Shown here: piece by piece, positions 1 through 64,000 of the stretch
Numbering within the stretch: the stretch's first letter is position 1
Layout of the letters: each line of letters starts with the position of its first letter
Source: Parvularcula maris
GTDB taxonomy: Bacteria; Pseudomonadota; Alphaproteobacteria; Caulobacterales; Parvularculaceae
Reading direction: 5' to 3'
DNA length: 64,000 nucleotides
Assembly: GCF_024505085.1 (NCBI RefSeq)
Contig: NZ_JANIBC010000003.1
Coordinates: forward strand, 146,504-210,503
The notes under the pieces: generated by a model
Seen by the model: only the letters and a program-made list of their open reading frames with translations
The model's database searches: none
What the model was told of the DNA's origin: nothing
Program-made: the position numbers and the translations under genes

Positions 1-112
1 CGTCGCACTTCGAACGCGGTCGGCTTCGCCGCCCGCCCTACGGGGCTGGGATGCGGCTGCCGGAAGCGCTGCGCCTTCAAACGGTCAGGAGATGGGCAGC
101 CGACCTACGGGT

Positions 113-1921
113 TCACCCTTCCAGCTCCTCGCGCTTCATCTCGAGCTCGAGCCACTGCTCTTCGGCAGCCTCCAGCTCGGCTTGGGCTTCGGTGAGGCCT
201 TTTTGTGCTCGGCTGAAGGCATCGGGGTCCCTGGTGAAAAGGTCTGGATCGCCGAGGGCGAGGCCGTGCTCGGCGATCATCCGCTCCAGCTCCTCCATCC
301 GTGCGGGGAGGGTTTCGAGGGCGTGCTTGTCCTTGAAGCTGAGCTTGCCGGAGGGCTTTCGCTTGGCCGGTGCGGGTTTGGCTTTGGCCGGTCTAGCCGG
401 CGACTCGTCGGAAGGCGCGACCGCGAAGCCGCGCTGGCGCACCATGTCGTCATAGCCGCCGGGGTACTCGCGCCAGCGGCCCGGCTGTTCCTCGGGCACG
501 GGGGTGAGGGTGGAGGTGACCACCCGGTCGAGAAAGTCCCGGTCGTGGCTGACGAGAAGCAGCGTACCCTGATAGTCCGACAGCGCCTCTTCCAAAACGT
601 CCAGGGTCTCGAGGTCGAGATCGTTGGTCGGTTCGTCGAGGACCAGAAGGTTCGAGGGCTTGGCGAGCGCGATGGCGAGGGCGAGGCGGCCCCGCTCCCC
701 GCCCGATAAGGCGGCTACGGGCTGGCGGGCCTGTTCGGGGGAGAAGAGGAAGTCCTTGAGATAGGAGAGGGCGTGGCGGGGTTTGCCGCCGATGGTGATC
801 TGATCGCCCCGGCCCTCGGTGAGGGCGTCCATGAGGCGGATGTCTTCTCTCAGCGCGCCGCGCTCCTGGTCGAGGGCGACGATCTCCAGCTTGGTGCCGT
901 GGCGGATGGTGCCTTGGTCCGGGTCCTGCGTGCCGAGGAGGAGGTTCAGGAGGGTGGTCTTGCCCGCGCCGTTGGGTCCGATGACGCCGACCCGGTCGCC
1001 GCGCGCCACCTTGAGGTCGAGACCCGCCACGATGGGTCGCTCGCCGTAGGAGAAGCTGAGTCCCTTCGCCTCGATGACCAGCTTGCCGGAGCTTTCCGCC
1101 TCGCTGACGGCAAGGTCGACGGAGCCCTGCGGCCCGCGCCGCTCGCTTGCTTGACGGCGAAGGTCGTGGAGGTTCGCCAGGCGGCGGACATTGCGCTTGC
1201 GGCGCGCGGTGACGCCGTAGCGCAGCCAGTCCTCCTCGCGGGCGATCTGCCGGTCGAGCTTGTGGGCGGCGAGCTCCTCCTCCTCGAAGACCGTGTCGCG
1301 CCAGGCCTCGAAAGCGCCGAAGCCCTTGCCGAGGCGCCTCGTCGTGCCGCGGTCGAGCCAGACGGTCTCGGTGGTGAGGTTCTCCAGGAAGCGCCGGTCA
1401 TGGCTGATAACGACGAGGGCGCCGCGTCGCCGCTTCAGCTCGCCCTCGAGCCAGAGAATGGTTTCGAGATCGAGATGGTTGGTGGGCTCGTCGAGAAGCA
1501 GCACCTCGGGCCGGGGGGCGAGAGCGCGGGCGATGGCGACTTTGCGCTTCTCGCCGCCGGACATGGGGGCGGGGGAAGCGGCCGGGTCGATGTCTAGCGC
1601 GCCGAGGAGGCGGCCTATATCGGCTGGGTCATCGAGGGGGCCTAGGCCGTCCGCCACCACCGCCTCGGCGCTTGGGAAGCTCGTGAAGTCAGGGTCCTGC
1701 TCCAGGTAGCGGAAGGTGACGCCGGAGCGGACCGTGCGGTCCCCCTGGTCCGCCTCGACGAGGCCCGCCGCGATCTTGAGGAAGGTGGACTTGCCCGATC
1801 CGTTGCGCCCCACAAGCGCGATGCGCGCGCCCTCGCGCACCTCCAACGAGGCGCCGCTGAGGAGCGGATCACCGCCGAAAGTCAGGACGATATCGGACAG
1901 GGAGAACAGGGGAGGGGCCAT
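113..1921 (-). CDS. ABC-F family ATP-binding protein (Uup-like)
   Basis: 602 aa soluble protein with two ABC ATPase domains and no membrane segment, the layout of ABC-F proteins that act on the ribosome or in DNA-related functions rather than transport. Domain 1 has Walker A GRNGSGKST (about residue 38), signature MSGGEKRKVAIARAL and Walker B LLLDEPTNHLD. Domain 2 has GPNGAGKTT, LSGGERGRLALAIAL and LLVLDEPTNDLD. An Arg-rich linker joins the two, as in this family. The C-terminal ~90 residues are Lys/Pro-rich and then form a Glu-rich coiled coil, which resembles Uup more than EttA. The ATG at 1921 gives MAPPLFSLSDIVL, a normal family start. Transcribed divergently from the S10 peptidase gene. 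The exact subfamily is not certain. Confidence 0.93.
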   Translation of the reverse strand: MAPPLFSLSDIVLTFGGDPLLSGASLEVREGARIALVGRNGSGKSTFLKIAAGLVEADQGDRTVRSGVTFRYLEQDPDFTSFPSAEAVVADGLGPLDDPADIGRLLGALDIDPAASPAPMSGGEKRKVAIARALAPRPEVLLLDEPTNHLDLETILWLEGELKRRRGALVVISHDRRFLENLTTETVWLDRGTTRRLGKGFGAFEAWRDTVFEEEELAAHKLDRQIAREEDWLRYGVTARRKRNVRRLANLHDLRRQASERRGPQGSVDLAVSEAESSGKLVIEAKGLSFSYGERPIVAGLDLKVARGDRVGVIGPNGAGKTTLLNLLLGTQDPDQGTIRHGTKLEIVALDQERGALREDIRLMDALTEGRGDQITIGGKPRHALSYLKDFLFSPEQARQPVAALSGGERGRLALAIALAKPSNLLVLDEPTNDLDLETLDVLEEALSDYQGTLLLVSHDRDFLDRVVTSTLTPVPEEQPGRWREYPGGYDDMVRQRGFAVAPSDESPARPAKAKPAPAKRKPSGKLSFKDKHALETLPARMEELERMIAEHGLALGDPDLFTRDPDAFSRAQKGLTEAQAELEAAEEQWLELEMKREELEG

Positions 1922-2058
1922 CTCGGACGGGTAGGGCGGGGCGTTATGCTTCGCAAGAGCCTCCGCTCCGCACCTTACGGTTGCAGCCCTAGCGCCCCTT
2001 TCGTCTCGCTTTACCGCCTCGTTGCCCGTAGCCTTCCGCGCAAACGGGAGAAACGCTC

Positions 2059-3684
2059 ATGCTTCTGACCCTCGCTGCCGCCCTTGCGGCGCAAGCCGTG
2101 CCGGACGCCGCGCCTGACGTGCCAAGCGCGCCTACGGTGCAGGAGGCTGCCAAGCCGGAGCCTACCGGCTCGCGCGCGGAAATCACTTCGGAAGAGGGCG
2201 TGGCGACGCTGCGCTACTCGGCAGGCGGCGAGGCGTTCGACTACACGGTCAAGGCGGGCTTCCTACCCCTCGGCCCCGAGGGCGAGCCGGAGGTGGAGAT
2301 TTTCCACACCGCCTATCTGCGCGAGGATGTGGAAGCGGCCGAACGGCCCATCACCTTCGTCTTCAATGGCGGGCCTGGCGCGGCCTCGGTCTACCTCCAT
2401 ATGGGGGCGCTGGGGCCGATGAAGATCGCCTTCACCGAAAACGGCGACCTGCCTCCGCCGCCCGTCCGGCTCGAGGACAACCCCGATAGCTGGCTGCCTT
2501 ATACCGACCTCGTCTTCATCGACCCCGTCGGCACGGGCTTCTCCCGCTTCGTTGGTGAGAGCGCGGAGATGCAGGGCGGCGAGGCCAAGGGCTCGGCCAA
2601 GTACCACTCGGTCATGGGCGACCTCACCGCCATGGGCGAGTTCATCGAGCGCTACCTGGCGGAGAACGCCCGCTACCGCTCGCCGGTGGTGGTGGCCGGT
2701 GAGAGCTATGGCGGCTTCCGCGCGGCCATGCTGGCGCAGATGCTGCCCAAGGAGCACGACGTGCCGCTGTCGGGCTCGGTGCTGATCTCGCCCAAGTTCG
2801 ACCTCTTCGGCGGGCGCAGCGACGGGCTCCATCCGGCGCCGTGGATCTCGCGGGTGCCAAGCTATGCGGCGAGTGCCGCCAGCCAGGGCAAGGGGCTTTC
2901 CGGTGAGAAGGTCACGACCATCGAGGCGATGGAGGAGATCATGGCGGAGGCGGAGGATTTCGCCGTCTCCGACTTCGCCCGCTATCTCGTGCAGGGCGAG
3001 CGGATGCCCCAGGCGGAGCAGGCGATGATCCTCAAGCGCTTCGCTGAGCTGACAGGGTTGCCCGAGGACTATGTCCGTACCCAGAGGGGGCGGGTGAGCC
3101 AGTCCGAATACGCAAGCGAGCTCCTTCGCGAGAAGGGCCAGCTCGTTGGTATCTACGACGCGACTGTCGCGGTGACCGATCCGGACCCGGAGCGCTATGA
3201 GAGCGGCTATCAGAGCGATCCGCTCTTCGTCCTCTCCGGTCCCTACCGGGCGGGGCTCGTCAGCTTCCTGTCCGAGGAGGTGGGCTTCGAGATGCCCGAC
3301 CGGCGCTATGACAGCCTGTCCGGCTCCACCGGCGGGGCGTGGCGCTACTATGTGGGCTCGCCCAACCGGCCTCAGCCGCCCGCCGCGGCGATGCGGCTGC
3401 GCGAGGGGCTGACCATGAACAAGCACCTCAAGGTGTGGATTACCCACGGCGCCATGGACCTGCAGACGCCCTATTTTGAGACCGCCTATATCGTGAACAA
3501 TCTCGGCATTCCCGAGGCGGTCAGGAGCAATGTTCGTCTCGACACGTACTATGGCGGGCACATGTACTACATGCACCGGGCGAGCTCGGAGGCGTTTGCG
3601 GAGGATGCGGCGGAGTTCTTTGCCTCCATGGGGCGGCAGGAAGAGCGAGCGGATAGCGGGGGCTCGCAGCAGGCTGGGGAGTAG
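2059..3684 (+). CDS. Secreted S10 family serine carboxypeptidase
   Basis: 541 aa. The short hydrophobic N-terminus (MLLTLAAALAAQAVP) looks like a signal peptide, so the enzyme is probably periplasmic or secreted. Peptidase S10 hallmarks are present: the substrate-binding NGGPGAASVYLHMGALGP segment, DPVGTGFSR, the catalytic serine in GESYGGFRA, an aspartate in HGAMDLQTPY, and the catalytic histidine in YYGGHMYYMH near the C-terminus. The family removes C-terminal residues from peptides at acidic pH. The ATG at 2059 is preceded by a purine-rich GGGAGAAA. A repeat-filled gap follows, so the gene is probably monocistronic. Confidence 0.93.
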   Translation: MLLTLAAALAAQAVPDAAPDVPSAPTVQEAAKPEPTGSRAEITSEEGVATLRYSAGGEAFDYTVKAGFLPLGPEGEPEVEIFHTAYLREDVEAAERPITFVFNGGPGAASVYLHMGALGPMKIAFTENGDLPPPPVRLEDNPDSWLPYTDLVFIDPVGTGFSRFVGESAEMQGGEAKGSAKYHSVMGDLTAMGEFIERYLAENARYRSPVVVAGESYGGFRAAMLAQMLPKEHDVPLSGSVLISPKFDLFGGRSDGLHPAPWISRVPSYAASAASQGKGLSGEKVTTIEAMEEIMAEAEDFAVSDFARYLVQGERMPQAEQAMILKRFAELTGLPEDYVRTQRGRVSQSEYASELLREKGQLVGIYDATVAVTDPDPERYESGYQSDPLFVLSGPYRAGLVSFLSEEVGFEMPDRRYDSLSGSTGGAWRYYVGSPNRPQPPAAAMRLREGLTMNKHLKVWITHGAMDLQTPYFETAYIVNNLGIPEAVRSNVRLDTYYGGHMYYMHRASSEAFAEDAAEFFASMGRQEERADSGGSQQAGE

Positions 3685-3718
3685 GTTCGCATCTGTAGGC
3701 AAGACAGATGCCGCTAGC

Positions 3719-3872
3719 GCCTCCCTCTCCTGCCCCGCGGGAGAGGGACCGAGGGTGAGGGGCTTCTGAGCGCAGGTGTCCATGGCACGCGCTGTAGAAC
3801 GGCTTCGCCGAGGCCCTCACCCAAAGCCTGCTACGCAGCCGTTGACCTCTCCCGCAGGCGGGAGAGGTGGGC
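3719..3872. repeat. Family A composite palindromic repeat (copy A1, inverted)
   Basis: Two hairpin arms flank a short spacer. One arm is CCTCTCC-loop-GGAGAGG followed by CGAGGGTGAGG. The other is GCCCTCACCC, a variable hairpin, then CCTCTCCCG-CGGGAGAGG. The spacer, read on the minus strand, contains CGGCGAAGCCGT and ACCTGCGCTCAGAA, both found again in copy A2 at 5690-5844. It fills most of the gap between the S10 peptidase and DUF6624 genes. Confidence 0.85.
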
Positions 3873-3910
3873 GCCGAGCGAACGGGACCTATCGCCAACT
3901 TTCCCTCAGC

Positions 3911-4561
3911 CTACCTACACTTCTCCGCTTCGTACACGGCGTAGTCCTCCAGCGGCTCGAGCCCCGCTTCGTTCCGTAGGCTGTCCACCTTCAGCGGCTC
4001 CTCTAGGGGTAGCGGCTCCCAGATGCCGGGCGACGTGCAGCGGCCTTGGGTCGCGTAGCGCTGGCGGACGCCGTGGTTCTTGGCCACCCGGTCGTAGAGA
4101 TAGGCGTAGTTCTTGATGCCGATCTCGCCCTCCTCGACCAGCGGGGCGATGGTGGCGAGGACTCTGGCCTGGAAGGTCGGGTCAGTATCCGCATGCTGGA
4201 CGAGGAGCCAGCCGTTCCAGCCCGGCCGCCAGTCCCAGACCGAGCGGGGGAACCAGCCGTACCGCTCCGCATAGGTCTTGAGGGCGGCGGTGTTGTCCTG
4301 ATCCACGGCCAAGATCTCGGCGCGGAGGACTTGGATGTCGGCCTGAACGGCAGGTCGGCCGCTCAGTTTGAGAAGCTCCACATAGCGGTCCCGCAGTGCC
4401 TGATCCCCCTCCACCCGCAGTTTGAGATCGCGGCCCACCTGCCTGACCTCCTTTCGCGAGGGTTCGCGCACGCGGTAGGGCTCCGCACTATCTAGCACCT
4501 CCTCCATCGAGGCGGGCTCGGGTTCCGCGAACAGAAGCAGGGACAGAAGAGCAAGCAGCAT
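3911..4561 (-). CDS. DUF6624-like protein with signal peptide
   Basis: 216 aa. The N-terminus MLLALLSLLLFAEPEP is a short signal peptide, so the protein is probably periplasmic. The body contains YGWFPRSVWDWRPGWNGWLLVQHAD and DPTFQARVL, the Trp/Gly-rich segment I associate with DUF6624 proteins. A later segment (GIKNYAYLYDRVAKNHGVRQRYATQG) also fits that family. Its biochemical function is unknown. It lies immediately downstream of prs on the same strand with about a 50 bp gap, so co-transcription is possible but no functional link is evident. The assignment rests on remembered motif resemblance. Confidence 0.75.
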   Translation of the reverse strand: MLLALLSLLLFAEPEPASMEEVLDSAEPYRVREPSRKEVRQVGRDLKLRVEGDQALRDRYVELLKLSGRPAVQADIQVLRAEILAVDQDNTAALKTYAERYGWFPRSVWDWRPGWNGWLLVQHADTDPTFQARVLATIAPLVEEGEIGIKNYAYLYDRVAKNHGVRQRYATQGRCTSPGIWEPLPLEEPLKVDSLRNEAGLEPLEDYAVYEAEKCR

Positions 4562-4612
4562 CGAACACTCCGGCTGGCTGGACGAGCCGGCAGCCTAGCG
4601 GTGCGGCGCGGC

Positions 4613-5557
<945 letters not shown>

Positions 5558-5689
5558 GGGGGCGCTTCCTTCGGGCTTGTCTCTGGCCGGTGAGGGGCGT
5601 TTGTGTCGGTGATGTGTCAGGAGTCAAGAACACGGAACTGGGGGTAGTGGGTCAGTACGAACTTAAATTGGGAGATTTGCTCAGGGACC

Positions 5690-5844
5690 ACCTCTCCCGT
5701 TCACGGGAGAGGTCAAAACCTGGCATTGTCAGGTTTTGGGTGAGGGGATCGGCGAAGCCGTCCTGCCACACTTGTTCTGAGACCTGCGCTCAGAACCCCC
5801 CTCACCCTCGGTCCCTCTCCCGCAGGCGGGAGAGGGAGGCGGTA
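5690..5844. repeat. Family A composite palindromic repeat (copy A2)
   Basis: The left arm is CCTCTCCCG-loop-CGGGAGAGG, then TCAAAACCTG-loop-CAGGTTTTG and GGTGAGGGG. The spacer begins ATCGGCGAAGCCGT and ends ACCTGCGCTCAGAACC. The right arm is CCCTCACCCTCGG then TCCCTCTCCCG-loop-CGGGAGAGGGA and GGCGGTAC. The structure matches A6 at 22092-22304 and, inverted, A1. The rest of 5558-5689 holds no recognisable gene or motif. Confidence 0.87.
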
Positions 5845-5905
5845 CCTGCGGAACCTTCGAACTGAGAAACTACCGAACCGGGGAGGCTGACCTCGGTGCC
5901 TAGAA

Positions 5906-5960
5906 GGCCCTCACCCGAAGCCTGCTTAGGCAGGCTCAACCTCTCCCGGTGGGAGAGGTG
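5906..5960. repeat. Family A solitary arm (copy A3)
   Basis: A single inverted left arm: GCCCTCACCC, the variable hairpin AGCCTGC-TTAG-GCAGGCT, then CAACCTCTCCCGGTGGGAGAGGT split into its conserved hairpin. It ends ten bases before the stop of pgeF, so it may also shape the 3' end of that operon mRNA. Confidence 0.75.
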
Positions 5961-5970
5961 AGCGCTGCAC

Positions 5971-6729
5971 TCACTCTTTCGGCAAGCAGATCGCGGTCAT
6001 GTTGTGGCCGGTCTTCGGCTCGCCTCGGCGCTGGGAGGCCCGGTAGCTGAAGTAGCGGTCCGGCTCGGCCAGCGTGTCGCCGCCTAGGTCGACAATGCGG
6101 CTCTCCTCGATGCCCGCTTCGCGCAGCCGGTCGAGCACGAAGCCGGTGTGGTCGTAGAAGGTCTTGCCGTCCTTTGCATAGAAGTGGCGCTCCGCATCGG
6201 GGTAGGCTGCGAGGACCTGTTCGATCAGGTCCTCCTTCACCTCGAAGCTCTCGCCCCGGAGATGAGCACCGATCAAAGCACGGATAGCGGCTCTCTCCGC
6301 GCCGAGCTTCGCCATCCGGTCCACCGTGTTGCCGATGATGCCAAGAAGGCTGCCCCGCCACCCTGCGTGGGCCGCCGCGACCATCCCTTCCGCCTCGAAG
6401 AGGATGGGCACGCAGTCGGCGGTGAGGACACCCACGGCGAGGCCCGGCTTCGTCGTAACGATGGCGTCCGCTTCGGGGCGGTCCTCCTCCTTCCACAGAG
6501 CGTCGGCGATGACGACCTTCGCCGAGTGGACCTGCTTGGCGGCGATGAGGTGGTCCGCGCCGAGCGCCTCCCTGATGCGGCGGCGGTTCTCGTCCACTGC
6601 CTGCCGGTCGTCGCCTGAGTGGTAGCTCGCGTTCAGCCCCTCATAGATGCCGGTCGAGACCCCGCCCTCGCGCCGGAACGCTCCGTGGGGGGAGGATAAA
6701 TGAGGCGAGCTGTCGTAGAACGCCGTCAT
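5971..6729 (-). CDS. pgeF: Purine nucleoside phosphorylase of the YfiH/LACC1 family
   Basis: 252 aa, family-typical length. The fold class was once called multicopper polyphenol oxidase (DUF152). Members phosphorolyse purine nucleosides, and a role in clearing mis-incorporated muropeptide residues is known in E. coli. The metal/active-site segments KQVHSAKV, VLTADCVPILF and AAHAGWRGSLLG are all present. The start ATG (6729) overlaps the midA stop by 4 bp (ATGA), so this is the last gene of the lgt-midA-pgeF operon. Confidence 0.92.
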   Translation of the reverse strand: MTAFYDSSPHLSSPHGAFRREGGVSTGIYEGLNASYHSGDDRQAVDENRRRIREALGADHLIAAKQVHSAKVVIADALWKEEDRPEADAIVTTKPGLAVGVLTADCVPILFEAEGMVAAAHAGWRGSLLGIIGNTVDRMAKLGAERAAIRALIGAHLRGESFEVKEDLIEQVLAAYPDAERHFYAKDGKTFYDHTGFVLDRLREAGIEESRIVDLGGDTLAEPDRYFSYRASQRRGEPKTGHNMTAICLPKE

Positions 6730-7829
6730 TCGAAGCCGGGGGGGACCTGGCTGCCGGGGGAGGAGAGGGAGAGGACCTTGAAGAGGCTGCCCATGCCCTT
6801 GGGGTCCACGAGACGCAGGGCGCCGCTGCGCAGGTTCTCGCGCGCGCTGTCGGAGGCGGCCTTCTCCAGGGTCTCCAGACGCACCTTGAGGCCGAGACGT
6901 TCGAGGAAGTCCCCCTGGCGGACGGGACCGTCCACGCGCAGACCCTCGCGCCTGGCGTGACGGGCGAGGGCGGCGAAGTCCACATGGGCGGTGAGGTCGG
7001 CGAGGCCCGGCGTCTTGAGGACGGGCCAGGGCTTGTGGTCGCGCATGGCCTGGAGCGTGTCGCCATAGCCAGAGCGGCCATGGCCGTAATCAATGATCAG
7101 GGCACGGCCCTTGGTCTCGGACAGGCGGCTCGCGATCTCGCTGACCACGGCGCCGCTTTCGGCGGAGATCTCAAAGATGCTTTCGGGCTGAGCGCCCTGG
7201 GGCATGCCCTCACGGTCGGTATAGGCGTCCTGAGAGAGGACGAAGACCAGGTTCTTCTCCTCGTCGAGCCCCACGAGGCGCTCGCGCCAGGGGCTGTCGC
7301 TGCGCTCGGCGGTGCGGATGAACTGGCGGATGGGCAGGCAGTCGAAGAACTCGTTGGCGACCATCAGGACCGGGCCAGGGGGGACGTCCTCGAGCTTGTC
7401 GGCCCAGGTGATCCTGATGCCCGCGTCATGGAGGAGACGCTTCTGGGCGTAGCGCATCCGGCCCGACGCCTCGATCATGTAGACATGGACCGCCTTGAGG
7501 AAGGCCGGCCTGACCTTGGCCACGCGCAGGATGTCGGCCATCAGCGTGCCCCGGCCGGGGCCCATCTCGACCAGGCTGAAGGCGGACGGCGCGCCGATCG
7601 ACTCCCAGGCATGGACGAGCCAGCTTCCCACGAGCTCGCCGAAGATCTGGCTGATCTCGGGGGAGGTGGTGAAGTCGCCGGTCGCGCCGAGGGCGGCCTG
7701 GGTGGAGTAGTAGCCGTGCTGGGGATGGACCAGCACGTCGGTCATGAAGTCGCCGACCCTGATCGGCCCGTGGTCCTCGATCAGCTTGACCAGGCGCTCC
7801 TCCAGCGGCGTCCGCTCGGCCTCGCTCAT
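6726..7829 (-). CDS. SAM-dependent methyltransferase, MidA/NDUFAF7 family (DUF185)
   Basis: 367 aa from the ATG at 7829, which overlaps the lgt stop codon as ATGA. The open frame continues 125 codons upstream inside lgt, but that part is out-of-frame lgt sequence. The N-terminus IRVGDFMTDVLVHPQHGYY and the SAM-binding loop EMGPGRGTLMADIL are family hallmarks. NDUFAF7 relatives methylate an arginine of a complex I subunit in mitochondria. A similar role in bacterial NADH dehydrogenase assembly is inference. Cytosolic. Confidence 0.9.
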   Translation of the reverse strand: MSEAERTPLEERLVKLIEDHGPIRVGDFMTDVLVHPQHGYYSTQAALGATGDFTTSPEISQIFGELVGSWLVHAWESIGAPSAFSLVEMGPGRGTLMADILRVAKVRPAFLKAVHVYMIEASGRMRYAQKRLLHDAGIRITWADKLEDVPPGPVLMVANEFFDCLPIRQFIRTAERSDSPWRERLVGLDEEKNLVFVLSQDAYTDREGMPQGAQPESIFEISAESGAVVSEIASRLSETKGRALIIDYGHGRSGYGDTLQAMRDHKPWPVLKTPGLADLTAHVDFAALARHARREGLRVDGPVRQGDFLERLGLKVRLETLEKAASDSARENLRSGALRLVDPKGMGSLFKVLSLSSPGSQVPPGFE

Positions 7830-8785
7830 GCCTTCGCTCCCTTGGGTCCGCCGAGCTTGGGGTGGACGCGGTAGAAGAGGAAGAGGCCGAGAACGATCAT
7901 CGGCAGGGAGAGCAGCATACCCCTCGTCAGGAAGCCCAAGGTGGCGGCGTAGCTGTCCGGCTCGCGGAAGAACTCCACGGTAAAGCGGGCGAGGCCGTAG
8001 CCCGCGAGGAAGAGGCCGGTGGCCGCCCCCTTGAAGCGCAGGATGCGGAAGCGGGTGACCGCGATCCGCAGAAGGATGAAGAGGAGGAGACCTTCGAGGG
8101 CTGCTTCGTAGAGCTGGCTCGGATGGCGGGCGACGGCCTGGCCGGTCTCGATCCACTCCTCGCGGGGGTAGAGGCCGGGACCGTCCTCGGGACCGTAGAG
8201 CCACTCGCCCCGCTCGCTGTCATAGAGCTTGGGGAACACCATGCCCATCGGCCCGTCCGTGGCGCGGCCGTAGAGCTCGGCATTGATGAAGTTGGCGAGC
8301 CTTCCGAAGAAGAGCCCGATGGGCGCGGCGCAGGCGAGGAGGTCGCCGATGCGCAAGGGGTCCGTGCCCCTCTTGCGGGCGAAGAGGAAGGTGACCACGG
8401 CCACGCCCAAAAGGCCGCCGTGGAAGCTCATCCCGCCGGTCCAGATGGCCAAGGGCGTCCAGATGGGGACACCGAAGATCTGCGGCCAGGCGCTAGGCGG
8501 CTCGACGATCAACTCGGGACGGTAGAAGAGAACGAAGCCCAGACGCCCGCCGAGGATCACCCCCAGGATGATCCAGGTGACGAAATCGTCGAGCTTCTCC
8601 TTGTCCAGGGGCGGGGAGCCAGGGTTCCTGATCGAGCCGCGCGGGTTCCAGAGCTGCGGCTGCCTGAGAAGCCGTCCGAGATAGCTCCAGCCGAGGATGA
8701 TCCCGACGATATAGGCAAGGGCGTAAATCCGAACGGGAAGTGGTCCCAAGTGAATAAGGACCGGGTCGATCTCTGGAAAGCTCAT
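7826..8785 (-). CDS. lgt: Prolipoprotein diacylglyceryl transferase
   Basis: 319 aa integral inner-membrane enzyme that transfers diacylglycerol from phosphatidylglycerol to the lipobox cysteine of prolipoproteins. The Lgt signature GRLANFINAELYGR and the SFHGGLLGV motif are present, with several hydrophobic segments (for example ALAYIVGIILGWSYLG). I chose the ATG at 8785 (MSFPEIDPVLIHLGPLPVRIYAL), which matches the usual Lgt N-terminus, over an upstream in-frame ATG. It heads the lgt-midA-pgeF operon. The lipoproteins in this window (9448, 37742 and 48970) would be its substrates. Confidence 0.97.
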   Translation of the reverse strand: MSFPEIDPVLIHLGPLPVRIYALAYIVGIILGWSYLGRLLRQPQLWNPRGSIRNPGSPPLDKEKLDDFVTWIILGVILGGRLGFVLFYRPELIVEPPSAWPQIFGVPIWTPLAIWTGGMSFHGGLLGVAVVTFLFARKRGTDPLRIGDLLACAAPIGLFFGRLANFINAELYGRATDGPMGMVFPKLYDSERGEWLYGPEDGPGLYPREEWIETGQAVARHPSQLYEAALEGLLLFILLRIAVTRFRILRFKGAATGLFLAGYGLARFTVEFFREPDSYAATLGFLTRGMLLSLPMIVLGLFLFYRVHPKLGGPKGAKA

Positions 8786-9122
8786 GCCTCGCCTTAACGC
8801 TGCTCCGCCGGTGGGAGAAAGGGTTTTACGCCCTTTGTCCAGACGGGGGCCTTGGGAGTTTATACCTAGCAAGTCGTTATCAGCGACCCTTCAGTCTTCC
8901 CGCTCATCTTTCCTGGCTGTCAAACCCGTTAGCCTATCACCGAGCCTGGGACGAAAGCCTCAGGCGCCGTCCCGCGGGAGCGGCGCGGCCTTCGGGGCGC
9001 GCCTTTGTGAGAAGTAGGCGGTGAGAGGAGACCAGGGAGACTTGCGCTGAAATGATCCTTGACGGGAGCAGGAGTTTGGGAGCTTCTGCCTATCCGTAGT
9101 GAGACAAGGATCGAGGCGGGAC
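8786..9122. other. Intergenic gap between divergent lgt and the UbiK-like gene
   Basis: 337 bp without a credible gene. It must hold the divergent promoters of lgt (minus) and the downstream small gene (plus). I see a short inverted repeat AAAGGG/CCCTTT at 8818-8836 and a GC-rich palindromic patch near 8965-9005, but no well-matched promoter or riboswitch. Confidence 0.5.
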
Positions 9123-9374
9123 ATGCAGACCAGATCACCGGTGTTCGACGGCGTGGCGAAGCTGATCGCCGAAACCGCAGGGACGATCAACGGTGTCAGG
9201 CGGGAGGCCGAAACGGCCCTCTCCAGCCAGCTGCAACGCTATCTCGCCGACCAGGACCTCGTCACCCGCGAGGAGTTCGAGACCGTCCAGGAGATGGCCG
9301 TGCTCCTTCGCGAGGAGGTCGACGCGCTCAAGGCAGAGCTTGCCGCCCTCAGGGTGGAGAAGGGCTCCGCCTAG
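9123..9374 (+). CDS. Accessory factor UbiK-like small protein (BMFP domain)
   Basis: 83 aa. The sequence MQTRSPVFDGVAKLIAETAG followed by a C-terminal coiled coil (LREEVDALKAELAALRVE) matches the YqiC/UbiK type small protein. That protein trimerises through its C-terminal coiled coil and supports aerobic ubiquinone synthesis in enterobacteria. The ATG at 9123 is preceded by GAGGCGGG, and an in-frame GTG at 9099 is a weaker alternative. Function here is inferred from the family only. Confidence 0.8.
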   Translation: MQTRSPVFDGVAKLIAETAGTINGVRREAETALSSQLQRYLADQDLVTREEFETVQEMAVLLREEVDALKAELAALRVEKGSA

Positions 9375-9447
9375 CTTCTAGCGAGGCAGTCACCCTTTCC
9401 GTTCGCCGCCCAAGGCGGGGCCCCCGCGGTCCCGATGGTGGTGACGG

Positions 9448-11316
9448 ATGTGGACGAAACGCTTAGGCGCCGTGTCTCTTTTGGTTCTGGCAGCGGCCTG
9501 CAAGACGGCCGTACTGCCGGAGGAGCCAGTGCTGGCCCCGACCCCGGAAGAGCCGCAGCCCACGCAGCCGTCCAACCCTGCGCCTGGTAGTCCTGCGCCG
9601 TCCAACCCGGTGCCTTCTAACCCCGAGCCAAGCGACCCAGTCCCTTCGCCGACACCGGCACCTTCACCAGTCCCGCCGCCTGTCGCCGAGGAACCCTTCG
9701 TTCAGCCAACGAAGTTCCCGGAGCCTGCGACCAACCCCAAGATGAGCGAAACGGAGGCCTCGCGCTTCCTTGTGCAGACGACGTTCGGTCCTAGGCCTGA
9801 GGACGTTATTGAGCTGCAGCAACTAGGGTACACGGAGTGGTTCAAGCGGCAGGTGTCGCTCGATGACAACTTCAATGCACTGGGGCGCTACGATAGTCAC
9901 ATCGAAGCGGGTGGCGACAACGACGTCCGTTATCACCAAGCTATGTTCACGGACAACGCGCTGCGCAGCGACGCACAGCTCCGTTGGCGGATGGTCGATG
10001 CGCTTAGTCAGATCCTAGTAGTATCGTTCGAGGATAACTCATCCCGTCTGCGAAAGCGTCACTTCGCCGACTACCTCGACCTGCTTCATGAAGAATCATT
10101 GGGTAACTACTGTGACCTCGTGGAGGGGGTGACAGAACATCCGCTGATGGCGTTGTACCTATCGTTTCATCAGAACAGGAAGGCTGATCCGGCCCTCGGA
10201 AGCGCACCAGACGAAAACTACGCACGCGAACTGCTTCAACTGTTCACCATCGGTCTCGACGAGCTTCACCTTGATGGTACCCCGACAGGCAGCCCTACTT
10301 ACAACAACGATGATATCGAAGGACTCGCCAGAGTCTTTACCGGCTTCTCCGCGTACTTTACGAACTTCTCCGATCGTCCGGATGACCCTGATGCTGATAT
10401 CGCTATGACAGTCGATAATCAGTACCATGAGGGAGGCCCTAAAGCCTTCCTTGGAACGGTCTTGGATACTGGAGCGGACGCGACGAGAAGTCGGGAAGCT
10501 GCGCTCTCGCATATTCTCGGCCATTCTAACGTAGCCCCGTTCATCAGTAAGAGGCTCATTCAACACTTCATTCGGTCGAACCCGACCCCTTCCTACGTGG
10601 AGCGGGTATCGCGCGCCTTCGAGACAGGCAGTTACACGCTTCCCGATGGCACGGTCGTGGGGGAGGGGCGCCGCTGTGACCTCAGTGCGACAATGGGTGC
10701 CGTGATCTTTGATCCTGAAGCACGGGACGCCGAGATCGCAGCAGAGGACGAGTACGGTAAGGTTCGCTCTACCCGTCTACGCCAGCTTCAGATCCTGCGT
10801 GTGTTTGCGAAGATGGGACCGGTTTCGCAGTCGGGGCTTCTGCCTGAGATCGGGCGGCTCCGCTTCGACTGGGCTCTCAGCAACCATCGCTTCTTCGAAG
10901 CTTCGTCGGTCTTCAACGACTTTCGCTCCACCTTCGTGCCTTCCGGTACCGAGATGTCGGCCAAGGGCTTGGTTGCGCCCGAGATGGAAATTCTTACGGC
11001 GGAGCACATTCTCTCTGTCGACCGAAACGCACCCGACCGGATTCTGGAGAACGTGCGTGAGAACGGTCTGGACGAGTATGACGCGGTGAGGTTCGTAGAA
11101 CTTGCCCGCACGCCAGAACTTCTAGCGGATCGACTGGATGTTCTGTTCACCTACGGAACTCTTCCAGAGGAGGACAAACAACTTCTCCTCGACATGATCA
11201 TAGCGGTGGGAAACGGTCGAGAGCCTGCTGATCTGACTGACGGACAGCTCGAGAATCGAATCCGGGTTGCTGTCCGGTTCTTTGCCAGCACCCCTCAATA
11301 CATTGTGCAGAGGTAG
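9448..11316 (+). CDS. DUF1800 domain-containing lipoprotein
   Basis: 622 aa. The signal sequence ends in lipobox LAAAC (Cys at about residue 18), followed by ~75 residues of Pro/Ser-rich linker (PSNPAPGSPAPSNPVPSNP). The remainder is a DUF1800 domain: SRFLVQTTFGPRPEDVIEL, NYARELLQLFTIGL, GLARVFTGF, HFIRSNPTPSYVERVSRAF. The molecular function of DUF1800 is unknown. Members nearly always precede a DUF1501 gene, as here, where the next ATG is 2 bp after the stop. Codon use is richer in A/T-ending codons than the flanking genes, which suggests transfer. Confidence 0.93.
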   Translation: MWTKRLGAVSLLVLAAACKTAVLPEEPVLAPTPEEPQPTQPSNPAPGSPAPSNPVPSNPEPSDPVPSPTPAPSPVPPPVAEEPFVQPTKFPEPATNPKMSETEASRFLVQTTFGPRPEDVIELQQLGYTEWFKRQVSLDDNFNALGRYDSHIEAGGDNDVRYHQAMFTDNALRSDAQLRWRMVDALSQILVVSFEDNSSRLRKRHFADYLDLLHEESLGNYCDLVEGVTEHPLMALYLSFHQNRKADPALGSAPDENYARELLQLFTIGLDELHLDGTPTGSPTYNNDDIEGLARVFTGFSAYFTNFSDRPDDPDADIAMTVDNQYHEGGPKAFLGTVLDTGADATRSREAALSHILGHSNVAPFISKRLIQHFIRSNPTPSYVERVSRAFETGSYTLPDGTVVGEGRRCDLSATMGAVIFDPEARDAEIAAEDEYGKVRSTRLRQLQILRVFAKMGPVSQSGLLPEIGRLRFDWALSNHRFFEASSVFNDFRSTFVPSGTEMSAKGLVAPEMEILTAEHILSVDRNAPDRILENVRENGLDEYDAVRFVELARTPELLADRLDVLFTYGTLPEEDKQLLLDMIIAVGNGREPADLTDGQLENRIRVAVRFFASTPQYIVQR

Positions 11317-11318
11317 TT

Positions 11319-12662
11319 ATGACGAGTAGACGAAACTTTCTGAAGGGCGCTCTCGGCACGGCTGCTGCGGCTGGCGCGGGATGGGCACCTCAACGGGCAT
11401 TGGCCGCAGGTTCCAGCTATAAAGCTCTCGTCTGCATTACCCTCGTCGGCGGAACCGATACGCATGATTTCCTGATCCCGACGACGGCGTCTGACTACAG
11501 CCGCTGGGTCGATCTTCGGGCTTCGATGTTGGAGGCCTCCAAGGGTACCAGGGAGCGTTCGCTCCTTCTTGGACTGAATAATGCAGAAGGCACGTCCGTA
11601 GGCTTCGCCCCTGAACTACAGGAGCTGCATGAACTCTATCAAGAAGGCGCCCTAGCGATCGTTTCGAACGCCGGACCCCTCAACGGCCCTACCAGTGCCG
11701 CCGATTTCAGCCCGCGGACAGGAATTGTGCCTGACCGTCTTGGGTCGCACAACGATCAACGCTCGGTTTGGAAGACCGGTGGCTTCGATGGTGCACCCTC
11801 TGGCTGGTTGGGAAGGCTCATGGACTTCTTCCCCGAGGACTCACCGGCAGCGAGGGTCACCATCGGCGAAAGCAGTCCGATGGTAGCAGGAGCTGATACG
11901 GTCGGCTTCACGATGAGCAGGCGTAACCTCCGGCTGCCTGATGGCTTCGAAGACAGCAAAGTTTTCGGCTCGACTGAACTGCCTGCACTTCTGCGCAAGC
12001 ACTACCGGAAAACCGGTCGCACAATGGACAATATGTTCATGCGCGAAGTGCTGAAAGCTCAGAACAACGCCTACGACGTGTCGTTGATGCTTCGCCGTCC
12101 GCTTCTGGAAGGGACGGTAGGACAGCAGATTGATCAGGAAGAAAACCTGCTAGCTGAACGTTTGGCTATGGTAGCCGATATTATCGCCGACAGCGCGACC
12201 TTCGGTTTTGATCGCCAGATCTTCCATGTAACGTTCGGGGGTTTCGATACGCACCGTGACCAGTTCGACGTTCTTCCAGGGCTGCAGAGAAAACTGGCCA
12301 CAGCCCTGAAGGGGTTCCACCGAGCGATGCAGTCGATCGGCATGGATGAGCAGGTCACGGCGTTCACCATTACGGATTTCGGTCGTACGCTGCAGGGTAA
12401 CGTCACCGGTACCGATCACGGCTGGGGTTCGCATCACTGCGTTGTCGGGGGTGCTGTGCGCGGAGGCAGGGTGATTGGGGAGATGCCTCCTTATGAAGTG
12501 GGGCACGATCAGGACTGGAGGAGGGGTGCGCTGATCCCGACCCTTTCCGTGGAGCAGTACGGTGCCTCTTTGGGCCGCTGGTTCGGTGTGGACGAGGCGG
12601 GGATCAACCAGGTGTTTCCGAACCTCTCGCGCTTCGACCCCAACGCTGTGGACCTCTTCTAG
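11319..12662 (+). CDS. DUF1501 domain-containing Tat-exported protein
   Basis: 447 aa. The N-terminus SRRNFLKGALGTAAAAG carries a twin-arginine motif (SRRNFLK), so export of a folded protein is expected. The DUF1501 (sulfatase/phosphatase-like fold) body includes SLGGFDTH-like GGFDTHRDQ, TITDFGRTLQGN and the metal-binding-looking GTDHGWGSHHCVVGGAV. It forms a two-gene unit with the upstream DUF1800 gene. The pair is widespread in marine and soil bacteria and its role is unresolved. Base composition resembles its partner rather than the neighbouring housekeeping genes. Confidence 0.93.
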   Translation: MTSRRNFLKGALGTAAAAGAGWAPQRALAAGSSYKALVCITLVGGTDTHDFLIPTTASDYSRWVDLRASMLEASKGTRERSLLLGLNNAEGTSVGFAPELQELHELYQEGALAIVSNAGPLNGPTSAADFSPRTGIVPDRLGSHNDQRSVWKTGGFDGAPSGWLGRLMDFFPEDSPAARVTIGESSPMVAGADTVGFTMSRRNLRLPDGFEDSKVFGSTELPALLRKHYRKTGRTMDNMFMREVLKAQNNAYDVSLMLRRPLLEGTVGQQIDQEENLLAERLAMVADIIADSATFGFDRQIFHVTFGGFDTHRDQFDVLPGLQRKLATALKGFHRAMQSIGMDEQVTAFTITDFGRTLQGNVTGTDHGWGSHHCVVGGAVRGGRVIGEMPPYEVGHDQDWRRGALIPTLSVEQYGASLGRWFGVDEAGINQVFPNLSRFDPNAVDLF

Positions 12663-12686
12663 CGGCGGGGAGGGTTCCGCCGCGAG

Positions 12687-12695
12687 TTATCCACA
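12687..12695 (+). promoter_or_regulatory. Perfect DnaA-box sequence
   Basis: TTATCCACA, the strong E. coli DnaA-box consensus, sits in the 152 bp gap upstream of the YbjN-like gene and is bracketed by CGAG/CTCG. It is a single site without partners, so function is uncertain. Confidence 0.4.
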
Positions 12696-12814
12696 GCTCG
12701 GGAATCTTTCCGTGGGCCTTGTGTCTAACTCGTTGGGCAGGGCGGTTGGCTCGCGCGGCGAGTCATCCCCCTATGGCAAGAGTTGAGGGGCAGGCCCTCG
12801 TTCAGGAGACTAGC

Positions 12815-13318
12815 ATGACGCTGGACACGATCGGATTCCAAGGCATCGAAGCGGACCCCATCGACATGATCGAGAGCCTCGCTCACGCCAAGGACCTGGA
12901 CGCGCAGCGGGTCGACGACACGGAAGTGCATCTGTGCCTGGCCGGTTCCTGGCGCGACATCTCGCTGTGGTTCTCCTGGCGGGAGGAGGCGGGCGTACTG
13001 CAGGTCGGCGCGCCGCTGGAGATCAAAGTGCCGCCCATCCGTAAGCCCGAAGTGCTGAAGCTCATGGCGCAGATCAATGAGCGCCTGTGGCTCGGCCATT
13101 TCGATCTGTGGGAGGAGGACGGCTCGCTGGTCTACCGCAACGGCGCGGTGCTGGAGCCCGGTCACGGCATCAGCGCTGGCCAGGCCGAAGCGCTGCTGCG
13201 CGGGGCGAGGGACGCGTTCGAGCAGTTCTACCCCGCCTTCAACTACGTGGTCTGGGGCGGCAAGGATGCCTCCGAAGCCATCGCCGCGGCGGTTCTTCAG
13301 CCTGCGGGCACGGCCTGA
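12815..13318 (+). CDS. YbjN domain-containing protein
   Basis: 167 aa soluble protein. The pattern ADPIDMIESLAH, then a beta-rich centre (EVHLCLAGSWRDISLWFSWREEAGVLQVG) and LAGQAEALLRGARDAFEQFYPAF-like C-terminus fits the alphaproteobacterial YbjN family, thought to be a tetratricopeptide-chaperone-like fold of unknown role. The ATG at 12815 is preceded by AGGAG at 12804. The 3' end overlaps the convergent VUT transporter gene by 22 bp. Confidence 0.85.
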   Translation: MTLDTIGFQGIEADPIDMIESLAHAKDLDAQRVDDTEVHLCLAGSWRDISLWFSWREEAGVLQVGAPLEIKVPPIRKPEVLKLMAQINERLWLGHFDLWEEDGSLVYRNGAVLEPGHGISAGQAEALLRGARDAFEQFYPAFNYVVWGGKDASEAIAAAVLQPAGTA

Positions 13319-14034
13319 GGGACGGCGGTCACTTCGGCGCCCTCCGACCTCTTCAGCGTACCGATGACTTTGTAGGTAAGGGGGGTCAGCATCGCCTCCC
13401 ATAGGACCTTGAGCAGGTAGTTGGTCACCATCACCTGCAGCACCAGGCTGATCTCCCAGACCCCTAAAAAGGCGAGGGGGTAGAAGATCAGGCTGTCAGC
13501 CGCTTGCCCCACGGCGGTGGAGCCGATCGTCCGCTGCCAGAGCTTCGAGCCGCCGCCCGCCTTCATCATCGCCATGACGCGCGCGTTGACGATCTCGCCG
13601 ATATAGAGGGCGGCCAGCGAGGCGAGGACGATGCGCGGCGCTTGACCGAAGCTGCTGGCGAACGCCGTCTGCCGGTCGATGCCGCCGAGATCGGTGTTCC
13701 AACCCTCCGCTGGCGGAATGGTGGTGATGAAGCCCGCCATGAGTGCTGCGAACAGCGCCGCTGCGGTCGCGGCTCTAATAGCCCGCTTGGCCTTGGTGAA
13801 GCCGTAGACCTCCGTCAGCACGTCGCCGAGTACGTAGGAGAGGGGAAAGAAGAGGACGCCTGCCCCGAAGGGGAAGTCCGGCAGGCCGAAAGGCAGGGGC
13901 AGGGCCGACACCTTGCCCGCCCCGATGATGTTCGAGCAGACGACGATCACGCAGGTGGCGGCCAGGAGATAGTCGAAGAAGCGGAAGGGGTGGCTGGCTG
14001 CTTCAGCTTCAGTGAGGGTTCGAATGGTGCTCAT
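13297..14034 (-). CDS. VUT family queuosine-precursor transporter
   Basis: 245 aa, six or so hydrophobic segments (LLAATCVIVVCSNIIGAG, GAGVLFFPLSYVLGDVLTEVYG, ALFAALMAGFITTIPP, IVLASLAALYIGEIVNA). The sequence PLSYVLGDVLTEVYGF is the signature of the YhhQ/QPTR family, which imports 7-cyano-7-deazaguanine or related queuosine precursors. Inner membrane. It converges with and overlaps the YbjN gene by 22 bp. Confidence 0.92.
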   Translation of the reverse strand: MSTIRTLTEAEAASHPFRFFDYLLAATCVIVVCSNIIGAGKVSALPLPFGLPDFPFGAGVLFFPLSYVLGDVLTEVYGFTKAKRAIRAATAAALFAALMAGFITTIPPAEGWNTDLGGIDRQTAFASSFGQAPRIVLASLAALYIGEIVNARVMAMMKAGGGSKLWQRTIGSTAVGQAADSLIFYPLAFLGVWEISLVLQVMVTNYLLKVLWEAMLTPLTYKVIGTLKRSEGAEVTAVPQAVPAG

Positions 14035-14113
14035 TGCTGGTCCGTGACTTCCGATTAATTCCGTGACTGAAGGGGACGCCGTGCGGGATCAAGGGAGAAG
14101 CTTTTGCCGCTGC

Positions 14114-14234
14114 AGCCCCCTCCGCCCTCCGGGCACCTCCCCCACAGAGTGGGGGAGGAAAACAGAACCACTGCGTGCTCTTTGTATTGCTCCCCCTCTA
14201 GAGGGGGAGCTGCCGGCAGGCTGAGGGGGAGGGG
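14114..14234. repeat. Family B palindromic repeat (copy B1)
   Basis: Left arm GCCCCCTCCGCCC-TCC-GGGCACCTCCCCCAC then GTGGGGGAGG. Spacer AAACAGAACCACTGCGTGC TCTTTGTATTGC. Right arm CTCCCCCTCTAGAGGGGGAG and CTGCCGGCAGGCTGAGGGGG. The spacer AGCAGAACC-TGCTCT pattern recurs in B2 (31515) and B4 (50471). It lies upstream of rpoZ. Confidence 0.85.
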
Positions 14235-14317
14235 ACGCAGAACCAGCGGCTAAGCACTTGCGCCCTTGCCGCACTCGCGCTAGTGGCGGGCGCTTTCCTC
14301 ATTCCCACGGAGTTCAT

Positions 14318-14683
14318 ATGGCGCGCGTCACCGTCGAAGACTGCATCGAGAAGGTCGACAACCGGTTCGATCTGGTCCTCCTGGCCGCCCACCGGGCGCG
14401 CATGATCGCCTCCGGCTCCGCGCCCGAGGTGGACCGCGACCGCGACAAGAACCCCGTCGTCGCCCTGCGCGAGCTGGCCGCCGACAAGATCACCTCCGAC
14501 GAGATCACAGAGGACCTCGTCACCTCGCTGCAGACCCAGCTCGACGTGGACGAGCCGGACGAGGCCGAAGGCATCGCCGCCGAGAAGGCCGACCTGCCAG
14601 AGCATGACCAGGTGTCCGAGGACGACCTGCTCGCCGCCCTGCAGCAGAGCGGCATGGCGCCGCTGTCGCCTTCCAACAAGTAA
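14318..14683 (+). CDS. rpoZ: RNA polymerase subunit omega
   Basis: 121 aa. [20 protein letters not shown] is the canonical omega N-terminus, followed by [13 protein letters not shown] and [10 protein letters not shown]. Omega binds the beta-prime C-terminus, promotes RNA polymerase assembly and forms part of the ppGpp site, consistent with rel lying next to it. The C-terminal tail is acidic ([26 protein letters not shown]), common in alphaproteobacteria. The ATG at 14318 was preferred because upstream codons are non-conserved. Confidence 0.97.
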
Positions 14684-14687
14684 GGTG

Positions 14688-14915
14688 ATGAAGGGGCCGG
14701 GCCTTTTGCGGCTCATCGCGGTGGTGCTGGCGCTGGTCCTGAGCGCCGTGCTCTTGGCCCCCGGCGTCCTGGGTGTGAGCGGCGAGCTGCCTTCCTGGCT
14801 GCTGCTCACGCCGATCTTCCTTCTCCTGGTCGCCAGCGTGCTTGCGTCGCGGGCGCGTTCTGCCAACATCAAGGGCGATGGCGAAGACGAAACCCAAGAC
14901 CGAGACCGGCCGTGA
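14688..14915 (+). CDS. Small two-helix membrane protein between rpoZ and rel
   Basis: 75 aa, not in any family I recognise. Two hydrophobic stretches (LLRLIAVVLALVLSAVLLAPG and LPSWLLLTPIFLLLVASVLAS) precede a charged tail (SRARSANIKGDGEDETQDRDRP). The start ATG is 4 bp after the rpoZ stop with AAGGTG in between, so translation is probably coupled. Its last 38 bp overlap the predicted rel start in another frame. GC-ending codons dominate, in keeping with a real gene. Confidence 0.6.
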   Translation: MKGPGLLRLIAVVLALVLSAVLLAPGVLGVSGELPSWLLLTPIFLLLVASVLASRARSANIKGDGEDETQDRDRP

Positions 14916-17253
14916 GGCGCCGCCGCATTCAGCGCCGTCGCGTGGGCGCCTCGCTGAGCCGCATCCAAAGGGTGCGTCGCAAGAGGGGGTTTCTCAGGGG
15001 ACGAAAGCTGCAGCTCCGGGCCAAGCTGTTTCGGGTGCTGTTGAGGCGGGTTACCCGCCGCCGCCGGTAGGGCGCGGCCCCGCCGTCGTCCGCCAGTTCG
15101 AACTGGTGGAGCTGGTCCGCGCCTACGACCCCGACCTCGACGAGGACCTTCTCAACAAGGCCTATGTCTATGCCTACCGGGCGCACGGCACCCAGCTTCG
15201 GGCATCGGGCGACCCCTATTTCAGCCACCCCGTCTCGGTGGCGGCCATCCTCGCCGAGATGAAGCTCGACCCCGTCACCGTGGCGGCGGGTCTGCTTCAC
15301 GATGTGGTCGAGGACACCGACACCACGGTCGCCGACATCAAGCGCGAGTTCGGAGGCGAGATCGCGGGCCTCGTCGATGGCCTCACCAAGATCGCCAAGA
15401 AGGAGCTGCCCGCCGATGTGGACGGCGCGGCGGAGAACTTTGGCAAGTTCATCCTCGCCACCTGCAAGGATGTCCGTGTGCTGCTGGTCAAGCTGGCCGA
15501 CCGGCTGCACAACATGCGCACGCTTCACCACATCAAGAAGCCGGAGAAGCGTCAGCGCATCGCCCTAGAGACGATGGAGATCTACGCGCCGCTCGCGCGG
15601 ATCATCGGCATCGACAAGTTCCGCGAGGAGCTCGAAGACCTCAGCTTCTATTACTTACGTCCCGACGACTACAAGGCGATCACCGAGGGCCTGCAGCGCA
15701 TGGTCGAGCGCTCGGTCTCCGACGTCGTCGCCTTGGCGCAGAACCTGCGCGCCGAGATCGCCAAGGCAGGCATCGACGCGGAGATCACCAGCCGCGAGAA
15801 GCGCGCTTTCTCCGTATGGAGAAAGATGCAGCGCAAGAAGCAGCTCTTCGAGGAGCTGGCCGACATCTACGCCTTCCGCGTCATCGTGCCGACGGTCGAG
15901 GACTGCTACAAAGCGGTGGGGGTTATCCACCAGAACTACCGCCTGATCCCCGGCGAGTTCGACGACTATATCTCGACGCCGAAGCCCAACAACTACCGCT
16001 CCATCCACACGGCGGTGCTTCTCTCCAAGAAGGAAGGCAGCCAGAAGGCGGAGATCCAGATCCGCACCAAGGAGATGCACGACGCCGCCGAGCGCGGCAT
16101 CGCGGCCCATTGGAAGTACAAGGACCGTTCGGCACGTTCCTCCTCGGGCAGCGTGGAGCTTTCGGGGTCCGAGCACTATAACGACTATGAGTGGCTGCGC
16201 CGCACGGTGAGCTCGGTCGAGACGGGCAGCGGCGTGGCGGAGCTCCTGCGCACGGCCAAGCTCGAGTTCTACCGCGATCAGATCTTCTGCTTCACGCCGC
16301 GGGGCCGGGTGATCAGCCTGCCCGTGGGGGCCTCGCCTATCGACTTCGCCTATGCGCTGCATACGGATATTGGCGACAGCTACTCCGGCGCGAAGGTCAA
16401 CGGCATCCTGCGGCCCAACCGCCACCAGCTTCGCAATGGCGACGTGGTTGAGGTGCTGCGGTCCAAGGACGCGCCGATCCCTCAAGGCTGGGAGGCCTAT
16501 GCGGTGACCGGCTCGGCCAAGCTTCGTTTGCGCAAGCGGCTACGGGAGCTTGCTGCCAAGGAGCAGCATGCCCTCGGCCAGCGCATCCTGCGTGCCGGGT
16601 TCGAGACCCACGACGTTCCGTACTCGCCCGACGCGGTGAGGGAGGCCGCGAAACGGATGGGTTTCAGGGGGCTGAAGCCGCTTCTTGAGGCTGTCGGGCG
16701 TCTTGAAGTGTCCGACGTCGCGGTGATCGACGAGGTCTACCCCAACCTCCGGGCCACCCTGAAGGCCAACCGCAGGCCGGTGGAGCCCGGCCAGATGGTC
16801 AGCCCGCGCGCGGTGTCGATCGAGGGGATAGGCCGGGGCGCAGGCCTCATCTTCTGCGCCACCTGCCGCCCCTTGCCTGAGGAGCGGATCATCGGTGTGC
16901 GCTCCGATGACGAGCAGCATATCTGTGTGCACCGGATCGACTGTCCCAACCTCTCCGACGAGAGCGGCGACTGGATCGACCTTGCCTGGCGCAACGATCC
17001 GGAGGCGTCCTATGTGGTCGAGGTGGTGGTGACCGTGACCAACCGCACCGGCGCCATCGGCCATATCGGCTCGCTGCTGGCGAAATACGAGGCGGACATT
17101 CACGACCTCCATGTGGAGAACCGCGAGGTGCAGTTCTCGGACCTTCGGGTGGAGTTCGCGGTGCAGGACGCCAAGCACCTGGCCAATGTGATGACGGCGC
17201 TGCGCGGCTCGGACCTGGTGGTCGATGCCAGGCGCTCGGAAGGGATACGATGA
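14878..17253 (+). CDS. rel: Bifunctional (p)ppGpp synthetase/hydrolase Rel/SpoT
   Basis: About 791 aa. The HD hydrolase domain is intact (HDVVEDTDTTVADI), then the RelA/SpoT synthetase domain (NNYRSIHTAV, EIQIRTKEMHDAAERGIAAHWKYK), a TGS domain (CFTPRGRVISLPVGASPIDFAYALH), a zinc-finger-like segment and a C-terminal ACT domain (VTVTNRTGAIGHIGSLLAKYEADI). Both activities are therefore likely. Homologs start just before RQFELVELVRAYDP. Here an ~70-residue Pro/Ala/Ser-rich N-terminal extension precedes it and no ATG/GTG/TTG lies between, so the start at 14878 is uncertain. pyrE overlaps its stop by 4 bp. Confidence 0.95.
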   Translation: MAKTKPKTETGREAPPHSAPSRGRLAEPHPKGASQEGVSQGTKAAAPGQAVSGAVEAGYPPPPVGRGPAVVRQFELVELVRAYDPDLDEDLLNKAYVYAYRAHGTQLRASGDPYFSHPVSVAAILAEMKLDPVTVAAGLLHDVVEDTDTTVADIKREFGGEIAGLVDGLTKIAKKELPADVDGAAENFGKFILATCKDVRVLLVKLADRLHNMRTLHHIKKPEKRQRIALETMEIYAPLARIIGIDKFREELEDLSFYYLRPDDYKAITEGLQRMVERSVSDVVALAQNLRAEIAKAGIDAEITSREKRAFSVWRKMQRKKQLFEELADIYAFRVIVPTVEDCYKAVGVIHQNYRLIPGEFDDYISTPKPNNYRSIHTAVLLSKKEGSQKAEIQIRTKEMHDAAERGIAAHWKYKDRSARSSSGSVELSGSEHYNDYEWLRRTVSSVETGSGVAELLRTAKLEFYRDQIFCFTPRGRVISLPVGASPIDFAYALHTDIGDSYSGAKVNGILRPNRHQLRNGDVVEVLRSKDAPIPQGWEAYAVTGSAKLRLRKRLRELAAKEQHALGQRILRAGFETHDVPYSPDAVREAAKRMGFRGLKPLLEAVGRLEVSDVAVIDEVYPNLRATLKANRRPVEPGQMVSPRAVSIEGIGRGAGLIFCATCRPLPEERIIGVRSDDEQHICVHRIDCPNLSDESGDWIDLAWRNDPEASYVVEVVVTVTNRTGAIGHIGSLLAKYEADIHDLHVENREVQFSDLRVEFAVQDAKHLANVMTALRGSDLVVDARRSEGIR

Positions 17254-17831
17254 ACAAGGACGAGGTTCTCAGGATTTTCGAGGAGTGCGGTGCGCTGCTG
17301 AAGGGGCACTTCATCCTGTCCTCGGGCAGGCACGCCGACACCTATCTCAACAAGGCGCTGGTGAGCCGCTACCCCGAGCCTACCGAGAGGCTTGGCCGCG
17401 CTTTGGCGGAGATGATCGGTGGGCTGAAGGAGAAGCCGAGCGCTGTGGTGGCCCCTGCCATGGGGGCGATCCTGTTCGGCTATGAAACCGCGCGCGCCAT
17501 GGACCTGCCCTTCATGTATACGGAGCGTGAGGGCGGCGAGTTCACCTTCCGCCGCGGCTTCGGCCTGGACAAGGGTCAGAAAGTCATCGTGGTCGAGGAC
17601 ATCGTCAGCACGGGTCTCTCCGCCCGCGAATGCGTTGAGGCTTGTCAGAAAGCGGGCGGCGAGGTGCTGGGCGTGGCGTGTCTTATCGACCGCTCGGGCG
17701 GCAAGGCGGAGCTCGGCGTGCCGCTTCTGCCGTTGGCGGAGCTCGACATCGCTACCTATGCGCCTGACGATCTACCCAAGCATTTGAAGGACACGCCTGC
17801 CGTCAAGCCCGGCAGCAGGGGCCTCGCATGA
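17250..17831 (+). CDS. pyrE: Orotate phosphoribosyltransferase
   Basis: 193 aa. It adds PRPP to orotate to make OMP in pyrimidine synthesis. Visible motifs are [19 protein letters not shown], the PRPP-binding [14 protein letters not shown], and [17 protein letters not shown]. Its start overlaps rel (ATGA) and its stop overlaps pdxJ (ATGA), so the three genes are translationally coupled. PRPP comes from Prs, encoded at 4613-5557. Confidence 0.97.
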
Positions 17832-18664
17832 CGGGCGAGGGCGGCAACCCCTGGGCCAAGACCGGGCTTCCGCGCTCGGAGGTTCTGAAGGACGGCAACC
17901 CCGCGCAAGACGCGCCGCCCTGCCGTCTGGGTGTGAACATCGACCACGTGGCGACGATCAGGAACGCCCGCGGCGGGCCTCACCCCGACCCGGTGCGTGC
18001 GGCCAAGCTGGCCGAAGCCTGCGGCGCCGACGGCATCACGGCGCATCTGCGCGAGGACCGCCGCCACATCCGCGACGAGGATATGGAGCGTCTGCGGGCG
18101 GAGCTCAGCATCCCCCTCAATTTCGAGATGGCTGCCACGCCGGAGATGGTCGAGATCGCGCTTAGGACGAAGCCTCACGCGGTCTGCCTAGTCCCAGAGC
18201 GGCGCATGGAGCGCACCACTGAAGGCGGCCTCGACCTCACCACCCACCATGCGAGCCTGGAACCTGCGATCAGACGGCTCTCGGACGTGGGCGCGCGCGT
18301 CTCGCTCTTCATCGACCCGGAGGAGGAGCAGATCAGGATGGCGGCGCAGCTCGGCGCCCCCGTGATCGAGCTTCACACCGGCACCTATGCCGAGGCGGCC
18401 CTCGCCACTGACAAGAAGGCCCTGACCGAGACGCACACGGCGCTGCGCGAGGGGGCGGAGCTTGCGGAAAGTCTTGGCCTCGAAGTCCACGCAGGCCACG
18501 GCCTCACTTTCTGGAACGTCCAAAACATCGCCGCAATTCCCGAGGTGCGGGAGCTGAATATCGGGCACTTCCTGATCGGCGAAGCGGTGTTCATGGGTCT
18601 CGACGGCGCGATCCGGGAGATGCGGAAGCTGATCGCGGATGCTCGGACGGGGATGCTGCTTTAG
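17828..18664 (+). CDS. pdxJ: Pyridoxine 5'-phosphate synthase
   Basis: 278 aa. It condenses 3-amino-1-phosphohydroxyacetone phosphate with deoxyxylulose 5-phosphate to make PNP, the last ring-forming step of vitamin B6 synthesis. Motifs are [57 protein letters not shown] and [15 protein letters not shown]. About 32 residues precede the conserved [12 protein letters not shown] start, but the ATGA overlap with pyrE supports using the ATG at 17828. In many relatives acpS follows directly. Here the DUF559/repeat block intervenes. Confidence 0.97.
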
Positions 18665-18670
18665 CTTCTT

Positions 18671-18793
18671 CCCCTCTCCCCAAATCAATAGATTTGGACC
18701 TCTCCCCAGGGAGAGGTTTTGCGTGCTGCTCTAACCACTTGCGCTTTCCCTCTCCCTTGGGAGAGGTCGACATCTTCGATGTCGGGAGAGGGG
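18671..18793. repeat. A-type composite palindrome upstream of DUF559 gene (copy A4)
   Basis: Arm 1: CCCTCTCCCC, hairpin AAATC-AATA-GATTT, GGACCTCTCCCCAGGGAGAGG. A 30-base spacer follows. Arm 2 is inverted: CCCTCTCCC-TTGGGAGAGGT, hairpin CGACATC-TTC-GATGTCG, GGAGAGGGG. The final GGAGAGGGG ends one base before the DUF559 ATG at 18795 and serves as its likely ribosome-binding site. Confidence 0.87.
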
Positions 18794-18794
18794 C

Positions 18795-19253
18795 ATGGCT
18801 TCTCAGTTGGAATTTGCGCGGAAGCTCAGGCGAAAGCAGACCGATGCCGAGCGGAAGATCTGGGCGCAGCTTCGCCGCAATCAGACAGGGGTGAAGTTCA
18901 AACGTCAGGTGCCGGTGGGACCTTTCATCGTCGATTTTGCATGTGAGACATTGAAAATCGCGGTCGAGGTCGATGGCTCGCAACATGCCGAGGAACGGGC
19001 GGACTACGACCGGCAGCGGACCAGATGGCTGGAAGAACGAGACTGGACCGTTGTCCGTGTTTGGAACCGCGAGGCGCTGCTGAATACGGAAGGCGTCATG
19101 GAGGGGATCAGAGTTCTCGTGGCCGATCTTCTGCCCCTCTCCCCAAACTACTGCCGTAGTTTGGACCTCTCCCGAGGGAGAGGTTGTGGCGCCCCACCTC
19201 TCCCTCGGGAGAGGTCCAAATCTCAGATTTGGGGAGAGGGAAACCCTCAATGA
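18795..19253 (+). CDS. DUF559 (Vsr-like PD-(D/E)XK) endonuclease-domain protein
   Basis: 152 aa. Residues ~5-112 form a DUF559 domain related to very-short-patch-repair endonucleases. [20 protein letters not shown] and [16 protein letters not shown] lead to the catalytic-looking D47, E58 and D60 (IVDF...AVEVDGSQH), then DWTVVRVWN. Substrate unknown. Residues 113-152 ([20 protein letters not shown] and on) are encoded by the flanking palindromic repeat, so the gene appears to have read through into it. The gene splits pdxJ from acpS and overlaps the acpS start (ATGA). GC is visibly lower than its neighbours. Probably an acquired gene. Confidence 0.9.
19134..19240. repeat. A-type composite palindrome inside the 3' end of the DUF559 gene (copy A5)
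   Basis: Arm 1: CCCTCTCCCC, hairpin AAACTACTG-CC-GTAGTTT, GGACCTCTCCCGAGGGAGAGG. Short spacer TTGTGGCGCCCCA. Arm 2 inverted: CCTCTCCCTCGGGAGAGG, TCC hairpin AAATC-TCA-GATTT, GGGGAGAGGG. It mirrors A4 on the other side of the nuclease domain. It is translated as the DUF559 C-terminal tail and ends nine bases before the acpS ATG. Confidence 0.87.
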
Positions 19254-19666
19254 TCATCGGCATCGGCTCCGACCTCATCGACATCCGCCGCGTTGAGAAG
19301 ACTCTGGAGAAGCACGGCGAGCGCTTCACCCATCGCTGCTTCACCGAAATCGAGCGCATCAAATCCGACCGCCGCCGCAACCGGGCCGCGAGTTATGCCA
19401 AGCGGTTCGCCGCCAAGGAGGCGACGGCCAAGGCGCTGGGCACCGGGCTCAGCCAGGGGGTGTTCTGGCGGGACATGGGGGTGGTGAACCTGCCGAGCGG
19501 TGCCCCGACCATGAACCTGACGAACGGCGCCGCGGAAAGGCTGGCTGTCCTGACGCCGCCGGGGCACGAAATCCAGGTGCACCTGACGATAACCGACGAC
19601 TTCCCGCTGGCGCAGGCTTTTGTCATCCTCTACGCGGTAAGGCAGGGCAGCCAAGAGATAGGATAG
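19250..19666 (+). CDS. acpS: Holo-[acyl-carrier-protein] synthase
   Basis: 138 aa. It transfers 4'-phosphopantetheine from CoA to apo-ACP. The motifs [16 protein letters not shown] and [15 protein letters not shown] (metal and CoA binding) are intact. The start ATG overlaps the DUF559 TGA. The open frame extends upstream into the repeat, but MIIGIGSDL is the family start. Its ribosome-binding site must come from the repeat (GGGGAGAGGGAAA). lepB begins 4 bp after the stop. Confidence 0.96.
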
Positions 19667-19669
19667 CCG

Positions 19670-20443
19670 ATGTCGGAAGCTTCAGAGACGCGCTCCATGG
19701 GTGCGCTGGCCGAGGAAGCCTGGGATGTGTCCAAGACGGTGGTGATCGCTGTGGGCATCACCCTGTTCGTGCGTTTCTTCTTCATCCAGCCTTTCAACAT
19801 CCCCTCCGCGTCGATGGAGCCGACCCTGATGACCGGGGATTTCATCCTCGTGGACAAGATCGACTACGGCTACTCCAAGGCGTCGCTTATCTATCCCCTG
19901 ACGCGCATGCCCACCGAGGGGCGGGTCTTCTCCGACATGCCGGAGCGGGGCGAGGTGGCGGTGTTCAAGAACGCCCGCGACAAGAACAAGGACTACGTCA
20001 AGCGTATCGTCGGCGTGCCTGGCGACACGGTCCAGGTGATCGGCGGCGTCCTCCACATCAACGGCCAGGCGGTGGAGCGCGAGCTGATCGAGAGCCGCGA
20101 GACCACCTGTTCCGACCGTGACCTCTCGGCCAGGCGCTACCGGGAGACCATGCCGGACGGCGGCCCGACCTATATCGTCCAGGAGTGCGACGGCAACCGG
20201 GGCGATCTCGACAACACCCCGCCCAAGCGCGTGCCCGAGGGCTTCTACTTCATGATGGGCGACAATCGCGACGAGAGCGCCGACAGCCGCACGCCCATGG
20301 TGCAACTCGTGCCCCATGACGCGCTGGTGGGCCGCGCCCGCCGGGTGGCATTTTCGGTTGACGGCGGGCGCGCGAAGTTCTGGGAAGTCTGGAAATGGCC
20401 GGTCGCCGTGCGCTACGGCAGGATCGGCGACAAGGTCGAATAG
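19670..20443 (+). CDS. lepB: Signal peptidase I
   Basis: 257 aa inner-membrane serine protease that removes signal peptides. One N-terminal membrane segment (TVVIAVGITLFVRFFFIQPF) is followed by box B PSASMEPTL with catalytic Ser48, box D KDYVKRIVGVPGD with the catalytic Lys, and box E MMGDNRDESADSR. Gene order acpS-lepB-rnc-era-recO is a standard alphaproteobacterial run. rnc starts 17 bp downstream. Confidence 0.97.
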   Translation: MSEASETRSMGALAEEAWDVSKTVVIAVGITLFVRFFFIQPFNIPSASMEPTLMTGDFILVDKIDYGYSKASLIYPLTRMPTEGRVFSDMPERGEVAVFKNARDKNKDYVKRIVGVPGDTVQVIGGVLHINGQAVERELIESRETTCSDRDLSARRYRETMPDGGPTYIVQECDGNRGDLDNTPPKRVPEGFYFMMGDNRDESADSRTPMVQLVPHDALVGRARRVAFSVDGGRAKFWEVWKWPVAVRYGRIGDKVE

Positions 20444-20460
20444 AAGTCAAAAGGTTTCCC

Positions 20461-21153
20461 ATGGGCGCAAGCCGTTCCTTCGAGGACGTAGAGAAGGCCT
20501 GCGGCCATAGCTTTAAGAATCGGGACCTGCTGAAGCGGGCGCTTACCCATTCCAGCGTCTCCTCCGAGAACGCCGCCGATCTGGAGCGGCTGGAGTTCCT
20601 GGGCGATCGGGTGCTGGGCCTTCTGACGGCGGAGGCGCTCTGGCGCCGCTATCCCGAGATGAGCGAGGGCGAGCTCGCACCGCGCCTCAACCAGCTCGTG
20701 CGCAAGGAGACCTGCGCCGAGGCCGCCCGCTTCTTCGACCTCGGCAACGCGCTGACCATGTCGGCTGGAGAAGAGAACAATGGCGGGCGCGACCGCGACG
20801 CCATCCTCGGCGATGTCATGGAGGCGCTCCTCGGCGCGCTCTATGTCGATGGCGGGCTGGAGAAGGCGCGCGCGGCCTACGACCTTTTCTGGGGCGAGCG
20901 CTTCGATGCCATCGCCGCCGAGCACCGCGACGCCAAGACCGAGCTTCAGGAGTGGGCGCAGAGCGCGGGCCACGGCACGCCCTCCTACGCCGATGTGGAC
21001 CGCACCGGCCCCGACCACGCCCCGGAGTTCACCGTCGAGGTCCGCGTCGGCAAGCTGAGACCGGAGCAGGCCAAGGGCTGCTCCAAGCGCGATGCGCAGA
21101 CCGAGGCGGCGCTGGTGCTTCTGCGGCGCGAGGGAGTGTGGTCCGGTGACTGA
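20461..21153 (+). CDS. rnc: Ribonuclease III
   Basis: 230 aa. N-terminal nuclease domain with ERLEFLGDRVLGLLTAEAL (catalytic Glu/Asp; the usual Ser of GDSVL is Arg, as in other alphaproteobacteria) and DVMEALLGALYVDGG. A C-terminal double-stranded RNA-binding domain runs from DAKTELQEWAQSAGHGTPSY. It cleaves dsRNA in rRNA and mRNA processing. The ATG at 20461 was preferred over an upstream in-frame ATG inside lepB. The era start overlaps its 3' end by 8 bp. Confidence 0.96.
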   Translation: MGASRSFEDVEKACGHSFKNRDLLKRALTHSSVSSENAADLERLEFLGDRVLGLLTAEALWRRYPEMSEGELAPRLNQLVRKETCAEAARFFDLGNALTMSAGEENNGGRDRDAILGDVMEALLGALYVDGGLEKARAAYDLFWGERFDAIAAEHRDAKTELQEWAQSAGHGTPSYADVDRTGPDHAPEFTVEVRVGKLRPEQAKGCSKRDAQTEAALVLLRREGVWSGD

Positions 21154-22078
21154 TCAGCGCTGCGGCGTCGTCGCGGTGCTTGGCGCACCGAACGCGGGCA
21201 AGTCCACCTTCGTCAACCACATGGTCGGCGCCAAGGTCTCGATCGTCACCCACAAGGTCCAGACCACCCGTGCACGGATCAGGGGCGTGGCGATGCATGA
21301 CGAGACGCAAGTGGTCTATGTGGACACACCCGGCATCTTCAACCCCAAGCGGGGGCTCGACAAGGCCATGGTCACCGCCGCCTGGGACGCGGTGGAGGGC
21401 TCGGACGTCCTCCTCCTCCTGGTGGATGCACCTGCCTATCTCTCCACCATGAACGAGGACGCGAGCGGGGCGGCCATGAAGGCGGCCGAGGACACCGACC
21501 GCATCATCGAGGGGCTGAAGCAGGGCGGGCGGCGCGCTGTCCTTGTACTGAACAAGATCGACCGCATGCCCCGGCCGCCGCTCCTTCATCTGGCCGAGAG
21601 CCTGAACGGGGAGGGGGTCTTCGACGAGACCTTCATGATCTCTGCCAAGAAGGGTCTGGGGACGGAGGGGCTACGCGACTTCCTGGTCGGCAAGATGCCG
21701 GAAGGATCTTATCTCTACCCTGAAGATCAGCTCTCGGACATCAACGACCGCATGATGGCGGCTGAGGTGACGCGAGAGAAGCTGTTCCTGCGCCTCCATG
21801 AGGAGATTCCCTACTCGCTGACGGTGGAGACCGACCAGTGGGACCGCACCGGCAAGGGCGAGCTTAGGATCGAGCAGACGATCTATGTCGAGCGCGACAG
21901 CCAGAAGAAGCTGGTGCTCGGCCATAAGGGCCGCTCCATCGCCGCCGTGGGCAAGGCTGCGCGGGAGGAGCTGCAGGAGCTGCTCGGCGAGACGGTGCAC
22001 CTCTTCCTCTACGTGAAGGTCCGCGAGAAGTGGGCCGACGAGCGCGAGCGCCTGCGGAACATGGGGCTCGATGTTTGA
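21146..22078 (+). CDS. era: GTPase Era
   Basis: 310 aa from a GTG at 21146 (VTDQRCGVVAVLGAPNAGKS). G1 GAPNAGKST, G3 DTPGI and G4 NKID are present, followed by a C-terminal KH domain (KKLVLGHKGRSIAAVGKAAREEL). It binds 16S rRNA and supports 30S maturation. Overlap with rnc indicates coupled expression. A family A repeat lies directly downstream. Confidence 0.97.
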   Translation: MTDQRCGVVAVLGAPNAGKSTFVNHMVGAKVSIVTHKVQTTRARIRGVAMHDETQVVYVDTPGIFNPKRGLDKAMVTAAWDAVEGSDVLLLLVDAPAYLSTMNEDASGAAMKAAEDTDRIIEGLKQGGRRAVLVLNKIDRMPRPPLLHLAESLNGEGVFDETFMISAKKGLGTEGLRDFLVGKMPEGSYLYPEDQLSDINDRMMAAEVTREKLFLRLHEEIPYSLTVETDQWDRTGKGELRIEQTIYVERDSQKKLVLGHKGRSIAAVGKAAREELQELLGETVHLFLYVKVREKWADERERLRNMGLDV

Positions 22079-22091
22079 GGTTTATCCTGTC

Positions 22092-22304
22092 TACCTCTCC
22101 CGCCTGCGGGAGAGGTCAAAACCTGACGAAGACAGGTTTTGGGTGAGGGGATCGGCGAAGCCGTACTGCTCCATCTGCTGCTGCCGCAGCCTCAGTCTTC
22201 TCCGGTTCGAAAGGGTCCCTCAAACTTTTTCGTTTGCTGTGCAAACCACCTGCGAAGCCCCCTCACCCTCGGTCCCTCTCCCCCTCGGGGAGAGGGAGGC
22301 GGTA
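22092..22304. repeat. Family A composite palindromic repeat (copy A6) with nested insert
   Basis: Left arm CCTCTCCCG-loop-CGGGAGAGG, TCAAAACCTG-loop-CAGGTTTTG, GGTGAGGGG, spacer start ATCGGCGAAGCCGTACTGC, right arm CCCTCACCCTCGGTCCCTCTCC ending GGCGGTAC (arm quoted in part). Compared with A2 the spacer is longer by a block around 22205-22258 (GAAAGGGTCCCTC ... ACCTGCGAAG) that also resembles an insert in B2 at 31573-31620. Confidence 0.85.
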
Positions 22305-22324
22305 CAATCTAGCTTCGCGCCTTT

Positions 22325-23047
22325 ATGACCTGGCGCGACCAGGCCATCGTCCTCACGAGCCGCGCCCAGGGTGAGAACCACAGCCTGCTGACGGTTTTCG
22401 CAGAGGAGCACGGACGAACCTCCGCGCTGGTCTATGGCGGGCAGGGGAAGAACAAGGCCGCCATGCTGCAGACCGGCAACGGAGTCGAGGTCCGCTGGCA
22501 GGGTAAGACGGTCGACAGCCTGGGGCATTTCGACTGCGATCTTACCGCGCCGCGTGCCTCCTCCGTGTTTGGCGACCGTAAGGCCCTTAGCGCCATGACT
22601 GCCACGGCGGAGACGCTGCTGCATGTGCTGCCCGAGGGTGAGGGACTGCCCGGCCTTTTCGCTGCGACCGAGGTGCTGTTCGAAGCCTTCGCCCAGGAAG
22701 GCATCTGGCCCGTTATCCTGGCCAAGTGGGAGCTGGGGCTGCTCTCTTCCCTCGGTCATGGCCTGACCCTCGACCGCTGCGTGGCGACGGACCGGCTTTT
22801 GGAGGACGGGGCGGAGCTCTGCTTTGTCAGCCCGAAATCCGGCGGGGCCGTCTCCTATGAGGCAGGCATGCCGTATAAGGACAAGCTCCTGCCCCTGCCG
22901 CCCTTCCTCATCGGCATGGGCGAGCCCACGATGGGTGATGTGAAGGCAGCGCTCGAGCTGACGGGGTTCTTTTTGGCCGAGCGGCTGCTCCATCCTATCG
23001 GGCGGCAGTTGCCCGAGGCGCGGGCTGGTTTGGTGCGGCGGCTTTAG
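22325..23047 (+). CDS. recO: DNA repair protein RecO
   Basis: 240 aa. The N-terminal OB-fold (MTWRDQAIVLTSRAQGENHSLLTVFAEEHGR) and a helical C-terminus fit RecO, which anneals SSB-coated DNA and helps load RecA in the RecFOR pathway. Its position after rnc-era is conserved. The ATG at 22325 lies just after the right end of repeat A6, which therefore forms its 5' leader. Confidence 0.95.
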   Translation: MTWRDQAIVLTSRAQGENHSLLTVFAEEHGRTSALVYGGQGKNKAAMLQTGNGVEVRWQGKTVDSLGHFDCDLTAPRASSVFGDRKALSAMTATAETLLHVLPEGEGLPGLFAATEVLFEAFAQEGIWPVILAKWELGLLSSLGHGLTLDRCVATDRLLEDGAELCFVSPKSGGAVSYEAGMPYKDKLLPLPPFLIGMGEPTMGDVKAALELTGFFLAERLLHPIGRQLPEARAGLVRRL

Positions 23048-23048
23048 A

Positions 23049-23441
23049 ATGGTGGAAGATTCTGAACTGAGCAAAAGCGAGGCAGGCACGATTTCATCGA
23101 TCATGCTTGGGCTTTCCCTACTGGTAGTCTTGCTACTGGTTGGTCTCACATGTGTTATCGTCTGGGCGGGATGGACCGAGAAATCGTTCATCCTGACCAC
23201 TGGTCTGGCAAGCTTTGGTTGGATGGGGCTGAAGATCGCGAAGACATACTTCGCCAACCTATCGGCTAATCTGAGGACTGACCTCCGCAATTTCGATGGA
23301 GAGGACCGGAACTCCGAAGCGGAAGACAGCGAGTTAGACCTGCGTTCTCCGCGCACCTACGTACTGTTGCTAGTCGGTGGACTGTTCCCAGCGTTGTTTT
23401 GGTACGGTGTTGGATATGGCTTAGGTGCGCTATTCCGCTGA
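23049..23441 (+). CDS. Hypothetical membrane protein
   Basis: 130 aa, not recognised. Hydrophobic segments at about residues 16-42 (SIMLGLSLLVVLLLVGLTCV), 48-62 and 105-130 (TYVLLLVGGLFPALFWYGVG), with an acidic loop between (DLRNFDGEDRNSEAEDSELD). The ATG lies 1 bp after the recO stop. Codon use is clearly more A/T-rich than recO and dusB, suggesting recent acquisition or weak constraint. Confidence 0.65.
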   Translation: MVEDSELSKSEAGTISSIMLGLSLLVVLLLVGLTCVIVWAGWTEKSFILTTGLASFGWMGLKIAKTYFANLSANLRTDLRNFDGEDRNSEAEDSELDLRSPRTYVLLLVGGLFPALFWYGVGYGLGALFR

Positions 23442-23503
23442 CTACCGGTGTAGTAACGGATGAAACGTGCCATCCACTCCCAAATCCGCTAAACCCCCGC
23501 CCC

Positions 23504-24532
23504 ATGCTCAAGATCGGCCCTCACACCGTGGACACGAAGGTCTTTCTGGCCCCCATGTCGGGGATCAGCGATCTGCCCTACCGGCAGGAGGCGGAAGGCT
23601 GGGGCTGCCAGTATGTCGTCTCGGAGATGGTGGCCTCCGAAGAGCTCTCGCGCGGGCGGCCCGACGTGGTCCTGCGCGCGGCCATGGAGGGGACATCCGG
23701 TCTCAAGGTCATGCAGCTCGCCGGGCGCGAGGCGCGCTGGATGGCGGAGGGCGCCAGGATCGCCGAGGCCCAGGGCGCGGACATCATCGACATGAATATG
23801 GGCTGCCCGGCCCGCAAGGTGACGGGGCTCGCCTCGGGCTCGGCGCTGATGCGCGATCTCGACCACGCCGAGGCCCTGATCCGCGCCGCCGTCAATGCGG
23901 TCGCCGTGCCGGTGACGCTCAAGATGCGCCTTGGCTGGGACTGGCAGAGCCTCAACGCTGCTGAACTAGCCGAAAGGGCCGAAGCGGCGGGGGTGAAGAT
24001 GCTCACCGTCCACGGCCGCACGCGCTGCGACTTCTACAAGGGCACCGCGAACTGGCAGGCCGTGCGCGCGGTGAAGGAGGCGACTTCCCTGCCGCTCATC
24101 GTCAATGGAGACATCGTGGACGCAGCCTCGGCAAGAGCCGCGCTGGCGCAGTCCGGCGCCGACGGGGTGATGGTCGGGCGGGCCGCCGTGGGAAGGCCCT
24201 GGTTGCCCGTCGCCATCGACCGTGCCTTGAGAGAGGGGAGCGAACTCGTGCCCCCGCCGCTGGAGGATCGCGCCGCATCTGCCGTCAGGCACTATGAAAA
24301 CACCGTTAGGTTGTACCAGGAAGGGCACGGCGAGAGCGCGGAGATGGGGCTGGCGCTCGGCATCCGCATGGCCCGCAAACACCTCGCCGCCTACGCAGAC
24401 AGCCTGACCGAGCTGCCCCTACCGGCTAGAAAACAAGCGAAAAACAGGCTCTGCACGCTGACCGACCCGGCAGCGGTTACGGCCGAGCTGCGCCAGCTTT
24501 TCGCGCTTGCGCCAGAGAAACTCGCGGCGTGA
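23504..24532 (+). CDS. dusB: tRNA-dihydrouridine synthase (DusB type)
   Basis: 342 aa FMN enzyme reducing uridines in the tRNA D-loop. Motifs are LAPMSGISDLPYR, DIIDMNMGCPARKV (catalytic Cys), VTLKMRLGW, TVHGRTRCDFYKG and VMVGRAAVGRPW. The ATG at 23504 gives MLKIGPHTVDTKVFLAPM; the frame is open upstream but not conserved there. In many alphaproteobacteria dusB heads a dusB-ntrB-ntrC-ntrY-ntrX block. Here ntrBC are missing and ntrY follows. Confidence 0.94.
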   Translation: MLKIGPHTVDTKVFLAPMSGISDLPYRQEAEGWGCQYVVSEMVASEELSRGRPDVVLRAAMEGTSGLKVMQLAGREARWMAEGARIAEAQGADIIDMNMGCPARKVTGLASGSALMRDLDHAEALIRAAVNAVAVPVTLKMRLGWDWQSLNAAELAERAEAAGVKMLTVHGRTRCDFYKGTANWQAVRAVKEATSLPLIVNGDIVDAASARAALAQSGADGVMVGRAAVGRPWLPVAIDRALREGSELVPPPLEDRAASAVRHYENTVRLYQEGHGESAEMGLALGIRMARKHLAAYADSLTELPLPARKQAKNRLCTLTDPAAVTAELRQLFALAPEKLAA

Positions 24533-24649
24533 CGTGGCGCGGTTCCGAGACAGCGTTAACACTTGCGTGAGCCTCACGAATATGCGAGGTACAAAGTCAC
24601 AGGGAAATGGCAGGTGCGAAGCCAACGCGCTGACAGTGAGAAGGGCGGG

Positions 24650-26905
24650 ATGACGATGGGGCAGTCGTCTCCCGCCCGACTTCTTTCCTGGCTCCTCATC
24701 CTTCTCCTATCGGTGTCCGGGGCAACGGTGGCCTGGGTCTTCTTCGCGCAGTATCTGCAGGCGGAGAGGATCGGCGGAGTGCCGGTCCCCCTGCCTGTCG
24801 CCTTCGCGATCATGAGCGGCGTTGCACTTCTCCTGACACTCCTGGTGCTGGGGCGGCTGTGGGATCTCTTCCGCCTGCAAAGGCAGAAGCTGTCCGGCGC
24901 CAAGATGCACCGCCGTCTTGCCGGGCTGTTGTCGCTCGTGGCGCTGGCGCCGGCGGCGGTGGCCTTCACCCTGACCGGCGGCCTGATCACGACCCTGGTG
25001 GACGAGATCTTCGTCGAGCGGATCGACGACAGCACCAAGGTGGCGAGGAACCTCGCCAACTCCTACGCCTACATAGTTGGCCAGCAGATGAGCCAGAACC
25101 TCCTCCTCATGGAAGGGGATCTGATGAGAGCGGCGCGGACTGGGGTATCACCGGGAAGTGCGCCTATCGGATATCGACGCTTTCTCACCGGGCTCAATGA
25201 GATCTACCAGTTCAGCGCGCTCACCCATATAGACCCTACCGGTCGGATCATTGCCTCCGTAGGCGGATCATTGCCACCTCAGCCTATCCCGCCACGGAGC
25301 CAGTTTCAGGTTCGAACCAACGAGAACGGCGAGGTCATCGCAAAGTTCAACTCGGTCGACCCGCGCACGGTGGATATCTACTATGCTGTCAGGCCTCTTG
25401 AAGGCGGCGCTGCTGGCTATCTCATCGGCTATCGCCGGGAAGGAACCCAGATCGCAGCCCAACTGACGGCTGTGGTGGGCCTGCGCGACCAGAACCGGGT
25501 CTTCCAGGAGCGGATCGGCGGCCTGCGCCAGGCGGCGAATATCGGCTTCCTTCTGCTCTCCATCGTGCTGCTCCTCGGCGCCGCCTGGGTCGGTCTTCTG
25601 GTGGCGGGCGCCATCGTCGATCCGATCCGCAGGCTGGCGACTGCCGCCGACCGGGTCTCCTCGGGCGATCTTGCCAGCCGGGTCGATGTGCGCAGGCGCG
25701 ACGGCGAGCTTGGTGAGCTCGGCTACGCCTTCAACGACATGACCAAGCGGCTCGCCGCCCAGCGCGACGACCTCATCGCTGCCGGTGAGGAGGCGGAGAG
25801 CCGCCGCCGCTTCATGGAGACCATGCTCGGCGCCATCCCTGCAGGTGTCATCAGCGTGGACCGCGAGGGGACGATCCGCCTCTCCAACATCTCGGCGGAG
25901 CAGATTCTCGGCGAGACCCATGAGGAGCTTCTGGGCAGGTCGCTGACCGACGTCATGCCCAAGCTGCGGCGCAGCTTCGAGCTGGCGCGGCTGACCGGGC
26001 GGGGCATCCGCGAGAATGTCGAGCGGGGCACGGGCGGTGACGTCCGCTCTCTGGTCGTGGAGATCTCCCCCGAGCCGGCCAAGGGGGAGGAGACCAGCGG
26101 CTTCGTGGTCACCATCGACGACATCTCCGACCTCGTCACGGCGCAGCGTACCGCCGCCTGGGCCGATGTTGCCCGCCGCATCGCCCATGAGATCAAGAAC
26201 CCGCTCACCCCCATTCAGCTCTCCGCCGAACGGCTCAAGCGCCGCTACGCCAACACCCTGGAGGGGCGCGACAAGGAGATCTTCGATCAGTGCACCACCG
26301 CCATCGTCAAGCATGTGGGCGATATCGGCCGTATGGTGACCGAGTTCTCGAGCTTCGCGCGGATGCCCGAGCCGATCATGGCCGAGCACGATCTGCGCGA
26401 GGTGGCGCGAGAGGCGCTCTTCCCCTTCACCGTAGCCCACCCGCAGATCACCTTCGAGAGCCTCATGCCTGAGGAGGCGGTGCCGGTCCTGTGTGATGCC
26501 CGCCTGATGGTGCAGGCGCTCACCAACCTCATCAAGAACGCTGCCGAATCGATCACCGAGGACGGGCGCGCTTTGGAGGGCCGAATCGAGGTCGAGGTGG
26601 TGCGCGAGCGCGCTGGCGCTCGGGTAGAGGTGCGCGATAACGGGCGCGGCCTGCCGCAGGAGCAGCGCCACCGCCTGACCGAGCCCTACATGACCACGCG
26701 GGAGAAAGGCACGGGGCTGGGCCTCGCCATCGTGCGCAAGGCCATCGAGGATCACGACGGCAGTTTCTCGATCACCGACCGGGAGGGCGGGGGCGCTGCC
26801 GCGACACTCTTCCTACCCGCCTTGCCAATACGCCTAGACCCTGGCCAAACAGGGGAGCACGAGACGCAAGGTAAGGCGGAGAAAGAGCTGCTGCATGGCG
26901 ATTGA
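24650..26905 (+). CDS. ntrY: Sensor histidine kinase NtrY
   Basis: 751 aa. Two or three N-terminal membrane segments surround a periplasmic region, with another near residue 300 (NIGFLLLSIVLLLGAAWVGL). Then come a HAMP domain (IVDPIRRLATAADRVSSGDL), a PAS domain (GAIPAGVISVDREGTIRLSN), HisKA with phospho-acceptor His in RIAHEIKNPLTPIQLSAERL, and HATPase_c (N-box NLIKNAAES, GRGLPQ, GTGLGLAIV). The ATG at 24650 has AAGGGCGGG upstream. It overlaps ntrX by 11 bp. The family links nitrogen, redox and envelope control. Confidence 0.94.
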   Translation: MTMGQSSPARLLSWLLILLLSVSGATVAWVFFAQYLQAERIGGVPVPLPVAFAIMSGVALLLTLLVLGRLWDLFRLQRQKLSGAKMHRRLAGLLSLVALAPAAVAFTLTGGLITTLVDEIFVERIDDSTKVARNLANSYAYIVGQQMSQNLLLMEGDLMRAARTGVSPGSAPIGYRRFLTGLNEIYQFSALTHIDPTGRIIASVGGSLPPQPIPPRSQFQVRTNENGEVIAKFNSVDPRTVDIYYAVRPLEGGAAGYLIGYRREGTQIAAQLTAVVGLRDQNRVFQERIGGLRQAANIGFLLLSIVLLLGAAWVGLLVAGAIVDPIRRLATAADRVSSGDLASRVDVRRRDGELGELGYAFNDMTKRLAAQRDDLIAAGEEAESRRRFMETMLGAIPAGVISVDREGTIRLSNISAEQILGETHEELLGRSLTDVMPKLRRSFELARLTGRGIRENVERGTGGDVRSLVVEISPEPAKGEETSGFVVTIDDISDLVTAQRTAAWADVARRIAHEIKNPLTPIQLSAERLKRRYANTLEGRDKEIFDQCTTAIVKHVGDIGRMVTEFSSFARMPEPIMAEHDLREVAREALFPFTVAHPQITFESLMPEEAVPVLCDARLMVQALTNLIKNAAESITEDGRALEGRIEVEVVRERAGARVEVRDNGRGLPQEQRHRLTEPYMTTREKGTGLGLAIVRKAIEDHDGSFSITDREGGGAAATLFLPALPIRLDPGQTGEHETQGKAEKELLHGD

Positions 26906-28292
26906 CGTTCTCATCGTCGACGACGAGCCGGATATCCGGGAGCTGATCGCGGGTATCTTCGAGGATGAGGGCTATGTGCCCCATACCGCCGCGAACAGCG
27001 ACGACGCCTTCACCGCCGTGGCGCAACGGCCCCCGGCGCTGGTGATTCTCGACATCTGGCTGCAGGGCTCGCGCCTCGACGGGCTGGGCGTACTGGACGA
27101 GCTGCGCTCGCTTCACCCCTCTCTACCCATCGTCATCATCTCGGGCCACGGCACCATTGAGACCGCCATCGCCGCGATCAAGAAGGGGGCCTACGACTTC
27201 CTCGAGAAGCCCCTCTCGGCGGACCGGCTGGTCCTCACCGCTCAGCGCGCCCTGGAGCGTGCCCATCTTCAGCGCGAGAACAGCGTGCTGCGTGAGAAGA
27301 GCCGCGAGCTCTCCCTGATCGGCAAGAGCCCGGTCATGGCGCAGCTCCGCTCGTCCATCGACAAGGTGGCCCAGGCCAAGAGCCGGGTGCTGATCGAGGG
27401 TCCGGTGGGCTCGGGGCGCGAGCTCGTCGCGCGCACCATTCACGCCCAGTCCGACCGTGCGGACAGGCCCTTCATCGTCGTCGCGGCCTCCGCTATCGAG
27501 CCTGAGAAGATGGAGGAGGCCCTGTTCGGCATCGAGGGGGAGGACGGTCGCCCACGCAATATCGGCCTGATGGAGCAGGCCCATGGCGGCACGCTTCTCT
27601 TTCAGGAAGTCGGCGACATGCCGCTGGAGACCCAGAGCAAGATCCTGCGCGTGCTGATCGACCAGTCCTTCCGGCGCGTTGGCGGCAGCGTACCGGTGAA
27701 TGTCGATGTACGGATCATCTCGACCACGTCGGAGGACCTTCTCGAAAGCTCCGAGGTCGGTATGTTCCGCAAGGACCTCTACCACCGCCTCTCCGTGGTG
27801 AACCTGTCCACGCCTTCGCTCGGCTCGCGCCGCGAGGATATACCGGACCTCGCCACCTACTTCCTCGGGCAGCTTTCCGAGAACGGACGGAACCGCCCGC
27901 TGACCCTCAGCCCCGAGGCCATGGCTGCGCTTCAGGCCTATAACTGGCCCGGCAACGTCCGCCAGCTCCGCAACGTCCTCGAGCGGACGATGATCATGGT
28001 GAGCCGCGGCGAGGAGGGCCAGATCGCCGTCGAGCACCTGCCCGACGAGGTGATCGGCGCGGGGCCGACCCTGCCCGCCGGCCCCGAGATGGAGCAGATC
28101 ATCGCGCTTCCCCTGCGCGAGGCCCGCGAGCGGTTCGAGCGCGAGTACCTTCTCGCTCAGATCGCTCGTTTCGGCGGCAATATCTCGAAGACGGCGGGCT
28201 TCGTCGGCATGGAGCGCTCGGCCCTCCACCGCAAGCTCAAGGCCCTCGGCATCGGCACCAAGGATGCCGTTCGCGAGAGGGGAGCGGACTGA
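26895..28292 (+). CDS. ntrX: Response regulator NtrX with degenerate AAA+ domain
   Basis: 465 aa. Receiver domain with phospho-acceptor D53 (VILDIWLQGS), a sigma-54-activator-type AAA+ domain, and a C-terminal Fis-type HTH (NISKTAGFVGMERSALHRKL). In the AAA+ domain the Walker A reads GPVGSGRE (R175 where Lys is expected), the Walker B reads GGTLLFQE (Q237 where Asp is expected), and the GAFTGA sigma-54 contact loop is absent. It is therefore unlikely to hydrolyse ATP or activate sigma-54 and probably acts as a DNA-binding regulator. Partner kinase NtrY overlaps its start. Confidence 0.94.
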   Translation: MAIDVLIVDDEPDIRELIAGIFEDEGYVPHTAANSDDAFTAVAQRPPALVILDIWLQGSRLDGLGVLDELRSLHPSLPIVIISGHGTIETAIAAIKKGAYDFLEKPLSADRLVLTAQRALERAHLQRENSVLREKSRELSLIGKSPVMAQLRSSIDKVAQAKSRVLIEGPVGSGRELVARTIHAQSDRADRPFIVVAASAIEPEKMEEALFGIEGEDGRPRNIGLMEQAHGGTLLFQEVGDMPLETQSKILRVLIDQSFRRVGGSVPVNVDVRIISTTSEDLLESSEVGMFRKDLYHRLSVVNLSTPSLGSRREDIPDLATYFLGQLSENGRNRPLTLSPEAMAALQAYNWPGNVRQLRNVLERTMIMVSRGEEGQIAVEHLPDEVIGAGPTLPAGPEMEQIIALPLREARERFEREYLLAQIARFGGNISKTAGFVGMERSALHRKLKALGIGTKDAVRERGAD

Positions 28293-28311
28293 TCGTCTGC
28301 TGGCACTCTCA

Positions 28312-28332
28312 TCTCTCCTGCGGGGAGAGGTA
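28312..28332. repeat. Solitary family A hairpin (copy A7)
   Basis: CTCTCC-TGCG-GGGAGAG hairpin 20 bp after the ntrX stop. It resembles the conserved hairpin of the A arms without the second hairpin. It lacks a T-run, so terminator function is unclear. Confidence 0.5.
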
Positions 28333-28465
28333 GGTGCAGAGCAGCTTCTCGAGGTGTTCAAACTGACGCGCAACTGAACCCGTCCCCTCCTTGGCAATCC
28401 GCCGCCGAACGCCCATAGGCAGTCGCCGCGGCCATCAAGTCGCTGACGGAACGAAGGCGATGGCC

Positions 28466-29710
28466 ATGGCACGAGATGCGACCAACAGAGCTGATCTGCG
28501 GCCCGCAGGAATCAGGCGGGCGGAGTTCATCGCCCTCGTGGCCTCGCTCATGGCCCTCAACGCCCTCGCCATCGACGTGGTGCTGCCCGCCTATCCCGAG
28601 ATCGCCAGCGCGTTCTCGCTCGATAGCGACGCCGATGCGGGTCAGGTGCTGGTCACCTATATTCTAGGCTTTGGCCTGGGGCAGCTTCTGTTCGGTCCGA
28701 TCACGGACAGGTTCGGCAGGCGCGGCCCGCTCATGGCCGGGGTGGCGATCTATATCGCCGCGGCTCTCCTCTCCCCGCTCATGCCGAGCTTCGCACTGCT
28801 TCTGGGGCTGCGCTTCCTTCAAGGCATCGGGGCGGCGGCCACGCGGGTGATCGCCGTCGCCATCGTTCGCGACACCATGAAGGGCCGGGCCATGGCTTCG
28901 CTGATGAGCCTCGTCATGATGGTCTTCATGGTAGTGCCCATCCTCGCTCCCATGGCGGGGGAGGGTATCCTGCGGCTGACGAGTTGGCAGGGCATCTTCT
29001 ACGCCATGGCGGTCCTCTGCGCAGTGGTGGCGGTGTGGTTCAGCCTGAGGCTTCCGGAGACCCTGCCCGCGGAGCGCCGAAGGCCGCTCACCATGCGTTC
29101 GACCATCGAGGCCGTCCGGCTGATCGCGAGGACCAGGGTCGCCCTCTTCTACGGGCTGGCGACCGGCTTCATCTACAGCGCGCTCTTCGCCTTTCTCACC
29201 CTCGCCCAGCCCCTCTTCGTCGGGGTGTACGGCTATGAGGACAGCTTCACCTTCGCCTTTGCAGGAGTGGCGGCGCTGATGGGCGCGACCTCGCTCGCCA
29301 ACAGCCGCCTGGTGACGAGGCTGGGGGCGCGGCGGCTCAGCCATACGGCGCTGACCGGCTTCCTGCTTGTGGCCTCGGCCCTCGGGATCCTGTCGCTTGG
29401 CGGCAACCCGCCCTTCTGGGTGTTCTTCGGAGCGGTGTGCCTCGTCATGCCGCTGTTCGGTCTGATCGGCGCCAACATGAACGCCATCGCCATGGAGCCT
29501 GTCGGCGAGGTGGCGGGGTCGGCCTCCGCCATCCTCGGCTTCCTCCAGTCGGTGCTCGCCGGCCTCTTAGGGGCGGGGGTCGCGGCGCTGTTTGGCGGCG
29601 AGGTCTGGGTGTTCGCAGCCGGTCTAGCGGCGGCGAGCCTTCTCTCGCTGCTCACCGTCGGGTTGGCGGAGAGGGGGCGCCTCTTCCGCGCGCCCGCCAG
29701 CGCTGCGTAG
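28466..29710 (+). CDS. MFS transporter, Bcr/CflA drug-resistance type
   Basis: About 414 aa, twelve predicted membrane segments. ALNALAIDVVLPAYPEIASAF and GFGLGQLLFGPITDRFGRR (motif A) are typical of Bcr/CflA multidrug exporters (DHA1 family). LRFLQGIGAAATRVIAVAIV and a later PLFGLIGANMNAIAMEP segment also fit. Two in-frame ATGs (28460, 28466) follow a GAAGG Shine-Dalgarno, and the second gives better spacing. Substrate unknown. Follows ntrX by ~170 bp on the same strand. Confidence 0.92.
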   Translation: MARDATNRADLRPAGIRRAEFIALVASLMALNALAIDVVLPAYPEIASAFSLDSDADAGQVLVTYILGFGLGQLLFGPITDRFGRRGPLMAGVAIYIAAALLSPLMPSFALLLGLRFLQGIGAAATRVIAVAIVRDTMKGRAMASLMSLVMMVFMVVPILAPMAGEGILRLTSWQGIFYAMAVLCAVVAVWFSLRLPETLPAERRRPLTMRSTIEAVRLIARTRVALFYGLATGFIYSALFAFLTLAQPLFVGVYGYEDSFTFAFAGVAALMGATSLANSRLVTRLGARRLSHTALTGFLLVASALGILSLGGNPPFWVFFGAVCLVMPLFGLIGANMNAIAMEPVGEVAGSASAILGFLQSVLAGLLGAGVAALFGGEVWVFAAGLAAASLLSLLTVGLAERGRLFRAPASAA

Positions 29711-29721
29711 ACGGAGCGCCG

Positions 29722-30435
29722 TCAGCCCAGCAGCTTCTCCGCGAAGTGGTCGAAGACGTGGTAGGAGCGGTCGCGGGCGAAGGGGTCGAAGACCAGCCCC
29801 ATATCCTTGTCGTTCGCGCCCTCATTGGTGAAGGCGTGGGCGACGCCGCCGAAGGTGTAGAGCTGCCACCTCGCGCCCCGCTCGGTCATCTCCTCACCGA
29901 ACGCCTTGAGGTCGTCAGGCCCCGCCATGGGGTCGTCGAAGCCCTGGAAAGCGATCACCTCGGGCATGATCTTGCTCCCGTCGGAGGGCTTGCCCGGCTT
30001 GCCCAGGATCGCGTGGAACGCGCCCGCGCCCGCGATGTCCGCATTGCTGCGCGCCATATCGAGGACGCAGAGCCCGCCGAAGCAGAAGCCCGCCGCCACG
30101 ACCTTCAGCCCGGCTGCCTCCGGCTCGCCCTTCAGCGCGTCCAGGGAGGCGCGGAGGCGGGTCTGCAGGCGGTCGCGGTCCTCGACCAGCGGTGTCATGA
30201 GCTTTTGGTTCTCCTCCACCGAGCTGCCGCGCACGCCCTTGCCGTAGACGTCGCCCGCCATGGCGGCGTAGCCCATGCCGGCCAACCGCTCGGCGAAGGC
30301 CTCCTCGTGCTCCGCCCGGCCCGACCAGGCGTGACAGACGAGGACGGCGCCTTTGGGCTTGCCTTCGGGCAGGAAGAGCTTGCCTTCGAAGACCTCTCCT
30401 TCGGTGTTCCATTCGATCAGGCGCTGGGTGGTCAT
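29722..30435 (-). CDS. Dienelactone hydrolase family protein
   Basis: 237 aa alpha/beta hydrolase. The triad is visible: nucleophile Cys in GFCFGGLCVLD, Asp in GFDDPMAG and His in GGVAHAFTNEG. Cysteine nucleophile and size fit dienelactone hydrolases, but the natural substrate is unknown and no aromatic-degradation genes are adjacent. The ATG at 30435 (MTTQRLIEWN) was chosen over an upstream start. Convergent with the MFS gene (11 bp gap). Confidence 0.9.
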   Translation of the reverse strand: MTTQRLIEWNTEGEVFEGKLFLPEGKPKGAVLVCHAWSGRAEHEEAFAERLAGMGYAAMAGDVYGKGVRGSSVEENQKLMTPLVEDRDRLQTRLRASLDALKGEPEAAGLKVVAAGFCFGGLCVLDMARSNADIAGAGAFHAILGKPGKPSDGSKIMPEVIAFQGFDDPMAGPDDLKAFGEEMTERGARWQLYTFGGVAHAFTNEGANDKDMGLVFDPFARDRSYHVFDHFAEKLLG

Positions 30436-30481
30436 GGTAGCGGTTCTCCTCGCTCGGTGCTGGAGGGGACCTACTGCTCCG

Positions 30482-31318
30482 TCACCCAGGGGCAAACAGT
30501 TCGAGCAGTTCCGCCGTGTAGGTCAGAGCGATGGCGGCGCAGAGGAAGGGGCCGAAGCGAAGCTCGGCGGAGAGCGCCCGTTCCTTGCGCCCGCCCACCA
30601 TCTGGAAGAGCGCGAAGAGAAGGCCGGTGACGCTGGCGATGAGGAGCAGCGCGGGCAGGGCGACGGCTCCGCACCACGCGCCCCCCGCTGCGACGAGCTT
30701 CACGTCCCCGCCGCCCAAACCCTCTCTTCCGCGGAAGAGGCGGTAGGCGAAGGCCAGAAGCCAGAGGCCCCCTCCGCCGACCAGAGCGCCGATGAAAGAC
30801 TGCACGGGCGAGGGCGTGAAGGGGGCGAAGGAGAACCCGAGCCCCAGGGCCAGCAGGGGGAGGGTCAGCCTGTCGGGGAGGAACCCGGTTTCCGCGTCGA
30901 TCACGGTCAGAGCGAGCAGCATGAAGAACAAGATGCCGATGGCGGCCAAAGCGAGGGCGGAGGGAGCGAGGTAGACGGTTGCGACACCGAGCAGGCTGCC
31001 TCCTATCTCCACCAAGAGATGCCGGATACCGATCTCGGCCCCGCATGTCCGGCATCGTCCTCGGAGGAGGATGTAGGAGAGAACAGGGATGAGATCGAAG
31101 GGCCGCAGCCTGCGTCCGCAGGCCTCGCACTGGGAGGGCGGGTAGGCGAGACCGCTCGGCCGCCCCTCGGCTTCGACCAGGCCCGCCGATCGCGGCAGGC
31201 GGCTGATGACGACGTTGAGGAAGCTGCCGAGAAGAGCGCCTACCAGCAACGCGGCGCCGTAAAGGACCCAGTCAGCCAACGAAGAAGCCCCTTTCCGATC
31301 GGCCCCGCGATCCGTCAT
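30482..31318 (-). CDS. Prepilin peptidase / leader peptidase (type 4, A24)
   Basis: 278 aa inner-membrane aspartic protease that cleaves and N-methylates type IV prepilin-like signal peptides. The cytoplasmic zinc domain CEACGRRL...CRTCGAEIGIRH, the first catalytic Asp in VIDAETGFLPD and the second in GGGDVKLVAAGG are all present, with eight-helix topology. It is the expected GspO/PilD for the pseudopilins GspG-K encoded at 43.7-46.7 kb, although it is separated from them by a receptor/lipoprotein operon. The ATG at 31318 (MTDRGADRKG) is my choice; an upstream ATG at 31345 is possible. Confidence 0.95.
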   Translation of the reverse strand: MTDRGADRKGASSLADWVLYGAALLVGALLGSFLNVVISRLPRSAGLVEAEGRPSGLAYPPSQCEACGRRLRPFDLIPVLSYILLRGRCRTCGAEIGIRHLLVEIGGSLLGVATVYLAPSALALAAIGILFFMLLALTVIDAETGFLPDRLTLPLLALGLGFSFAPFTPSPVQSFIGALVGGGGLWLLAFAYRLFRGREGLGGGDVKLVAAGGAWCGAVALPALLLIASVTGLLFALFQMVGGRKERALSAELRFGPFLCAAIALTYTAELLELFAPG

Positions 31319-31514
31319 GGATCCTAGAAGGGCAACACGAACCAACGTCCGCCGGATGCCCCGCCGCTACGCGAGCCTCTTGCTTTAGAGGCTTCGCCCT
31401 ACGGTAGGATCAAGGGAAAAGGGTAAACCGTTTCAGTTCTTGGCCCTGACACGGGGGGTGAAGCTGTTGGTACTGGAGACGGAGAAGGCGATTGTCTCCT
31501 GTACAAACGCCGCT

Positions 31515-31702
31515 GCCCCCTCCGCCCTTCGGGCACCTCCCCCGCCACTGCCGTGGCCTTCTCCGCCTAGAAAAGGTCCCCCGGACCTTTTCTTTCGCTT
31601 GCAGCGAACCGGCTACGAAGTAGGGGAGGGAAGCAGAACCAGCGCCTGCTCTTTACTTCGCTCCCCCTCTAGAGGGGGAGCTGCCGGTAGGCTGAGGGGG
31701 AG
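31515..31702. repeat. Family B palindromic repeat (copy B2) with nested insert
   Basis: Left arm CCCCCTCCGCCCTTCGGGC and ACCTCCCCC. An insert then carries the hairpin AAAAGGTCC-CCC-GGACCTTTT and ends AACCGGCTACGAAG. The usual spacer AAGCAGAACCAGCGCCTGC follows, then right arm CTCCCCCTCTAGAGGGGGAG and CTGCCGGTAGGCTGAGGGGG. In the surrounding gap (31319-31816) the rest holds only a hairpin GCCTCT-AGAGGC near 31375 and the terminator at 31752. Confidence 0.83.
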
Positions 31703-31751
31703 CAGCCACCGGCGCTTACGTCTCCGTCTGCCTGCAAACGATCCAAACGCC

Positions 31752-31781
31752 AAAAAAAGGGTCCGCTCGAAAGCGGACCCT
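31752..31781 (-). terminator. Rho-independent terminator of the TonB-receptor gene
   Basis: On the minus strand a perfect 10-bp stem AGGGTCCGCT/AGCGGACCCT closes a TTCG tetraloop and is followed by seven T. It lies 36 bp past the receptor stop codon. UUCG is an exceptionally stable loop, so this is a strong intrinsic terminator. Confidence 0.92.
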
Positions 31782-31816
31782 CTCATTTTACGTCCAGCCT
31801 GTGATGTCTGTAGAGA

Positions 31817-34573
31817 TTAGAACTCCACCGACAAGCTAGCGTTGAAGATCCGTCCACGGTCATAGGCGAGGAAGGGAACCACGCCGTCGGCGAACGGGTT
31901 GTCGTCGGCGATGGCGTCCGGTCCGAAGTCGCGGAAGGCGTTGAACTCCTCGCCGAGAATGTTCCGTACCGAGAAACCCACATCCAGCGTCCGGTCGAAC
32001 ACCTCGAAGTTCCGGCCAAAGACGAAGTCCAGCTCGGTGGGCACGTCCTCGATAACCGAAGGAAGGGCACCCCCGCCCGCGGTCGGCTCCTCACCGAAGA
32101 GAATACGGTCGCTGGCGAAGTTCAGCAGCAGGGTCGCACGGAAGTTCGTGTCCGGGTTCTCCAGACCGAGCTGGAAGTTGAAGAGGTGGTCCGACTGACC
32201 CACGAGCGAGCGATCGGTATCGAGCACCGACACGGCGTCGAAGGTGGCCGAACCGAGGGTCAGCCCGGAGGGGACGATGATCTGGTCGTCGTCGCTGACG
32301 TCGAGCTCGGACTGGGAGAACGTGTAGTTCGTGTTCAGAATGAGCGTCTTGTCCGCCACGAAGTTCGGCAGGTCGCCCCAGTCGATCAGGTCGAAACGCT
32401 TCTCGAACTCGAACTCGATACCCCAGATCTGGGCTGCAGGTGCGTTGACGAAGGTGGTGATGTCACCTTCGGCCGGAACGAAGGCGCGCTCGATCGGGTT
32501 CTCGATGTCCTTGTAGAAAGCGCCGAGGGTGATGAACTCGCCGTTGCGGAAGTAGTACTCGCCGCGAACGTCGAAATTGTCGAGCTCCGAGTTCTCGAGG
32601 AACGGGTTACCGACGATCTCCACACTGAACTCAGGGTCGGTGAAGACCGTGGGAACCAGCTCGCGGAACTGGGGCCGTGCGATGGTCTGCGAGAAACCGG
32701 CGCGGAGCTGCAGATTGCCCAGGGGGTTCCAGGTCACCGTCACAGCCGGAAGCAGGAAGTCCTCGTCGATGACCTCCTCGATCACCGCGGCCGAACCGGT
32801 CTGGAACGCCGTGGCCGTTTCCTCGCCGTCTTCGTAGCGGACGCCGGCGGAGAAGCGCAGGTAGTCGTTCAGCTCGAAGTCGACCAGTCCGTAGCCGGAG
32901 ATCACCTCGAGCGAGGCTTCCGAGCTGTCCGGGAAGGCGAGGGAGAGGAAGGGCGCGAACTGGAAGAGGCCGAGCTCGAAGATCTCGTCGTCGAACAGGA
33001 CATCGGTCCGTGCGCCGAGAACGAAGGGCTCGATGACGTCGGCGAAATCGGCGAAGTCCGGGTTGGAGGGTGCGCCGCCCAGGAAGAAGGTCTGGCGTGC
33101 CGTCTCCCGCTCCGTGTCCGCGTAGCTGGCGCCGAAGCCGAGCTTGATCTCGCGCTCGCCCAGGGTGAAGGGCAGCTCGAAATCGGCGGCGGCGTAGAAG
33201 TTCGTGTCGTCCAGCGTCGAGAAGTTGATCTCGTTGAAGGTCGGTGCGGTCGGCACGATGAAGACCTGGTTGAAGACGCGGGTCTGCTCGACACCCGAGC
33301 CGTCCGTGTAGGTGACTTCATTCGGAACGCGGGTCAGGGTGCGCTCGTAGGGCGCATCCCGGCTCGCTTCGCCGTAGGAGACCCGCCATTTCGCGGTCAG
33401 GTCGGCGAGCGCCGGGAAGAAGTGCTCGCCGTTGAGCTGGCTCTGCCACACTTGCCTTTCGACGAAATCGGTGAACTCGCGGATGCCGGGAGCGTCGTTG
33501 ATCTCGTCCTCGTCGGTGATGCTGCCGAGGCGTGCCCGCTTCAGGCTGGAGCGGAGAAGGAACGAGGTCAGGCCGATCTCATGGTCGCTGCCGATCTCGA
33601 CGCCCAGCGTGCCCAGCGCGTTGATGGACACTTCCTGGCGCGTCTCCTCGTAGCGCTCGGCATCGGCATCGTTCTGCCCGGCATTGCCCTCGTCCGAGCG
33701 GTCCTCAATGGCGTCGCGGCGCTGCCACTGATTGTTGTAGCCCGCGTAGATGGTGCCGCCGACCCGGACATCCGAGTTGTCGACGAAGACCGTGCCGCCG
33801 GTGAAGGAGCCGCCGCCATTGATCGGGATGTCGTCCGTGGTGATCAGCGCAGTTTCGGAGTGGTTGAAGCTCTGGCTGACGGCGATGGGGTCGAAATCCT
33901 CGCCCGCCGCTGCTGCCGCCGCGAGGTCGGGCAGGTCGCGCAGACCATCGTCGAAGCCGAAACGGTCCGTGTCGGAACCTTCGAAGAACAGGCCTTCGCG
34001 GAAGTTCGATTCGGTGTCGATGGAGAGGCTGCCCCTGGCGACGAAGAAGCCCTCATCGGGAACGCCGACCGTCTGAAGGTCGATGGCGGCGCCGCCGAAC
34101 TCGCCGGAGAACTGCGGCGAGAAGGTCTTCTGCGCGGTCGTGCCGGACAGGATCCTCGTCGGGATCAGGTCGAGGGGCGCTGCGCGGCGCAGCGGCTCCG
34201 GAGAGGGCAGGGGGACGCCGTTGATGGTGGTGGAGGCGTAGCGCTCGTTGAGACCGCGGGCGACGGGGAACTTGCCGCCGGAGATCGAGATGCCCGTGAT
34301 ACGGCGAAGGGCACCGGCAATGTCGGCGTCACCTGTGCGGACGAAATCCTCAGCATCGAGAAGGCTGGAGATCTCGGAGGTCGAGCGCTTCTCGTCGGGG
34401 ACGAACGCGCCGCGTACGACGATCACGTCACCGCTGTCGGTGTCGGTATCGGCGGTGTCCTCCTCATCCACAGCGGTCTCGGCGACAGAGTCCTGTGCTG
34501 CTGCGGGAACGGCGATACTGAACATCGCGATCGCCAGCAGTGCCGATGGCACCAAAGCTTCTTGTTTAAGCAT
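31817..34573 (-). CDS. TonB-dependent outer-membrane receptor
   Basis: 918 aa. Signal peptide (SALLAIAMFSIAVPAAAQ), then an acidic linker and a TonB-box-like SGDVIVVRG. The plug domain (SLLDAEDFVRTGDADIAGAL, ITGISISGGKFPVARGLNER) is followed by a long beta-barrel ending in an aromatic residue (NASLSVEF). Ligand unknown. It lies downstream of, and probably in one operon with, the beta-helix lipoprotein gene (88 bp gap with a hairpin). The ATG at 34573 gives MLKQEALVPS and a proper signal peptide; the frame is open further upstream but unlikely to be used. Confidence 0.94.
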   Translation of the reverse strand: MLKQEALVPSALLAIAMFSIAVPAAAQDSVAETAVDEEDTADTDTDSGDVIVVRGAFVPDEKRSTSEISSLLDAEDFVRTGDADIAGALRRITGISISGGKFPVARGLNERYASTTINGVPLPSPEPLRRAAPLDLIPTRILSGTTAQKTFSPQFSGEFGGAAIDLQTVGVPDEGFFVARGSLSIDTESNFREGLFFEGSDTDRFGFDDGLRDLPDLAAAAAAGEDFDPIAVSQSFNHSETALITTDDIPINGGGSFTGGTVFVDNSDVRVGGTIYAGYNNQWQRRDAIEDRSDEGNAGQNDADAERYEETRQEVSINALGTLGVEIGSDHEIGLTSFLLRSSLKRARLGSITDEDEINDAPGIREFTDFVERQVWQSQLNGEHFFPALADLTAKWRVSYGEASRDAPYERTLTRVPNEVTYTDGSGVEQTRVFNQVFIVPTAPTFNEINFSTLDDTNFYAAADFELPFTLGEREIKLGFGASYADTERETARQTFFLGGAPSNPDFADFADVIEPFVLGARTDVLFDDEIFELGLFQFAPFLSLAFPDSSEASLEVISGYGLVDFELNDYLRFSAGVRYEDGEETATAFQTGSAAVIEEVIDEDFLLPAVTVTWNPLGNLQLRAGFSQTIARPQFRELVPTVFTDPEFSVEIVGNPFLENSELDNFDVRGEYYFRNGEFITLGAFYKDIENPIERAFVPAEGDITTFVNAPAAQIWGIEFEFEKRFDLIDWGDLPNFVADKTLILNTNYTFSQSELDVSDDDQIIVPSGLTLGSATFDAVSVLDTDRSLVGQSDHLFNFQLGLENPDTNFRATLLLNFASDRILFGEEPTAGGGALPSVIEDVPTELDFVFGRNFEVFDRTLDVGFSVRNILGEEFNAFRDFGPDAIADDNPFADGVVPFLAYDRGRIFNASLSVEF

Positions 34574-34620
34574 CCTTCGCGGCCCCCAAGGGAAACTTCC
34601 TATGATCTGAAATAAAGGGT

Positions 34621-34649
34621 CCCGGCCGGACGAAGGGCGTCCGGCCGGG
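34621..34649 (-). terminator. Hairpin between lipoprotein and TonB-receptor genes
   Basis: Perfect 11-bp stem CCCGGCCGGAC/GTCCGGCCGGG with a 7-base loop, followed on the minus strand by ACCCTTTATTT. The T-tract is weak, so partial termination or mRNA stabilisation, setting the lipoprotein to receptor ratio, is more likely than full termination. Confidence 0.55.
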
Positions 34650-34661
34650 TGAGTGCGTAGG

Positions 34662-37600
34662 TTAGTTGTTGGTCTCGTCGAAGAACGACCAGCCGACGAA
34701 CCAGTTGTCGCTGTCGTCCTCGACCGCGCCGATATAGTCGACATCGTCAAGGAACTCGGCGATCGTGGCCGCCTGAGCCTCCGCATCGGCGGTGGTGGCG
34801 AAGACGCCGGACGCCGTGAAGAAGGTGTCGAGCGCCGCTTCGGTGACCGGGGTGACGGCTACGGCGTCGACCTCGCTGGAGACGGAGGTCAGCGCTAGGC
34901 CGGTATTGGTGTCGACACCGAGGCCGGTGAAGCTGCCGGACGCGATGGTGTTGTTGGCGCCGCCGGTGAAGATGTCGATATCCGTTCCGCCCGAGGTCTC
35001 GGCCACCGAGCCGCCGAAGTCGGCAACGAAGATCGAGTTGAGCAGAGGCTGACGACCCGACGCTGCTTCTTGGTCGAAGTCGGTCGCATCGTCCCGCACA
35101 CCGGTGATGACGGAGTTGGCGACGAGGCCGTCGGTACCCGCTCGCAGGGTGATGCCGTCATCATGACCGTTGCCGGCACCGTTGGGGTTGATGGCGGTGA
35201 CGTTGACGACCACCGGCACGGAGGTCGGGGTCACGTCCTGGGCGCCGGAGCCGCTATTGTTGTCGCCTTCGATGACGTTGTCGTTCGAGCCGGGCTCGTC
35301 GGTGCTGTCACCGGAGACGATGAGCGCGTACTGCAGCGCGCCGCTCCAGCCGCCGACCCAGTCGATGGAGTCGTCACCGGCATTGACGATGATGACGTGC
35401 GAGGCGTTCACCGTGCCGCCGAAGAACTCGATGCCGTCATCAGCGTTGTCGACGACCTCGATGAAGTCGAGCTCAGTTCCGCGGCCGACACCTTGAAGGG
35501 CGATGCCGTTGAGCTGGTTGTCCTCGGTGAAGGAGAAGCCGGCGTTGCGGATCTGGAGGTAGTTGACGACGCCCGAGTCGTCTTCGGGGTCGTTGCCGCC
35601 GTAGAGGCCCGAACCGCCTTCACCCTCGGCCTGGCAGGCAGCGGTGCCGCCGGTCTGGCCTGGGCAGAGGTTGATCGGCGCCTGGCCGTTGATGGCGAGG
35701 CCGCCCCAGCGGTCGGCTGCGACCTCGACCGGGGTCTGGCCGAGAACGTCGCGCAGGTTGGTCATGATGACCGGCGAGGTGGCGAGGCCGTTGACCTCGA
35801 TGCGGTTGCCGCGGCGAACCACCAGGGTGTCGACCGCTGCGTCGTCGCTAGCAGCGAAGAGGGTGACGCCAGGAGCGATGGTCAGGGTGACGGCATCGTC
35901 GTCCGTATCGGCAAGGCCATCGGCGCCGTTATCGGTGCCGACGAAGACCGTGCCGTCGATCTCGTAGAGGATGCCGGGGGTTAGCGAGACGTCCGAGGTG
36001 AGCGTACCGGAGAGGGTGCAGACCTGAACGTCGCCGATCTGGGCTGCACGGGAAGCGTTCTCCTCGGTGCCTTCGGGGCACTCTTCCTCGGGGAAGTTGG
36101 CGCCTAGGGTCCAGTTGGCGAGCCAGCTCGTGGCGACCGAGGTCTCAGTGTCGGGGTCGAAGGCGCCGATATAGTCGACCTCTTCGATGAAGGAGATCGC
36201 ATCGCCCGACAGGTCGGTCTCGTCGAACGCAGCCGGACCGGTGAAGGCGGAGTCGAGGAAGTCGAAGAAGGTATCGCTGGAGGCAATACCGCCGTTGAAG
36301 AGCGAGTTCAGCTCGAGACCGGCATTGGCGATGTTGCCGGCTTGGCCGGTGAAGATGTCGATGTCGGTGGACCCGGAGGTCTCGGCAACGCTTCCGCCGA
36401 AATCGGCTGCGAAGACCGAGCGCAGCAGCGGCTGGCGGCCTTCGGTGCTCTCCTGGTCGAAGTCGGTCGCGTCGTCGTCGATACCGGCGATGATGGCGTT
36501 GGCGACGATGCCGCCCGTGCCCGCGCGGAGGGTGATGCCGTCATCGGTGCCGACATCGGGTCCTGCGGCGTTGCCGAGGGCGGTCAGGTTGGTGACGATC
36601 GGGCTCGAGGTCGGGGCCACGTCCTGGGCGTCGGCGCCGCTGTTGTTGTCGCCTTCGATCAGGTTGTCGTTGCCGGACGGGCCGCCGACGATGGCGGCGT
36701 ATTGCAGCGCGCCGTTCCAGCCGCCGACCCAGTCGATCGAGTCGTCCTGGGCGTCGGTGATCAGAACGAAGGAGGCGTTCACCGTGCCGCCGAAGAACTC
36801 GATGCCGTCATCGGCGTTGTTATGGACCTGGACGAACTCGACGATCGTGCCGTTGCCGACACCTTGAAGGGCGATGCCGTTGAGCTGGTTGTCCTCGGTG
36901 AAGGAGAAGCCCGCATACTGGACGCGGACGAAGCGGATGATGCCCGAGTTGTCGCTGGAATCGGCGCCGCCATAGAGGCCGGAGCCGCCTTCGCCTTCCG
37001 CGACGCAAGCCGCGGTGCCGCCGGTCTGGCCGGGGCAGAGGTTGATCGGCGCGGTGCCGTTCACGACCAGGCCGCCCCAGCGGTCGTTGGCCACGGTGAC
37101 GTTCGCCTCGGTGCCGACGAGACCGTCATTGACGGCCTCGAACGCGGTGAGGTCGTTGCCCACCTGATCGGCGTCGAGGATGTCGCCCAGGGTCGTCATG
37201 ACGATGGGCGCGGTCTCGGTGCCGTTGGCGATGATGTCGGAGCCGGGCGAGACGATGAGGGTGTCGACCTGGGCGTCGCCGGTCAGGGCGACCATGATCG
37301 TGCCGGGCTGGAGGGTCAGCGATGCGCCGGTCTCGACCGTTCCGCTGCCGTCGATGTCGTTGCCGCTGCCCAGCGGGTTCTCACCGACGAAAACCGAACC
37401 TTCGAAGAAGACCACGCCGCTGAGAACGTTGCTGGTTCCGGTGATGACCGTGGTGCCGGTATCGCTGTCGAGGCCCGCCGTGGCGAGGAAGCAGCCGGTG
37501 AGCTCGATGCCGCCCTCGGTGATCGTGCGCTGGGTCGTGCCGGTCGGGCAGGAGCCGTCGACGAAGTTGAGGACACCGTCGGCAGCGGGGGCCGGGGGAG

Positions 37601-37742
37601 TGGGCGGCGCCGGGTTCACAACCACGTCGATGTCGAGAACATCACCCGGACTGGCCACTTCCGAGCTGCCATCGCAGGCAGCGAGAACCAGGCCGGCAAC
37701 GCCAAGCATAAGACTGGAACGGACAGTGTACGACGGTTTCAT
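34662..37742 (-). CDS. Large beta-helix-like lipoprotein with internal duplication
   Basis: 1026 aa. Lipobox LAAC (Cys23), then a Pro-rich linker. The mature part is two tandem copies of one ~470-residue unit. The first starts near residue 65 (CPTGTTQRTI) and the second near 553 (CPEGTEENAS). Shared blocks include RWGGL, APINLCPGQTGGTAAC, AEGEGGSGLYGG, AGFSFTEDNQLNGIALQGVG, NADDGIEFFGGTVNAS, DDSIDWVGGW, HDDGITLRAGT-like and EVDYIGA. The repeated short turns suggest a right-handed parallel beta-helix. Asp-rich loops could bind calcium. Function unknown. Such lipoproteins often accompany TonB receptors. It diverges from the T2SS operon across a Pho-box-like site and may be secreted by that T2SS (inference). 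Confidence 0.85.
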   Translation of the reverse strand: MKPSYTVRSSLMLGVAGLVLAACDGSSEVASPGDVLDIDVVVNPAPPTPPAPAADGVLNFVDGSCPTGTTQRTITEGGIELTGCFLATAGLDSDTGTTVITGTSNVLSGVVFFEGSVFVGENPLGSGNDIDGSGTVETGASLTLQPGTIMVALTGDAQVDTLIVSPGSDIIANGTETAPIVMTTLGDILDADQVGNDLTAFEAVNDGLVGTEANVTVANDRWGGLVVNGTAPINLCPGQTGGTAACVAEGEGGSGLYGGADSSDNSGIIRFVRVQYAGFSFTEDNQLNGIALQGVGNGTIVEFVQVHNNADDGIEFFGGTVNASFVLITDAQDDSIDWVGGWNGALQYAAIVGGPSGNDNLIEGDNNSGADAQDVAPTSSPIVTNLTALGNAAGPDVGTDDGITLRAGTGGIVANAIIAGIDDDATDFDQESTEGRQPLLRSVFAADFGGSVAETSGSTDIDIFTGQAGNIANAGLELNSLFNGGIASSDTFFDFLDSAFTGPAAFDETDLSGDAISFIEEVDYIGAFDPDTETSVATSWLANWTLGANFPEEECPEGTEENASRAAQIGDVQVCTLSGTLTSDVSLTPGILYEIDGTVFVGTDNGADGLADTDDDAVTLTIAPGVTLFAASDDAAVDTLVVRRGNRIEVNGLATSPVIMTNLRDVLGQTPVEVAADRWGGLAINGQAPINLCPGQTGGTAACQAEGEGGSGLYGGNDPEDDSGVVNYLQIRNAGFSFTEDNQLNGIALQGVGRGTELDFIEVVDNADDGIEFFGGTVNASHVIIVNAGDDSIDWVGGWSGALQYALIVSGDSTDEPGSNDNVIEGDNNSGSGAQDVTPTSVPVVVNVTAINPNGAGNGHDDGITLRAGTDGLVANSVITGVRDDATDFDQEAASGRQPLLNSIFVADFGGSVAETSGGTDIDIFTGGANNTIASGSFTGLGVDTNTGLALTSVSSEVDAVAVTPVTEAALDTFFTASGVFATTADAEAQAATIAEFLDDVDYIGAVEDDSDNWFVGWSFFDETNN

Positions 37743-37815
37743 CTGATATGGCCCCCAAAGGCTGCATGAGTTAACGACGCGTCAGGTGCGCTGGGAGCCC
37801 CACTAGTTTTCTTTG

Positions 37816-37833
37816 GTGACAGGCTAATGACAC
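37816..37833 (-). promoter_or_regulatory. Pho-box-like PhoB binding site
   Basis: Read on the minus strand: GTGTCAT-TAGC-CTGTCAC, two 7-bp direct repeats 11 bp apart. It closely matches the PhoB half-site pattern CTGTCAT-N4-CTGTCAY. It lies 74 bp upstream of the lipoprotein ATG and ~200 bp upstream of gspC, so it could serve the lipoprotein/receptor operon and perhaps the T2SS. The rest of 37743-37960 shows no other clear motif. Confidence 0.6.
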
Positions 37834-37962
37834 TTTCTTGGCACGCGGATGAACCTCTTGGATTCCAACGTTCACGCGCTGCTATTTGACGAAACTGCCA
37901 CCTGTCGGCATTGAAAACTCTATCGTTAGAGGTTTGGTGTAGTGTAACGCCCTAAAGGGAAC

Positions 37963-38027
37963 TCTCCCCCGCGGGGCGGGGAAGGGCGCAGCGCGTCGCG
38001 CAGGGCGGCGCCGGCAGGCTAAGGGGC
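37963..38027. repeat. Truncated family B repeat abutting gspC (copy B5)
   Basis: CTCCCCC-GCGGGGCGGGG-like arm followed by GGCGCCGGCAGGCTAAGGGG. The last block matches the right end of B1, B2 and B4 (CTGCCGGNAGGCTGAGGGGG). The AAGGGGCG at its end is positioned six bases before the TTG start of gspC. Confidence 0.65.
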
Positions 38028-38032
38028 GTCGC

Positions 38033-38842
38033 TTGACGGGACGTGATGACAGGCAGGCGAAGAAGCGCGGCATGGCGCCGCTGATCGCTGCTGCCTGCGC
38101 GGTCGTTCTTCTGGCGCTCGCGGCAGCCGATGTTGTCCTGGCCGTGATCTCTCCGGTGACGGCGGAAGCGCCGAGCCGCACGGCGAGGGCCGAGGGGCGG
38201 CAGATGGAGGTAGACCTCTCGGTCCTCTCCCGCGTGAACCCCTTCGAAGGGGCGCCCGAGGTGAGCGAGGGTCCTGTAACGGCATCGCTTCCAGTCACGA
38301 CGCTGCAGCTCAAGCTCAAATCGGCCTACCGTGTGAGCGAGGGGGTCTCCTCCGCCCTCATCGAGACGCCGAACGGGCGCCAGCAGCGCTTCCGCGAGGG
38401 CGATCAGATCATCAGGGGTGTCGAGTTGGACGAGGTGCGAGGCCGGGCCGTGGTCATCTCGCGCAGCGGTCGGCGGGAGATCCTGCCCCTCGAAAGCTTC
38501 CCCATCGCGCCCGAGGAGATGCAGATCGGCGGCGAGGCGGCACCCATCGGCGGCACCATCGAAGTCCCCGCCGAAGAGGAGGTTCAGCGGGTCGCCGAGG
38601 CTGCGGCCTCCGGTGAGAACCTTCAGACCCTCGCCGGGCCGCTCTTCCCGCTTCTCGCCCAGCAGGGGGCGGAGCCCGGAGACGTGCCCGTCGCCCTCAA
38701 CGGCCGCCCCATCGAGGACGGCGAGGGATGGGACACCATCGCAGCGGCAGCCCAGCGCGAGGGCCGCGTGACCCTCACTGTGCTGCGCGGCGGCGAGCGC
38801 CGGGACATCGTCATCACCGTGCCGAGCGGCATCACCCTTTGA
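38033..38842 (+). CDS. gspC: Type II secretion protein GspC
   Basis: 269 aa bitopic inner-membrane protein linking the assembly platform to the secretin. A membrane segment at about residues 15-40 (APLIAAACAVVLLALAAADV) is followed by the HR domain (LKLKSAYRVSEGVSSALIE, RFREGDQIIRGVELDEV). A C-terminal PDZ-like domain contains EPGDVPVALNGRPIEDGEGW. The start is a TTG at 38033 with AAGGGG upstream, provided by a truncated family B repeat. An ATG at 38072 would remove the cytoplasmic positive stretch. First gene of the operon. Confidence 0.88.
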   Translation: MTGRDDRQAKKRGMAPLIAAACAVVLLALAAADVVLAVISPVTAEAPSRTARAEGRQMEVDLSVLSRVNPFEGAPEVSEGPVTASLPVTTLQLKLKSAYRVSEGVSSALIETPNGRQQRFREGDQIIRGVELDEVRGRAVVISRSGRREILPLESFPIAPEEMQIGGEAAPIGGTIEVPAEEEVQRVAEAAASGENLQTLAGPLFPLLAQQGAEPGDVPVALNGRPIEDGEGWDTIAAAAQREGRVTLTVLRGGERRDIVITVPSGITL

Positions 38843-38849
38843 GGAACCT

Positions 38850-40928
38850 ATGCGTCATCATTTTTTAGGCCTCCTGGCTTCGGTCTCTCTCCTTGCGGGC
38901 GCGCAGGCGTCCGCCCAGGGCGGCGCGACGATGAACTACGAGGACGCCGATCTGAAGGTGGTCGCGGGCGAGATCGCGGACCGGACCGGCTACTCCTTCA
39001 TCCTCGACCCGCGCCTGTCGGGCCGTGTCAACATCGTCAGCCCGCCGAACGTCATGCTCACGCCGGAAGAGGTGTTCGAGGTCTTCCTCGCCACGCTTCA
39101 GGTCAACAACTTCACCGCCGTTCCGACCGGCGACCGGTCCTACAAGATCGTCCCGATCGAGCAAGGCGCCCGTGACGGCGGGCCGGTGGGCGGATCGAGC
39201 GTAGGCGGACGGACGGTCACCCGGATCTTCCCCCTCGCCAATATCGACGCCGCCAACGCAGCGGCGCAGCTCAGGGGGCTCGTGGGTCCGCAAGGCCTGA
39301 TCCTGGCCGTGCGCGAGAGCAACTCCCTCATCGTGGTGGACAACGGACGCAATGTGGACCGCGTACGGCAGGTGCTGGAGGATATCGACCTCGACGACAC
39401 GGTGGTGCGGACGGTGAGCCTCGAGAACGGCGATGCGACCCAGGTGGCCGAAGCGCTGCGGGAGATCCTCAACCAGCCGACGGGTGACCGCCAGCTCGGC
39501 GGCAGCGTACAGATCATCCCCTCGATCGGCACCAACCAGATCATCCTGCGCGGCTCGCCGCAGCAGGTTTCGCGGGCCGTGCCGATCATCGCACAGCTCG
39601 ACAATTCAGGCGGCATCAGGGGCAATTTCGACGCTATCTATCTCGACCATGCCGATGGCGAGGAACTGGTGCCGATCATCAGCGAGCTGATCGGCGGCTC
39701 GTCCGCCTCCGGCGGAGGGGCGGCTCAGGCTGGCGGCGGGGGAGGAACGACCTCGGTCTCGGCCAACGGCATCGTGGTCACCTTCCACCAGCCCACCAAC
39801 GCGATCCTCGTCAACGCGCCGCCCGAAGCCCAGCGCACGATCCGCCAGCTCGTCGCTCAGCTCGATATCCGCCGGCCCCAGGTGCTGATCGAGGCCATCG
39901 TGGTGGAGATCGCCAACAACACCGCAAGAGAGCTGGGCGTGCAGTACCTCTCCGGCGGGGACGGCCTGCCGGTGACCGCGGCGAGCTTCACCGATACCCA
40001 GCCGAACCTCGTCTCGGCGGCGGGCGCTGCCTTCTTCCTCACCGAAGATCTCAGTGCACCGACCCAGATCATTCCCGGCGACGGCACCAACCCGGACATC
40101 GTCGTCAACCCCGATCCGGTCGATCCCAACGTCCTCGCTCTTTCCGGCCAGCTCGTTCAGGCGGCCGTCGGCGACCTTCTGAGCTTCAACGGCTTTCTCG
40201 CAGGGTTTGGCGAGACGACCGACGATGGCGGCGTCTACGGCGTCCTGCTCTCGGCGCTGCAGTCGGACAGCCGCTCCAACGTGCTCTCCACCCCCTTCAC
40301 CATGGCCCTCGACAACGAGCCCGCGCGGCTTCAGGTGGGCCAGGAGATCCCCGTGGTCACCGGCGAAGCGGTCGGTACGGACTTCCAGGGCGGCTTCCGC
40401 AACATCGAGCGCCAGGATGTCGGCACCATCCTGGAGGTCACCCCGCAGATCAATGACGGCGACGCGGTCACCCTGGAGATCAAGCTGGAGGTCAGCTCGC
40501 TGACGGCCTTCACAGCGGATTCGGACAGCCCGATCCTGCAGAAATCCGTCAGTGAGCAGAAGCTGACCGCCGATAACGGTCAGATGATTGTCATTGGCGG
40601 CCTCGTGGACAACGACCAGCGCAGCGTCGAGACCAAGGTGCCGCTGCTCGGCGACATTCCGATCTTGGGCAACCTCTTTAAAGGCCAGACCCGCTCGGAG
40701 GAGGAGACCACGCTGATGGTCTTCATCAAGCCCACCATCGTGCGCGACGCGGCGACGGCCCAGGCGGTTACCGCGAAGAAATACGATTTCGCACGCCAGC
40801 GCCAGCTTCGCGCCGAGCGGCGTGAGCGCGGCCCGGCGAGGATCGACCGGGTTCAAGAGGAGCTCTTGGGTGTCTATCTGGAGGGGCAGGAACCCATTCA
40901 GCCCGACGAAGAGACCCTGAGCCCGTGA
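38850..40928 (+). CDS. gspD: Type II secretion secretin GspD
   Basis: 692 aa outer-membrane secretin. Signal peptide MRHHFLGLLASVSLLAGAQASA, N0 domain (YEDADLKVVAGEIADRTGYS), repeated N1-N3 domains (RIFPLANIDAANAAAQLRGL, VRTVSLENGDATQVAEALRE, IYLDHADGEELVPIISELIGG), a Gly/Ser insert, then the secretin core (VLIEAIVVEIANN, VPLLGDIPILGNLFKG, EEETTLMVFIKPTIVRD). The stop overlaps the GTG of gspE. Confidence 0.96.
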   Translation: MRHHFLGLLASVSLLAGAQASAQGGATMNYEDADLKVVAGEIADRTGYSFILDPRLSGRVNIVSPPNVMLTPEEVFEVFLATLQVNNFTAVPTGDRSYKIVPIEQGARDGGPVGGSSVGGRTVTRIFPLANIDAANAAAQLRGLVGPQGLILAVRESNSLIVVDNGRNVDRVRQVLEDIDLDDTVVRTVSLENGDATQVAEALREILNQPTGDRQLGGSVQIIPSIGTNQIILRGSPQQVSRAVPIIAQLDNSGGIRGNFDAIYLDHADGEELVPIISELIGGSSASGGGAAQAGGGGGTTSVSANGIVVTFHQPTNAILVNAPPEAQRTIRQLVAQLDIRRPQVLIEAIVVEIANNTARELGVQYLSGGDGLPVTAASFTDTQPNLVSAAGAAFFLTEDLSAPTQIIPGDGTNPDIVVNPDPVDPNVLALSGQLVQAAVGDLLSFNGFLAGFGETTDDGGVYGVLLSALQSDSRSNVLSTPFTMALDNEPARLQVGQEIPVVTGEAVGTDFQGGFRNIERQDVGTILEVTPQINDGDAVTLEIKLEVSSLTAFTADSDSPILQKSVSEQKLTADNGQMIVIGGLVDNDQRSVETKVPLLGDIPILGNLFKGQTRSEEETTLMVFIKPTIVRDAATAQAVTAKKYDFARQRQLRAERRERGPARIDRVQEELLGVYLEGQEPIQPDEETLSP

Positions 40929-42445
40929 GCGAGACCGCAAGCCCCGATACCAGCGTCCCCGAGGCGCCGCGCTTCGCCTACGCCTTTGCCAAGGAGCGGC
41001 GGCTGATCCTTCTCGACGCGGAAGGCGAGGAGGCGGTGGTGGGCCGCTGCGACAGCGGCGAGGGTATCCCCGTCACCGCGCTGATCGAGGCGAGGCGGGC
41101 GGCCGGCAAGCCGGTCCGCTTCGAGACCCTGGAGCAGAAGGTCTTCGAGCGCCGCCTCTCGGAGATCTACTCGGTGGAGGGCCTGTCGGCGGCGACCTTC
41201 GAGGAGGGGGAGGGGCACGAAGACCTCTCCTCGCTCGCCGAGGGGCTGCCCGAGACCGCCGACCTTCTCGATACGGAGGATGACGCTCCGGTCATCCGCC
41301 TCATCAACGCGCTGGTGGCTGAGGCCATCAAGACCCGCGCTTCCGATATCCATGTCGAGCCCTACGAAACGGCGCTATCCATCCGCCTGCGTATCGACGG
41401 GGTGCTGCGCGAGGTGCTGAGCCTGCCCGCCCGCCTGACGCCGGTGCTCATCAGCCGGGTCAAGGTCATGGCTAGGCTCGACATCGCCGAGAAGCGCGTG
41501 CCCCAGGACGGGCGCATCAGCCTCGCCATGGGCGGAAGGCTCGTCGATGTTCGTGTTTCGACTCTGCCCTCCCGCTTCGGCGAGCGCATCGTCATGCGGC
41601 TTCTCGACAAGGAGCAGGCGCAGCTCGATCTCGACGCCCTCGGTATGCCGACAGCGATCCGGGCGAAGTTCGAAAAGGTGCTCCGTAAACCGAACGGCGT
41701 GATCCTCGTCACCGGCCCCACGGGCTCCGGTAAGACGACGACGCTCTATGCGGCGCTGACCCTGCTGAACGATCCCGGTGTCAACATCCTCACCGTCGAG
41801 GACCCGGTGGAGTACGCCCTGGAAGGCATCGGCCAGACCCAGGTGAACAACAAGGTGGGCATGAGCTTCGCGGCGGGCCTGCGCGCGATTCTTCGTCAGG
41901 ACCCGGACATCGTCATGGTGGGCGAGATCCGCGACGTGGAGACGGCGCAGATCGCGGTCCAAGCCTCGCTGACGGGGCACCTTGTGCTCTCTACCATTCA
42001 CACCAACTCGGCCATCGGCGCGGTGACGCGGCTGAGGGATATGGGGGTCGAACCCTTCCTTCTCTCGCCGACCATCGCAGGCGTCCTGGCCCAGCGCCTC
42101 GTCCGTAGGCTGTGCGAAGCCTGCAAGGAGCCGCACGCCCCGTCCAAGACCGAGCGCGATCTTCTGGGTGTCAGCAAGATGGACGGTCACACCATCTACG
42201 GGCCGAAGGGCTGCCCGGCCTGCAACGGCACCGGCTATGAGGGCCGTGTGGGTCTCTACGAGCTGGTGGTGGTCAGCGACAACCTCCGTAAGCTGATCCA
42301 TGACGATGCAGGCGAGCAGCAACTCCGCGCTGAGGCTTTCCGCGACGCGCCAACCCTTGCCCAGTCGGGCTACGCCCATGTGCTCGAAGGCCGGACCTCC
42401 ATCGAGGAAGTCCTCCGCGTCGTACAGGAGACGGAGGCCACGTGA
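40925..42445 (+). CDS. gspE: Type II secretion ATPase GspE
   Basis: 506 aa cytoplasmic hexameric ATPase. RASDIHVEPYE, Walker A GPTGSGKTTTLY, Asp box LTVEDPVEYALEGIGQTQVN, Walker B ILRQDPDIVMVGEIRD and His box HLVLSTIHTNSA are intact. The zinc motif CEACKEPH...CPACNGTGYEGR is also present. GTG start overlapping gspD (GTGA); the stop overlaps gspF in the same way. Confidence 0.97.
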   Translation: MSETASPDTSVPEAPRFAYAFAKERRLILLDAEGEEAVVGRCDSGEGIPVTALIEARRAAGKPVRFETLEQKVFERRLSEIYSVEGLSAATFEEGEGHEDLSSLAEGLPETADLLDTEDDAPVIRLINALVAEAIKTRASDIHVEPYETALSIRLRIDGVLREVLSLPARLTPVLISRVKVMARLDIAEKRVPQDGRISLAMGGRLVDVRVSTLPSRFGERIVMRLLDKEQAQLDLDALGMPTAIRAKFEKVLRKPNGVILVTGPTGSGKTTTLYAALTLLNDPGVNILTVEDPVEYALEGIGQTQVNNKVGMSFAAGLRAILRQDPDIVMVGEIRDVETAQIAVQASLTGHLVLSTIHTNSAIGAVTRLRDMGVEPFLLSPTIAGVLAQRLVRRLCEACKEPHAPSKTERDLLGVSKMDGHTIYGPKGCPACNGTGYEGRVGLYELVVVSDNLRKLIHDDAGEQQLRAEAFRDAPTLAQSGYAHVLEGRTSIEEVLRVVQETEAT

Positions 42446-43659
42446 CCGCGTTCCGCTACGAGGCGATGGACGCTTCGGGCAGGAAGACCCGAGGCACGGT
42501 GGAGGCGGAGACGATCCGCCGTGCACGACGCGACGTCATCGCGCGCGGTCTGACGCCTCTCTTCGTCGGTGAGGAGAAGAAGCGCGCCGCGATCATCGAG
42601 CTTCGCCGCGGTCCCGCACCGCCTAAGAAGTCCGAGGTCATCGCCGCCACCCGGCAGCTCGCCACCCTCATCGAGGCCGCGATGCCCGTGGAGGAGGCCC
42701 TAGCCGCCGTGGCGCAGCAGATGGAGGGCGGGCGCATCGGCGACGTTCTTTCCCAAGTGCGCCAGCGCGTCATCGAAGGGTGGCGCCTATCTAAAGCCCT
42801 CGGCGAGCACCCCAAAGCCTTCAACCCCCTCTATCGCGGCATCGTCGCTTCGGGTGAGACATCGGGCGATCTCGGCGCCGTGCTCTCGCGCCTCGCCGAC
42901 ATGCAGGAGCGCAACCAGCAGATGGCGCAGGCGGCGCAACAGGCACTGATCTACCCGGCCTGCATCTTCCTCGTCGCCATCGGTGTCGTCTGGGCGCTGA
43001 TGACCTTCGTGGTGCCCCGCATGGTCGAGCAGTTCTCTCGGATGCCGGGGATGCAGCTTCCCCTGCCCACCCGCGTCGTCATCGGCACGTCGGACTTCAT
43101 CGGCACGTGGGGATGGCTGGCCCTGCTTATCCTCATCGGCGTCGCGGCCGCGTTTTGGCAGGCCCGTCGCCAGGAGAAGAGCAAGCTTTTCCTCGACCGC
43201 ATCAGCCTCAAGGCGCCGGTGCTGGGCACCCTGTCGCGGGAGCTCGACGCGGCCCGCTTCGCCCGCACCCTGGCCACCTTGTTCGCCGCGGGCGCGCCGC
43301 TCCTCGAAGCGCTGGAGGGTGCACGCAACACGCTGACCAACAGTTTCATCAAGCGCGAGGTCGGCGGCGCCGTCACCGCCGTGCGCGAGGGGGCGAGCCT
43401 CGCCGTCGCCATCAAGCGGGCCGCCGTCTTCCCACCCATCATGGCCTCGATGATTGCCGCCGGGGAGCGCTCCGGCAAGCTGCCGGACATGCTCTCCCGC
43501 ACGGCCGCTCAGATGGAGGGGAGCTTCCAGACCGCCACCACGACGGCGCTGAGACTCCTCGAACCCGCGGTGATCGTGCTTCTAGGCTTGATCGTCATGC
43601 TCATTGTCCTATCGATCATGCTACCCATTCTGCAGATCAACAACATGGCGCTGGGCTAG
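42442..43659 (+). CDS. gspF: Type II secretion inner-membrane protein GspF
   Basis: 405 aa platform protein with two homologous GspF domains (RQLATLIEAAMPVEEALAAV and ARFARTLATLFAAGAPLLEAL) and three membrane segments (ALIYPACIFLVAIGVVWALM, GWLALLILIGVAAAFW, and the C-terminal VIVLLGLIVMLIVLSIMLPI). GTG start. It anchors GspE and passes force to the pseudopilus. Confidence 0.96.
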   Translation: MTAFRYEAMDASGRKTRGTVEAETIRRARRDVIARGLTPLFVGEEKKRAAIIELRRGPAPPKKSEVIAATRQLATLIEAAMPVEEALAAVAQQMEGGRIGDVLSQVRQRVIEGWRLSKALGEHPKAFNPLYRGIVASGETSGDLGAVLSRLADMQERNQQMAQAAQQALIYPACIFLVAIGVVWALMTFVVPRMVEQFSRMPGMQLPLPTRVVIGTSDFIGTWGWLALLILIGVAAAFWQARRQEKSKLFLDRISLKAPVLGTLSRELDAARFARTLATLFAAGAPLLEALEGARNTLTNSFIKREVGGAVTAVREGASLAVAIKRAAVFPPIMASMIAAGERSGKLPDMLSRTAAQMEGSFQTATTTALRLLEPAVIVLLGLIVMLIVLSIMLPILQINNMALG

Positions 43660-43677
43660 GGCGCCGGGGTAGGAGCG

Positions 43678-44115
43678 ATGATGAAGAACAGACGCGACAA
43701 GCAAAAAGGCCTGACCTTGGTCGAGCTGATGGTGGTGATCGTCATCATCGGGCTGATCTCGGGCATCGTGGTCTTCAACGTGCTGCCCGCCGCCGACAAG
43801 GCGCGGGTCTCGACCGCGAGGACCGACATCAAGCGCATCGAGACGGCGCTGACCCAGTACAAGCTCGACAACCAGAACTTCCCCACCCAGTCCCAGGGGC
43901 TCGAGGCCCTTGTCAGCGCGCCGCGTGACCTGCGCCGTCCAGAGCGCTACCAGACCGGCGGTTACATCCAGAGCCTGCCCGAGGACCCGTGGGGCAACCC
44001 TTACGTCTACCTCTTCCCCGGCGAGTTCGGCGAAGTGGACATCGTCTCCTACGGCGCCGACGGGCGGCCAGGAGGGGAGGGCCTGAATGCCGATATCGGC
44101 TCCTGGCAGGACTGA
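43678..44115 (+). CDS. gspG: Major pseudopilin GspG
   Basis: 145 aa. Prepilin leader MMKNRRDKQKG with cleavage before LTLVELMVVIVIIGLISG (Glu at +5). The globular part has the GspG signature QSQGLEALVSAP, SLPEDPWGNPYVYLFPG and EVDIVSYGADGRPGGEG. Processed by the A24 peptidase at 30482-31318. The family B repeat begins just after its stop. Confidence 0.96.
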   Translation: MMKNRRDKQKGLTLVELMVVIVIIGLISGIVVFNVLPAADKARVSTARTDIKRIETALTQYKLDNQNFPTQSQGLEALVSAPRDLRRPERYQTGGYIQSLPEDPWGNPYVYLFPGEFGEVDIVSYGADGRPGGEGLNADIGSWQD

Positions 44116-44121
44116 GAAAGC

Positions 44122-44243
44122 TCCCCCTCCGCCCCTGCGGGGCACCTCCCCCTCTCGGAGGGGGAGGGATAGCGTGCCAAGGTGCGAAACTCCTTCGCTC
44201 CCCCTCCGTGAGAGGGAGCTGCCCGAAGGGCTGAGGGGGAGAA
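44122..44243. repeat. Family B palindromic repeat inside the gspH reading frame (copy B3)
   Basis: Left arm CTCCCCCTCCGCCC-CTGC-GGGGCACCTCCCCCTC, centre with GGGGGAGGGATAGC, spacer ending CTTCGCTCCCCC, right arm TCCGTGAGAGGGAGCTGCCC and GGGCTGAGGGGGAG. The spacer diverges from B1/B2/B4 but arm order and length agree. It lies between the gspG stop and the conserved gspH sequence. Confidence 0.83.
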
Positions 44244-44752
44244 GCGCACACACGCAGTGTGGCCTCACCCTCGTCGAGCTTCTCATCGTCCTGCTCATCG
44301 TCAGCATGACCGCGGGGATCGTCATGTTCGCCGTGCCGCGGCAGCCTAACGATCTCCTTTCGGTCAGCCAGCAGTTCGAGCGCGACGTGATCGCCGCCCG
44401 CGACCAGGCCGTGGCCGAGGCGGCGCTCTACGGCATCGAGCCGATGCCCGGCGGCTATGTGGTCTACCGCCTGGTGCCCGAGGGCTGGCTGGCGGTGGAG
44501 CAGCGCAGCCTGCCCCGCGGGCTGGCCTTCGCCATCGAGGGCGGGGACATGTTCGATATGCCCGAGCACCGCGACGAGATCGGCTTCGGCCTTCCGCCTA
44601 AGGAGGAAGAGGCGACAGCGAGCCTCATGCCGGACATCCTCTTCGCTGCCGACGGCACCGCCACGCCCTTCACCGCGACCTTCGGCACGGGGCGGCTCCA
44701 GTCCCGCGTTATGGTCGGCCCGTTCGGCGAGCTGAAGGAGGACACGCGGTGA
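44174..44752 (+). CDS. gspH: Minor pseudopilin GspH with repeat-derived leader
   Basis: 192 aa from GTG 44174, or 221 aa from ATG 44087. The conserved part begins CG/LTLVELLIVLLIVSMTAGIV, with prepilin-peptidase cleavage expected after the Gly at nt 44261-44263, followed by a GspH-type globular domain (VSQQFERDVIAARDQAVAEA, GYVVYRLVPEGW). Everything upstream in frame is family B repeat. I prefer the GTG because GGGGAGGG sits six bases before it, giving a basic leader MPRCETPSLPLRERELPEG and on. The residue before the cleavage Gly is Cys. The downstream gspI overlaps the stop. Confidence 0.85.
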   Translation: MPRCETPSLPLRERELPEGLRGRSAHTQCGLTLVELLIVLLIVSMTAGIVMFAVPRQPNDLLSVSQQFERDVIAARDQAVAEAALYGIEPMPGGYVVYRLVPEGWLAVEQRSLPRGLAFAIEGGDMFDMPEHRDEIGFGLPPKEEEATASLMPDILFAADGTATPFTATFGTGRLQSRVMVGPFGELKEDTR

Positions 44753-45123
44753 GTGACCAGCGCGGCCTGACCCTGATCGAAGTGCTGGTCGCGATGACCG
44801 TGCTCGCGCTCGTCGTGGGCTCGCTCCTGGTCCTGATCGGTCAGCATACGAGACAGGCGGCGGCGCTCGAGGACCGCCTGATGGCCAGGATCGCGGCGGA
44901 CAACGCACTCGCCTCCTACATCATCGCTCGCGAGGAAGGGGCGAGGGTGGACCTGCGCTCGGAGGAAGAGATCGGCGGCCGGACGATCTACATCGAGATA
45001 GGCCGCAGCAACGCGCCCCTCGAAGGGTTCGAGCTGGTCGAGGCCAGCGCCCGCCTCAGCCGCGACGGCCAGGTGCTGGCAAGCTACCAGACCATCCGCC
45101 CGGTCGGGGGGCTGGCGCCATGA
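44749..45123 (+). CDS. gspI: Minor pseudopilin GspI
   Basis: 124 aa. GTG start, leader MSDQRG, cleavage before LTLIEVLVAMTVLALVVGSL. The short globular part (GGRTIYIEIGRSNAP) fits GspI, which forms the pseudopilus tip complex with GspJ and GspK. It overlaps gspH by 4 bp and gspJ by 4 bp. Confidence 0.93.
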   Translation: MSDQRGLTLIEVLVAMTVLALVVGSLLVLIGQHTRQAAALEDRLMARIAADNALASYIIAREEGARVDLRSEEEIGGRTIYIEIGRSNAPLEGFELVEASARLSRDGQVLASYQTIRPVGGLAP

Positions 45124-45740
45124 AGCAGCGCGGCCTGACCCTCGTGGAGGTGCTGGTGGCGCTCAGCATCTTCAGCGCCGTCTCCGCCATCGGCCTCGCA
45201 GGCTTCGACCTGGCCGCGCGCGGTTCGGAGCAGCTTGCCGATGCCGAGGCCCGCATCGGTGAGCTGGAGCGGCTGCGCGGCATCCTGCGCCAGGACCTGG
45301 CCTTGCTCGAGGACCGTTCCGTCATGGAGCCGGACATGACCAGGCCGAGGCCCCCCCTCATCGGTGGGCGCGCGCTCTCGGACATGATGCCGAACGAGGA
45401 GGAGCCGCTTCTGGCCTTGGTCAGGGGCGGCTGGACCAACCCAGAGGCTCGCCAGCCAAGGTCGGAGCTTCAGGCCGTCACCTACCTTCTGGACGGGGAC
45501 AGGCTGATCCGCCGGACACGTCCTTTCCTCGATGCCGTGGCCGATACGCCCTATGCGGAGGATGTGCTGCTGGAAGGGGCGTCGGAGCTGGAGATTACCT
45601 ACCGTGTGCTGGGGCGGTGGAGCGACGAGGCGGGGCGCACCGAGGAAGAAGAGCGCCCGACGGCGCTGCGGCTACGCTTCACGCATCCCTATTTCGGCGA
45701 GATCGAGAACGTCTTCCTGATCCCGGAGGGCCGGTCATGA
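45120..45740 (+). CDS. gspJ: Minor pseudopilin GspJ
   Basis: 206 aa. Leader MKQRG, cleavage before LTLVEVLVALSIFSAVSAIG. The body includes ERLRGILRQDLALLEDR, RGGWTNPEARQPRSELQAVT and YRVLGRWSDE, matching the GspJ pattern RxGWxNP. Part of the tip complex. The stop overlaps the gspK ATG. Confidence 0.95.
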   Translation: MKQRGLTLVEVLVALSIFSAVSAIGLAGFDLAARGSEQLADAEARIGELERLRGILRQDLALLEDRSVMEPDMTRPRPPLIGGRALSDMMPNEEEPLLALVRGGWTNPEARQPRSELQAVTYLLDGDRLIRRTRPFLDAVADTPYAEDVLLEGASELEITYRVLGRWSDEAGRTEEEERPTALRLRFTHPYFGEIENVFLIPEGRS

Positions 45741-46702
45741 GGAATGAGCGGGGTGCGGCCCTTCTGACGGTGATCCTGATGACCGGGACCCTCGCGGTCT
45801 TGGCTGTGGCGATGACCGAGATCCTGACCGTGGCGCTCGCCAGGGCAGGGGCGAGCGAGGCGCGGGACCAGGCCTACTGGGCGATGCACGGGCTGGAGGA
45901 CGCGGCCCTTGGCTATCTCAGGGACCAGGGGGAGGTGCTGGACAGCCCCACGGGGGTGCTGTTCGGCCAGCCGGTCGTCATACCCTTCGAGGGCGGGGCC
46001 GCGACCCTCACCTTCACCGACCGCAGCAACTGCTTCAACATCAACGATCTCCTGCAGGAGGCGGACGGCGAGCTCACCCCCGACGAGGGCGCGGCGGAGC
46101 GTTTCGCGGGGCTCGTGCGCGAGCTCGGCGCCGGGCAGACCGCCGGTCAGCAGCTCGCCGCCCGCATTGCCGATTTCGCCGACACGAACGATCAGCCCCA
46201 GGCAGGCAGCGTCGACGATTTCGACTATCAGCGCCGCGAGGTGCCCTACCGCTCGGCCAGGGTGCTCTTGGCCTCCGTCACCGAGCTGCGCGCCATCGCC
46301 GGATTTTCGCCCGATGTTTACAGGGCTCTGCTACCGCATCTCTGCGCACTGCCGACGGACGGGACGGGAACGCTGAACGTGAACACGCTGAGCATCGAGG
46401 ATGCCCCGCTTCTGGCGGCCGCCATGGGGGAGGCGGTGACCCTGCGCGCGGCGGAATCGCTGATCACCGAGCGCCCGCCCACGGGTTATGAGGACGTCCA
46501 GGCCTTTCTGGACCAGCCGCTGCTGGCGGGCCGCGAGGTTCCCCAGGACCTCTCCACCATGATCAGCGCTGCGCCCACCGTGATCGGTTTGGAGATCGTG
46601 CTGGAGAACCAGACCGGACGGCTGCGCCAGACCAGCGAGATCTACCGGGAAGGCGAGGGGTTTCGGGTTATCGAGCGCCGCCGCGGGGAGCGCCTGCCAT
46701 GA
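45737..46702 (+). CDS. gspK: Minor pseudopilin GspK
   Basis: 321 aa. Leader MRNERG, then AALLTVILMTGTLAVLAVAM; like other GspK proteins it lacks the Glu at +5. Helix-hairpin-helix-like segments and DRSNCFNINDL, RVLLASVTELRAIAGFSPDVY and GTLNVNTLSIEDAPLLAAAM are typical. It caps the pseudopilus tip. The ATG at 45737 overlaps the gspJ TGA; the longer upstream frame lies within gspJ. Confidence 0.95.
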   Translation: MRNERGAALLTVILMTGTLAVLAVAMTEILTVALARAGASEARDQAYWAMHGLEDAALGYLRDQGEVLDSPTGVLFGQPVVIPFEGGAATLTFTDRSNCFNINDLLQEADGELTPDEGAAERFAGLVRELGAGQTAGQQLAARIADFADTNDQPQAGSVDDFDYQRREVPYRSARVLLASVTELRAIAGFSPDVYRALLPHLCALPTDGTGTLNVNTLSIEDAPLLAAAMGEAVTLRAAESLITERPPTGYEDVQAFLDQPLLAGREVPQDLSTMISAAPTVIGLEIVLENQTGRLRQTSEIYREGEGFRVIERRRGERLP

Positions 46703-47781
46703 CGCTCGTTCTCGTTCTCGACCGAAGCCTCGAACGCGCCGCCGCCTACGCTTTCATGCGTGCAGGCGAGCCGGTGGAGACGGGCGCCGATGTACCCCTC
46801 TTCTCCCTCGCCGAGCTTCTGCGCGACAAGGAGGAGCTAGTGGTGCTCCTGCCCGGCGAAGAGGCGGTGACGAGGGTTCTGGCTCTGCCGATGAAGCGGG
46901 AGGGGGAGGCGCGCCGCGCGGCGGCCCTTCTTCTCGAGGACGAGCTGGCGGCCCCGATCGAGACCCCCGAGACGGCCTTCGGCCCGCTCAACGAAGGCCG
47001 CAGGCTGACGACGATGGTGCCCGCCGGCCTCGTCGCGGAGGCGCTGGAGCGGCTCGAAGAGGCGGGGCTCGACCCCGACATCATCAGTGTGGACCATGCT
47101 GCGCTGCCTGCCGCCGAAGAGGGAGCGGCGACGCTCGCTCTCGGTAGGCTGACCGCCGTGCGCCTCCGAGACAGCGCGTTCACTGCCGAGGACGCGTTCG
47201 CGCGAGAGCTTCTGACCTATGAGGAGGCCGAAGCGCACCCGGCCCACCTCTCCGACATCGAGGCGGCAGGGCTGCCGAACTTCCGTAAGGGGAGGTTTGC
47301 AAGGCGCACGCCGCTTCCCGACTTCAAGCCCTACCTCCTGGCGGCATCCTTGCTGCTGGCCGCCGGAACCATGTTCCTCGCTGGCTCTTTGGTGGAGGGG
47401 TTCAAGTATCAGGGCGCAGCGAACGAGGCGCGCCAGTCCGCCATCTCGTCGTTCGAAGCGGCCTATCCGGGACGCCCCATCCTCGATCTCGAACGCCAGC
47501 TCGCCAATGTGCGGCAGAGCGGCGGCCCGGCCTCGGACTTTCTACCCCTCGTTGCCGCGCTGACCGAGGTGCTCGACGGTCAGGAGACGACCTTCCTCAC
47601 CTCCATCAACTATCGCGGTGACGGCGAGGTGGCCGCCGAGCTGGTCTTCGCCTCGCTCGGTGATCTCGAACAGGTGGTAGGCGCCCTGGAAGACAAGGGC
47701 GTCAACGCGCGCGAGGGTAGCGATGTCCGCCGCGAGAACGACGCGCTCGTCACACGCCTCTTTCTGGGAGCGCCGCGATGA
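46699..47781 (+). CDS. gspL: Type II secretion protein GspL
   Basis: 360 aa. A cytoplasmic actin-like N-terminal domain (VVLLPGEEAVTRVLALPMKR, AAALLLEDELAAPIE) is followed by a single membrane segment near residue 215 (YLLAASLLLAAGTMFLAGSL). A periplasmic ferredoxin-like domain completes it. It recruits GspE to the membrane and pairs with GspM. ATGA overlaps both sides. Confidence 0.92.
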   Translation: MTLVLVLDRSLERAAAYAFMRAGEPVETGADVPLFSLAELLRDKEELVVLLPGEEAVTRVLALPMKREGEARRAAALLLEDELAAPIETPETAFGPLNEGRRLTTMVPAGLVAEALERLEEAGLDPDIISVDHAALPAAEEGAATLALGRLTAVRLRDSAFTAEDAFARELLTYEEAEAHPAHLSDIEAAGLPNFRKGRFARRTPLPDFKPYLLAASLLLAAGTMFLAGSLVEGFKYQGAANEARQSAISSFEAAYPGRPILDLERQLANVRQSGGPASDFLPLVAALTEVLDGQETTFLTSINYRGDGEVAAELVFASLGDLEQVVGALEDKGVNAREGSDVRRENDALVTRLFLGAPR

Positions 47782-48233
47782 TGGAACGCCTGAACCAGCT
47801 TTCGCAGCGCGAGCGTCTGCTCCTTCTCGGATTGAGCGGCCTGCTGATCGTCCTGGCACTGATCTACCTCGTGATCCTGCCCGTTCTGAACTTCGAGGAC
47901 ACGGCCAAGAGCCGCTACAGCGATGCGGTTCGCCTCGAAGCGCTGGCGCAGGATATCGAAGCTCCCGATGCCCGCCCCAGTGAGGACAGAGGCCTCCGAT
48001 CGGTGGTGACGAGCTATGCCGACCGCAACGCCGTGCCCTATACGCGGGTGACCCAGACCCCTTCGGGCGACGTGCAGATCGACCTCGGCGACACGTCCCA
48101 CCGGGCCGTCTTCTCCTGGCTGCGCGCGCTCGAGGACAGCGAAGGGGTGGTGGTGACCGCTGCCTATCTCGCCCCCGGCGAGGGTTCGGGCACGGTGAGC
48201 GGGCGCTTCACCTTGCAGAGGGCGGCACGTTGA
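47778..48233 (+). CDS. gspM: Type II secretion protein GspM
   Basis: 151 aa. MMERLNQLSQRERLLLLGLS with a membrane anchor at residues 14-36 (LLLLGLSGLLIVLALIYLVI), then a small periplasmic domain (VPYTRVTQTPSGDVQIDLGD). Partner of GspL. Position and architecture support the call even though GspM sequences are poorly conserved. Confidence 0.9.
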   Translation: MMERLNQLSQRERLLLLGLSGLLIVLALIYLVILPVLNFEDTAKSRYSDAVRLEALAQDIEAPDARPSEDRGLRSVVTSYADRNAVPYTRVTQTPSGDVQIDLGDTSHRAVFSWLRALEDSEGVVVTAAYLAPGEGSGTVSGRFTLQRAAR

Positions 48234-48973
48234 GAAAGCTCCTCCCCCTTATCCTCCTTGGTATACTGGTCTTCGCGGCAGCGATCGTCAGCAGGCTACC
48301 GGCCAGCCTCGTCCTCGACCGGTTGCCGAGCGAGGTCAGCTACAACGCGGCCTCCGGCAGCCTTTGGCGCGGCGAGTTGCAAGGCGTTCGTGTCAGTGGG
48401 CAGAGTATCGGCCGGGTGACCTACCGCATCAAGCTGCTGCCGCTTCTTACCGGGCGGGCCGCTGCCTTCGTGACCGCCGACGGTCCGTCGCTGACCGGCA
48501 GGGGAGATGTAGCCTATGGGAGCGACACCGTCACCGTCTCGGACTTTCGCGGCCAGGCCAACCTTCAAGGGCTAGGCCTCACCGATTTCTTCGAGGCGCC
48601 CCTGGTGGGCTCGGCGGAGGTGGAGGTGGACCGCATCGCTTTCGGTCCGAGCGGGTGCGAACAAGCCGCCTTCCGTGCCGAGACCGATGTGCTGGTTCAG
48701 TCCCTGGGCGTCTTCGGCGGAGAGGACCTCACGCTGAGCGGCGAGGGGGCCTGCCAGGGAGAGAACCTCGTCCTGCCCCTCGGCGCCGACAGCAGCCAGG
48801 GGAGCGTCGATGTGCAGCTCATCCTCTCACCAGAAGGCCAGTGGGTCTCGTCCATGACCGTACAGCCGACGGACCCCCGTTTCGGCAGCATCTTTCAAGG
48901 GGCGGGTTTCAGGAACGCGGAGCCCGGCACCTGGTCGATCGAGCGCCGCGGTGTGGTAGGTGATCTTCTATGA
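48230..48973 (+). CDS. gspN: Type II secretion protein GspN
   Basis: 247 aa from a TTG that overlaps the gspM stop. The membrane anchor LLPLILLGILVFAAAIV is followed by RLPASLVLDRLPSEVSYNAA and SGSLWRGELQGVRV, the GspN/GspC-like beta-sheet pattern (SGTxWxG). It is a non-universal T2SS component of unclear role. The downstream lipoprotein ATG overlaps its stop. Confidence 0.9.
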   Translation: MRKLLPLILLGILVFAAAIVSRLPASLVLDRLPSEVSYNAASGSLWRGELQGVRVSGQSIGRVTYRIKLLPLLTGRAAAFVTADGPSLTGRGDVAYGSDTVTVSDFRGQANLQGLGLTDFFEAPLVGSAEVEVDRIAFGPSGCEQAAFRAETDVLVQSLGVFGGEDLTLSGEGACQGENLVLPLGADSSQGSVDVQLILSPEGQWVSSMTVQPTDPRFGSIFQGAGFRNAEPGTWSIERRGVVGDLL

Positions 48974-49455
48974 AAGTTCTCGTCCCGCTTATCCTTCTGG
49001 CCGCCGCTGCCTGCGCCTCCGCTCCGAAGCCAGCCGCCCAGGCTCCCCAGGGTGAGGCCTTCCGCCGTTCCGAAGCGCCCGACCCCTCGCCGCTAGCGAG
49101 GTACGACATCCCCTCGGGCCGCTGCGGCATGATCCTATGGGCGAGAAGCGGAGGCCGGACGGTGCCGATCTTCCGCTCGGTGGACGTGACCAGCGCCACC
49201 ATGACCGTCGAGGGCGAGAAGGTGGCGCTCCTGCTGCAGAGCCAGGACGGCGACCTTCGCCTGGGCATGAGAGCACAGCAGCTCTTCGCTGCGTCCGAAG
49301 ATGCTCAGGCCGGGCTCACCGTCATGACCAAGCTCGAATGGGGCCAGCCATTCCCCAGCGGCACCTATGTCAGGGGGGGCACGCTCACATTGACAGGCAG
49401 CGACGGATGGCAGCGGATCCTGCCGGTCGCTGGGATTGCCGGGTGCAAAGCGTAA
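48970..49455 (+). CDS. Unrecognised lipoprotein at the end of the T2SS operon
   Basis: 161 aa. Signal peptide MKVLVPLILLAAAACASAP with a lipobox AAAC (Cys at residue 15), then a Pro/Ala linker and a compact ~110-residue domain (GRCGMILWARSGGRTVPIFR, MTVEGEKVALLLQSQDGDLR, YVRGGTLTLTGSDGWQRILP, final AGCKA). Two cysteines (SGRCG and AGCKA) may form a disulfide. I do not recognise the family. The 4-bp ATGA overlap with gspN places it in the operon, so a role as pilotin-like or accessory factor is possible but unproven. Confidence 0.82.
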   Translation: MKVLVPLILLAAAACASAPKPAAQAPQGEAFRRSEAPDPSPLARYDIPSGRCGMILWARSGGRTVPIFRSVDVTSATMTVEGEKVALLLQSQDGDLRLGMRAQQLFAASEDAQAGLTVMTKLEWGQPFPSGTYVRGGTLTLTGSDGWQRILPVAGIAGCKA

Positions 49456-49497
49456 GTAACTATGCTTTCTCTCGCGATAGATTAGGGTCGAGGGAAC

Positions 49498-50445
49498 ATG
49501 GGTATCCATCACGATCACCACGGCGCGTGTGGCCACGGTGAGCACGGCCAGCCTCAAGGGGGTGGCCGGCTTGGCATAGCACTGGTCGTCATCGCCGCTT
49601 TTGCTGTCGTCGAGGTGGTTGGCGGCGTTCTCTCCGGCTCGCTCGCTCTTCTCGCCGATGCCGGCCACATGGTGACCGATGCCGCCGCCCTGGCGTTGGC
49701 GCTGAGCGCCCAGTGGCTGGCCAAACGGCCCGCCTCCGAACGTTTCCCCTTCGGTATGAAGCGGGCACAGGTCCTGGCGGCCTTCATCAACGGCCTGGCG
49801 CTGCTGCTGATCGTCGGGTTTCTCCTGATCGAGGCCCTGGGCAGGCTGGGCAACCCCCAGGGCATCAACGCCCAGCTCATGATGACGGTGGCGATCGTGG
49901 GGCTGGCGGCGAACATCGTCGCCTTCTTCATCCTGCATCCGAGCGCGAAGGACGACGTGAACGTGAAGGGCGCGATGCTTCATGTGGCCGCCGACATCTT
50001 CGGATCGGTGGCGGCGATCATCTCGGCCCTCGTGATCATGGCGACGGGGTTTCTCGCCATCGACGCCATCCTCACTCTCGCTGTCTGCGCGCTGATCCTG
50101 CACTCGGCGGTTCCTCTGGTGAGGGAGACGGGCTCGATCCTGATGCAGTCCGCCCCGTCCGATCTGAGGTCCGATGAAGTGGCTCAAACCCTCTGCCAGC
50201 TTCCCGACGTGCTGGAGGTGCACGGCGTCAGGGCTTGGCAGCTCACCCCCGGCGAGACCTACATCTCCCTCCACGCCACCGTCCCGCGTCAGGCGGACCA
50301 CGACGAGATCCTGCGCGATATCAAGGACAAGCTTCGGGAAGAGGTGGGCATCCGCCACTCGACGGTGCAGCTCGAGACCGCGGACGTCATCCCGCTGCGC
50401 AGAAGTGTGAAAGCCTGCGTCGATCAGGCGGAGCTGGCTGAGTAG
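49498..50445 (+). CDS. Cation diffusion facilitator metal exporter (CzcD/ZitB type)
   Basis: 315 aa. A His-rich N-terminus (MGIHHDHHGACGHGEHG) precedes six membrane segments. The two HxxxD metal sites are visible in LLADAGHMVTDAAAL and HVAADIFGSVAA. A C-terminal cytoplasmic domain (VLEVHGVRAWQLTPGETYIS, STVQLE) completes the fold. It likely exports Zn(II) or related divalent metals by proton antiport. A family B repeat follows its stop. Confidence 0.94.
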   Translation: MGIHHDHHGACGHGEHGQPQGGGRLGIALVVIAAFAVVEVVGGVLSGSLALLADAGHMVTDAAALALALSAQWLAKRPASERFPFGMKRAQVLAAFINGLALLLIVGFLLIEALGRLGNPQGINAQLMMTVAIVGLAANIVAFFILHPSAKDDVNVKGAMLHVAADIFGSVAAIISALVIMATGFLAIDAILTLAVCALILHSAVPLVRETGSILMQSAPSDLRSDEVAQTLCQLPDVLEVHGVRAWQLTPGETYISLHATVPRQADHDEILRDIKDKLREEVGIRHSTVQLETADVIPLRRSVKACVDQAELAE

Positions 50446-50470
50446 GTTCGGCCTTTCGAGGAAGGTAGCA

Positions 50471-50587
50471 GCCCCCTCCGCCCTTCGGGCACCTCACCCA
50501 CTCGCGTAGGGGAGGGAAGCAGAACCATTTCCTGCTCTCTATGTTGCTCCCCCACTGGTGGGGGAGCTGCCGGTAGGCTGAGGGGGC
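50471..50587. repeat. Family B palindromic repeat (copy B4)
   Basis: GCCCCCTCCGCCCTTCGGGC, ACCTCACCCAC then TAGGGGAGG, spacer AAGCAGAACCATTTCCTGC TCTCTATGTTGC, right arm CTCCCCCACTGGTGGGGGAG and CTGCCGGTAGGCTGAGGGGG. In the 308 bp gap 50446-50753 it is followed directly by a family C repeat. Confidence 0.85.
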
Positions 50588-50600
50588 GGAAGCGCAAACC

Positions 50601-50672
50601 GCGTCGCGGGAAGGCGCCCGACCGGGTACCCGAGCCGTCTGGCTCGCCCGTCGGAGTGCCGCCCTCGCCTCT
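50601..50672 (-). repeat. Family C palindromic repeat (copy C1)
   Basis: Read on the minus strand: GAGGGCGGCACTCC, hairpin CGAGCC-AGAC-GGCTCG, then GGTACCCGGTCGGGCGCCTT. The same block order occurs in C2 (56272) and C3 (56832). The rest of the gap up to 50753 contains no clear motif. Confidence 0.75.
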
Positions 50673-50753
50673 GAAGAACGCGAGCGAAGCGAAAGCGTAG
50701 TCGAGCCGGCGCTCAAATAGGAGGGCGGTCAGCCCGACGGTAGCGCCACTCTT

Positions 50754-51659
50754 CTATGAAGTGATCATGCCGCCGGTGATGCCGATGGTCTCGCCGGTCA
50801 TGTAGCTGGCTTCCTGGCTGGCCAGCAGCACGAAGGCCGGGGCACACTCCACCGGTTGGCCGGGCCGACCAAAGGGGGTCTGTTTGCCGAACTCCTTGAT
50901 GCTCTCCTGATCCTGACCGCCGGACGGCTGCAGCGGGGTCCAGAAGGGGCCGGGAGCGATACCGTTGACGCGGATGCCTTTCTCGGCAGCCTGTTTGGCG
51001 AGGCCCTGGGTGAAGCCGCGAATGGCGAACTTGGTCATCGAGTAGTCGAGGAGGCCGGGCACCGGCTCATAGCCCAGGACCGAGGTCACGTTGATGATCG
51101 AGGCGCCTGCGGGCATCCGCTTCATCGCCTCCTGACTCATATAGAACATGGCGTAGATGTTGGTCTTCACCGTGTCGTCGAACTGCTCGTCGGAGATGTC
51201 CTGAATGCTCTCCTGCATGACCTGCTTGGCGGCGTTGATGACCAGGATGTCGAGACCGCCCATCACCTGCTCGGCCTCTTTCACGAGGGCGCGGCAGAAG
51301 CCCTTGTCACGCAGATCGCCGGGCATGAGGTTCAGCGTGCCGCCCTCGCCCTCGATGAGCTGCTTGAGGGTCTGGGCGTCGGTCTCTTCCTCGCCGAGAT
51401 AGTTGATCGTCACCGCCGCGCCCTCGCGGGCATAGGCGATGGCCGCCGCCCGGCCGATACCGCTGTCGCCCCCAGTGATGAGCGCCTTGCGGCCCTGAAG
51501 ACGGCCCGAACCCACATAGCTCTCCTCACCATGGTCGGGGCGGGGATCCATCTTGTCGGTGAAACCCGGCTTGTCCTGCGGCTGCTTGTCGAAGGGCGGC
51601 TGAGGGTACTGCGACCTCGGATCGGTCATGGTGGTGAGGCTGGTGTTGCGGTTCGTCAT
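50754..51659 (-). CDS. SDR family oxidoreductase (YghA-like)
   Basis: 301 aa. A ~45-residue Pro/Gln/Asp-rich N-terminal extension (SQYPQPPFDKQPQDKPGF) precedes a Rossmann domain with ALITGGDSGIGRAAAIAYAR, LVINAAKQ (where NNAG is usual), catalytic Ser in INVTSVLG, and YSMTK (Tyr and Lys). The extension plus this core matches glucose/ribitol-dehydrogenase-like general-stress proteins of the YghA/GsiB-neighbour type. Upstream is an EcfG-like promoter. Substrate unknown. Confidence 0.92.
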   Translation of the reverse strand: MTNRNTSLTTMTDPRSQYPQPPFDKQPQDKPGFTDKMDPRPDHGEESYVGSGRLQGRKALITGGDSGIGRAAAIAYAREGAAVTINYLGEEETDAQTLKQLIEGEGGTLNLMPGDLRDKGFCRALVKEAEQVMGGLDILVINAAKQVMQESIQDISDEQFDDTVKTNIYAMFYMSQEAMKRMPAGASIINVTSVLGYEPVPGLLDYSMTKFAIRGFTQGLAKQAAEKGIRVNGIAPGPFWTPLQPSGGQDQESIKEFGKQTPFGRPGQPVECAPAFVLLASQEASYMTGETIGITGGMITS

Positions 51660-51692
51660 GGAACTCTCCCGTCAGGTGTATGCTGACAAGGT

Positions 51693-51718
51693 AACGGGAA
51701 GAGCGGCGCCGCCGTTCG
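51693..51718 (-). promoter_or_regulatory. EcfG-type general stress promoter
   Basis: On the minus strand CGAAC-N17-CGTT, close to the alphaproteobacterial EcfG consensus GGAAC-N16/17-CGTT (one mismatch). The -10 lies 34 bp upstream of the SDR ATG. The downstream gene type (stress SDR) agrees with EcfG control. Confidence 0.5.
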
Positions 51719-51761
51719 GCAGGGTGCGGCGCTTTGAACGTGACGATCAGTTCAACAAGGT

Positions 51762-52559
51762 TTAGAGTTCTTTAGCCTCCGTCCAGTAGCCCTCCAGCTC
51801 GTCCAGCGTATGCTGATCGAAGCCACGTCCTGATCGGTCCACTTCTCCCTCCACATGGGAGAAGCGCTTCTCGAACTTCTCGTTCGCCTTACGCCCGGCG
51901 GTTTCGGTGTCGATCCCTAGGCGGCGTCCCAGATTGGCGGCGGAGAAGAGGAGGTCACCGAGCTCCTCCTCGGTATGCTGCATATCGCCCGAGGCCAGCG
52001 CCTCGCGCAGCTCGCCGAGCTCTTCTTCCATCTTGTCGATGATGTGGACGGCTTCGGGCCATTCGAAGCCTACCCGTGCCGCCCGCTTGGAGAGCTTCTC
52101 GGCGCGGGTGAGGGCGGGGAGGCCGCGGGGCACATCGGCCAGGATCGAGGTTTCACCCCGCTCCTTTCGCTCGCGCTCCTTCATCTCCTCCCAGGCTGCC
52201 GTCTGGCCGTCCGCGTCGCGTCCGTCGGCCTGCTCGAAGACATGGGGGTGGCGGCTGACCATCTTGGTGACGATGCCCTCGACCACGTCGTCAAAGGTGA
52301 AGGCGCCGCGCTCCTCCGCCATCTGGCTGTGGAAGACCACCTGAAGAAGAAGGTCTCCCAGTTCGGATCGAAGCTCCTCGTCCGAGCCCCGCTCGATGGC
52401 GTCCACGACCTCATAGGCCTCCTCAATGCAGTAGCGCGCGATGGAGCGGTGGTCCTGCTCCACATCCCAGGGGCAGCCGCCGTCAGGGTCGCGTAGGGCC
52501 GCCATCAGCTCTTTAAGGGCGCCAATGGAGCGGGGGTCCGAGGGGGGTGTCTTGGCCAA
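51762..52559 (-). CDS. mazG: Nucleoside triphosphate pyrophosphohydrolase
   Basis: About 265 aa. Two MazG domains: the first has LRDPDGGCPWDVEQDHRSI, CIEEAYEVVDAIE and ELGDLLLQVVFHSQMAEE. The second has FEWPEAVHIIDKMEEELGEL and EEELGDLLFSAANLGRRL. It hydrolyses (d)NTPs to NMP plus pyrophosphate. No ATG lies before the conserved region. A TTG at 52559, 2 bp after the stop of the overlapping 36-aa ORF, allows coupled translation. A TTG at 52607 would add 16 Ala/Lys-rich residues. Confidence 0.93.
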   Translation of the reverse strand: MAKTPPSDPRSIGALKELMAALRDPDGGCPWDVEQDHRSIARYCIEEAYEVVDAIERGSDEELRSELGDLLLQVVFHSQMAEERGAFTFDDVVEGIVTKMVSRHPHVFEQADGRDADGQTAAWEEMKERERKERGETSILADVPRGLPALTRAEKLSKRAARVGFEWPEAVHIIDKMEEELGELREALASGDMQHTEEELGDLLFSAANLGRRLGIDTETAGRKANEKFEKRFSHVEGEVDRSGRGFDQHTLDELEGYWTEAKEL

Positions 52560-52561
52560 GT

Positions 52562-52672
52562 TCAGCGCTGCTTTCGCTTTTGCTGCTCTTGCCAGATACG
52601 GGTCCAAACCGTGATCGCGATGGCGAAAACGATGCCCATGCCGCTCACGATCGCTGCTTCAAGAGTGGTCAT
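52562..52672 (-). CDS. Small single-helix membrane protein (36 aa)
   Basis: MTTLEAAIVSGMGIVFAIAI then TVWTRIWQEQQKRKQR: one hydrophobic helix followed by a basic tail. It overlaps the end of the 62-aa gene upstream by 14 bp and the possible extended mazG start downstream. No family recognised. The tight overlaps and membrane-like pattern favour a genuine small ORF, but support is limited. Confidence 0.5.
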   Translation of the reverse strand: MTTLEAAIVSGMGIVFAIAITVWTRIWQEQQKRKQR

Positions 52673-52847
52673 CGCTGCTATCCTCCTGCTGGAGCGTGAT
52701 GTAGGCACAGCCGAGATAGCAAACCACTGCGGCCACCGCAAAAAGGACGCTGCCGCCGATCGTTTCGGCCCCGATGAAAGTGGCGACGACGAATGCTAGG
52801 GTAAGCTTCTCCAGCAAATCCGCGTTGCGTTCGTCCAAGGTCTTCAT
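52659..52847 (-). CDS. Small two-helix membrane protein (62 aa)
   Basis: MKTLDERNADLLEKL, then two hydrophobic segments (LTLAFVVATFIGAETIGGSV and FAVAAVVCYLGCAYITL) and an acidic C-terminus (QQEDSSDDHS). Not recognised. The frame stays open upstream with plausible codon use (possible GTG start seven codons earlier), so the N-terminus is uncertain. It probably forms a small operon with the 36-aa ORF and mazG. Confidence 0.55.
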   Translation of the reverse strand: MKTLDERNADLLEKLTLAFVVATFIGAETIGGSVLFAVAAVVCYLGCAYITLQQEDSSDDHS

Positions 52848-53087
52848 AGGTTTCCCATCGGTGTGCACGATCTTTTTGGCCGATTCGCAAATTGTCCAGT
52901 TTCGCAAGACTCCTGCTGGAAACGCATCGTCAGTGGTTTGTTTGGCGAGCTCATCTGTATCGAGCTCCGTGCCGCTATCGTTTCTTACCGCGCTGCACCA
53001 TGTTCGTTCCGAGGACGGCAGCAAACATGCTTGGCACCCGGTAAATCCGTGCCTTAGAGAGGCGGCAAAGGCCCATAGGAGGACACC

Positions 53088-54017
53088 ATGCCGATCAAGG
53101 AATCCCAATTCATCTGGCGCAGCGGCGAGATGGTCCCCTGGGCCGAGGCGACGACCCATGTGATGACCCACGCGCTGCTCTACGGCACCTGCGCCTTCGA
53201 GGGCATTCGCGCCTACGAGACCCCGCACAAGGGTACGGCGATCTTCCGCAACGACGCCCATGCCGAGCGGCTCTTCTACTCCTCGCGCATCTACGGCATC
53301 GGCATCGAGTTCACCAAGGAAGAGGTCATGCAGGCCTGCCGCGACGCGGTGGCCAAGAACGGGCTCTCCTCCGCCTATATCCGGGTCAACGCTTACCTCG
53401 GTTACGGTGAGATGAGCCCCTCGGCCACGGGCTGCCCCAACGAGCTCGACGTCATCGCCTTCGCCCTCGGCCAGTATCTCGGCGACGAGGCTGTGCAGCA
53501 GGGCATAGACGTCTGCGTGACCAGCTGGCGCCGCACGGCCCCCTCGACCATTCCCGCAGGCCTGAAGATGGCGGGCAACTACCTCTCCTCCCGCCTCATC
53601 ACCACCGAGGCGAAGGCGAGGGGCTGCGTCGAGGGCATCGGCCTTGGCCATTCGGGCCAGGTGTCCGAAGGCGCGGGCGAGAACCTCTTCATGGTCAAGA
53701 ACGGCAAGATCTACACGCCGCCCACCTCTGCCTCGATCCTCGTCGGCATCACCCGGGATTCGATCATCACCATGGCCCGCGACCTCGGTTTCGAGGTCAT
53801 TGAGCAGGAGATCAGCCGCGAAGCCCTCTACGGCGCCGAGGAGCTCTTCTTCACCGGCACCGCCGCCGAGGTCACCCCGATCAAGACGGTGGACGGCTTC
53901 GAGATCGGCACGGTGGGCGATAACCCGGTGACGTCGAAGATCCAGAAAGCCTTCTTCGGCCTCTTCAGCGGCGAAACCGAAGACAAGTACGGCTGGCTCG
54001 ACCCGGTGGAGGGCTAA
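53088..54017 (+). CDS. ilvE: Branched-chain amino acid aminotransferase
   Basis: 309 aa fold-type IV PLP enzyme moving the amino group between Glu and Val/Leu/Ile. TCAFEGIRAYETP, the lysine in IPAGLKMAGNYLSSRL, GHSGQVSEGAGENLFMVKNG and FFTGTAAEVTPI are typical. The ATG at 53088 has AGGAGG upstream. The next gene starts 3 bp after the stop. Upstream 52848-53087 holds the divergent promoters; no clear motif was seen there. Confidence 0.95.
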   Translation: MPIKESQFIWRSGEMVPWAEATTHVMTHALLYGTCAFEGIRAYETPHKGTAIFRNDAHAERLFYSSRIYGIGIEFTKEEVMQACRDAVAKNGLSSAYIRVNAYLGYGEMSPSATGCPNELDVIAFALGQYLGDEAVQQGIDVCVTSWRRTAPSTIPAGLKMAGNYLSSRLITTEAKARGCVEGIGLGHSGQVSEGAGENLFMVKNGKIYTPPTSASILVGITRDSIITMARDLGFEVIEQEISREALYGAEELFFTGTAAEVTPIKTVDGFEIGTVGDNPVTSKIQKAFFGLFSGETEDKYGWLDPVEG

Positions 54018-54020
54018 AGG

Positions 54021-54632
54021 ATGGCCCCGCGCTTCTACTACGACTACGGCAGCCCCAACGCGTACCTCGCGTGGCGCATCCTGCCCGATGTGGAAGCGCG
54101 TACCGGCATCGCCTTCGAGCGCGTGCCGGTGCTTCTCGGCGGCATCTTTAAAGCGACGGGCAACCAGTCGCCCTTCTACCGCTACGGCCCGGTGAAGGGG
54201 CGGATGGAGTACGAGATGTTGGAGATGCGGCGCTTCATGCAGCACCACCGCATCACCGACTTCCAGATGAACCACAACTTCCCCCAGAACTCCCTCGTGA
54301 TGATGCGCGGCGCCGTCGCAGCGGCGGAGATGGGGCACGGCGAGGCCTACGACCGCACCTGCTTCGAGGGGATGTGGCGGGAGAACCTGCAGATGGACGA
54401 TGTGGACATCTTCGTCCCCCGTCTGAACAAGGAAGGCCTGCCGGGTACGGATATCCTGCAGAAAGCCCAGGAAAGCGGGACCAAGGCCAAGCTCGTCGAG
54501 CTGACCAACGGGGCGGTGGAGAAGGGCATCTTCGGCCTGCCCAGCTTCCTCATCGGTGACGAGCTCTTCTTCGGCAAGGACCGGATCGCCGATGCCGAGC
54601 TCGAGATCCTGCGCGCCAAGTCCTCCGGCTAA
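54021..54632 (+). CDS. DsbA-family 2-hydroxychromene-2-carboxylate isomerase-like protein
   Basis: 203 aa thioredoxin-fold/kappa-GST-like protein. FYYDYGSPNAYLAWRILP has Ser rather than a CXXC motif, and GIFGLPSFLIGDELFFGKDR is the conserved C-terminal segment. HCCA isomerases act in naphthalene degradation using glutathione. With no catabolic neighbours, the role here is probably a different glutathione-dependent isomerisation. Coupled to ilvE by spacing. Confidence 0.9.
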   Translation: MAPRFYYDYGSPNAYLAWRILPDVEARTGIAFERVPVLLGGIFKATGNQSPFYRYGPVKGRMEYEMLEMRRFMQHHRITDFQMNHNFPQNSLVMMRGAVAAAEMGHGEAYDRTCFEGMWRENLQMDDVDIFVPRLNKEGLPGTDILQKAQESGTKAKLVELTNGAVEKGIFGLPSFLIGDELFFGKDRIADAELEILRAKSSG

Positions 54633-54635
54633 GCC

Positions 54636-55244
54636 TTGTCCCTAGAGCTGCTGCTTCTCTTCGCCGACCGGATCGGCACCTTCGTCTTTGCCCTCTCCGG
54701 CGGGGTGGCGGCGGTCAGGCGAGACATGGACCTCTTCGGTGTCATCACGCTCGCCTTTCTTCCGGCCGTAGGTGGAGGGACCTTGCGGGACCTCTTGCTC
54801 GACGAGCCGGTGTTCTGGCTGGCGGACCCTTGGGTCCTGGGGATAGCGGCAGCGGGGGGCGTGGTCGCCTTTGTCGCCGCGACCCCGGTGGACAATTTCA
54901 AACCGCTCAGATGGGCGGACGCGGCAGGGCTCGCCCTCTTCGCCGTGACCGGCGCGGCCAAGGCGCAAGAGCTCGGCTACGGCATGCCCATCGTGCTCCT
55001 CATGGGGACGATAACGGCGACCTTTGGCGGTTTGCTAAGGGACGTGGTGGCGAACAGGGAGCCCCTGGTGCTGAAGGAGGACATCTACGCCACCGCCGCT
55101 TTGTTCGGTGCGCTGATCTACTGGCTGCTGAGCCTCTCGCCGCTGACCGAGGCGCTGGCCTTCGCCGGGGGGTTCGCCGGGGCGCTGCTACTGAGGGGGG
55201 CGGCGATCGTTTGGAAGTGGTCGCTTCCTAAGCCTCGGGCTTAG
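54636..55244 (+). CDS. Trimeric intracellular cation channel family protein (UPF0126/TRIC)
   Basis: 202 aa, about seven hydrophobic segments. The duplicated glycine-rich pattern is clear: ADRIGTFVFALSGGVAAVR / GGGTLRDLLLD in the first half and DAAGLALFAVTGAAKA / FGGLLRDVVANREP in the second. The family forms trimeric cation channels. TTG start 3 bp after the preceding stop. Its end overlaps the convergent oxidoreductase gene by 17 bp. Confidence 0.93.
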   Translation: MSLELLLLFADRIGTFVFALSGGVAAVRRDMDLFGVITLAFLPAVGGGTLRDLLLDEPVFWLADPWVLGIAAAGGVVAFVAATPVDNFKPLRWADAAGLALFAVTGAAKAQELGYGMPIVLLMGTITATFGGLLRDVVANREPLVLKEDIYATAALFGALIYWLLSLSPLTEALAFAGGFAGALLLRGAAIVWKWSLPKPRA

Positions 55245-56262
55245 GCTTCTTCAGCGAGCGCCAGATGGCGTCGAGTGTTTCCTGGGTCCAGACCGCTCGC
55301 CAGCCCGCGCTTCTTGCCTCCTCTCCAGTTGGATCTCCTGCGTATCGCGCAAAAGCCTCGAGCATAGAGATGATGTGGGATTTCTCACCAGGAGTGACTA
55401 CGAACTTGACCATGGCAGGATCAGTCCGTCCGCGACGCAGTCGGAAGCCTGCCGGGAACTGCGGCTTCTCCTCCCCAATCCGCGCTCGCTCCCAGTCATG
55501 GACGAAATCGTCCATCGAAATGATCCCCTTTGTGCCGACTAAGGTCATGTCCTGAGCGAACGCTCCTGCGGTGAAGCTGCAGTCGAAACCCAACCTGAAG
55601 CCGTCGTTCATGTAGGTGACCACACCGGTCACACCAACCAACGCGCCTTTCTCGAACTTACCATAAGCTTGGCATGCAGAGTATTCGATTGCATCAGGGA
55701 CCAGGTCCACCACTAGGCGGGCACAGTACCATCCGAGATCACCGAGGACGCCGTAGGGTTCGAGCTCAGGATCGAAGCGAATGTTCTCTCTACCTCCTAC
55801 ATCCGCATGAAAGGAGGCAGTGAGGGAGATGGGCGTGCCTATATCTTCGTCCAGGACCAATCCGAGCAACGTTAGTGTGCGGGGATTATGCGTGAAATGA
55901 GTGGCATCCATGAAGGCAAGGCTCTTAGCTCTCGCCATCTTCATCAGCTTCTTTGCGGACTCGTAGGATGCAAGCGGCTTCTCCACCAGCACATGCTTGC
56001 CCTGCATGAGAGCCTCCAGCGCGATCTCCTCCTTCGCCGCTGTCGGGACCGCGATATAGACCGCGTCGATATCCTCCCGCGCGCAGAGGGCTTCGAAGCC
56101 CTCGACCGGCTCGCCGCCATGCTTCGCTGTGAAGCCCTGGGCGCTCGCGAGGTTTCGGCTGGCGACAGCCACAAGCTCGACCTTGTCCGTCATGGAGATG
56201 GCGACGGCGTGCTTGCCCGCGATCTTGCCGGTGCCGACCATGCCTAGTCTGAGCGGTATCAT
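55228..56262 (-). CDS. Gfo/Idh/MocA family oxidoreductase
   Basis: 344 aa. N-terminal Rossmann domain with LGMVGTGKIAGKHAV and IDAVYIAVPTAAKEEIAL, the catalytic EKPLASYESAKKL, and a C-terminal alpha/beta domain containing PYGVLGDLGWYCARLVVDL. NAD(P)-dependent dehydrogenase of sugars or related compounds, substrate unknown. The ATG at 56262 gives MIPLRLGMVGTG; the long open frame upstream is non-coding. The distal half (55228-55950) is more A/T-rich than the rest. Confidence 0.92.
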   Translation of the reverse strand: MIPLRLGMVGTGKIAGKHAVAISMTDKVELVAVASRNLASAQGFTAKHGGEPVEGFEALCAREDIDAVYIAVPTAAKEEIALEALMQGKHVLVEKPLASYESAKKLMKMARAKSLAFMDATHFTHNPRTLTLLGLVLDEDIGTPISLTASFHADVGGRENIRFDPELEPYGVLGDLGWYCARLVVDLVPDAIEYSACQAYGKFEKGALVGVTGVVTYMNDGFRLGFDCSFTAGAFAQDMTLVGTKGIISMDDFVHDWERARIGEEKPQFPAGFRLRRGRTDPAMVKFVVTPGEKSHIISMLEAFARYAGDPTGEEARSAGWRAVWTQETLDAIWRSLKKPKPEA

Positions 56263-56271
56263 GTTTGGCCT

Positions 56272-56340
56272 CACGCGCCGAGGGCGCTCCGGCGGGGCGA
56301 GCCATACGGCTCGGGCACCCGGTCGGGTGCCTTGGGCGCT
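56272..56340 (+). repeat. Family C palindromic repeat (copy C2)
   Basis: CGCCGAGGGCGCTCCGG, hairpin CGAGCC-ATAC-GGCTCG, then hairpin GGCACCCG-GT-CGGGTGCC and TTGGGCG. It lies between the oxidoreductase start and rnpB and is repeated on the other side of rnpB (C3). Confidence 0.78.
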
Positions 56341-56439
56341 GCGCTTTGCTTCGTAGGTTCGTAAGGGGGAGCCGCACGGTGGGGAAGCATGGTGTGCAGC
56401 CTCTGGACTAGGCGCCCCGAAAGGCCCACACGCAGTGTG

Positions 56440-56822
56440 TGTCAGGCGGCTGGGCGACCGCGGGGCTTTGGTCTCGAGGAAAGTCCGGGCTCCATGGCGG
56501 CAGGGTGCCGGGTAACGCCCGGCCAGCGTGAGCTGAGGGACAGCGCCACAGAGAATATCCGCCTCGCTAGACGGGGTCAGGGTGAAAAGGTGCGGTAAGA
56601 GCGCACCGCCGGGGCGGCAACGTCCTCGGGCATAGGCAAGCCCCGCCCGGAGCAAGACCGAATAGGGACGCCGCGCCCTTCGCAAGAAGGGCAGGCCCGC
56701 CGTCAGGCTGAGGGGTCCGGGTTGGTTGCAGGAGCGTCCTCGCAAGGGGGCGCCTCAGATGAATGGTCGCCCAGGGGTGCTCGCACCCTGGACAGAACCC
56801 GGCTTACAGGCCGCCTGATGCT
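56440..56822 (+). ncRNA. rnpB: RNase P RNA (type A)
   Basis: The catalytic RNA that trims tRNA 5' leaders. Universally conserved blocks are present: GAGGAAAGTCCGGGCTCCA at 56476 and ACAGAACCCGGCTTACAG at 56792. The 5' TCAGGCGGC (56442-56450) pairs with 3' GCCGCCTGA (56810-56818) as helix P1, which sets the ends to within a few bases. Internal AGGGTGAAAAGGTGCGGTAA and GCAAGCCCCGCCCGGAGCAA also fit. Confidence 0.96.
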
Positions 56823-56831
56823 CTTCTTTTG

Positions 56832-56897
56832 TCTCACGCCCCGAGGGCGCTGCGACGGCGCGGCCTGACCGGCCGGGCACCCGGTCGGGTGCCTTCC
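56832..56897 (+). repeat. Family C palindromic repeat (copy C3)
   Basis: CACGCCCCGAGGGCGCTGC, hairpin GGCC-TGACC-GGCC where C1/C2 have CGAGCC/GGCTCG, then GGCACCCG-GT-CGGGTGCC and TTCCCG. The first stem differs on both strands, keeping pairing. Directly downstream of rnpB. Confidence 0.78.
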
Positions 56898-56962
56898 CGT
56901 TCGACCGTTGAGCTTTGAAGGGTTTGCTATTTCGCGCCTCGCCCTCTCCCGGACGCCCTCCC

Positions 56963-57057
56963 ACGGCTTGTCCGTGGGACCCAACTCCCTCCGTATCGAC
57001 CGGCACATTCTTAAGGAGATGGGTCCCGTGGGTCGCTTAGCGACCATGGGAAGGCGT
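56963..57057. repeat. Family D inverted-repeat element upstream of mraZ
   Basis: Two inverted arms, GCCCTCCCACGG ... GGGACCCAACTCC and GGAGATGGGTCCC ... CCATGGGAAGGC, separated by ~25 bases. Each arm contains its own hairpin (CACGG/CCGTG; GGTCGC/GCGACC), again with unrelated but self-complementary stems. Only one copy was found in this window. Confidence 0.6.
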
Positions 57058-57082
57058 TTAATGGTGCACTCCCCAAACCCAC

Positions 57083-57140
57083 TGTGGAAAACTTCTACAC
57101 AAGCTGTGGACTAGCTTTCCGCGTTAAGAACTTATGCACA
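57083..57140. promoter_or_regulatory. DnaA-box cluster upstream of mraZ
   Basis: Three 9-mers in 58 bp: TGTGGAAAA (57083; reverse TTTTCCACA), TGTGGACTA (57105; reverse TAGTCCACA) and TTATGCACA (57132). The first and third fit the DnaA consensus TTWTNCACA exactly, while the second has mismatches. No AT-rich unwinding region is seen, so transcriptional control is more likely than an origin. Confidence 0.5.
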
Positions 57141-57160
57141 AAACAGCAGTGTCATTGTTT

Positions 57161-57190
57161 CCCATCGGAACCCATGGTATCCCACTGGAA
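57161..57190 (-). promoter_or_regulatory. MraZ operator (TGGGN repeats)
   Basis: Three direct repeats with exact 10-bp period: CCCAT-CGGAA, CCCAT-GGTAT, CCCAC-TGGAA, that is TGGGN boxes separated by 5 bp on the minus strand. This is the spacing known for MraZ autoregulation of the dcw promoter. They lie ~90-120 bp upstream of the mraZ ATG. Confidence 0.65.
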
Positions 57191-57280
57191 ACCGAACATG
57201 CCCTGGCAGGCGGGGTTCGGTGCTTCGTATGTGTTGAGGGTCAGCGCGGGCCATGCCCGTGAACGGGAGCGGTGCGAGCT

Positions 57281-57802
57281 ATGGCAGAGGAGGGGCTGGT
57301 AGAGACGCATCAGGACGCCCTTCTTCAGGCTGCCCGCTTCACCGGCCGCTATGCGGGGAAGGTGGACGCCAAGGGTCGCGTCTCGATCCCCGGCGACTTC
57401 CGGCGCCTTCTGCCCGGCGGCACCGTCTATGCCTTCCGCCATTTCAGTGAGCCCGTGCTGCAGATGGGGCCGAGGAGCCTTCTCGATAATCTGCTCGCTT
57501 CCGTGGCTGGGCAGGACGTCTATGACGAGGACCGCTGGCTGCTCGAGGACGAGATCACCGAGGGCACGCAGGCCCTCGCCCTGGACGAGAACGGGCGCAT
57601 CTCTCTGCCTAAGGACCTCCGTGAGGAGCTGAACCTGACCGGCCCGGCGGCCTTTGGCGGGCGGGGCTGGCACTTCATTCTGGGGGCTGAGGACTATCTC
57701 AACCAGCAGCGCAGCCGCGCCCGCGAGGCAGCCTCGCGACACCGGGACACGCTGCGCGCCCGCATGCTTCCCTCAGTTCAGGCGGGGAGGCAGCAGGGAT
57801 GA
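57281..57802 (+). CDS. mraZ: Transcriptional regulator MraZ
   Basis: 173 aa, AbrB-like double-psi-barrel repeated twice. Both DxxGR motifs are visible: GKVDAKGRVSIPGDFRRLL and LALDENGRISLPKDLREEL. It binds TGGGN repeats upstream of its own gene and represses the division/cell-wall cluster. The ATG at 57281 follows a GGGAG 11 bp upstream; a GTG at 57272 is an alternative. rsmH overlaps its stop by 4 bp. Confidence 0.95.
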   Translation: MAEEGLVETHQDALLQAARFTGRYAGKVDAKGRVSIPGDFRRLLPGGTVYAFRHFSEPVLQMGPRSLLDNLLASVAGQDVYDEDRWLLEDEITEGTQALALDENGRISLPKDLREELNLTGPAAFGGRGWHFILGAEDYLNQQRSRAREAASRHRDTLRARMLPSVQAGRQQG

Positions 57803-58800
57803 GCCCGCATATCCCCGTCATGCTGCCCGAGGTGCTCGAAGGGCTGGAGATCGCGGGCGGCGATGTGGTGGCCGACGCTACCTTCGGCGCGGGCGGCTAC
57901 ACGGCGGCCATCGCCGAGGCGGGAGCGAAGGTGCTTGGCTTCGACCGCGATCCGACGGCGATTGCAGCCGGGCGGGAGCGGTTTGCGGGCCGGAACGATG
58001 TCGTCCTCATCCCCCGCTCCTTCGATGCCATCGCCGAGGAGGCTGCGCAGCATTCGGAGGACGGGCTCGACGGCGCGGTCTTCGATTTAGGCGTGAGCTC
58101 GATGCAGCTCGACCAGTCGGCGCGCGGCTTCTCCTTCCAGAAGGACGGCCCCCTCGACATGCGCATGGGGGAGGGGCCGTCTGCCGCCGAAGCCGTGGCG
58201 GAGCTCTCCCAGGACGAGCTCAAGCAGATCTTCTGGCAGTACGGCGAAGAGCGGCGGGCGGGACAGCTCGCCGCCGCCATTGTCCGTGAGCGGCAGAAGG
58301 CGCCCATCGAGAGCACCCTGCAGCTCGCAAGGCTCGCCGGTGAGCAGCGGGCCACGGAGAAGATCCACCCGGCTACCCGTATGTTCCAGGCCCTGCGCAT
58401 CTTCGTCAATGACGAGCTGGGCCAGCTCGTCCGTGCCCTGCGCGGTGCCGAACAGGCGCTCAAGACAGGCGGGCGGCTGGTGGTGGTGACCTTCCACAGC
58501 CTCGAAGACCGCATCGTGAAGCGCTTCCTGACGCTGGCCTCGGCGTCGGAGGGCAACAGCTCGCGCCACCTCCCCGAAGTGGAGCAGCTCGAGCCGAGCT
58601 TCACCCTTCGCTCGCGCAAGGCCGTGCTCGCCTCGAAGGAAGAGGCCGCTGAGAACCCGCGCGCCCGCTCCGCCAAACTGCGCGCCGCCACAAGGACCAG
58701 CGCCGCGCCCCTCGCCTGGACCGAGGACCGGCTCTTCAAACTCGGCGCCCCGCGCCTCGTCTTTTCCGATCTCCAGACCGAATGGAGCCATTCTTCATGA
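57799..58800 (+). CDS. rsmH: 16S rRNA (cytosine1402-N4)-methyltransferase
   Basis: 333 aa (formerly MraW). HIPVMLPEVLEGL, SAM loop DATFGAGGYTAAIAEAG, VFDLGVSSMQLDQSARGFSF, PLDMRM and VVVTFHSLEDRIVKRF are signature segments. It methylates C1402 in the ribosomal P site. ATGA overlaps with mraZ and ftsL show coupled translation. Confidence 0.97.
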   Translation: MSPHIPVMLPEVLEGLEIAGGDVVADATFGAGGYTAAIAEAGAKVLGFDRDPTAIAAGRERFAGRNDVVLIPRSFDAIAEEAAQHSEDGLDGAVFDLGVSSMQLDQSARGFSFQKDGPLDMRMGEGPSAAEAVAELSQDELKQIFWQYGEERRAGQLAAAIVRERQKAPIESTLQLARLAGEQRATEKIHPATRMFQALRIFVNDELGQLVRALRGAEQALKTGGRLVVVTFHSLEDRIVKRFLTLASASEGNSSRHLPEVEQLEPSFTLRSRKAVLASKEEAAENPRARSAKLRAATRTSAAPLAWTEDRLFKLGAPRLVFSDLQTEWSHSS

Positions 58801-59108
58801 TCCGTTTTGCGATCTTCGCCGTTCTCTCTCTCGCTCTAGCCGGTAGCGCTATCATGCGCCTCTCCGCCGAGCACCAGGTGCGGGAGGAGCGCCGCGCGAT
58901 CGCGCGACTCGACCGTCAGGAGAAACAGCTCCAGGCCGAGATCGACCGCCTGCGTTTCGAGGTGGAAGTGCTGGAATCGGCTCCGCGACTCGGGGAACTT
59001 AGTGCCGACCGCCTTTCCCTGGCGCCGGGCAGCGGGGAGCAGATGGCGGACGGCGATGTTCTTCGCGGTGTGATCGATCCTGCCCCTCGTGTGGAGACGC
59101 AGCCGTGA
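58797..59108 (+). CDS. ftsL: Cell division protein FtsL
   Basis: 103 aa bitopic protein. Membrane helix FAIFAVLSLALAGSAIM, then a coiled coil (RRAIARLDRQEKQLQAEIDR) and a short periplasmic tail. It connects FtsQB to FtsWI in the divisome. The ATG at 58797 overlaps the rsmH stop; the track upstream is rsmH sequence. Identification rests on position and architecture. Confidence 0.9.
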   Translation: MIRFAIFAVLSLALAGSAIMRLSAEHQVREERRAIARLDRQEKQLQAEIDRLRFEVEVLESAPRLGELSADRLSLAPGSGEQMADGDVLRGVIDPAPRVETQP

Positions 59109-60838
59109 ACGCAAGCGCCCTGAACAGGTTCGAGGTCACCATCGGCTTCGACGAGCTGGCCCGCAAGCGTGCCGTTCGGCCGAAGGCGGAAGCGGACCAG
59201 GCGGAGAGCATCCGCAGAAGGCTCCTTCTCTGCGGTGCAGGGCTGGGCGCCGTCTTCTGCGCTTTGGGTTTCAGAACCGCCCAGCTCGCCCTCAACCCGC
59301 CGCCGCCAGTCTACCAGCTTGCCGGTAGCGAGAGCACTGGCGGTCCGGCGCTTCTCGAGGACCGCGAGGGCAGGGCGCTCGCTCTCTCCATCAAGGGCTT
59401 CGGTCTCGCCATCCACGGCAGCGAGGTGTGGGAGGCCGAAGAAGCGGCAGCCAAGCTTGCCGGTCTCTTCCCCCATATCGACCCGGCCAAGCTGCGCATC
59501 AAACTCGAGGCGGGCCAGCGGGTGGTGATCGACCGGGTCATCACGCCGGAGCAGCGCGAGGAAGTGCTGGCCCTTGGGCTTCCGGGCATCACCTTCCCCG
59601 AGGCGGATATCCGCGCCTATCCGCAAGGGCGGCTGTTCAGCCATGTGGTGGGGTATCAGATCCCCGGCCGGGGCGGTGTGACTGGGCTGGAGGCCACAGC
59701 ATCCAGTCAGGAGCTCGCCGGCACACAGCGCACCACGCTCCACACGGCGGCGCAGACCATCATGCTGGGCGAGGTCTCCCGCGCCATGGCGCAGTTCGAG
59801 GCCAAGGCCGCCTGGGGGCTCCTCCTGGATGCCCATAGCGGCGACGTCGTCTCCCTGGTCAGCTTGCCGGACTTCGACCCCAACCGGCCAGGCGCCAGCG
59901 ACGCTTCGGCGCGGCGCAACCGGGTTGTTTCCGACACTTACGAACTCGGCTCGGCCTTCAAGGCGCTGACCGTGGCCATGGCGCTGGAGGAGGGCATCGT
60001 CGCCCTCGACACGCCGGTGGATGTGACCTCACCGCTGAAAGTGGGCGACTGGTCGATCGAGGACTACTCCGAGAAGGGCAATGTACTGAGCGTCGAGGAG
60101 ATCCTCGCCTACAGCTCCAATATCGGCACGGCGCAGCTCGCGCTCCTGATGGGTCAGGACGGTTTCACCGCCGCCCTCGAACGGTTCGGCCTTCTCGAAC
60201 GCATGACCACCTCGCTGCCTGAGAGCCGCAGCCCGCTCATCCCGCGTGAGTGGGGTCCGGCGGAGATCGCCACCGTCTCCTACGGCCACGGCATTGCGGT
60301 GTCGCCGCTGCACCTGACGGCCGCCTTCGCCGCCCTGGTCAATGGCGGCGAGCAGGTGACGCCGCGCTTCCTCCTCTCCGACCCGGTCGAGAAGAAGCGG
60401 GTCATCAGCGAGCGGACGAGCCTGGAGCTTCGCCGTGCGCTGCGCGCCGTGGTCACCGAGGGTACGGGGAGCTTCGCCGAGGCGGAGGGCTTCTATGTCA
60501 TCGGCAAGACCGCGACCGCCGACAAGCCGGGCGCGGGCGGCTATAACGACAAGGGGCCGCTCATCTCCTCCTTCATCGGAGCGTTCCCCGGCCACGACCC
60601 ACGCTATGTCATGCTGATCAGTCTGGACGAGCCCAAGGGCAACGCCAGCACCTACGGTTACGCCACGGCAGGTTGGACCGCCGCGCCCGCCTTCAAGCGC
60701 GCGGTGGAGCGGCTGGCGCCGGTTCTGGGGGTGATGCCCACCCCCGAGGACCAGGCCGCCGACGCCTTTCTGACCGTGCTCGGCGCAAGAGACGGGGCGG
60801 GCGCAACCCTTCCGACTGCGGAGGAGAACTCCCGATGA
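59105..60838 (+). CDS. ftsI: Septal peptidoglycan transpeptidase FtsI (PBP3)
   Basis: 577 aa. N-terminal membrane helix (LLLCGAGLGAVFCALGF), pedestal domain (LLEDREGRALALSIKGFGLA, RAYPQGRLFSHVVGY), then the transpeptidase domain. Active-site SXXK is in YELGSAFKALTVAMALE (about residue 282) and SXN is in AYSSNIGTAQLAL. The third motif reads IGKTATADKPG, with Ala where the Gly of KTG is expected (about residue 469). It crosslinks septal wall peptides. Confidence 0.95.
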   Translation: MNASALNRFEVTIGFDELARKRAVRPKAEADQAESIRRRLLLCGAGLGAVFCALGFRTAQLALNPPPPVYQLAGSESTGGPALLEDREGRALALSIKGFGLAIHGSEVWEAEEAAAKLAGLFPHIDPAKLRIKLEAGQRVVIDRVITPEQREEVLALGLPGITFPEADIRAYPQGRLFSHVVGYQIPGRGGVTGLEATASSQELAGTQRTTLHTAAQTIMLGEVSRAMAQFEAKAAWGLLLDAHSGDVVSLVSLPDFDPNRPGASDASARRNRVVSDTYELGSAFKALTVAMALEEGIVALDTPVDVTSPLKVGDWSIEDYSEKGNVLSVEEILAYSSNIGTAQLALLMGQDGFTAALERFGLLERMTTSLPESRSPLIPREWGPAEIATVSYGHGIAVSPLHLTAAFAALVNGGEQVTPRFLLSDPVEKKRVISERTSLELRRALRAVVTEGTGSFAEAEGFYVIGKTATADKPGAGGYNDKGPLISSFIGAFPGHDPRYVMLISLDEPKGNASTYGYATAGWTAAPAFKRAVERLAPVLGVMPTPEDQAADAFLTVLGARDGAGATLPTAEENSR

Positions 60839-62283
60839 AACTCCAAGAGATGACCGCACTGGCAAGGCGTCTGCCAGATGTCGAGATCAAGGGCCTCACC
60901 GCCGACAGCAGGGCCGTGCGTGAAGGTTTCCTCTTCGCGGCCCTGCCTGGTACGAAGATCGACGGGCGCAAGTTCATCGACGACGCCGTGAGGAACGGCG
61001 CCGCCGCCGTCCTGGCAAGGCCTGGCACCAAGGCCCCCGTCCCGGTGCTGGAGAGCGAGCAGCCTCGGCTGACCCTCGCCCAGCTCGCCATGATGTTCCA
61101 CCCGCAGCAGCCGCGTCTGATCGCCGGGGTGACAGGGACCAACGGCAAGACTTCCGTCGCTCGTTTCGCCAGCCAGCTCTGGTCGTCGCTTGGGCACCAC
61201 GCAGGTAGTCTGGGTACGCTCGGCGCCGTCGCGCCGGGCTATGACTACGCGCTGAAGCACACCACGCCCGACCCGGTGGAGATCCACCAGGTGCTCTCGG
61301 GCATGGCGGCGGTGGGCACGACGCACCTCGCTATGGAGGTGTCGAGCCATGGGCTCAGCCAGTACCGGGCGGACGGGGTGAACTTTTCGCTGGCGGCCTT
61401 CACCAACCTGACGCGCGACCATTTCGACTATCACGAGACCTTCGAGGACTACTACCACGCCAAGAGGCGGCTGTTCACGCAGCTCCTTCCAAGGGGCGGC
61501 ACGGTGGTCATCAACACGGACGGTCCGTTTGCGGAGCGTGCGGTCGAGGATGCGCGAGCCGCTGGAAGGCGTCCGCTGACTGTGGGGCGGAAGGGCGAGC
61601 TTCTGGCCCTCAGGCGCGTCGAACCGGGCGCCACCGGCCTTCGGGTCGAGGTCGAGGCGGAGGGCAAGAGCTACACGCTCCACCTGCCCCTCGTCGGCAG
61701 TTTCCAGGCCGACAACGCGCTGGTTGCTGCAGGCCTCGTCATCGCCAGCGGCTACGGGCCGAGCCTGGTGCTGCCGAAGCTTGAGCAGATCAGCGCCGCC
61801 CCTGGCCGGATGGAGCTGGCGGGCGTTCGCCGGTTCAAGAGCGGCACGGCGGGCATCTATGTGGACTACGCTCATACCCCCGCCGCCGTGGAGACCGTGC
61901 TGGAGGCCATCCGTCCCCATACGGCGGGCCGGGTGCATATCGTCCTCGGCGCGGGCGGCGACCGGGACAAGGAGAAGCGCGCGCTGATGGGCAAGGCCGC
62001 CTCCATGGGGGCTGATCATGTGGTTGTCACCGACGACAATCCCCGCACGGAAGACCCGGCTCTCATTCGCGCGGACGTTGCCAAGGGCGCACCCAAGGCT
62101 GAAGTGATCGGCGACCGCCGCGAGGCGATCCTTGCCGCCGCCCGCAACCTCCGCCCCGGCGACACGCTGGTGATCGCGGGCAAGGGGCACGAGCGCGGCC
62201 AGACCATCGGCACCGTGACCTTTCCCTTCAGCGATGTGGAAGTGGCGCGCGAGGCCGCCATGAGCGATGAGGCAGCCGCGTGA
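60835..62283 (+). CDS. murE: UDP-MurNAc-tripeptide synthetase (meso-DAP adding)
   Basis: 482 aa Mur ligase adding meso-diaminopimelate to UDP-MurNAc-L-Ala-D-Glu. ATP loop GVTGTNGKTSVARF, HTTPDPVEIHQVL, YVDYAHTPAAVETVL and the mDAP-specifying DDNPRTEDP are intact. The ATG at 60835 overlaps the ftsI stop; the longer upstream frame is within ftsI. Confidence 0.97.
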   Translation: MKLQEMTALARRLPDVEIKGLTADSRAVREGFLFAALPGTKIDGRKFIDDAVRNGAAAVLARPGTKAPVPVLESEQPRLTLAQLAMMFHPQQPRLIAGVTGTNGKTSVARFASQLWSSLGHHAGSLGTLGAVAPGYDYALKHTTPDPVEIHQVLSGMAAVGTTHLAMEVSSHGLSQYRADGVNFSLAAFTNLTRDHFDYHETFEDYYHAKRRLFTQLLPRGGTVVINTDGPFAERAVEDARAAGRRPLTVGRKGELLALRRVEPGATGLRVEVEAEGKSYTLHLPLVGSFQADNALVAAGLVIASGYGPSLVLPKLEQISAAPGRMELAGVRRFKSGTAGIYVDYAHTPAAVETVLEAIRPHTAGRVHIVLGAGGDRDKEKRALMGKAASMGADHVVVTDDNPRTEDPALIRADVAKGAPKAEVIGDRREAILAAARNLRPGDTLVIAGKGHERGQTIGTVTFPFSDVEVAREAAMSDEAAA

Positions 62284-63653
62284 CGGGCAAGCTCTTCGAG
62301 GCCTATCAGGTAGCGGCGGCGACCGGCGGTGAGCTTTGCGGCGGCGAGGACTGGTCGATCGGCGGCCTCTCCATCGACACGCGGGGCATCCGCCCGGGCG
62401 ACCTCTTCGTGGCGCTGGAGGCCGAGCGGGACGGGCACGACTTTGCTAGCCAAGCCTTCGAGAAGGGTGCTGCTGCCGCGCTCGTCAGCAAGTCCATCGA
62501 GGTCGGGCCTTATGTCCTCGTGCCTGACACGCTGCGCGCGGCGGAGAGGCTGGCCGGGGCCGCCAGGGACCGCAGCTTCGCACCCCTGATCGGCGTCACG
62601 GGCAGCGCGGGCAAAACCACCACCAAGGAGATGCTGCGCGCGGCCCTGACCCCGCTCGGCGAGATCCACGCGGCGCAGAAGAGCTTCAACAACCATATCG
62701 GCGTGCCCCTGACCCTGGCCGAGCTTCCGCCCACGGCCAAGGCTGGCGTCTTCGAGATGGGCATGAATCATGCCGGAGAGATCAGAGGGCTGACGAGCCT
62801 CGTCCGACCGCATATCGCCCTTATCACCACAGTTGCCGAGGCGCATCTCGAGTTCCTCGGCTCAATGGAGGGGATCGCCGACGCCAAGGCCGAGATCGCC
62901 GAGGGCCTCCGCCCCGGCGGCACCATGATCCTGCCCGCCGACAGCCCCTACCTTCCGCGCTTGCTGCAGCGCTGCGAGGAGGCAGGGGTAGGCAACATCC
63001 AGACCTTCGGACGCAAGGGCGAACATGCCCGCCTTACAGGCGCGGAGCCTGCCGAAGGCGGCATGAATGTCGCCGCCGTGGTCCTCGGCGAAGAAGTCCG
63101 CTTCCTCCTCGCCGCCGAGGGTGAGCACATGGCTACCAACGCCCTCGCGGCGCTGCTGGCGGCGTTGAAGGCAGGCGTCAGCGTCCAGGACGCGGCTGCC
63201 GCCCTCTCCACCTTCAGCACCGGAGCGGGCCGGGGTGAGCGCTTCCAGCTTCAGCTTGGTGAGCGGACGGTCACCGTTCTGGACGAAAGTTATAACGCCA
63301 ACCCCGCCTCCATGCGTGCGTCCCTAGGTGTGCTGGGAAGGGCACCTGGCCGCAAGGTAGCGGTCCTCGGCGAGATGAGGGAGCTTGGCGACACCGCCCC
63401 GCAGCTCCACGCTGGGCTGGCCGAGGCGGCGAGCGTTGCGGACATCGTTCACACCGCAGGACCCATGATGCTGCACCTCCGCGAAGCCTTGCCGGAGGCC
63501 AAGCGCGGAACCCATGGTGAAAATGCTAACGATCTCCTTCAGCCTTTATTAGATGACCTCCACGAAGCCGATACGGTCCTGTTCAAAGGTTCGAACGCCT
63601 CTAAGGTGGGTCCTCTCTTAGGGGCCCTTCTGAAGGCAGGCCGGAAGGTATAA
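62280..63653 (+). CDS. murF: UDP-MurNAc-tripeptide D-alanyl-D-alanine ligase
   Basis: 457 aa Mur ligase adding D-Ala-D-Ala. [23 protein letters not shown] loop [39 protein letters not shown] and [13 protein letters not shown] are present. GTGA overlap with murE; the TAA stop overlaps the mraY ATG by one base. Confidence 0.97.
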
Positions 63654-64000
63654 TGTTCTACCACCTCTTCGTTCCGCTTGCGGACGACTACCAGATCTTC
63701 AACCTGTTCCGGTACATCACGTTCCGGATCGGCGGCGCGACCCTGACGGCGATGCTGATCGCCTTCCTCGTCGGACCCGGCATGATCAACTGGATGCGGG
63801 TGAAGCAGGGCAAGGGCCAGCCGATCCGCAAGGACGGACCGCAAAGCCACATCGTCGAGAAGGCGGGCACACCCACCATGGGCGGGCTCCTGATTCTATT
63901 CTCGATGGTGGTCTCGGTGCTGCTCTGGGCGCCGCTCAACAACCCCTATATCTGGATCGTGCTCGGCGTGACCGTAGGGTTCGGGCTTCTCGGTTTCTAC
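63653..64000 (+). CDS. mraY: Phospho-N-acetylmuramoyl-pentapeptide-transferase (partial)
   Basis: First 116 codons; the gene runs off the right edge. [20 protein letters not shown], two membrane segments so far, and the MraY signature [17 protein letters not shown] followed by [12 protein letters not shown]. It transfers phospho-MurNAc-pentapeptide to undecaprenyl phosphate, giving lipid I, using the product of MurF. Confidence 0.96.

What the first reader, a model, noticed from the sequence alone, without database searches (positions are those of the whole stretch)
18671..19253. DUF559 nuclease gene boxed in by, and partly made of, A-type palindromic repeats
Two composite palindromes (18671-18793 and 19134-19240) bracket a Vsr-like nuclease domain. 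The upstream unit supplies its ribosome-binding site. The downstream unit encodes its last 40 residues and leads straight into acpS. The same repeat architecture (CCTCTCCC hairpin plus variable hairpin) is scattered in at least four other gaps in this window. The geometry is like REP repeats with their RAYT transposase, but with a PD-(D/E)XK nuclease instead of an HUH enzyme. I infer a possible nuclease-driven, non-autonomous repeat system: the DUF559 protein may nick or resolve the hairpins and so spread them.
Basis: partly seen in the sequence, partly recalled or inferred. Interest (0 to 1): 0.82.

Follow-up and report, generated by a model that had tools for sequence, protein, structure and literature searches.

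The report
Nuclease gene bracketed by its repeats
A small gene for a probable DNA-cutting enzyme (DUF559) sits between hairpin-forming DNA repeats here and in most other places looked at, and the repeats vary in step with the enzyme, which suggests that this enzyme is the missing partner that keeps or spreads a common family of bacterial repeats.

Summary
A DUF559 (Vsr-like PD-(D/E)XK) gene at 18795-19253 lies between two composite palindromes. The pattern is not local. In genomes of the same family, 32 of 32 sampled DUF559 loci have a strong hairpin within 300 bp on at least one side and 19 on both; for PIN genes of the same genome set it is 9 and 1 of 29. In 80 named loci, hairpins are roughly 20 times denser beside the gene than farther out. 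Three further results tie enzyme to repeat. Repeat 'dialects' follow DUF559 clades even among several nucleases of one genome (6 changes on the tree; permutation minimum 12). Genomes with an A-dialect DUF559 tend to carry dispersed A-type hairpins; those with only other dialects mostly do not. In 189 genomes of the class, 32 of 46 with DUF559 have 3 or more such hairpins against 6 of 143 without. The repeat has the plan of E. coli's orphan BoxC/intrastrand-triplex motif; in two E. coli records exact copies (two and one) follow ycjD, a DUF559 gene. Best reading: an analogue of REP-RAYT made from unrelated parts. Cutting, copying and movement were not shown.

The parts
18671..18793 (.). Upstream composite: two repeat units in inverted orientation (about 18671-18717 and 18749-18793), each a conserved CCTCTCCC-GGGAGAGG hairpin, a variable hairpin and a C-rich or G-rich tract; the second unit ends one base before the ATG
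   Evidence: DNA fold z = -9.05; both units resemble Rfam whalefall-1 below its gathering score
18795..19253 (+). DUF559 nuclease ORF, 152 aa; domain residues 4-107 (about 18804-19115); the last 39 residues are encoded by the downstream repeat
   Evidence: PF04480 3e-34
19134..19240 (.). Downstream composite: two repeat units in inverted orientation (about 19134-19184 and 19196-19240)
   Evidence: DNA fold z = -10.99; both units resemble whalefall-1 below its gathering score
17828..18664 (+). pdxJ, upstream neighbour
   Evidence: PF03740
19250..19666 (+). acpS, downstream neighbour; its start overlaps the DUF559 stop (ATGA)
   Evidence: PF01648
3724..3867 (.). Dispersed gene-less pair of repeat units with an inner spacer (MITE-like); the first hairpin has one mismatch
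5691..5958 (.). Dispersed repeat units (three exact hairpins)
22094..22295 (.). Dispersed pair of repeat units (two exact hairpins)

Best explanation
DUF559 (YcjD-like) nucleases and the hairpin/triplex repeats around their genes are one co-evolving system, an analogue of the REP-RAYT system made from unrelated parts. The gene sits between copies of its own repeat, mostly inverted. The same repeat, without the gene, is dispersed through the genome as single units and as pairs, in the window's genome mostly 102-128 bp apart. SHOWN statistically: the bracketing, the agreement of repeat dialect with nuclease clade within genomes, the agreement between a genome's nuclease dialect and the dispersed A-type core, and near-invariant nuclease-core residues. 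INFERRED: the nuclease recognises its cognate repeat as a hairpin, cruciform or intrastrand triplex, probably in single-stranded DNA at replication forks, and nicks it; repair or priming from the nick then copies the short unit, or a pair of units, elsewhere in trans, while the nuclease gene stays at low copy number (1-4 per DUF559-bearing genome in the family tree set).
For: Bracketing: family sample 32 of 32 loci with a hairpin (stem 9 or more) within 300 bp on at least one side, 19 on both; class sample 28 of 30 and 13; PIN control 9 and 1 of 29; distal windows 3 of 61 and 0 of 58 (PIN loci 5 of 57). Named loci: 5.73 hairpins/kb within 150 bp, 0.25-0.36/kb beyond 300 bp; of 75 loci long enough, 46 both sides, 21 one, 8 none. 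Co-evolution: 66 domains from 38 family genomes; hand labels 11 changes against a shuffled mean of 40.3, and 10 (one unlabelled row left out) against a within-genome permutation minimum of 20, mean 27.4, of 300; rule-based labels (61 rows) 6 against minimum 12, mean 23.3, of 300. Specificity: CCTCTCCC hairpins in 21 genomes with an A dialect against 13 with only B/C/D, p = 3e-5; with copies at the genes themselves taken off, p = 4e-4. Abundance: 32 of 46 against 6 of 143 genomes with 3 or more hairpins, p = 2e-19; genomes of 3 Mb or more 26 of 34 against 2 of 45; same-family contrasts 8 for, 1 against, one-sided p = 0.02, with 3 ties (hand tallies). Orientation: tail of the nearest unit towards the gene 171, away 70, undecided 24; distal control 34, 28, 7. 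Residues E19, D47 and E58 in 171 of 171 domains, D60 in 170, H64 in 168; nearest solved chains are 3HRL and the mobile-intron protein 3R3P. Y1/HUH transposase matches in only 12 of 62 family genomes.
Against: No cleavage, binding or movement was shown, and no target-site duplication or clean insertion boundary was found: the empty sites compared are too diverged or hold other genes. Some repeat-rich genomes show no full DUF559 (G066 18, G205 15; G003 13, 72% complete, partial match; G035 22 B-type, 84% complete). 10 of 46 DUF559 genomes have no exact CCTCTCCC hairpin, and 3 of 21 A-dialect genomes have none beyond their own gene flanks. The B-type core is also frequent in A2-dialect genomes, so one nuclease to one repeat is not strict. 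Two close tandem nucleases in G011 have different flanking dialects. Three divergent DUF559 genes have no such repeats (L259-L261). A label-free k-mer test is weak (rho 0.145, 1 of 500 within-genome permutations as high; different genera rho 0.096, 10 of 500). The inward orientation is a preference only. The abundance p-values ignore relatedness. A Caulobacter DUF559 protein (VsrA) is linked to repair at methylated sites, another role.
Confidence: 0.62

Rival explanations
1. Homing reading: DUF559 is a free-standing homing-type nuclease. It cuts repeats that already exist, and its gene is copied into them by recombination between repeats, so the repeats are its landing sites and not its product.
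For: The second PDB match is the mobile-intron protein 3R3P, E = 8e-4. The gene lies between repeat units whose tails mostly face it. DUF559 genes with repeats occur in unrelated operon gaps: carA-carB and ruvC-ruvA, each in two different taxonomic families, and murB-ddl.
Against: The pdxJ-acpS sites of 29 relatives have no such repeats, so no pre-existing landing repeat is seen there. Homing should give many near-identical nuclease copies per genome; the family set has 1-4 per genome, often of different dialects, although the deficit of same-dialect pairs is not significant (5 of 38, expected 7.9, P = 0.16).
Confidence: 0.17
2. Housekeeping reading: repeats come first. DUF559 is a structure-resolving or mismatch-type nuclease that clears hairpins or triplexes, and genomes with many repeats keep it.
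For: Correlation of repeats with DUF559. Vsr-like family (PMC1189080, passages). Caulobacter VsrA (PMC12907096, passages).
Against: Does not explain why the gene itself lies between units of the matching dialect, nor the sharp fall of hairpin density beyond 300 bp.
Confidence: 0.12
3. Local regulation: the palindromes act as terminators or translation blocks that keep a toxic nuclease at low level; the dispersed copies are unrelated.
For: The upstream unit reaches to one base before the ATG. Hairpins often stand on both sides.
Against: The genome-wide number of the matching type goes with the nuclease dialect even after the gene's own flanks are taken off.
Confidence: 0.06
4. Coincidence of sites: small mobile genes and repeats both collect in tolerant intergenic gaps.
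For: The same gaps hold other sequence, apparently small genes, in relatives (read by eye).
Against: The PIN control of the same genome set gives 9 of 29 (one side or more) and 1 of 29 (both), against 32 of 32 and 19 of 32. Dialects follow nuclease clades within genomes.
Confidence: 0.03

Closest known systems
REP/BIME repeats with RAYT (REP-associated tyrosine transposase), Nunvar et al. 2010, PMC2817692 (passages read)
   Same: Enzyme gene flanked by inverted palindromic repeats; enzyme and repeat co-evolve; presence of the enzyme goes with the number of its cognate repeats; repeats also occur in pairs.
   Different: The enzyme is a PD-(D/E)XK Vsr-like protein, not a Y1/HUH transposase; no GTAG head (4 of 381 hairpins have GTAG within 10 bp of an end, background 167 of 5,726 places); the unit is a hairpin plus tail, often with a second variable hairpin.
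BoxC / PIT / TMECO intrastrand-triplex repeats (Holder et al. 2015, PMC4666352; passages and part 1 of 2 of the Discussion read)
   Same: Same unit plan: CCCTCNCCC - GGGNGAGGG hairpin followed by a GGGNGAGGG tract; dispersed, intergenic, variable between E. coli strains. Exact matches to the TMECO consensus lie downstream of ycjD in L268 (two) and L274 (one).
   Different: Described without an enzyme; the paper reports no mobility genes at the sites, and its main text has no occurrence of DUF559, ycjD or endonuclease. Units in the window carry an extra variable hairpin.
EDxHD homing endonucleases (that 3R3P belongs to this family is recalled)
   Same: Detectable sequence relation of the DUF559 profile to 3R3P, 'mobile intron protein' (E = 8e-4).
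   Different: No intron or intein was seen here; the gene is bracketed by dispersed repeats.
Caulobacter VsrA (DUF559), PMC12907096 (passages)
   Same: Same protein family.
   Different: Proposed role is repair of T:G mismatches at methylated sites; 'palindrom' does not occur in the main text; its flanks were not examined here.
Rfam whalefall-1 (RF01762)
   Same: All four units in the window resemble it (26.5-31.1 bits).
   Different: Below the gathering score of 37; described as an RNA found only in environmental sequences (PMC2864571, passages).

Membership tests
DUF559 (PF04480) | Profile match above the curated cut-off | tested here: met
   117.6 bits against 20.6
DUF559 (PF04480) | Conserved acidic and His residues of the nuclease core | tested here: met
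   E19, D47, E58, D60, H64 in 168-171 of 171 domains, and present in the window's protein; catalysis itself not tested
REP-RAYT | Y1/HUH tyrosine transposase encoded between the repeats | tested here: not met
   The bracketed gene is DUF559; Y1_Tnp matches in 12 of 62 family genomes, one weak partial match in G000
REP-RAYT | GTAG head on the repeat | tested here: not met
   4 of 381 hairpins at DUF559 genes have GTAG/CTAC within 10 bp of an end; background 167 of 5,726. GTGG, the other form of the head, was not counted
REP-RAYT | Enzyme gene flanked by inverted repeats | tested here: met
   orientation 171 against 70, so a preference and not a rule
REP-RAYT | Enzyme-repeat co-evolution and enzyme-repeat copy-number correlation | tested here: met
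BoxC/TMECO repeats | CCCTCNCCC N3-6 GGGNGAGGG N3 GGGNGAGGG | tested here: not met
   Met beside ycjD in E. coli. In the window the third tract is separated by a variable hairpin: same plan, not the strict consensus
BoxC/TMECO repeats | Forms an intrastrand triplex | not testable with these tools
   needs CD or NMR
Autonomous IS-like element | Target-site duplication or precise empty site | tested here: inconclusive
   pdxJ-acpS and G038/G039 comparisons too diverged
Whalefall-1 RNA | Score at or above the gathering threshold | tested here: not met
   best 31.1 bits against 37 in the window

The most novel reading that the evidence does not exclude
A widespread class of nuclease-driven repeats: a lone Vsr-like nuclease domain of roughly 105 residues, with no transposase or recombinase, recognises its own hairpin/triplex repeat and copies it around the chromosome. 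This would account for BoxC-type repeats across Pseudomonadota, Cyanobacteriota and Deinococcota. Enzyme and repeat evolve as matched pairs, several pairs can share one genome, and the repeat families of a species are set by which DUF559 clades it carries.
Probability: 0.45. Interest if true: 0.93.

Novelty: new variant of a known kind. Interest (0 to 1): 0.84.

Why it matters
Holder et al. (PMC4666352) report G/C-rich triplex repeats of the BoxC kind in more than 260 prokaryotes, variable between E. coli strains, with no mobility genes found at the E. coli sites. If DUF559 is their enzyme, that open question becomes directly testable in a laboratory strain with one small gene, ycjD. It would also give a function to a common 'unknown function' nuclease family, offer matched nuclease-repeat pairs for studying how folded DNA is recognised, and show that the REP-RAYT way of life arose more than once from unrelated enzymes.

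Tried and rejected
RAYT or another Y1 transposase as the driver: rejected for this family of genomes, matches in only 12 of 62 (10 over the cut-off). Structured RNA as the main reading: the Rfam matches are below threshold, most others miRNA models that fit any long hairpin. Target-site duplication: no result. 'One nuclease per dialect per genome' as a rule: not significant (P = 0.16). Strict specificity of the B core: not upheld, A2 genomes also carry it. Azospirillum plasmids as a source of empty sites: all 7 Azospirillum records cover the whole query, so none is empty. E. coli strains without ycjD as clean empty sites: in the three fetched, sapF is followed by efflux genes; fabI is not within the stretches seen, so no boundary could be read.

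Literature: ten searches. No title, abstract start or passage that I saw links DUF559/YcjD to repeats. The 14 papers that hold 'DUF559' were seen as a listing; other listings were capped (15 of 498, 15 of 42,161). Passages read: PMC12907096, PMC3733652, PMC4666352 (also part of its Discussion), PMC10888264, PMC1189080, PMC2817692, PMC2864571. PMC12306157 was not read (one search failed). Subscription papers are mostly missing from that library.

The rules were written after I had seen the tree; they differ from the hand labels in 7 of 66 rows, listed there. Per-genome counts and the size and same-family tallies were typed. Rows dropped: in the class test DUF559 matches under 90 bits count as 'without' and G000 is left out; in the dialect test G057-G060 (no label, or E only) are left out and G003 and G024 (partial or degenerate DUF559) count as 'without'; L254, L262 and L263 gave no domain and are not in the tree; five rows had no label; one search leaves out the two L025 rows. 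Loci fetched by the genome search are the best-scoring matches, not a random draw.

Full report
WHAT IS THERE. The window's DUF559 ORF (18795-19253, PF04480 3e-34) lies between pdxJ and acpS. It is enclosed by two composite palindromes that fold far better than shuffles (z = -9.05 and -10.99). Each composite is a pair of units in inverted orientation. A unit is a conserved hairpin (CCTCTCCC nn GGGAGAGG), a second hairpin whose sequence varies between units while its pairing is kept, and a C-rich or G-rich tract. The last unit before the gene ends one base short of the ATG. The composite after the domain encodes the C-terminal 39 residues, and the stop overlaps the acpS start. The genome (3.19 Mb, 48 contigs) has 147 exact hairpins of this core and none of the reversed control. 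Among the 50 places listed of these 147, 15 consecutive gaps are under 300 bp, 13 of them 102-128 bp, while the next gap is 2,694 bp. So gene-less pairs are common, and several share an inner core.

IT IS GENERAL. The genome has three DUF559 genes, and all three have hairpins on both sides, of three different sequence types. In the taxonomic family 40 of 62 genomes have a DUF559 match. Of 32 sampled loci (the best-scoring ones) all have a hairpin (perfect stem of 9 or more, loop up to 15) within 300 bp on at least one side, and 19 on both; 30 loci of 30 genomes drawn from the class give 28 and 13. The control, PIN-domain genes of the same 62-genome set, gives 9 and 1 of 29. Windows 700-1000 bp away give 3 of 61 and 0 of 58 (5 of 57 around PIN), and loci with shuffled bases 2 of 32. 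Hairpin density is 5.73/kb within 150 bp, 1.42 at 150-300 bp and 0.25-0.36 beyond; of 75 loci with enough flank, 46 have both sides, 21 one, 8 none. Of 44 plasmid records with a match I fetched 12; 6 of these are from Deinococcus and Cyanobacteria, and 5 of the 6 have a stem of 8 or more within about 115 bp of the ORF ends (both sides in three), while the sixth shows only imperfect ones by eye.

THE REPEAT FOLLOWS THE NUCLEASE. I collected the DUF559 genes of the family (66 domains from 38 genomes) and sorted their flanking hairpins into dialects (A1, A2, B, C, D, E). On a protein tree the dialects need 11 changes against a shuffled mean of 40.3. Fifteen genomes carry more than one label, so I shuffled labels only within genomes: 10 changes against a minimum of 20 in 300 permutations. 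With rule-based labels (61 rows) it is 6 against a minimum of 12 and a mean of 23.3; these rules were written after the tree was seen, the hand labels before. The tree has only 102 columns, and 17 of 63 inner branches are open. A label-free k-mer comparison points the same way but weakly. The clear exception is a tandem pair in G011 with mixed dialects.

THE DISPERSED COPIES FOLLOW IT TOO. Counts of the A core: 21 genomes with an A-dialect nuclease range from 0 to 147; 13 genomes with only B, C or D have 0 in nine and at most 7; p = 3e-5. After subtracting copies at the genes themselves p = 4e-4, and B/C/D-only genomes do not differ from the 24 counted as without DUF559 (p = 0.47). The reverse test with a B core is also positive (B against A1/C/D-only p = 0.0015; 0.009 after subtraction), but A2 genomes share that core. 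In the class, 32 of 46 genomes with DUF559 (90 bits or more) have 3 or more A hairpins against 6 of 143 without (p = 2e-19). Restricting to genomes of 3 Mb or more gives 26 of 34 against 2 of 45, and contrasts inside taxonomic families give 8 for, 1 against, 3 ties (tallied by hand). These p-values, except the contrasts, ignore relatedness.

EMPTY SITES. AcpS was found in 57 of 62 genomes and 30 loci were returned, one of them the window's own. In the other 29, pdxJ lies beside acpS, and neither DUF559 nor the CCTCTCCC hairpin is found in the locus; in five same-genus genomes the two genes overlap by one base in the alignment. So gene and repeats probably arrived together here. Boundaries and target duplications could not be read.

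ORIENTATION AND SITES. The tail of the nearest unit faces the gene in 171 cases, away in 70, undecided in 24; distal control 34, 28 and 7. The inward-facing layout is a preference. DUF559 with its repeats was found between carA and carB and between ruvC and ruvA, each in two different taxonomic families, and between murB and ddl.

THE PROTEIN. E19, D47 and E58 are invariant in 171 domains, D60 is kept in 170 and H64 in 168, so the nuclease core is under constraint. The PDB holds a DUF559-like protein (3HRL, 1e-35), and the next match is a mobile-intron protein (3R3P, 8e-4). YcjD was already placed near Vsr (PMC1189080, passages).

LINK TO A KNOWN ORPHAN REPEAT. E. coli BoxC/TMECO has the consensus CCCTCNCCC N3-6 GGGNGAGGG N3 GGGNGAGGG (PMC4666352). 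In E. coli, ycjD (DUF559) lies between sapF and fabI. One record (L268) has two exact TMECO matches after ycjD and another (L274) one; upstream of ycjD is a long palindrome of another type. The locus is polymorphic: 3,333 of 5,426 genomes hold at least 80% of the query. That paper reports no mobility genes at these repeats, and its main text does not mention ycjD or DUF559.

HOW IT MOST LIKELY WORKS. I take it as an analogue of REP-RAYT: the nuclease reads its own repeat as a folded strand and nicks it, and repair copies the unit elsewhere. The bracketing, pairing and copy-number links are shown by statistics; recognition, cutting and copying are inferred. The homing and the repeat-clearing readings remain open.

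JUDGEMENT. By descent it is not a REP-RAYT member (no HUH enzyme, no GTAG head), but it is built like one. I did not find it in print within the searches listed under Tried and rejected.

Noticed in passing
window 18671-18719, 18746-18793, 19134-19186, 19194-19241; L022, L038, L240: Repeat units resemble Rfam whalefall-1 RNA (26.5-33.6 bits, gathering 37). That environmental 'RNA' may be one of these DNA repeats.
   Followed up: partly
L275, L276, L277 (E. coli): In three E. coli strains without ycjD at this site, sapF is followed by multidrug-efflux genes, with a long palindrome at the junction.
   Followed up: partly
L087, L090; L079, L107; L092; L093; L080: DUF559 with its repeats sits in conserved operon gaps: carA-carB (two families), ruvC-ruvA (two families), murB-ddl; also after glyQ and before a DNA polymerase III alpha gene (glyS itself not confirmed).
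   Followed up: partly
L118-L120, L142; G039 at the site of L032: The same pdxJ-acpS and G038/G039 gaps hold other sequence, apparently small genes, in relatives, as if these gaps accept many inserts.
   Followed up: no
L259, L260, L261: Three divergent DUF559 genes of the window's genus have no flanking repeats; they may have another role.
   Followed up: no
window 3724-3867; L007, L009, L015: Gene-less pairs share a conserved inner core between two outer hairpins, a MITE-like composite of about 145 bp.
   Followed up: partly
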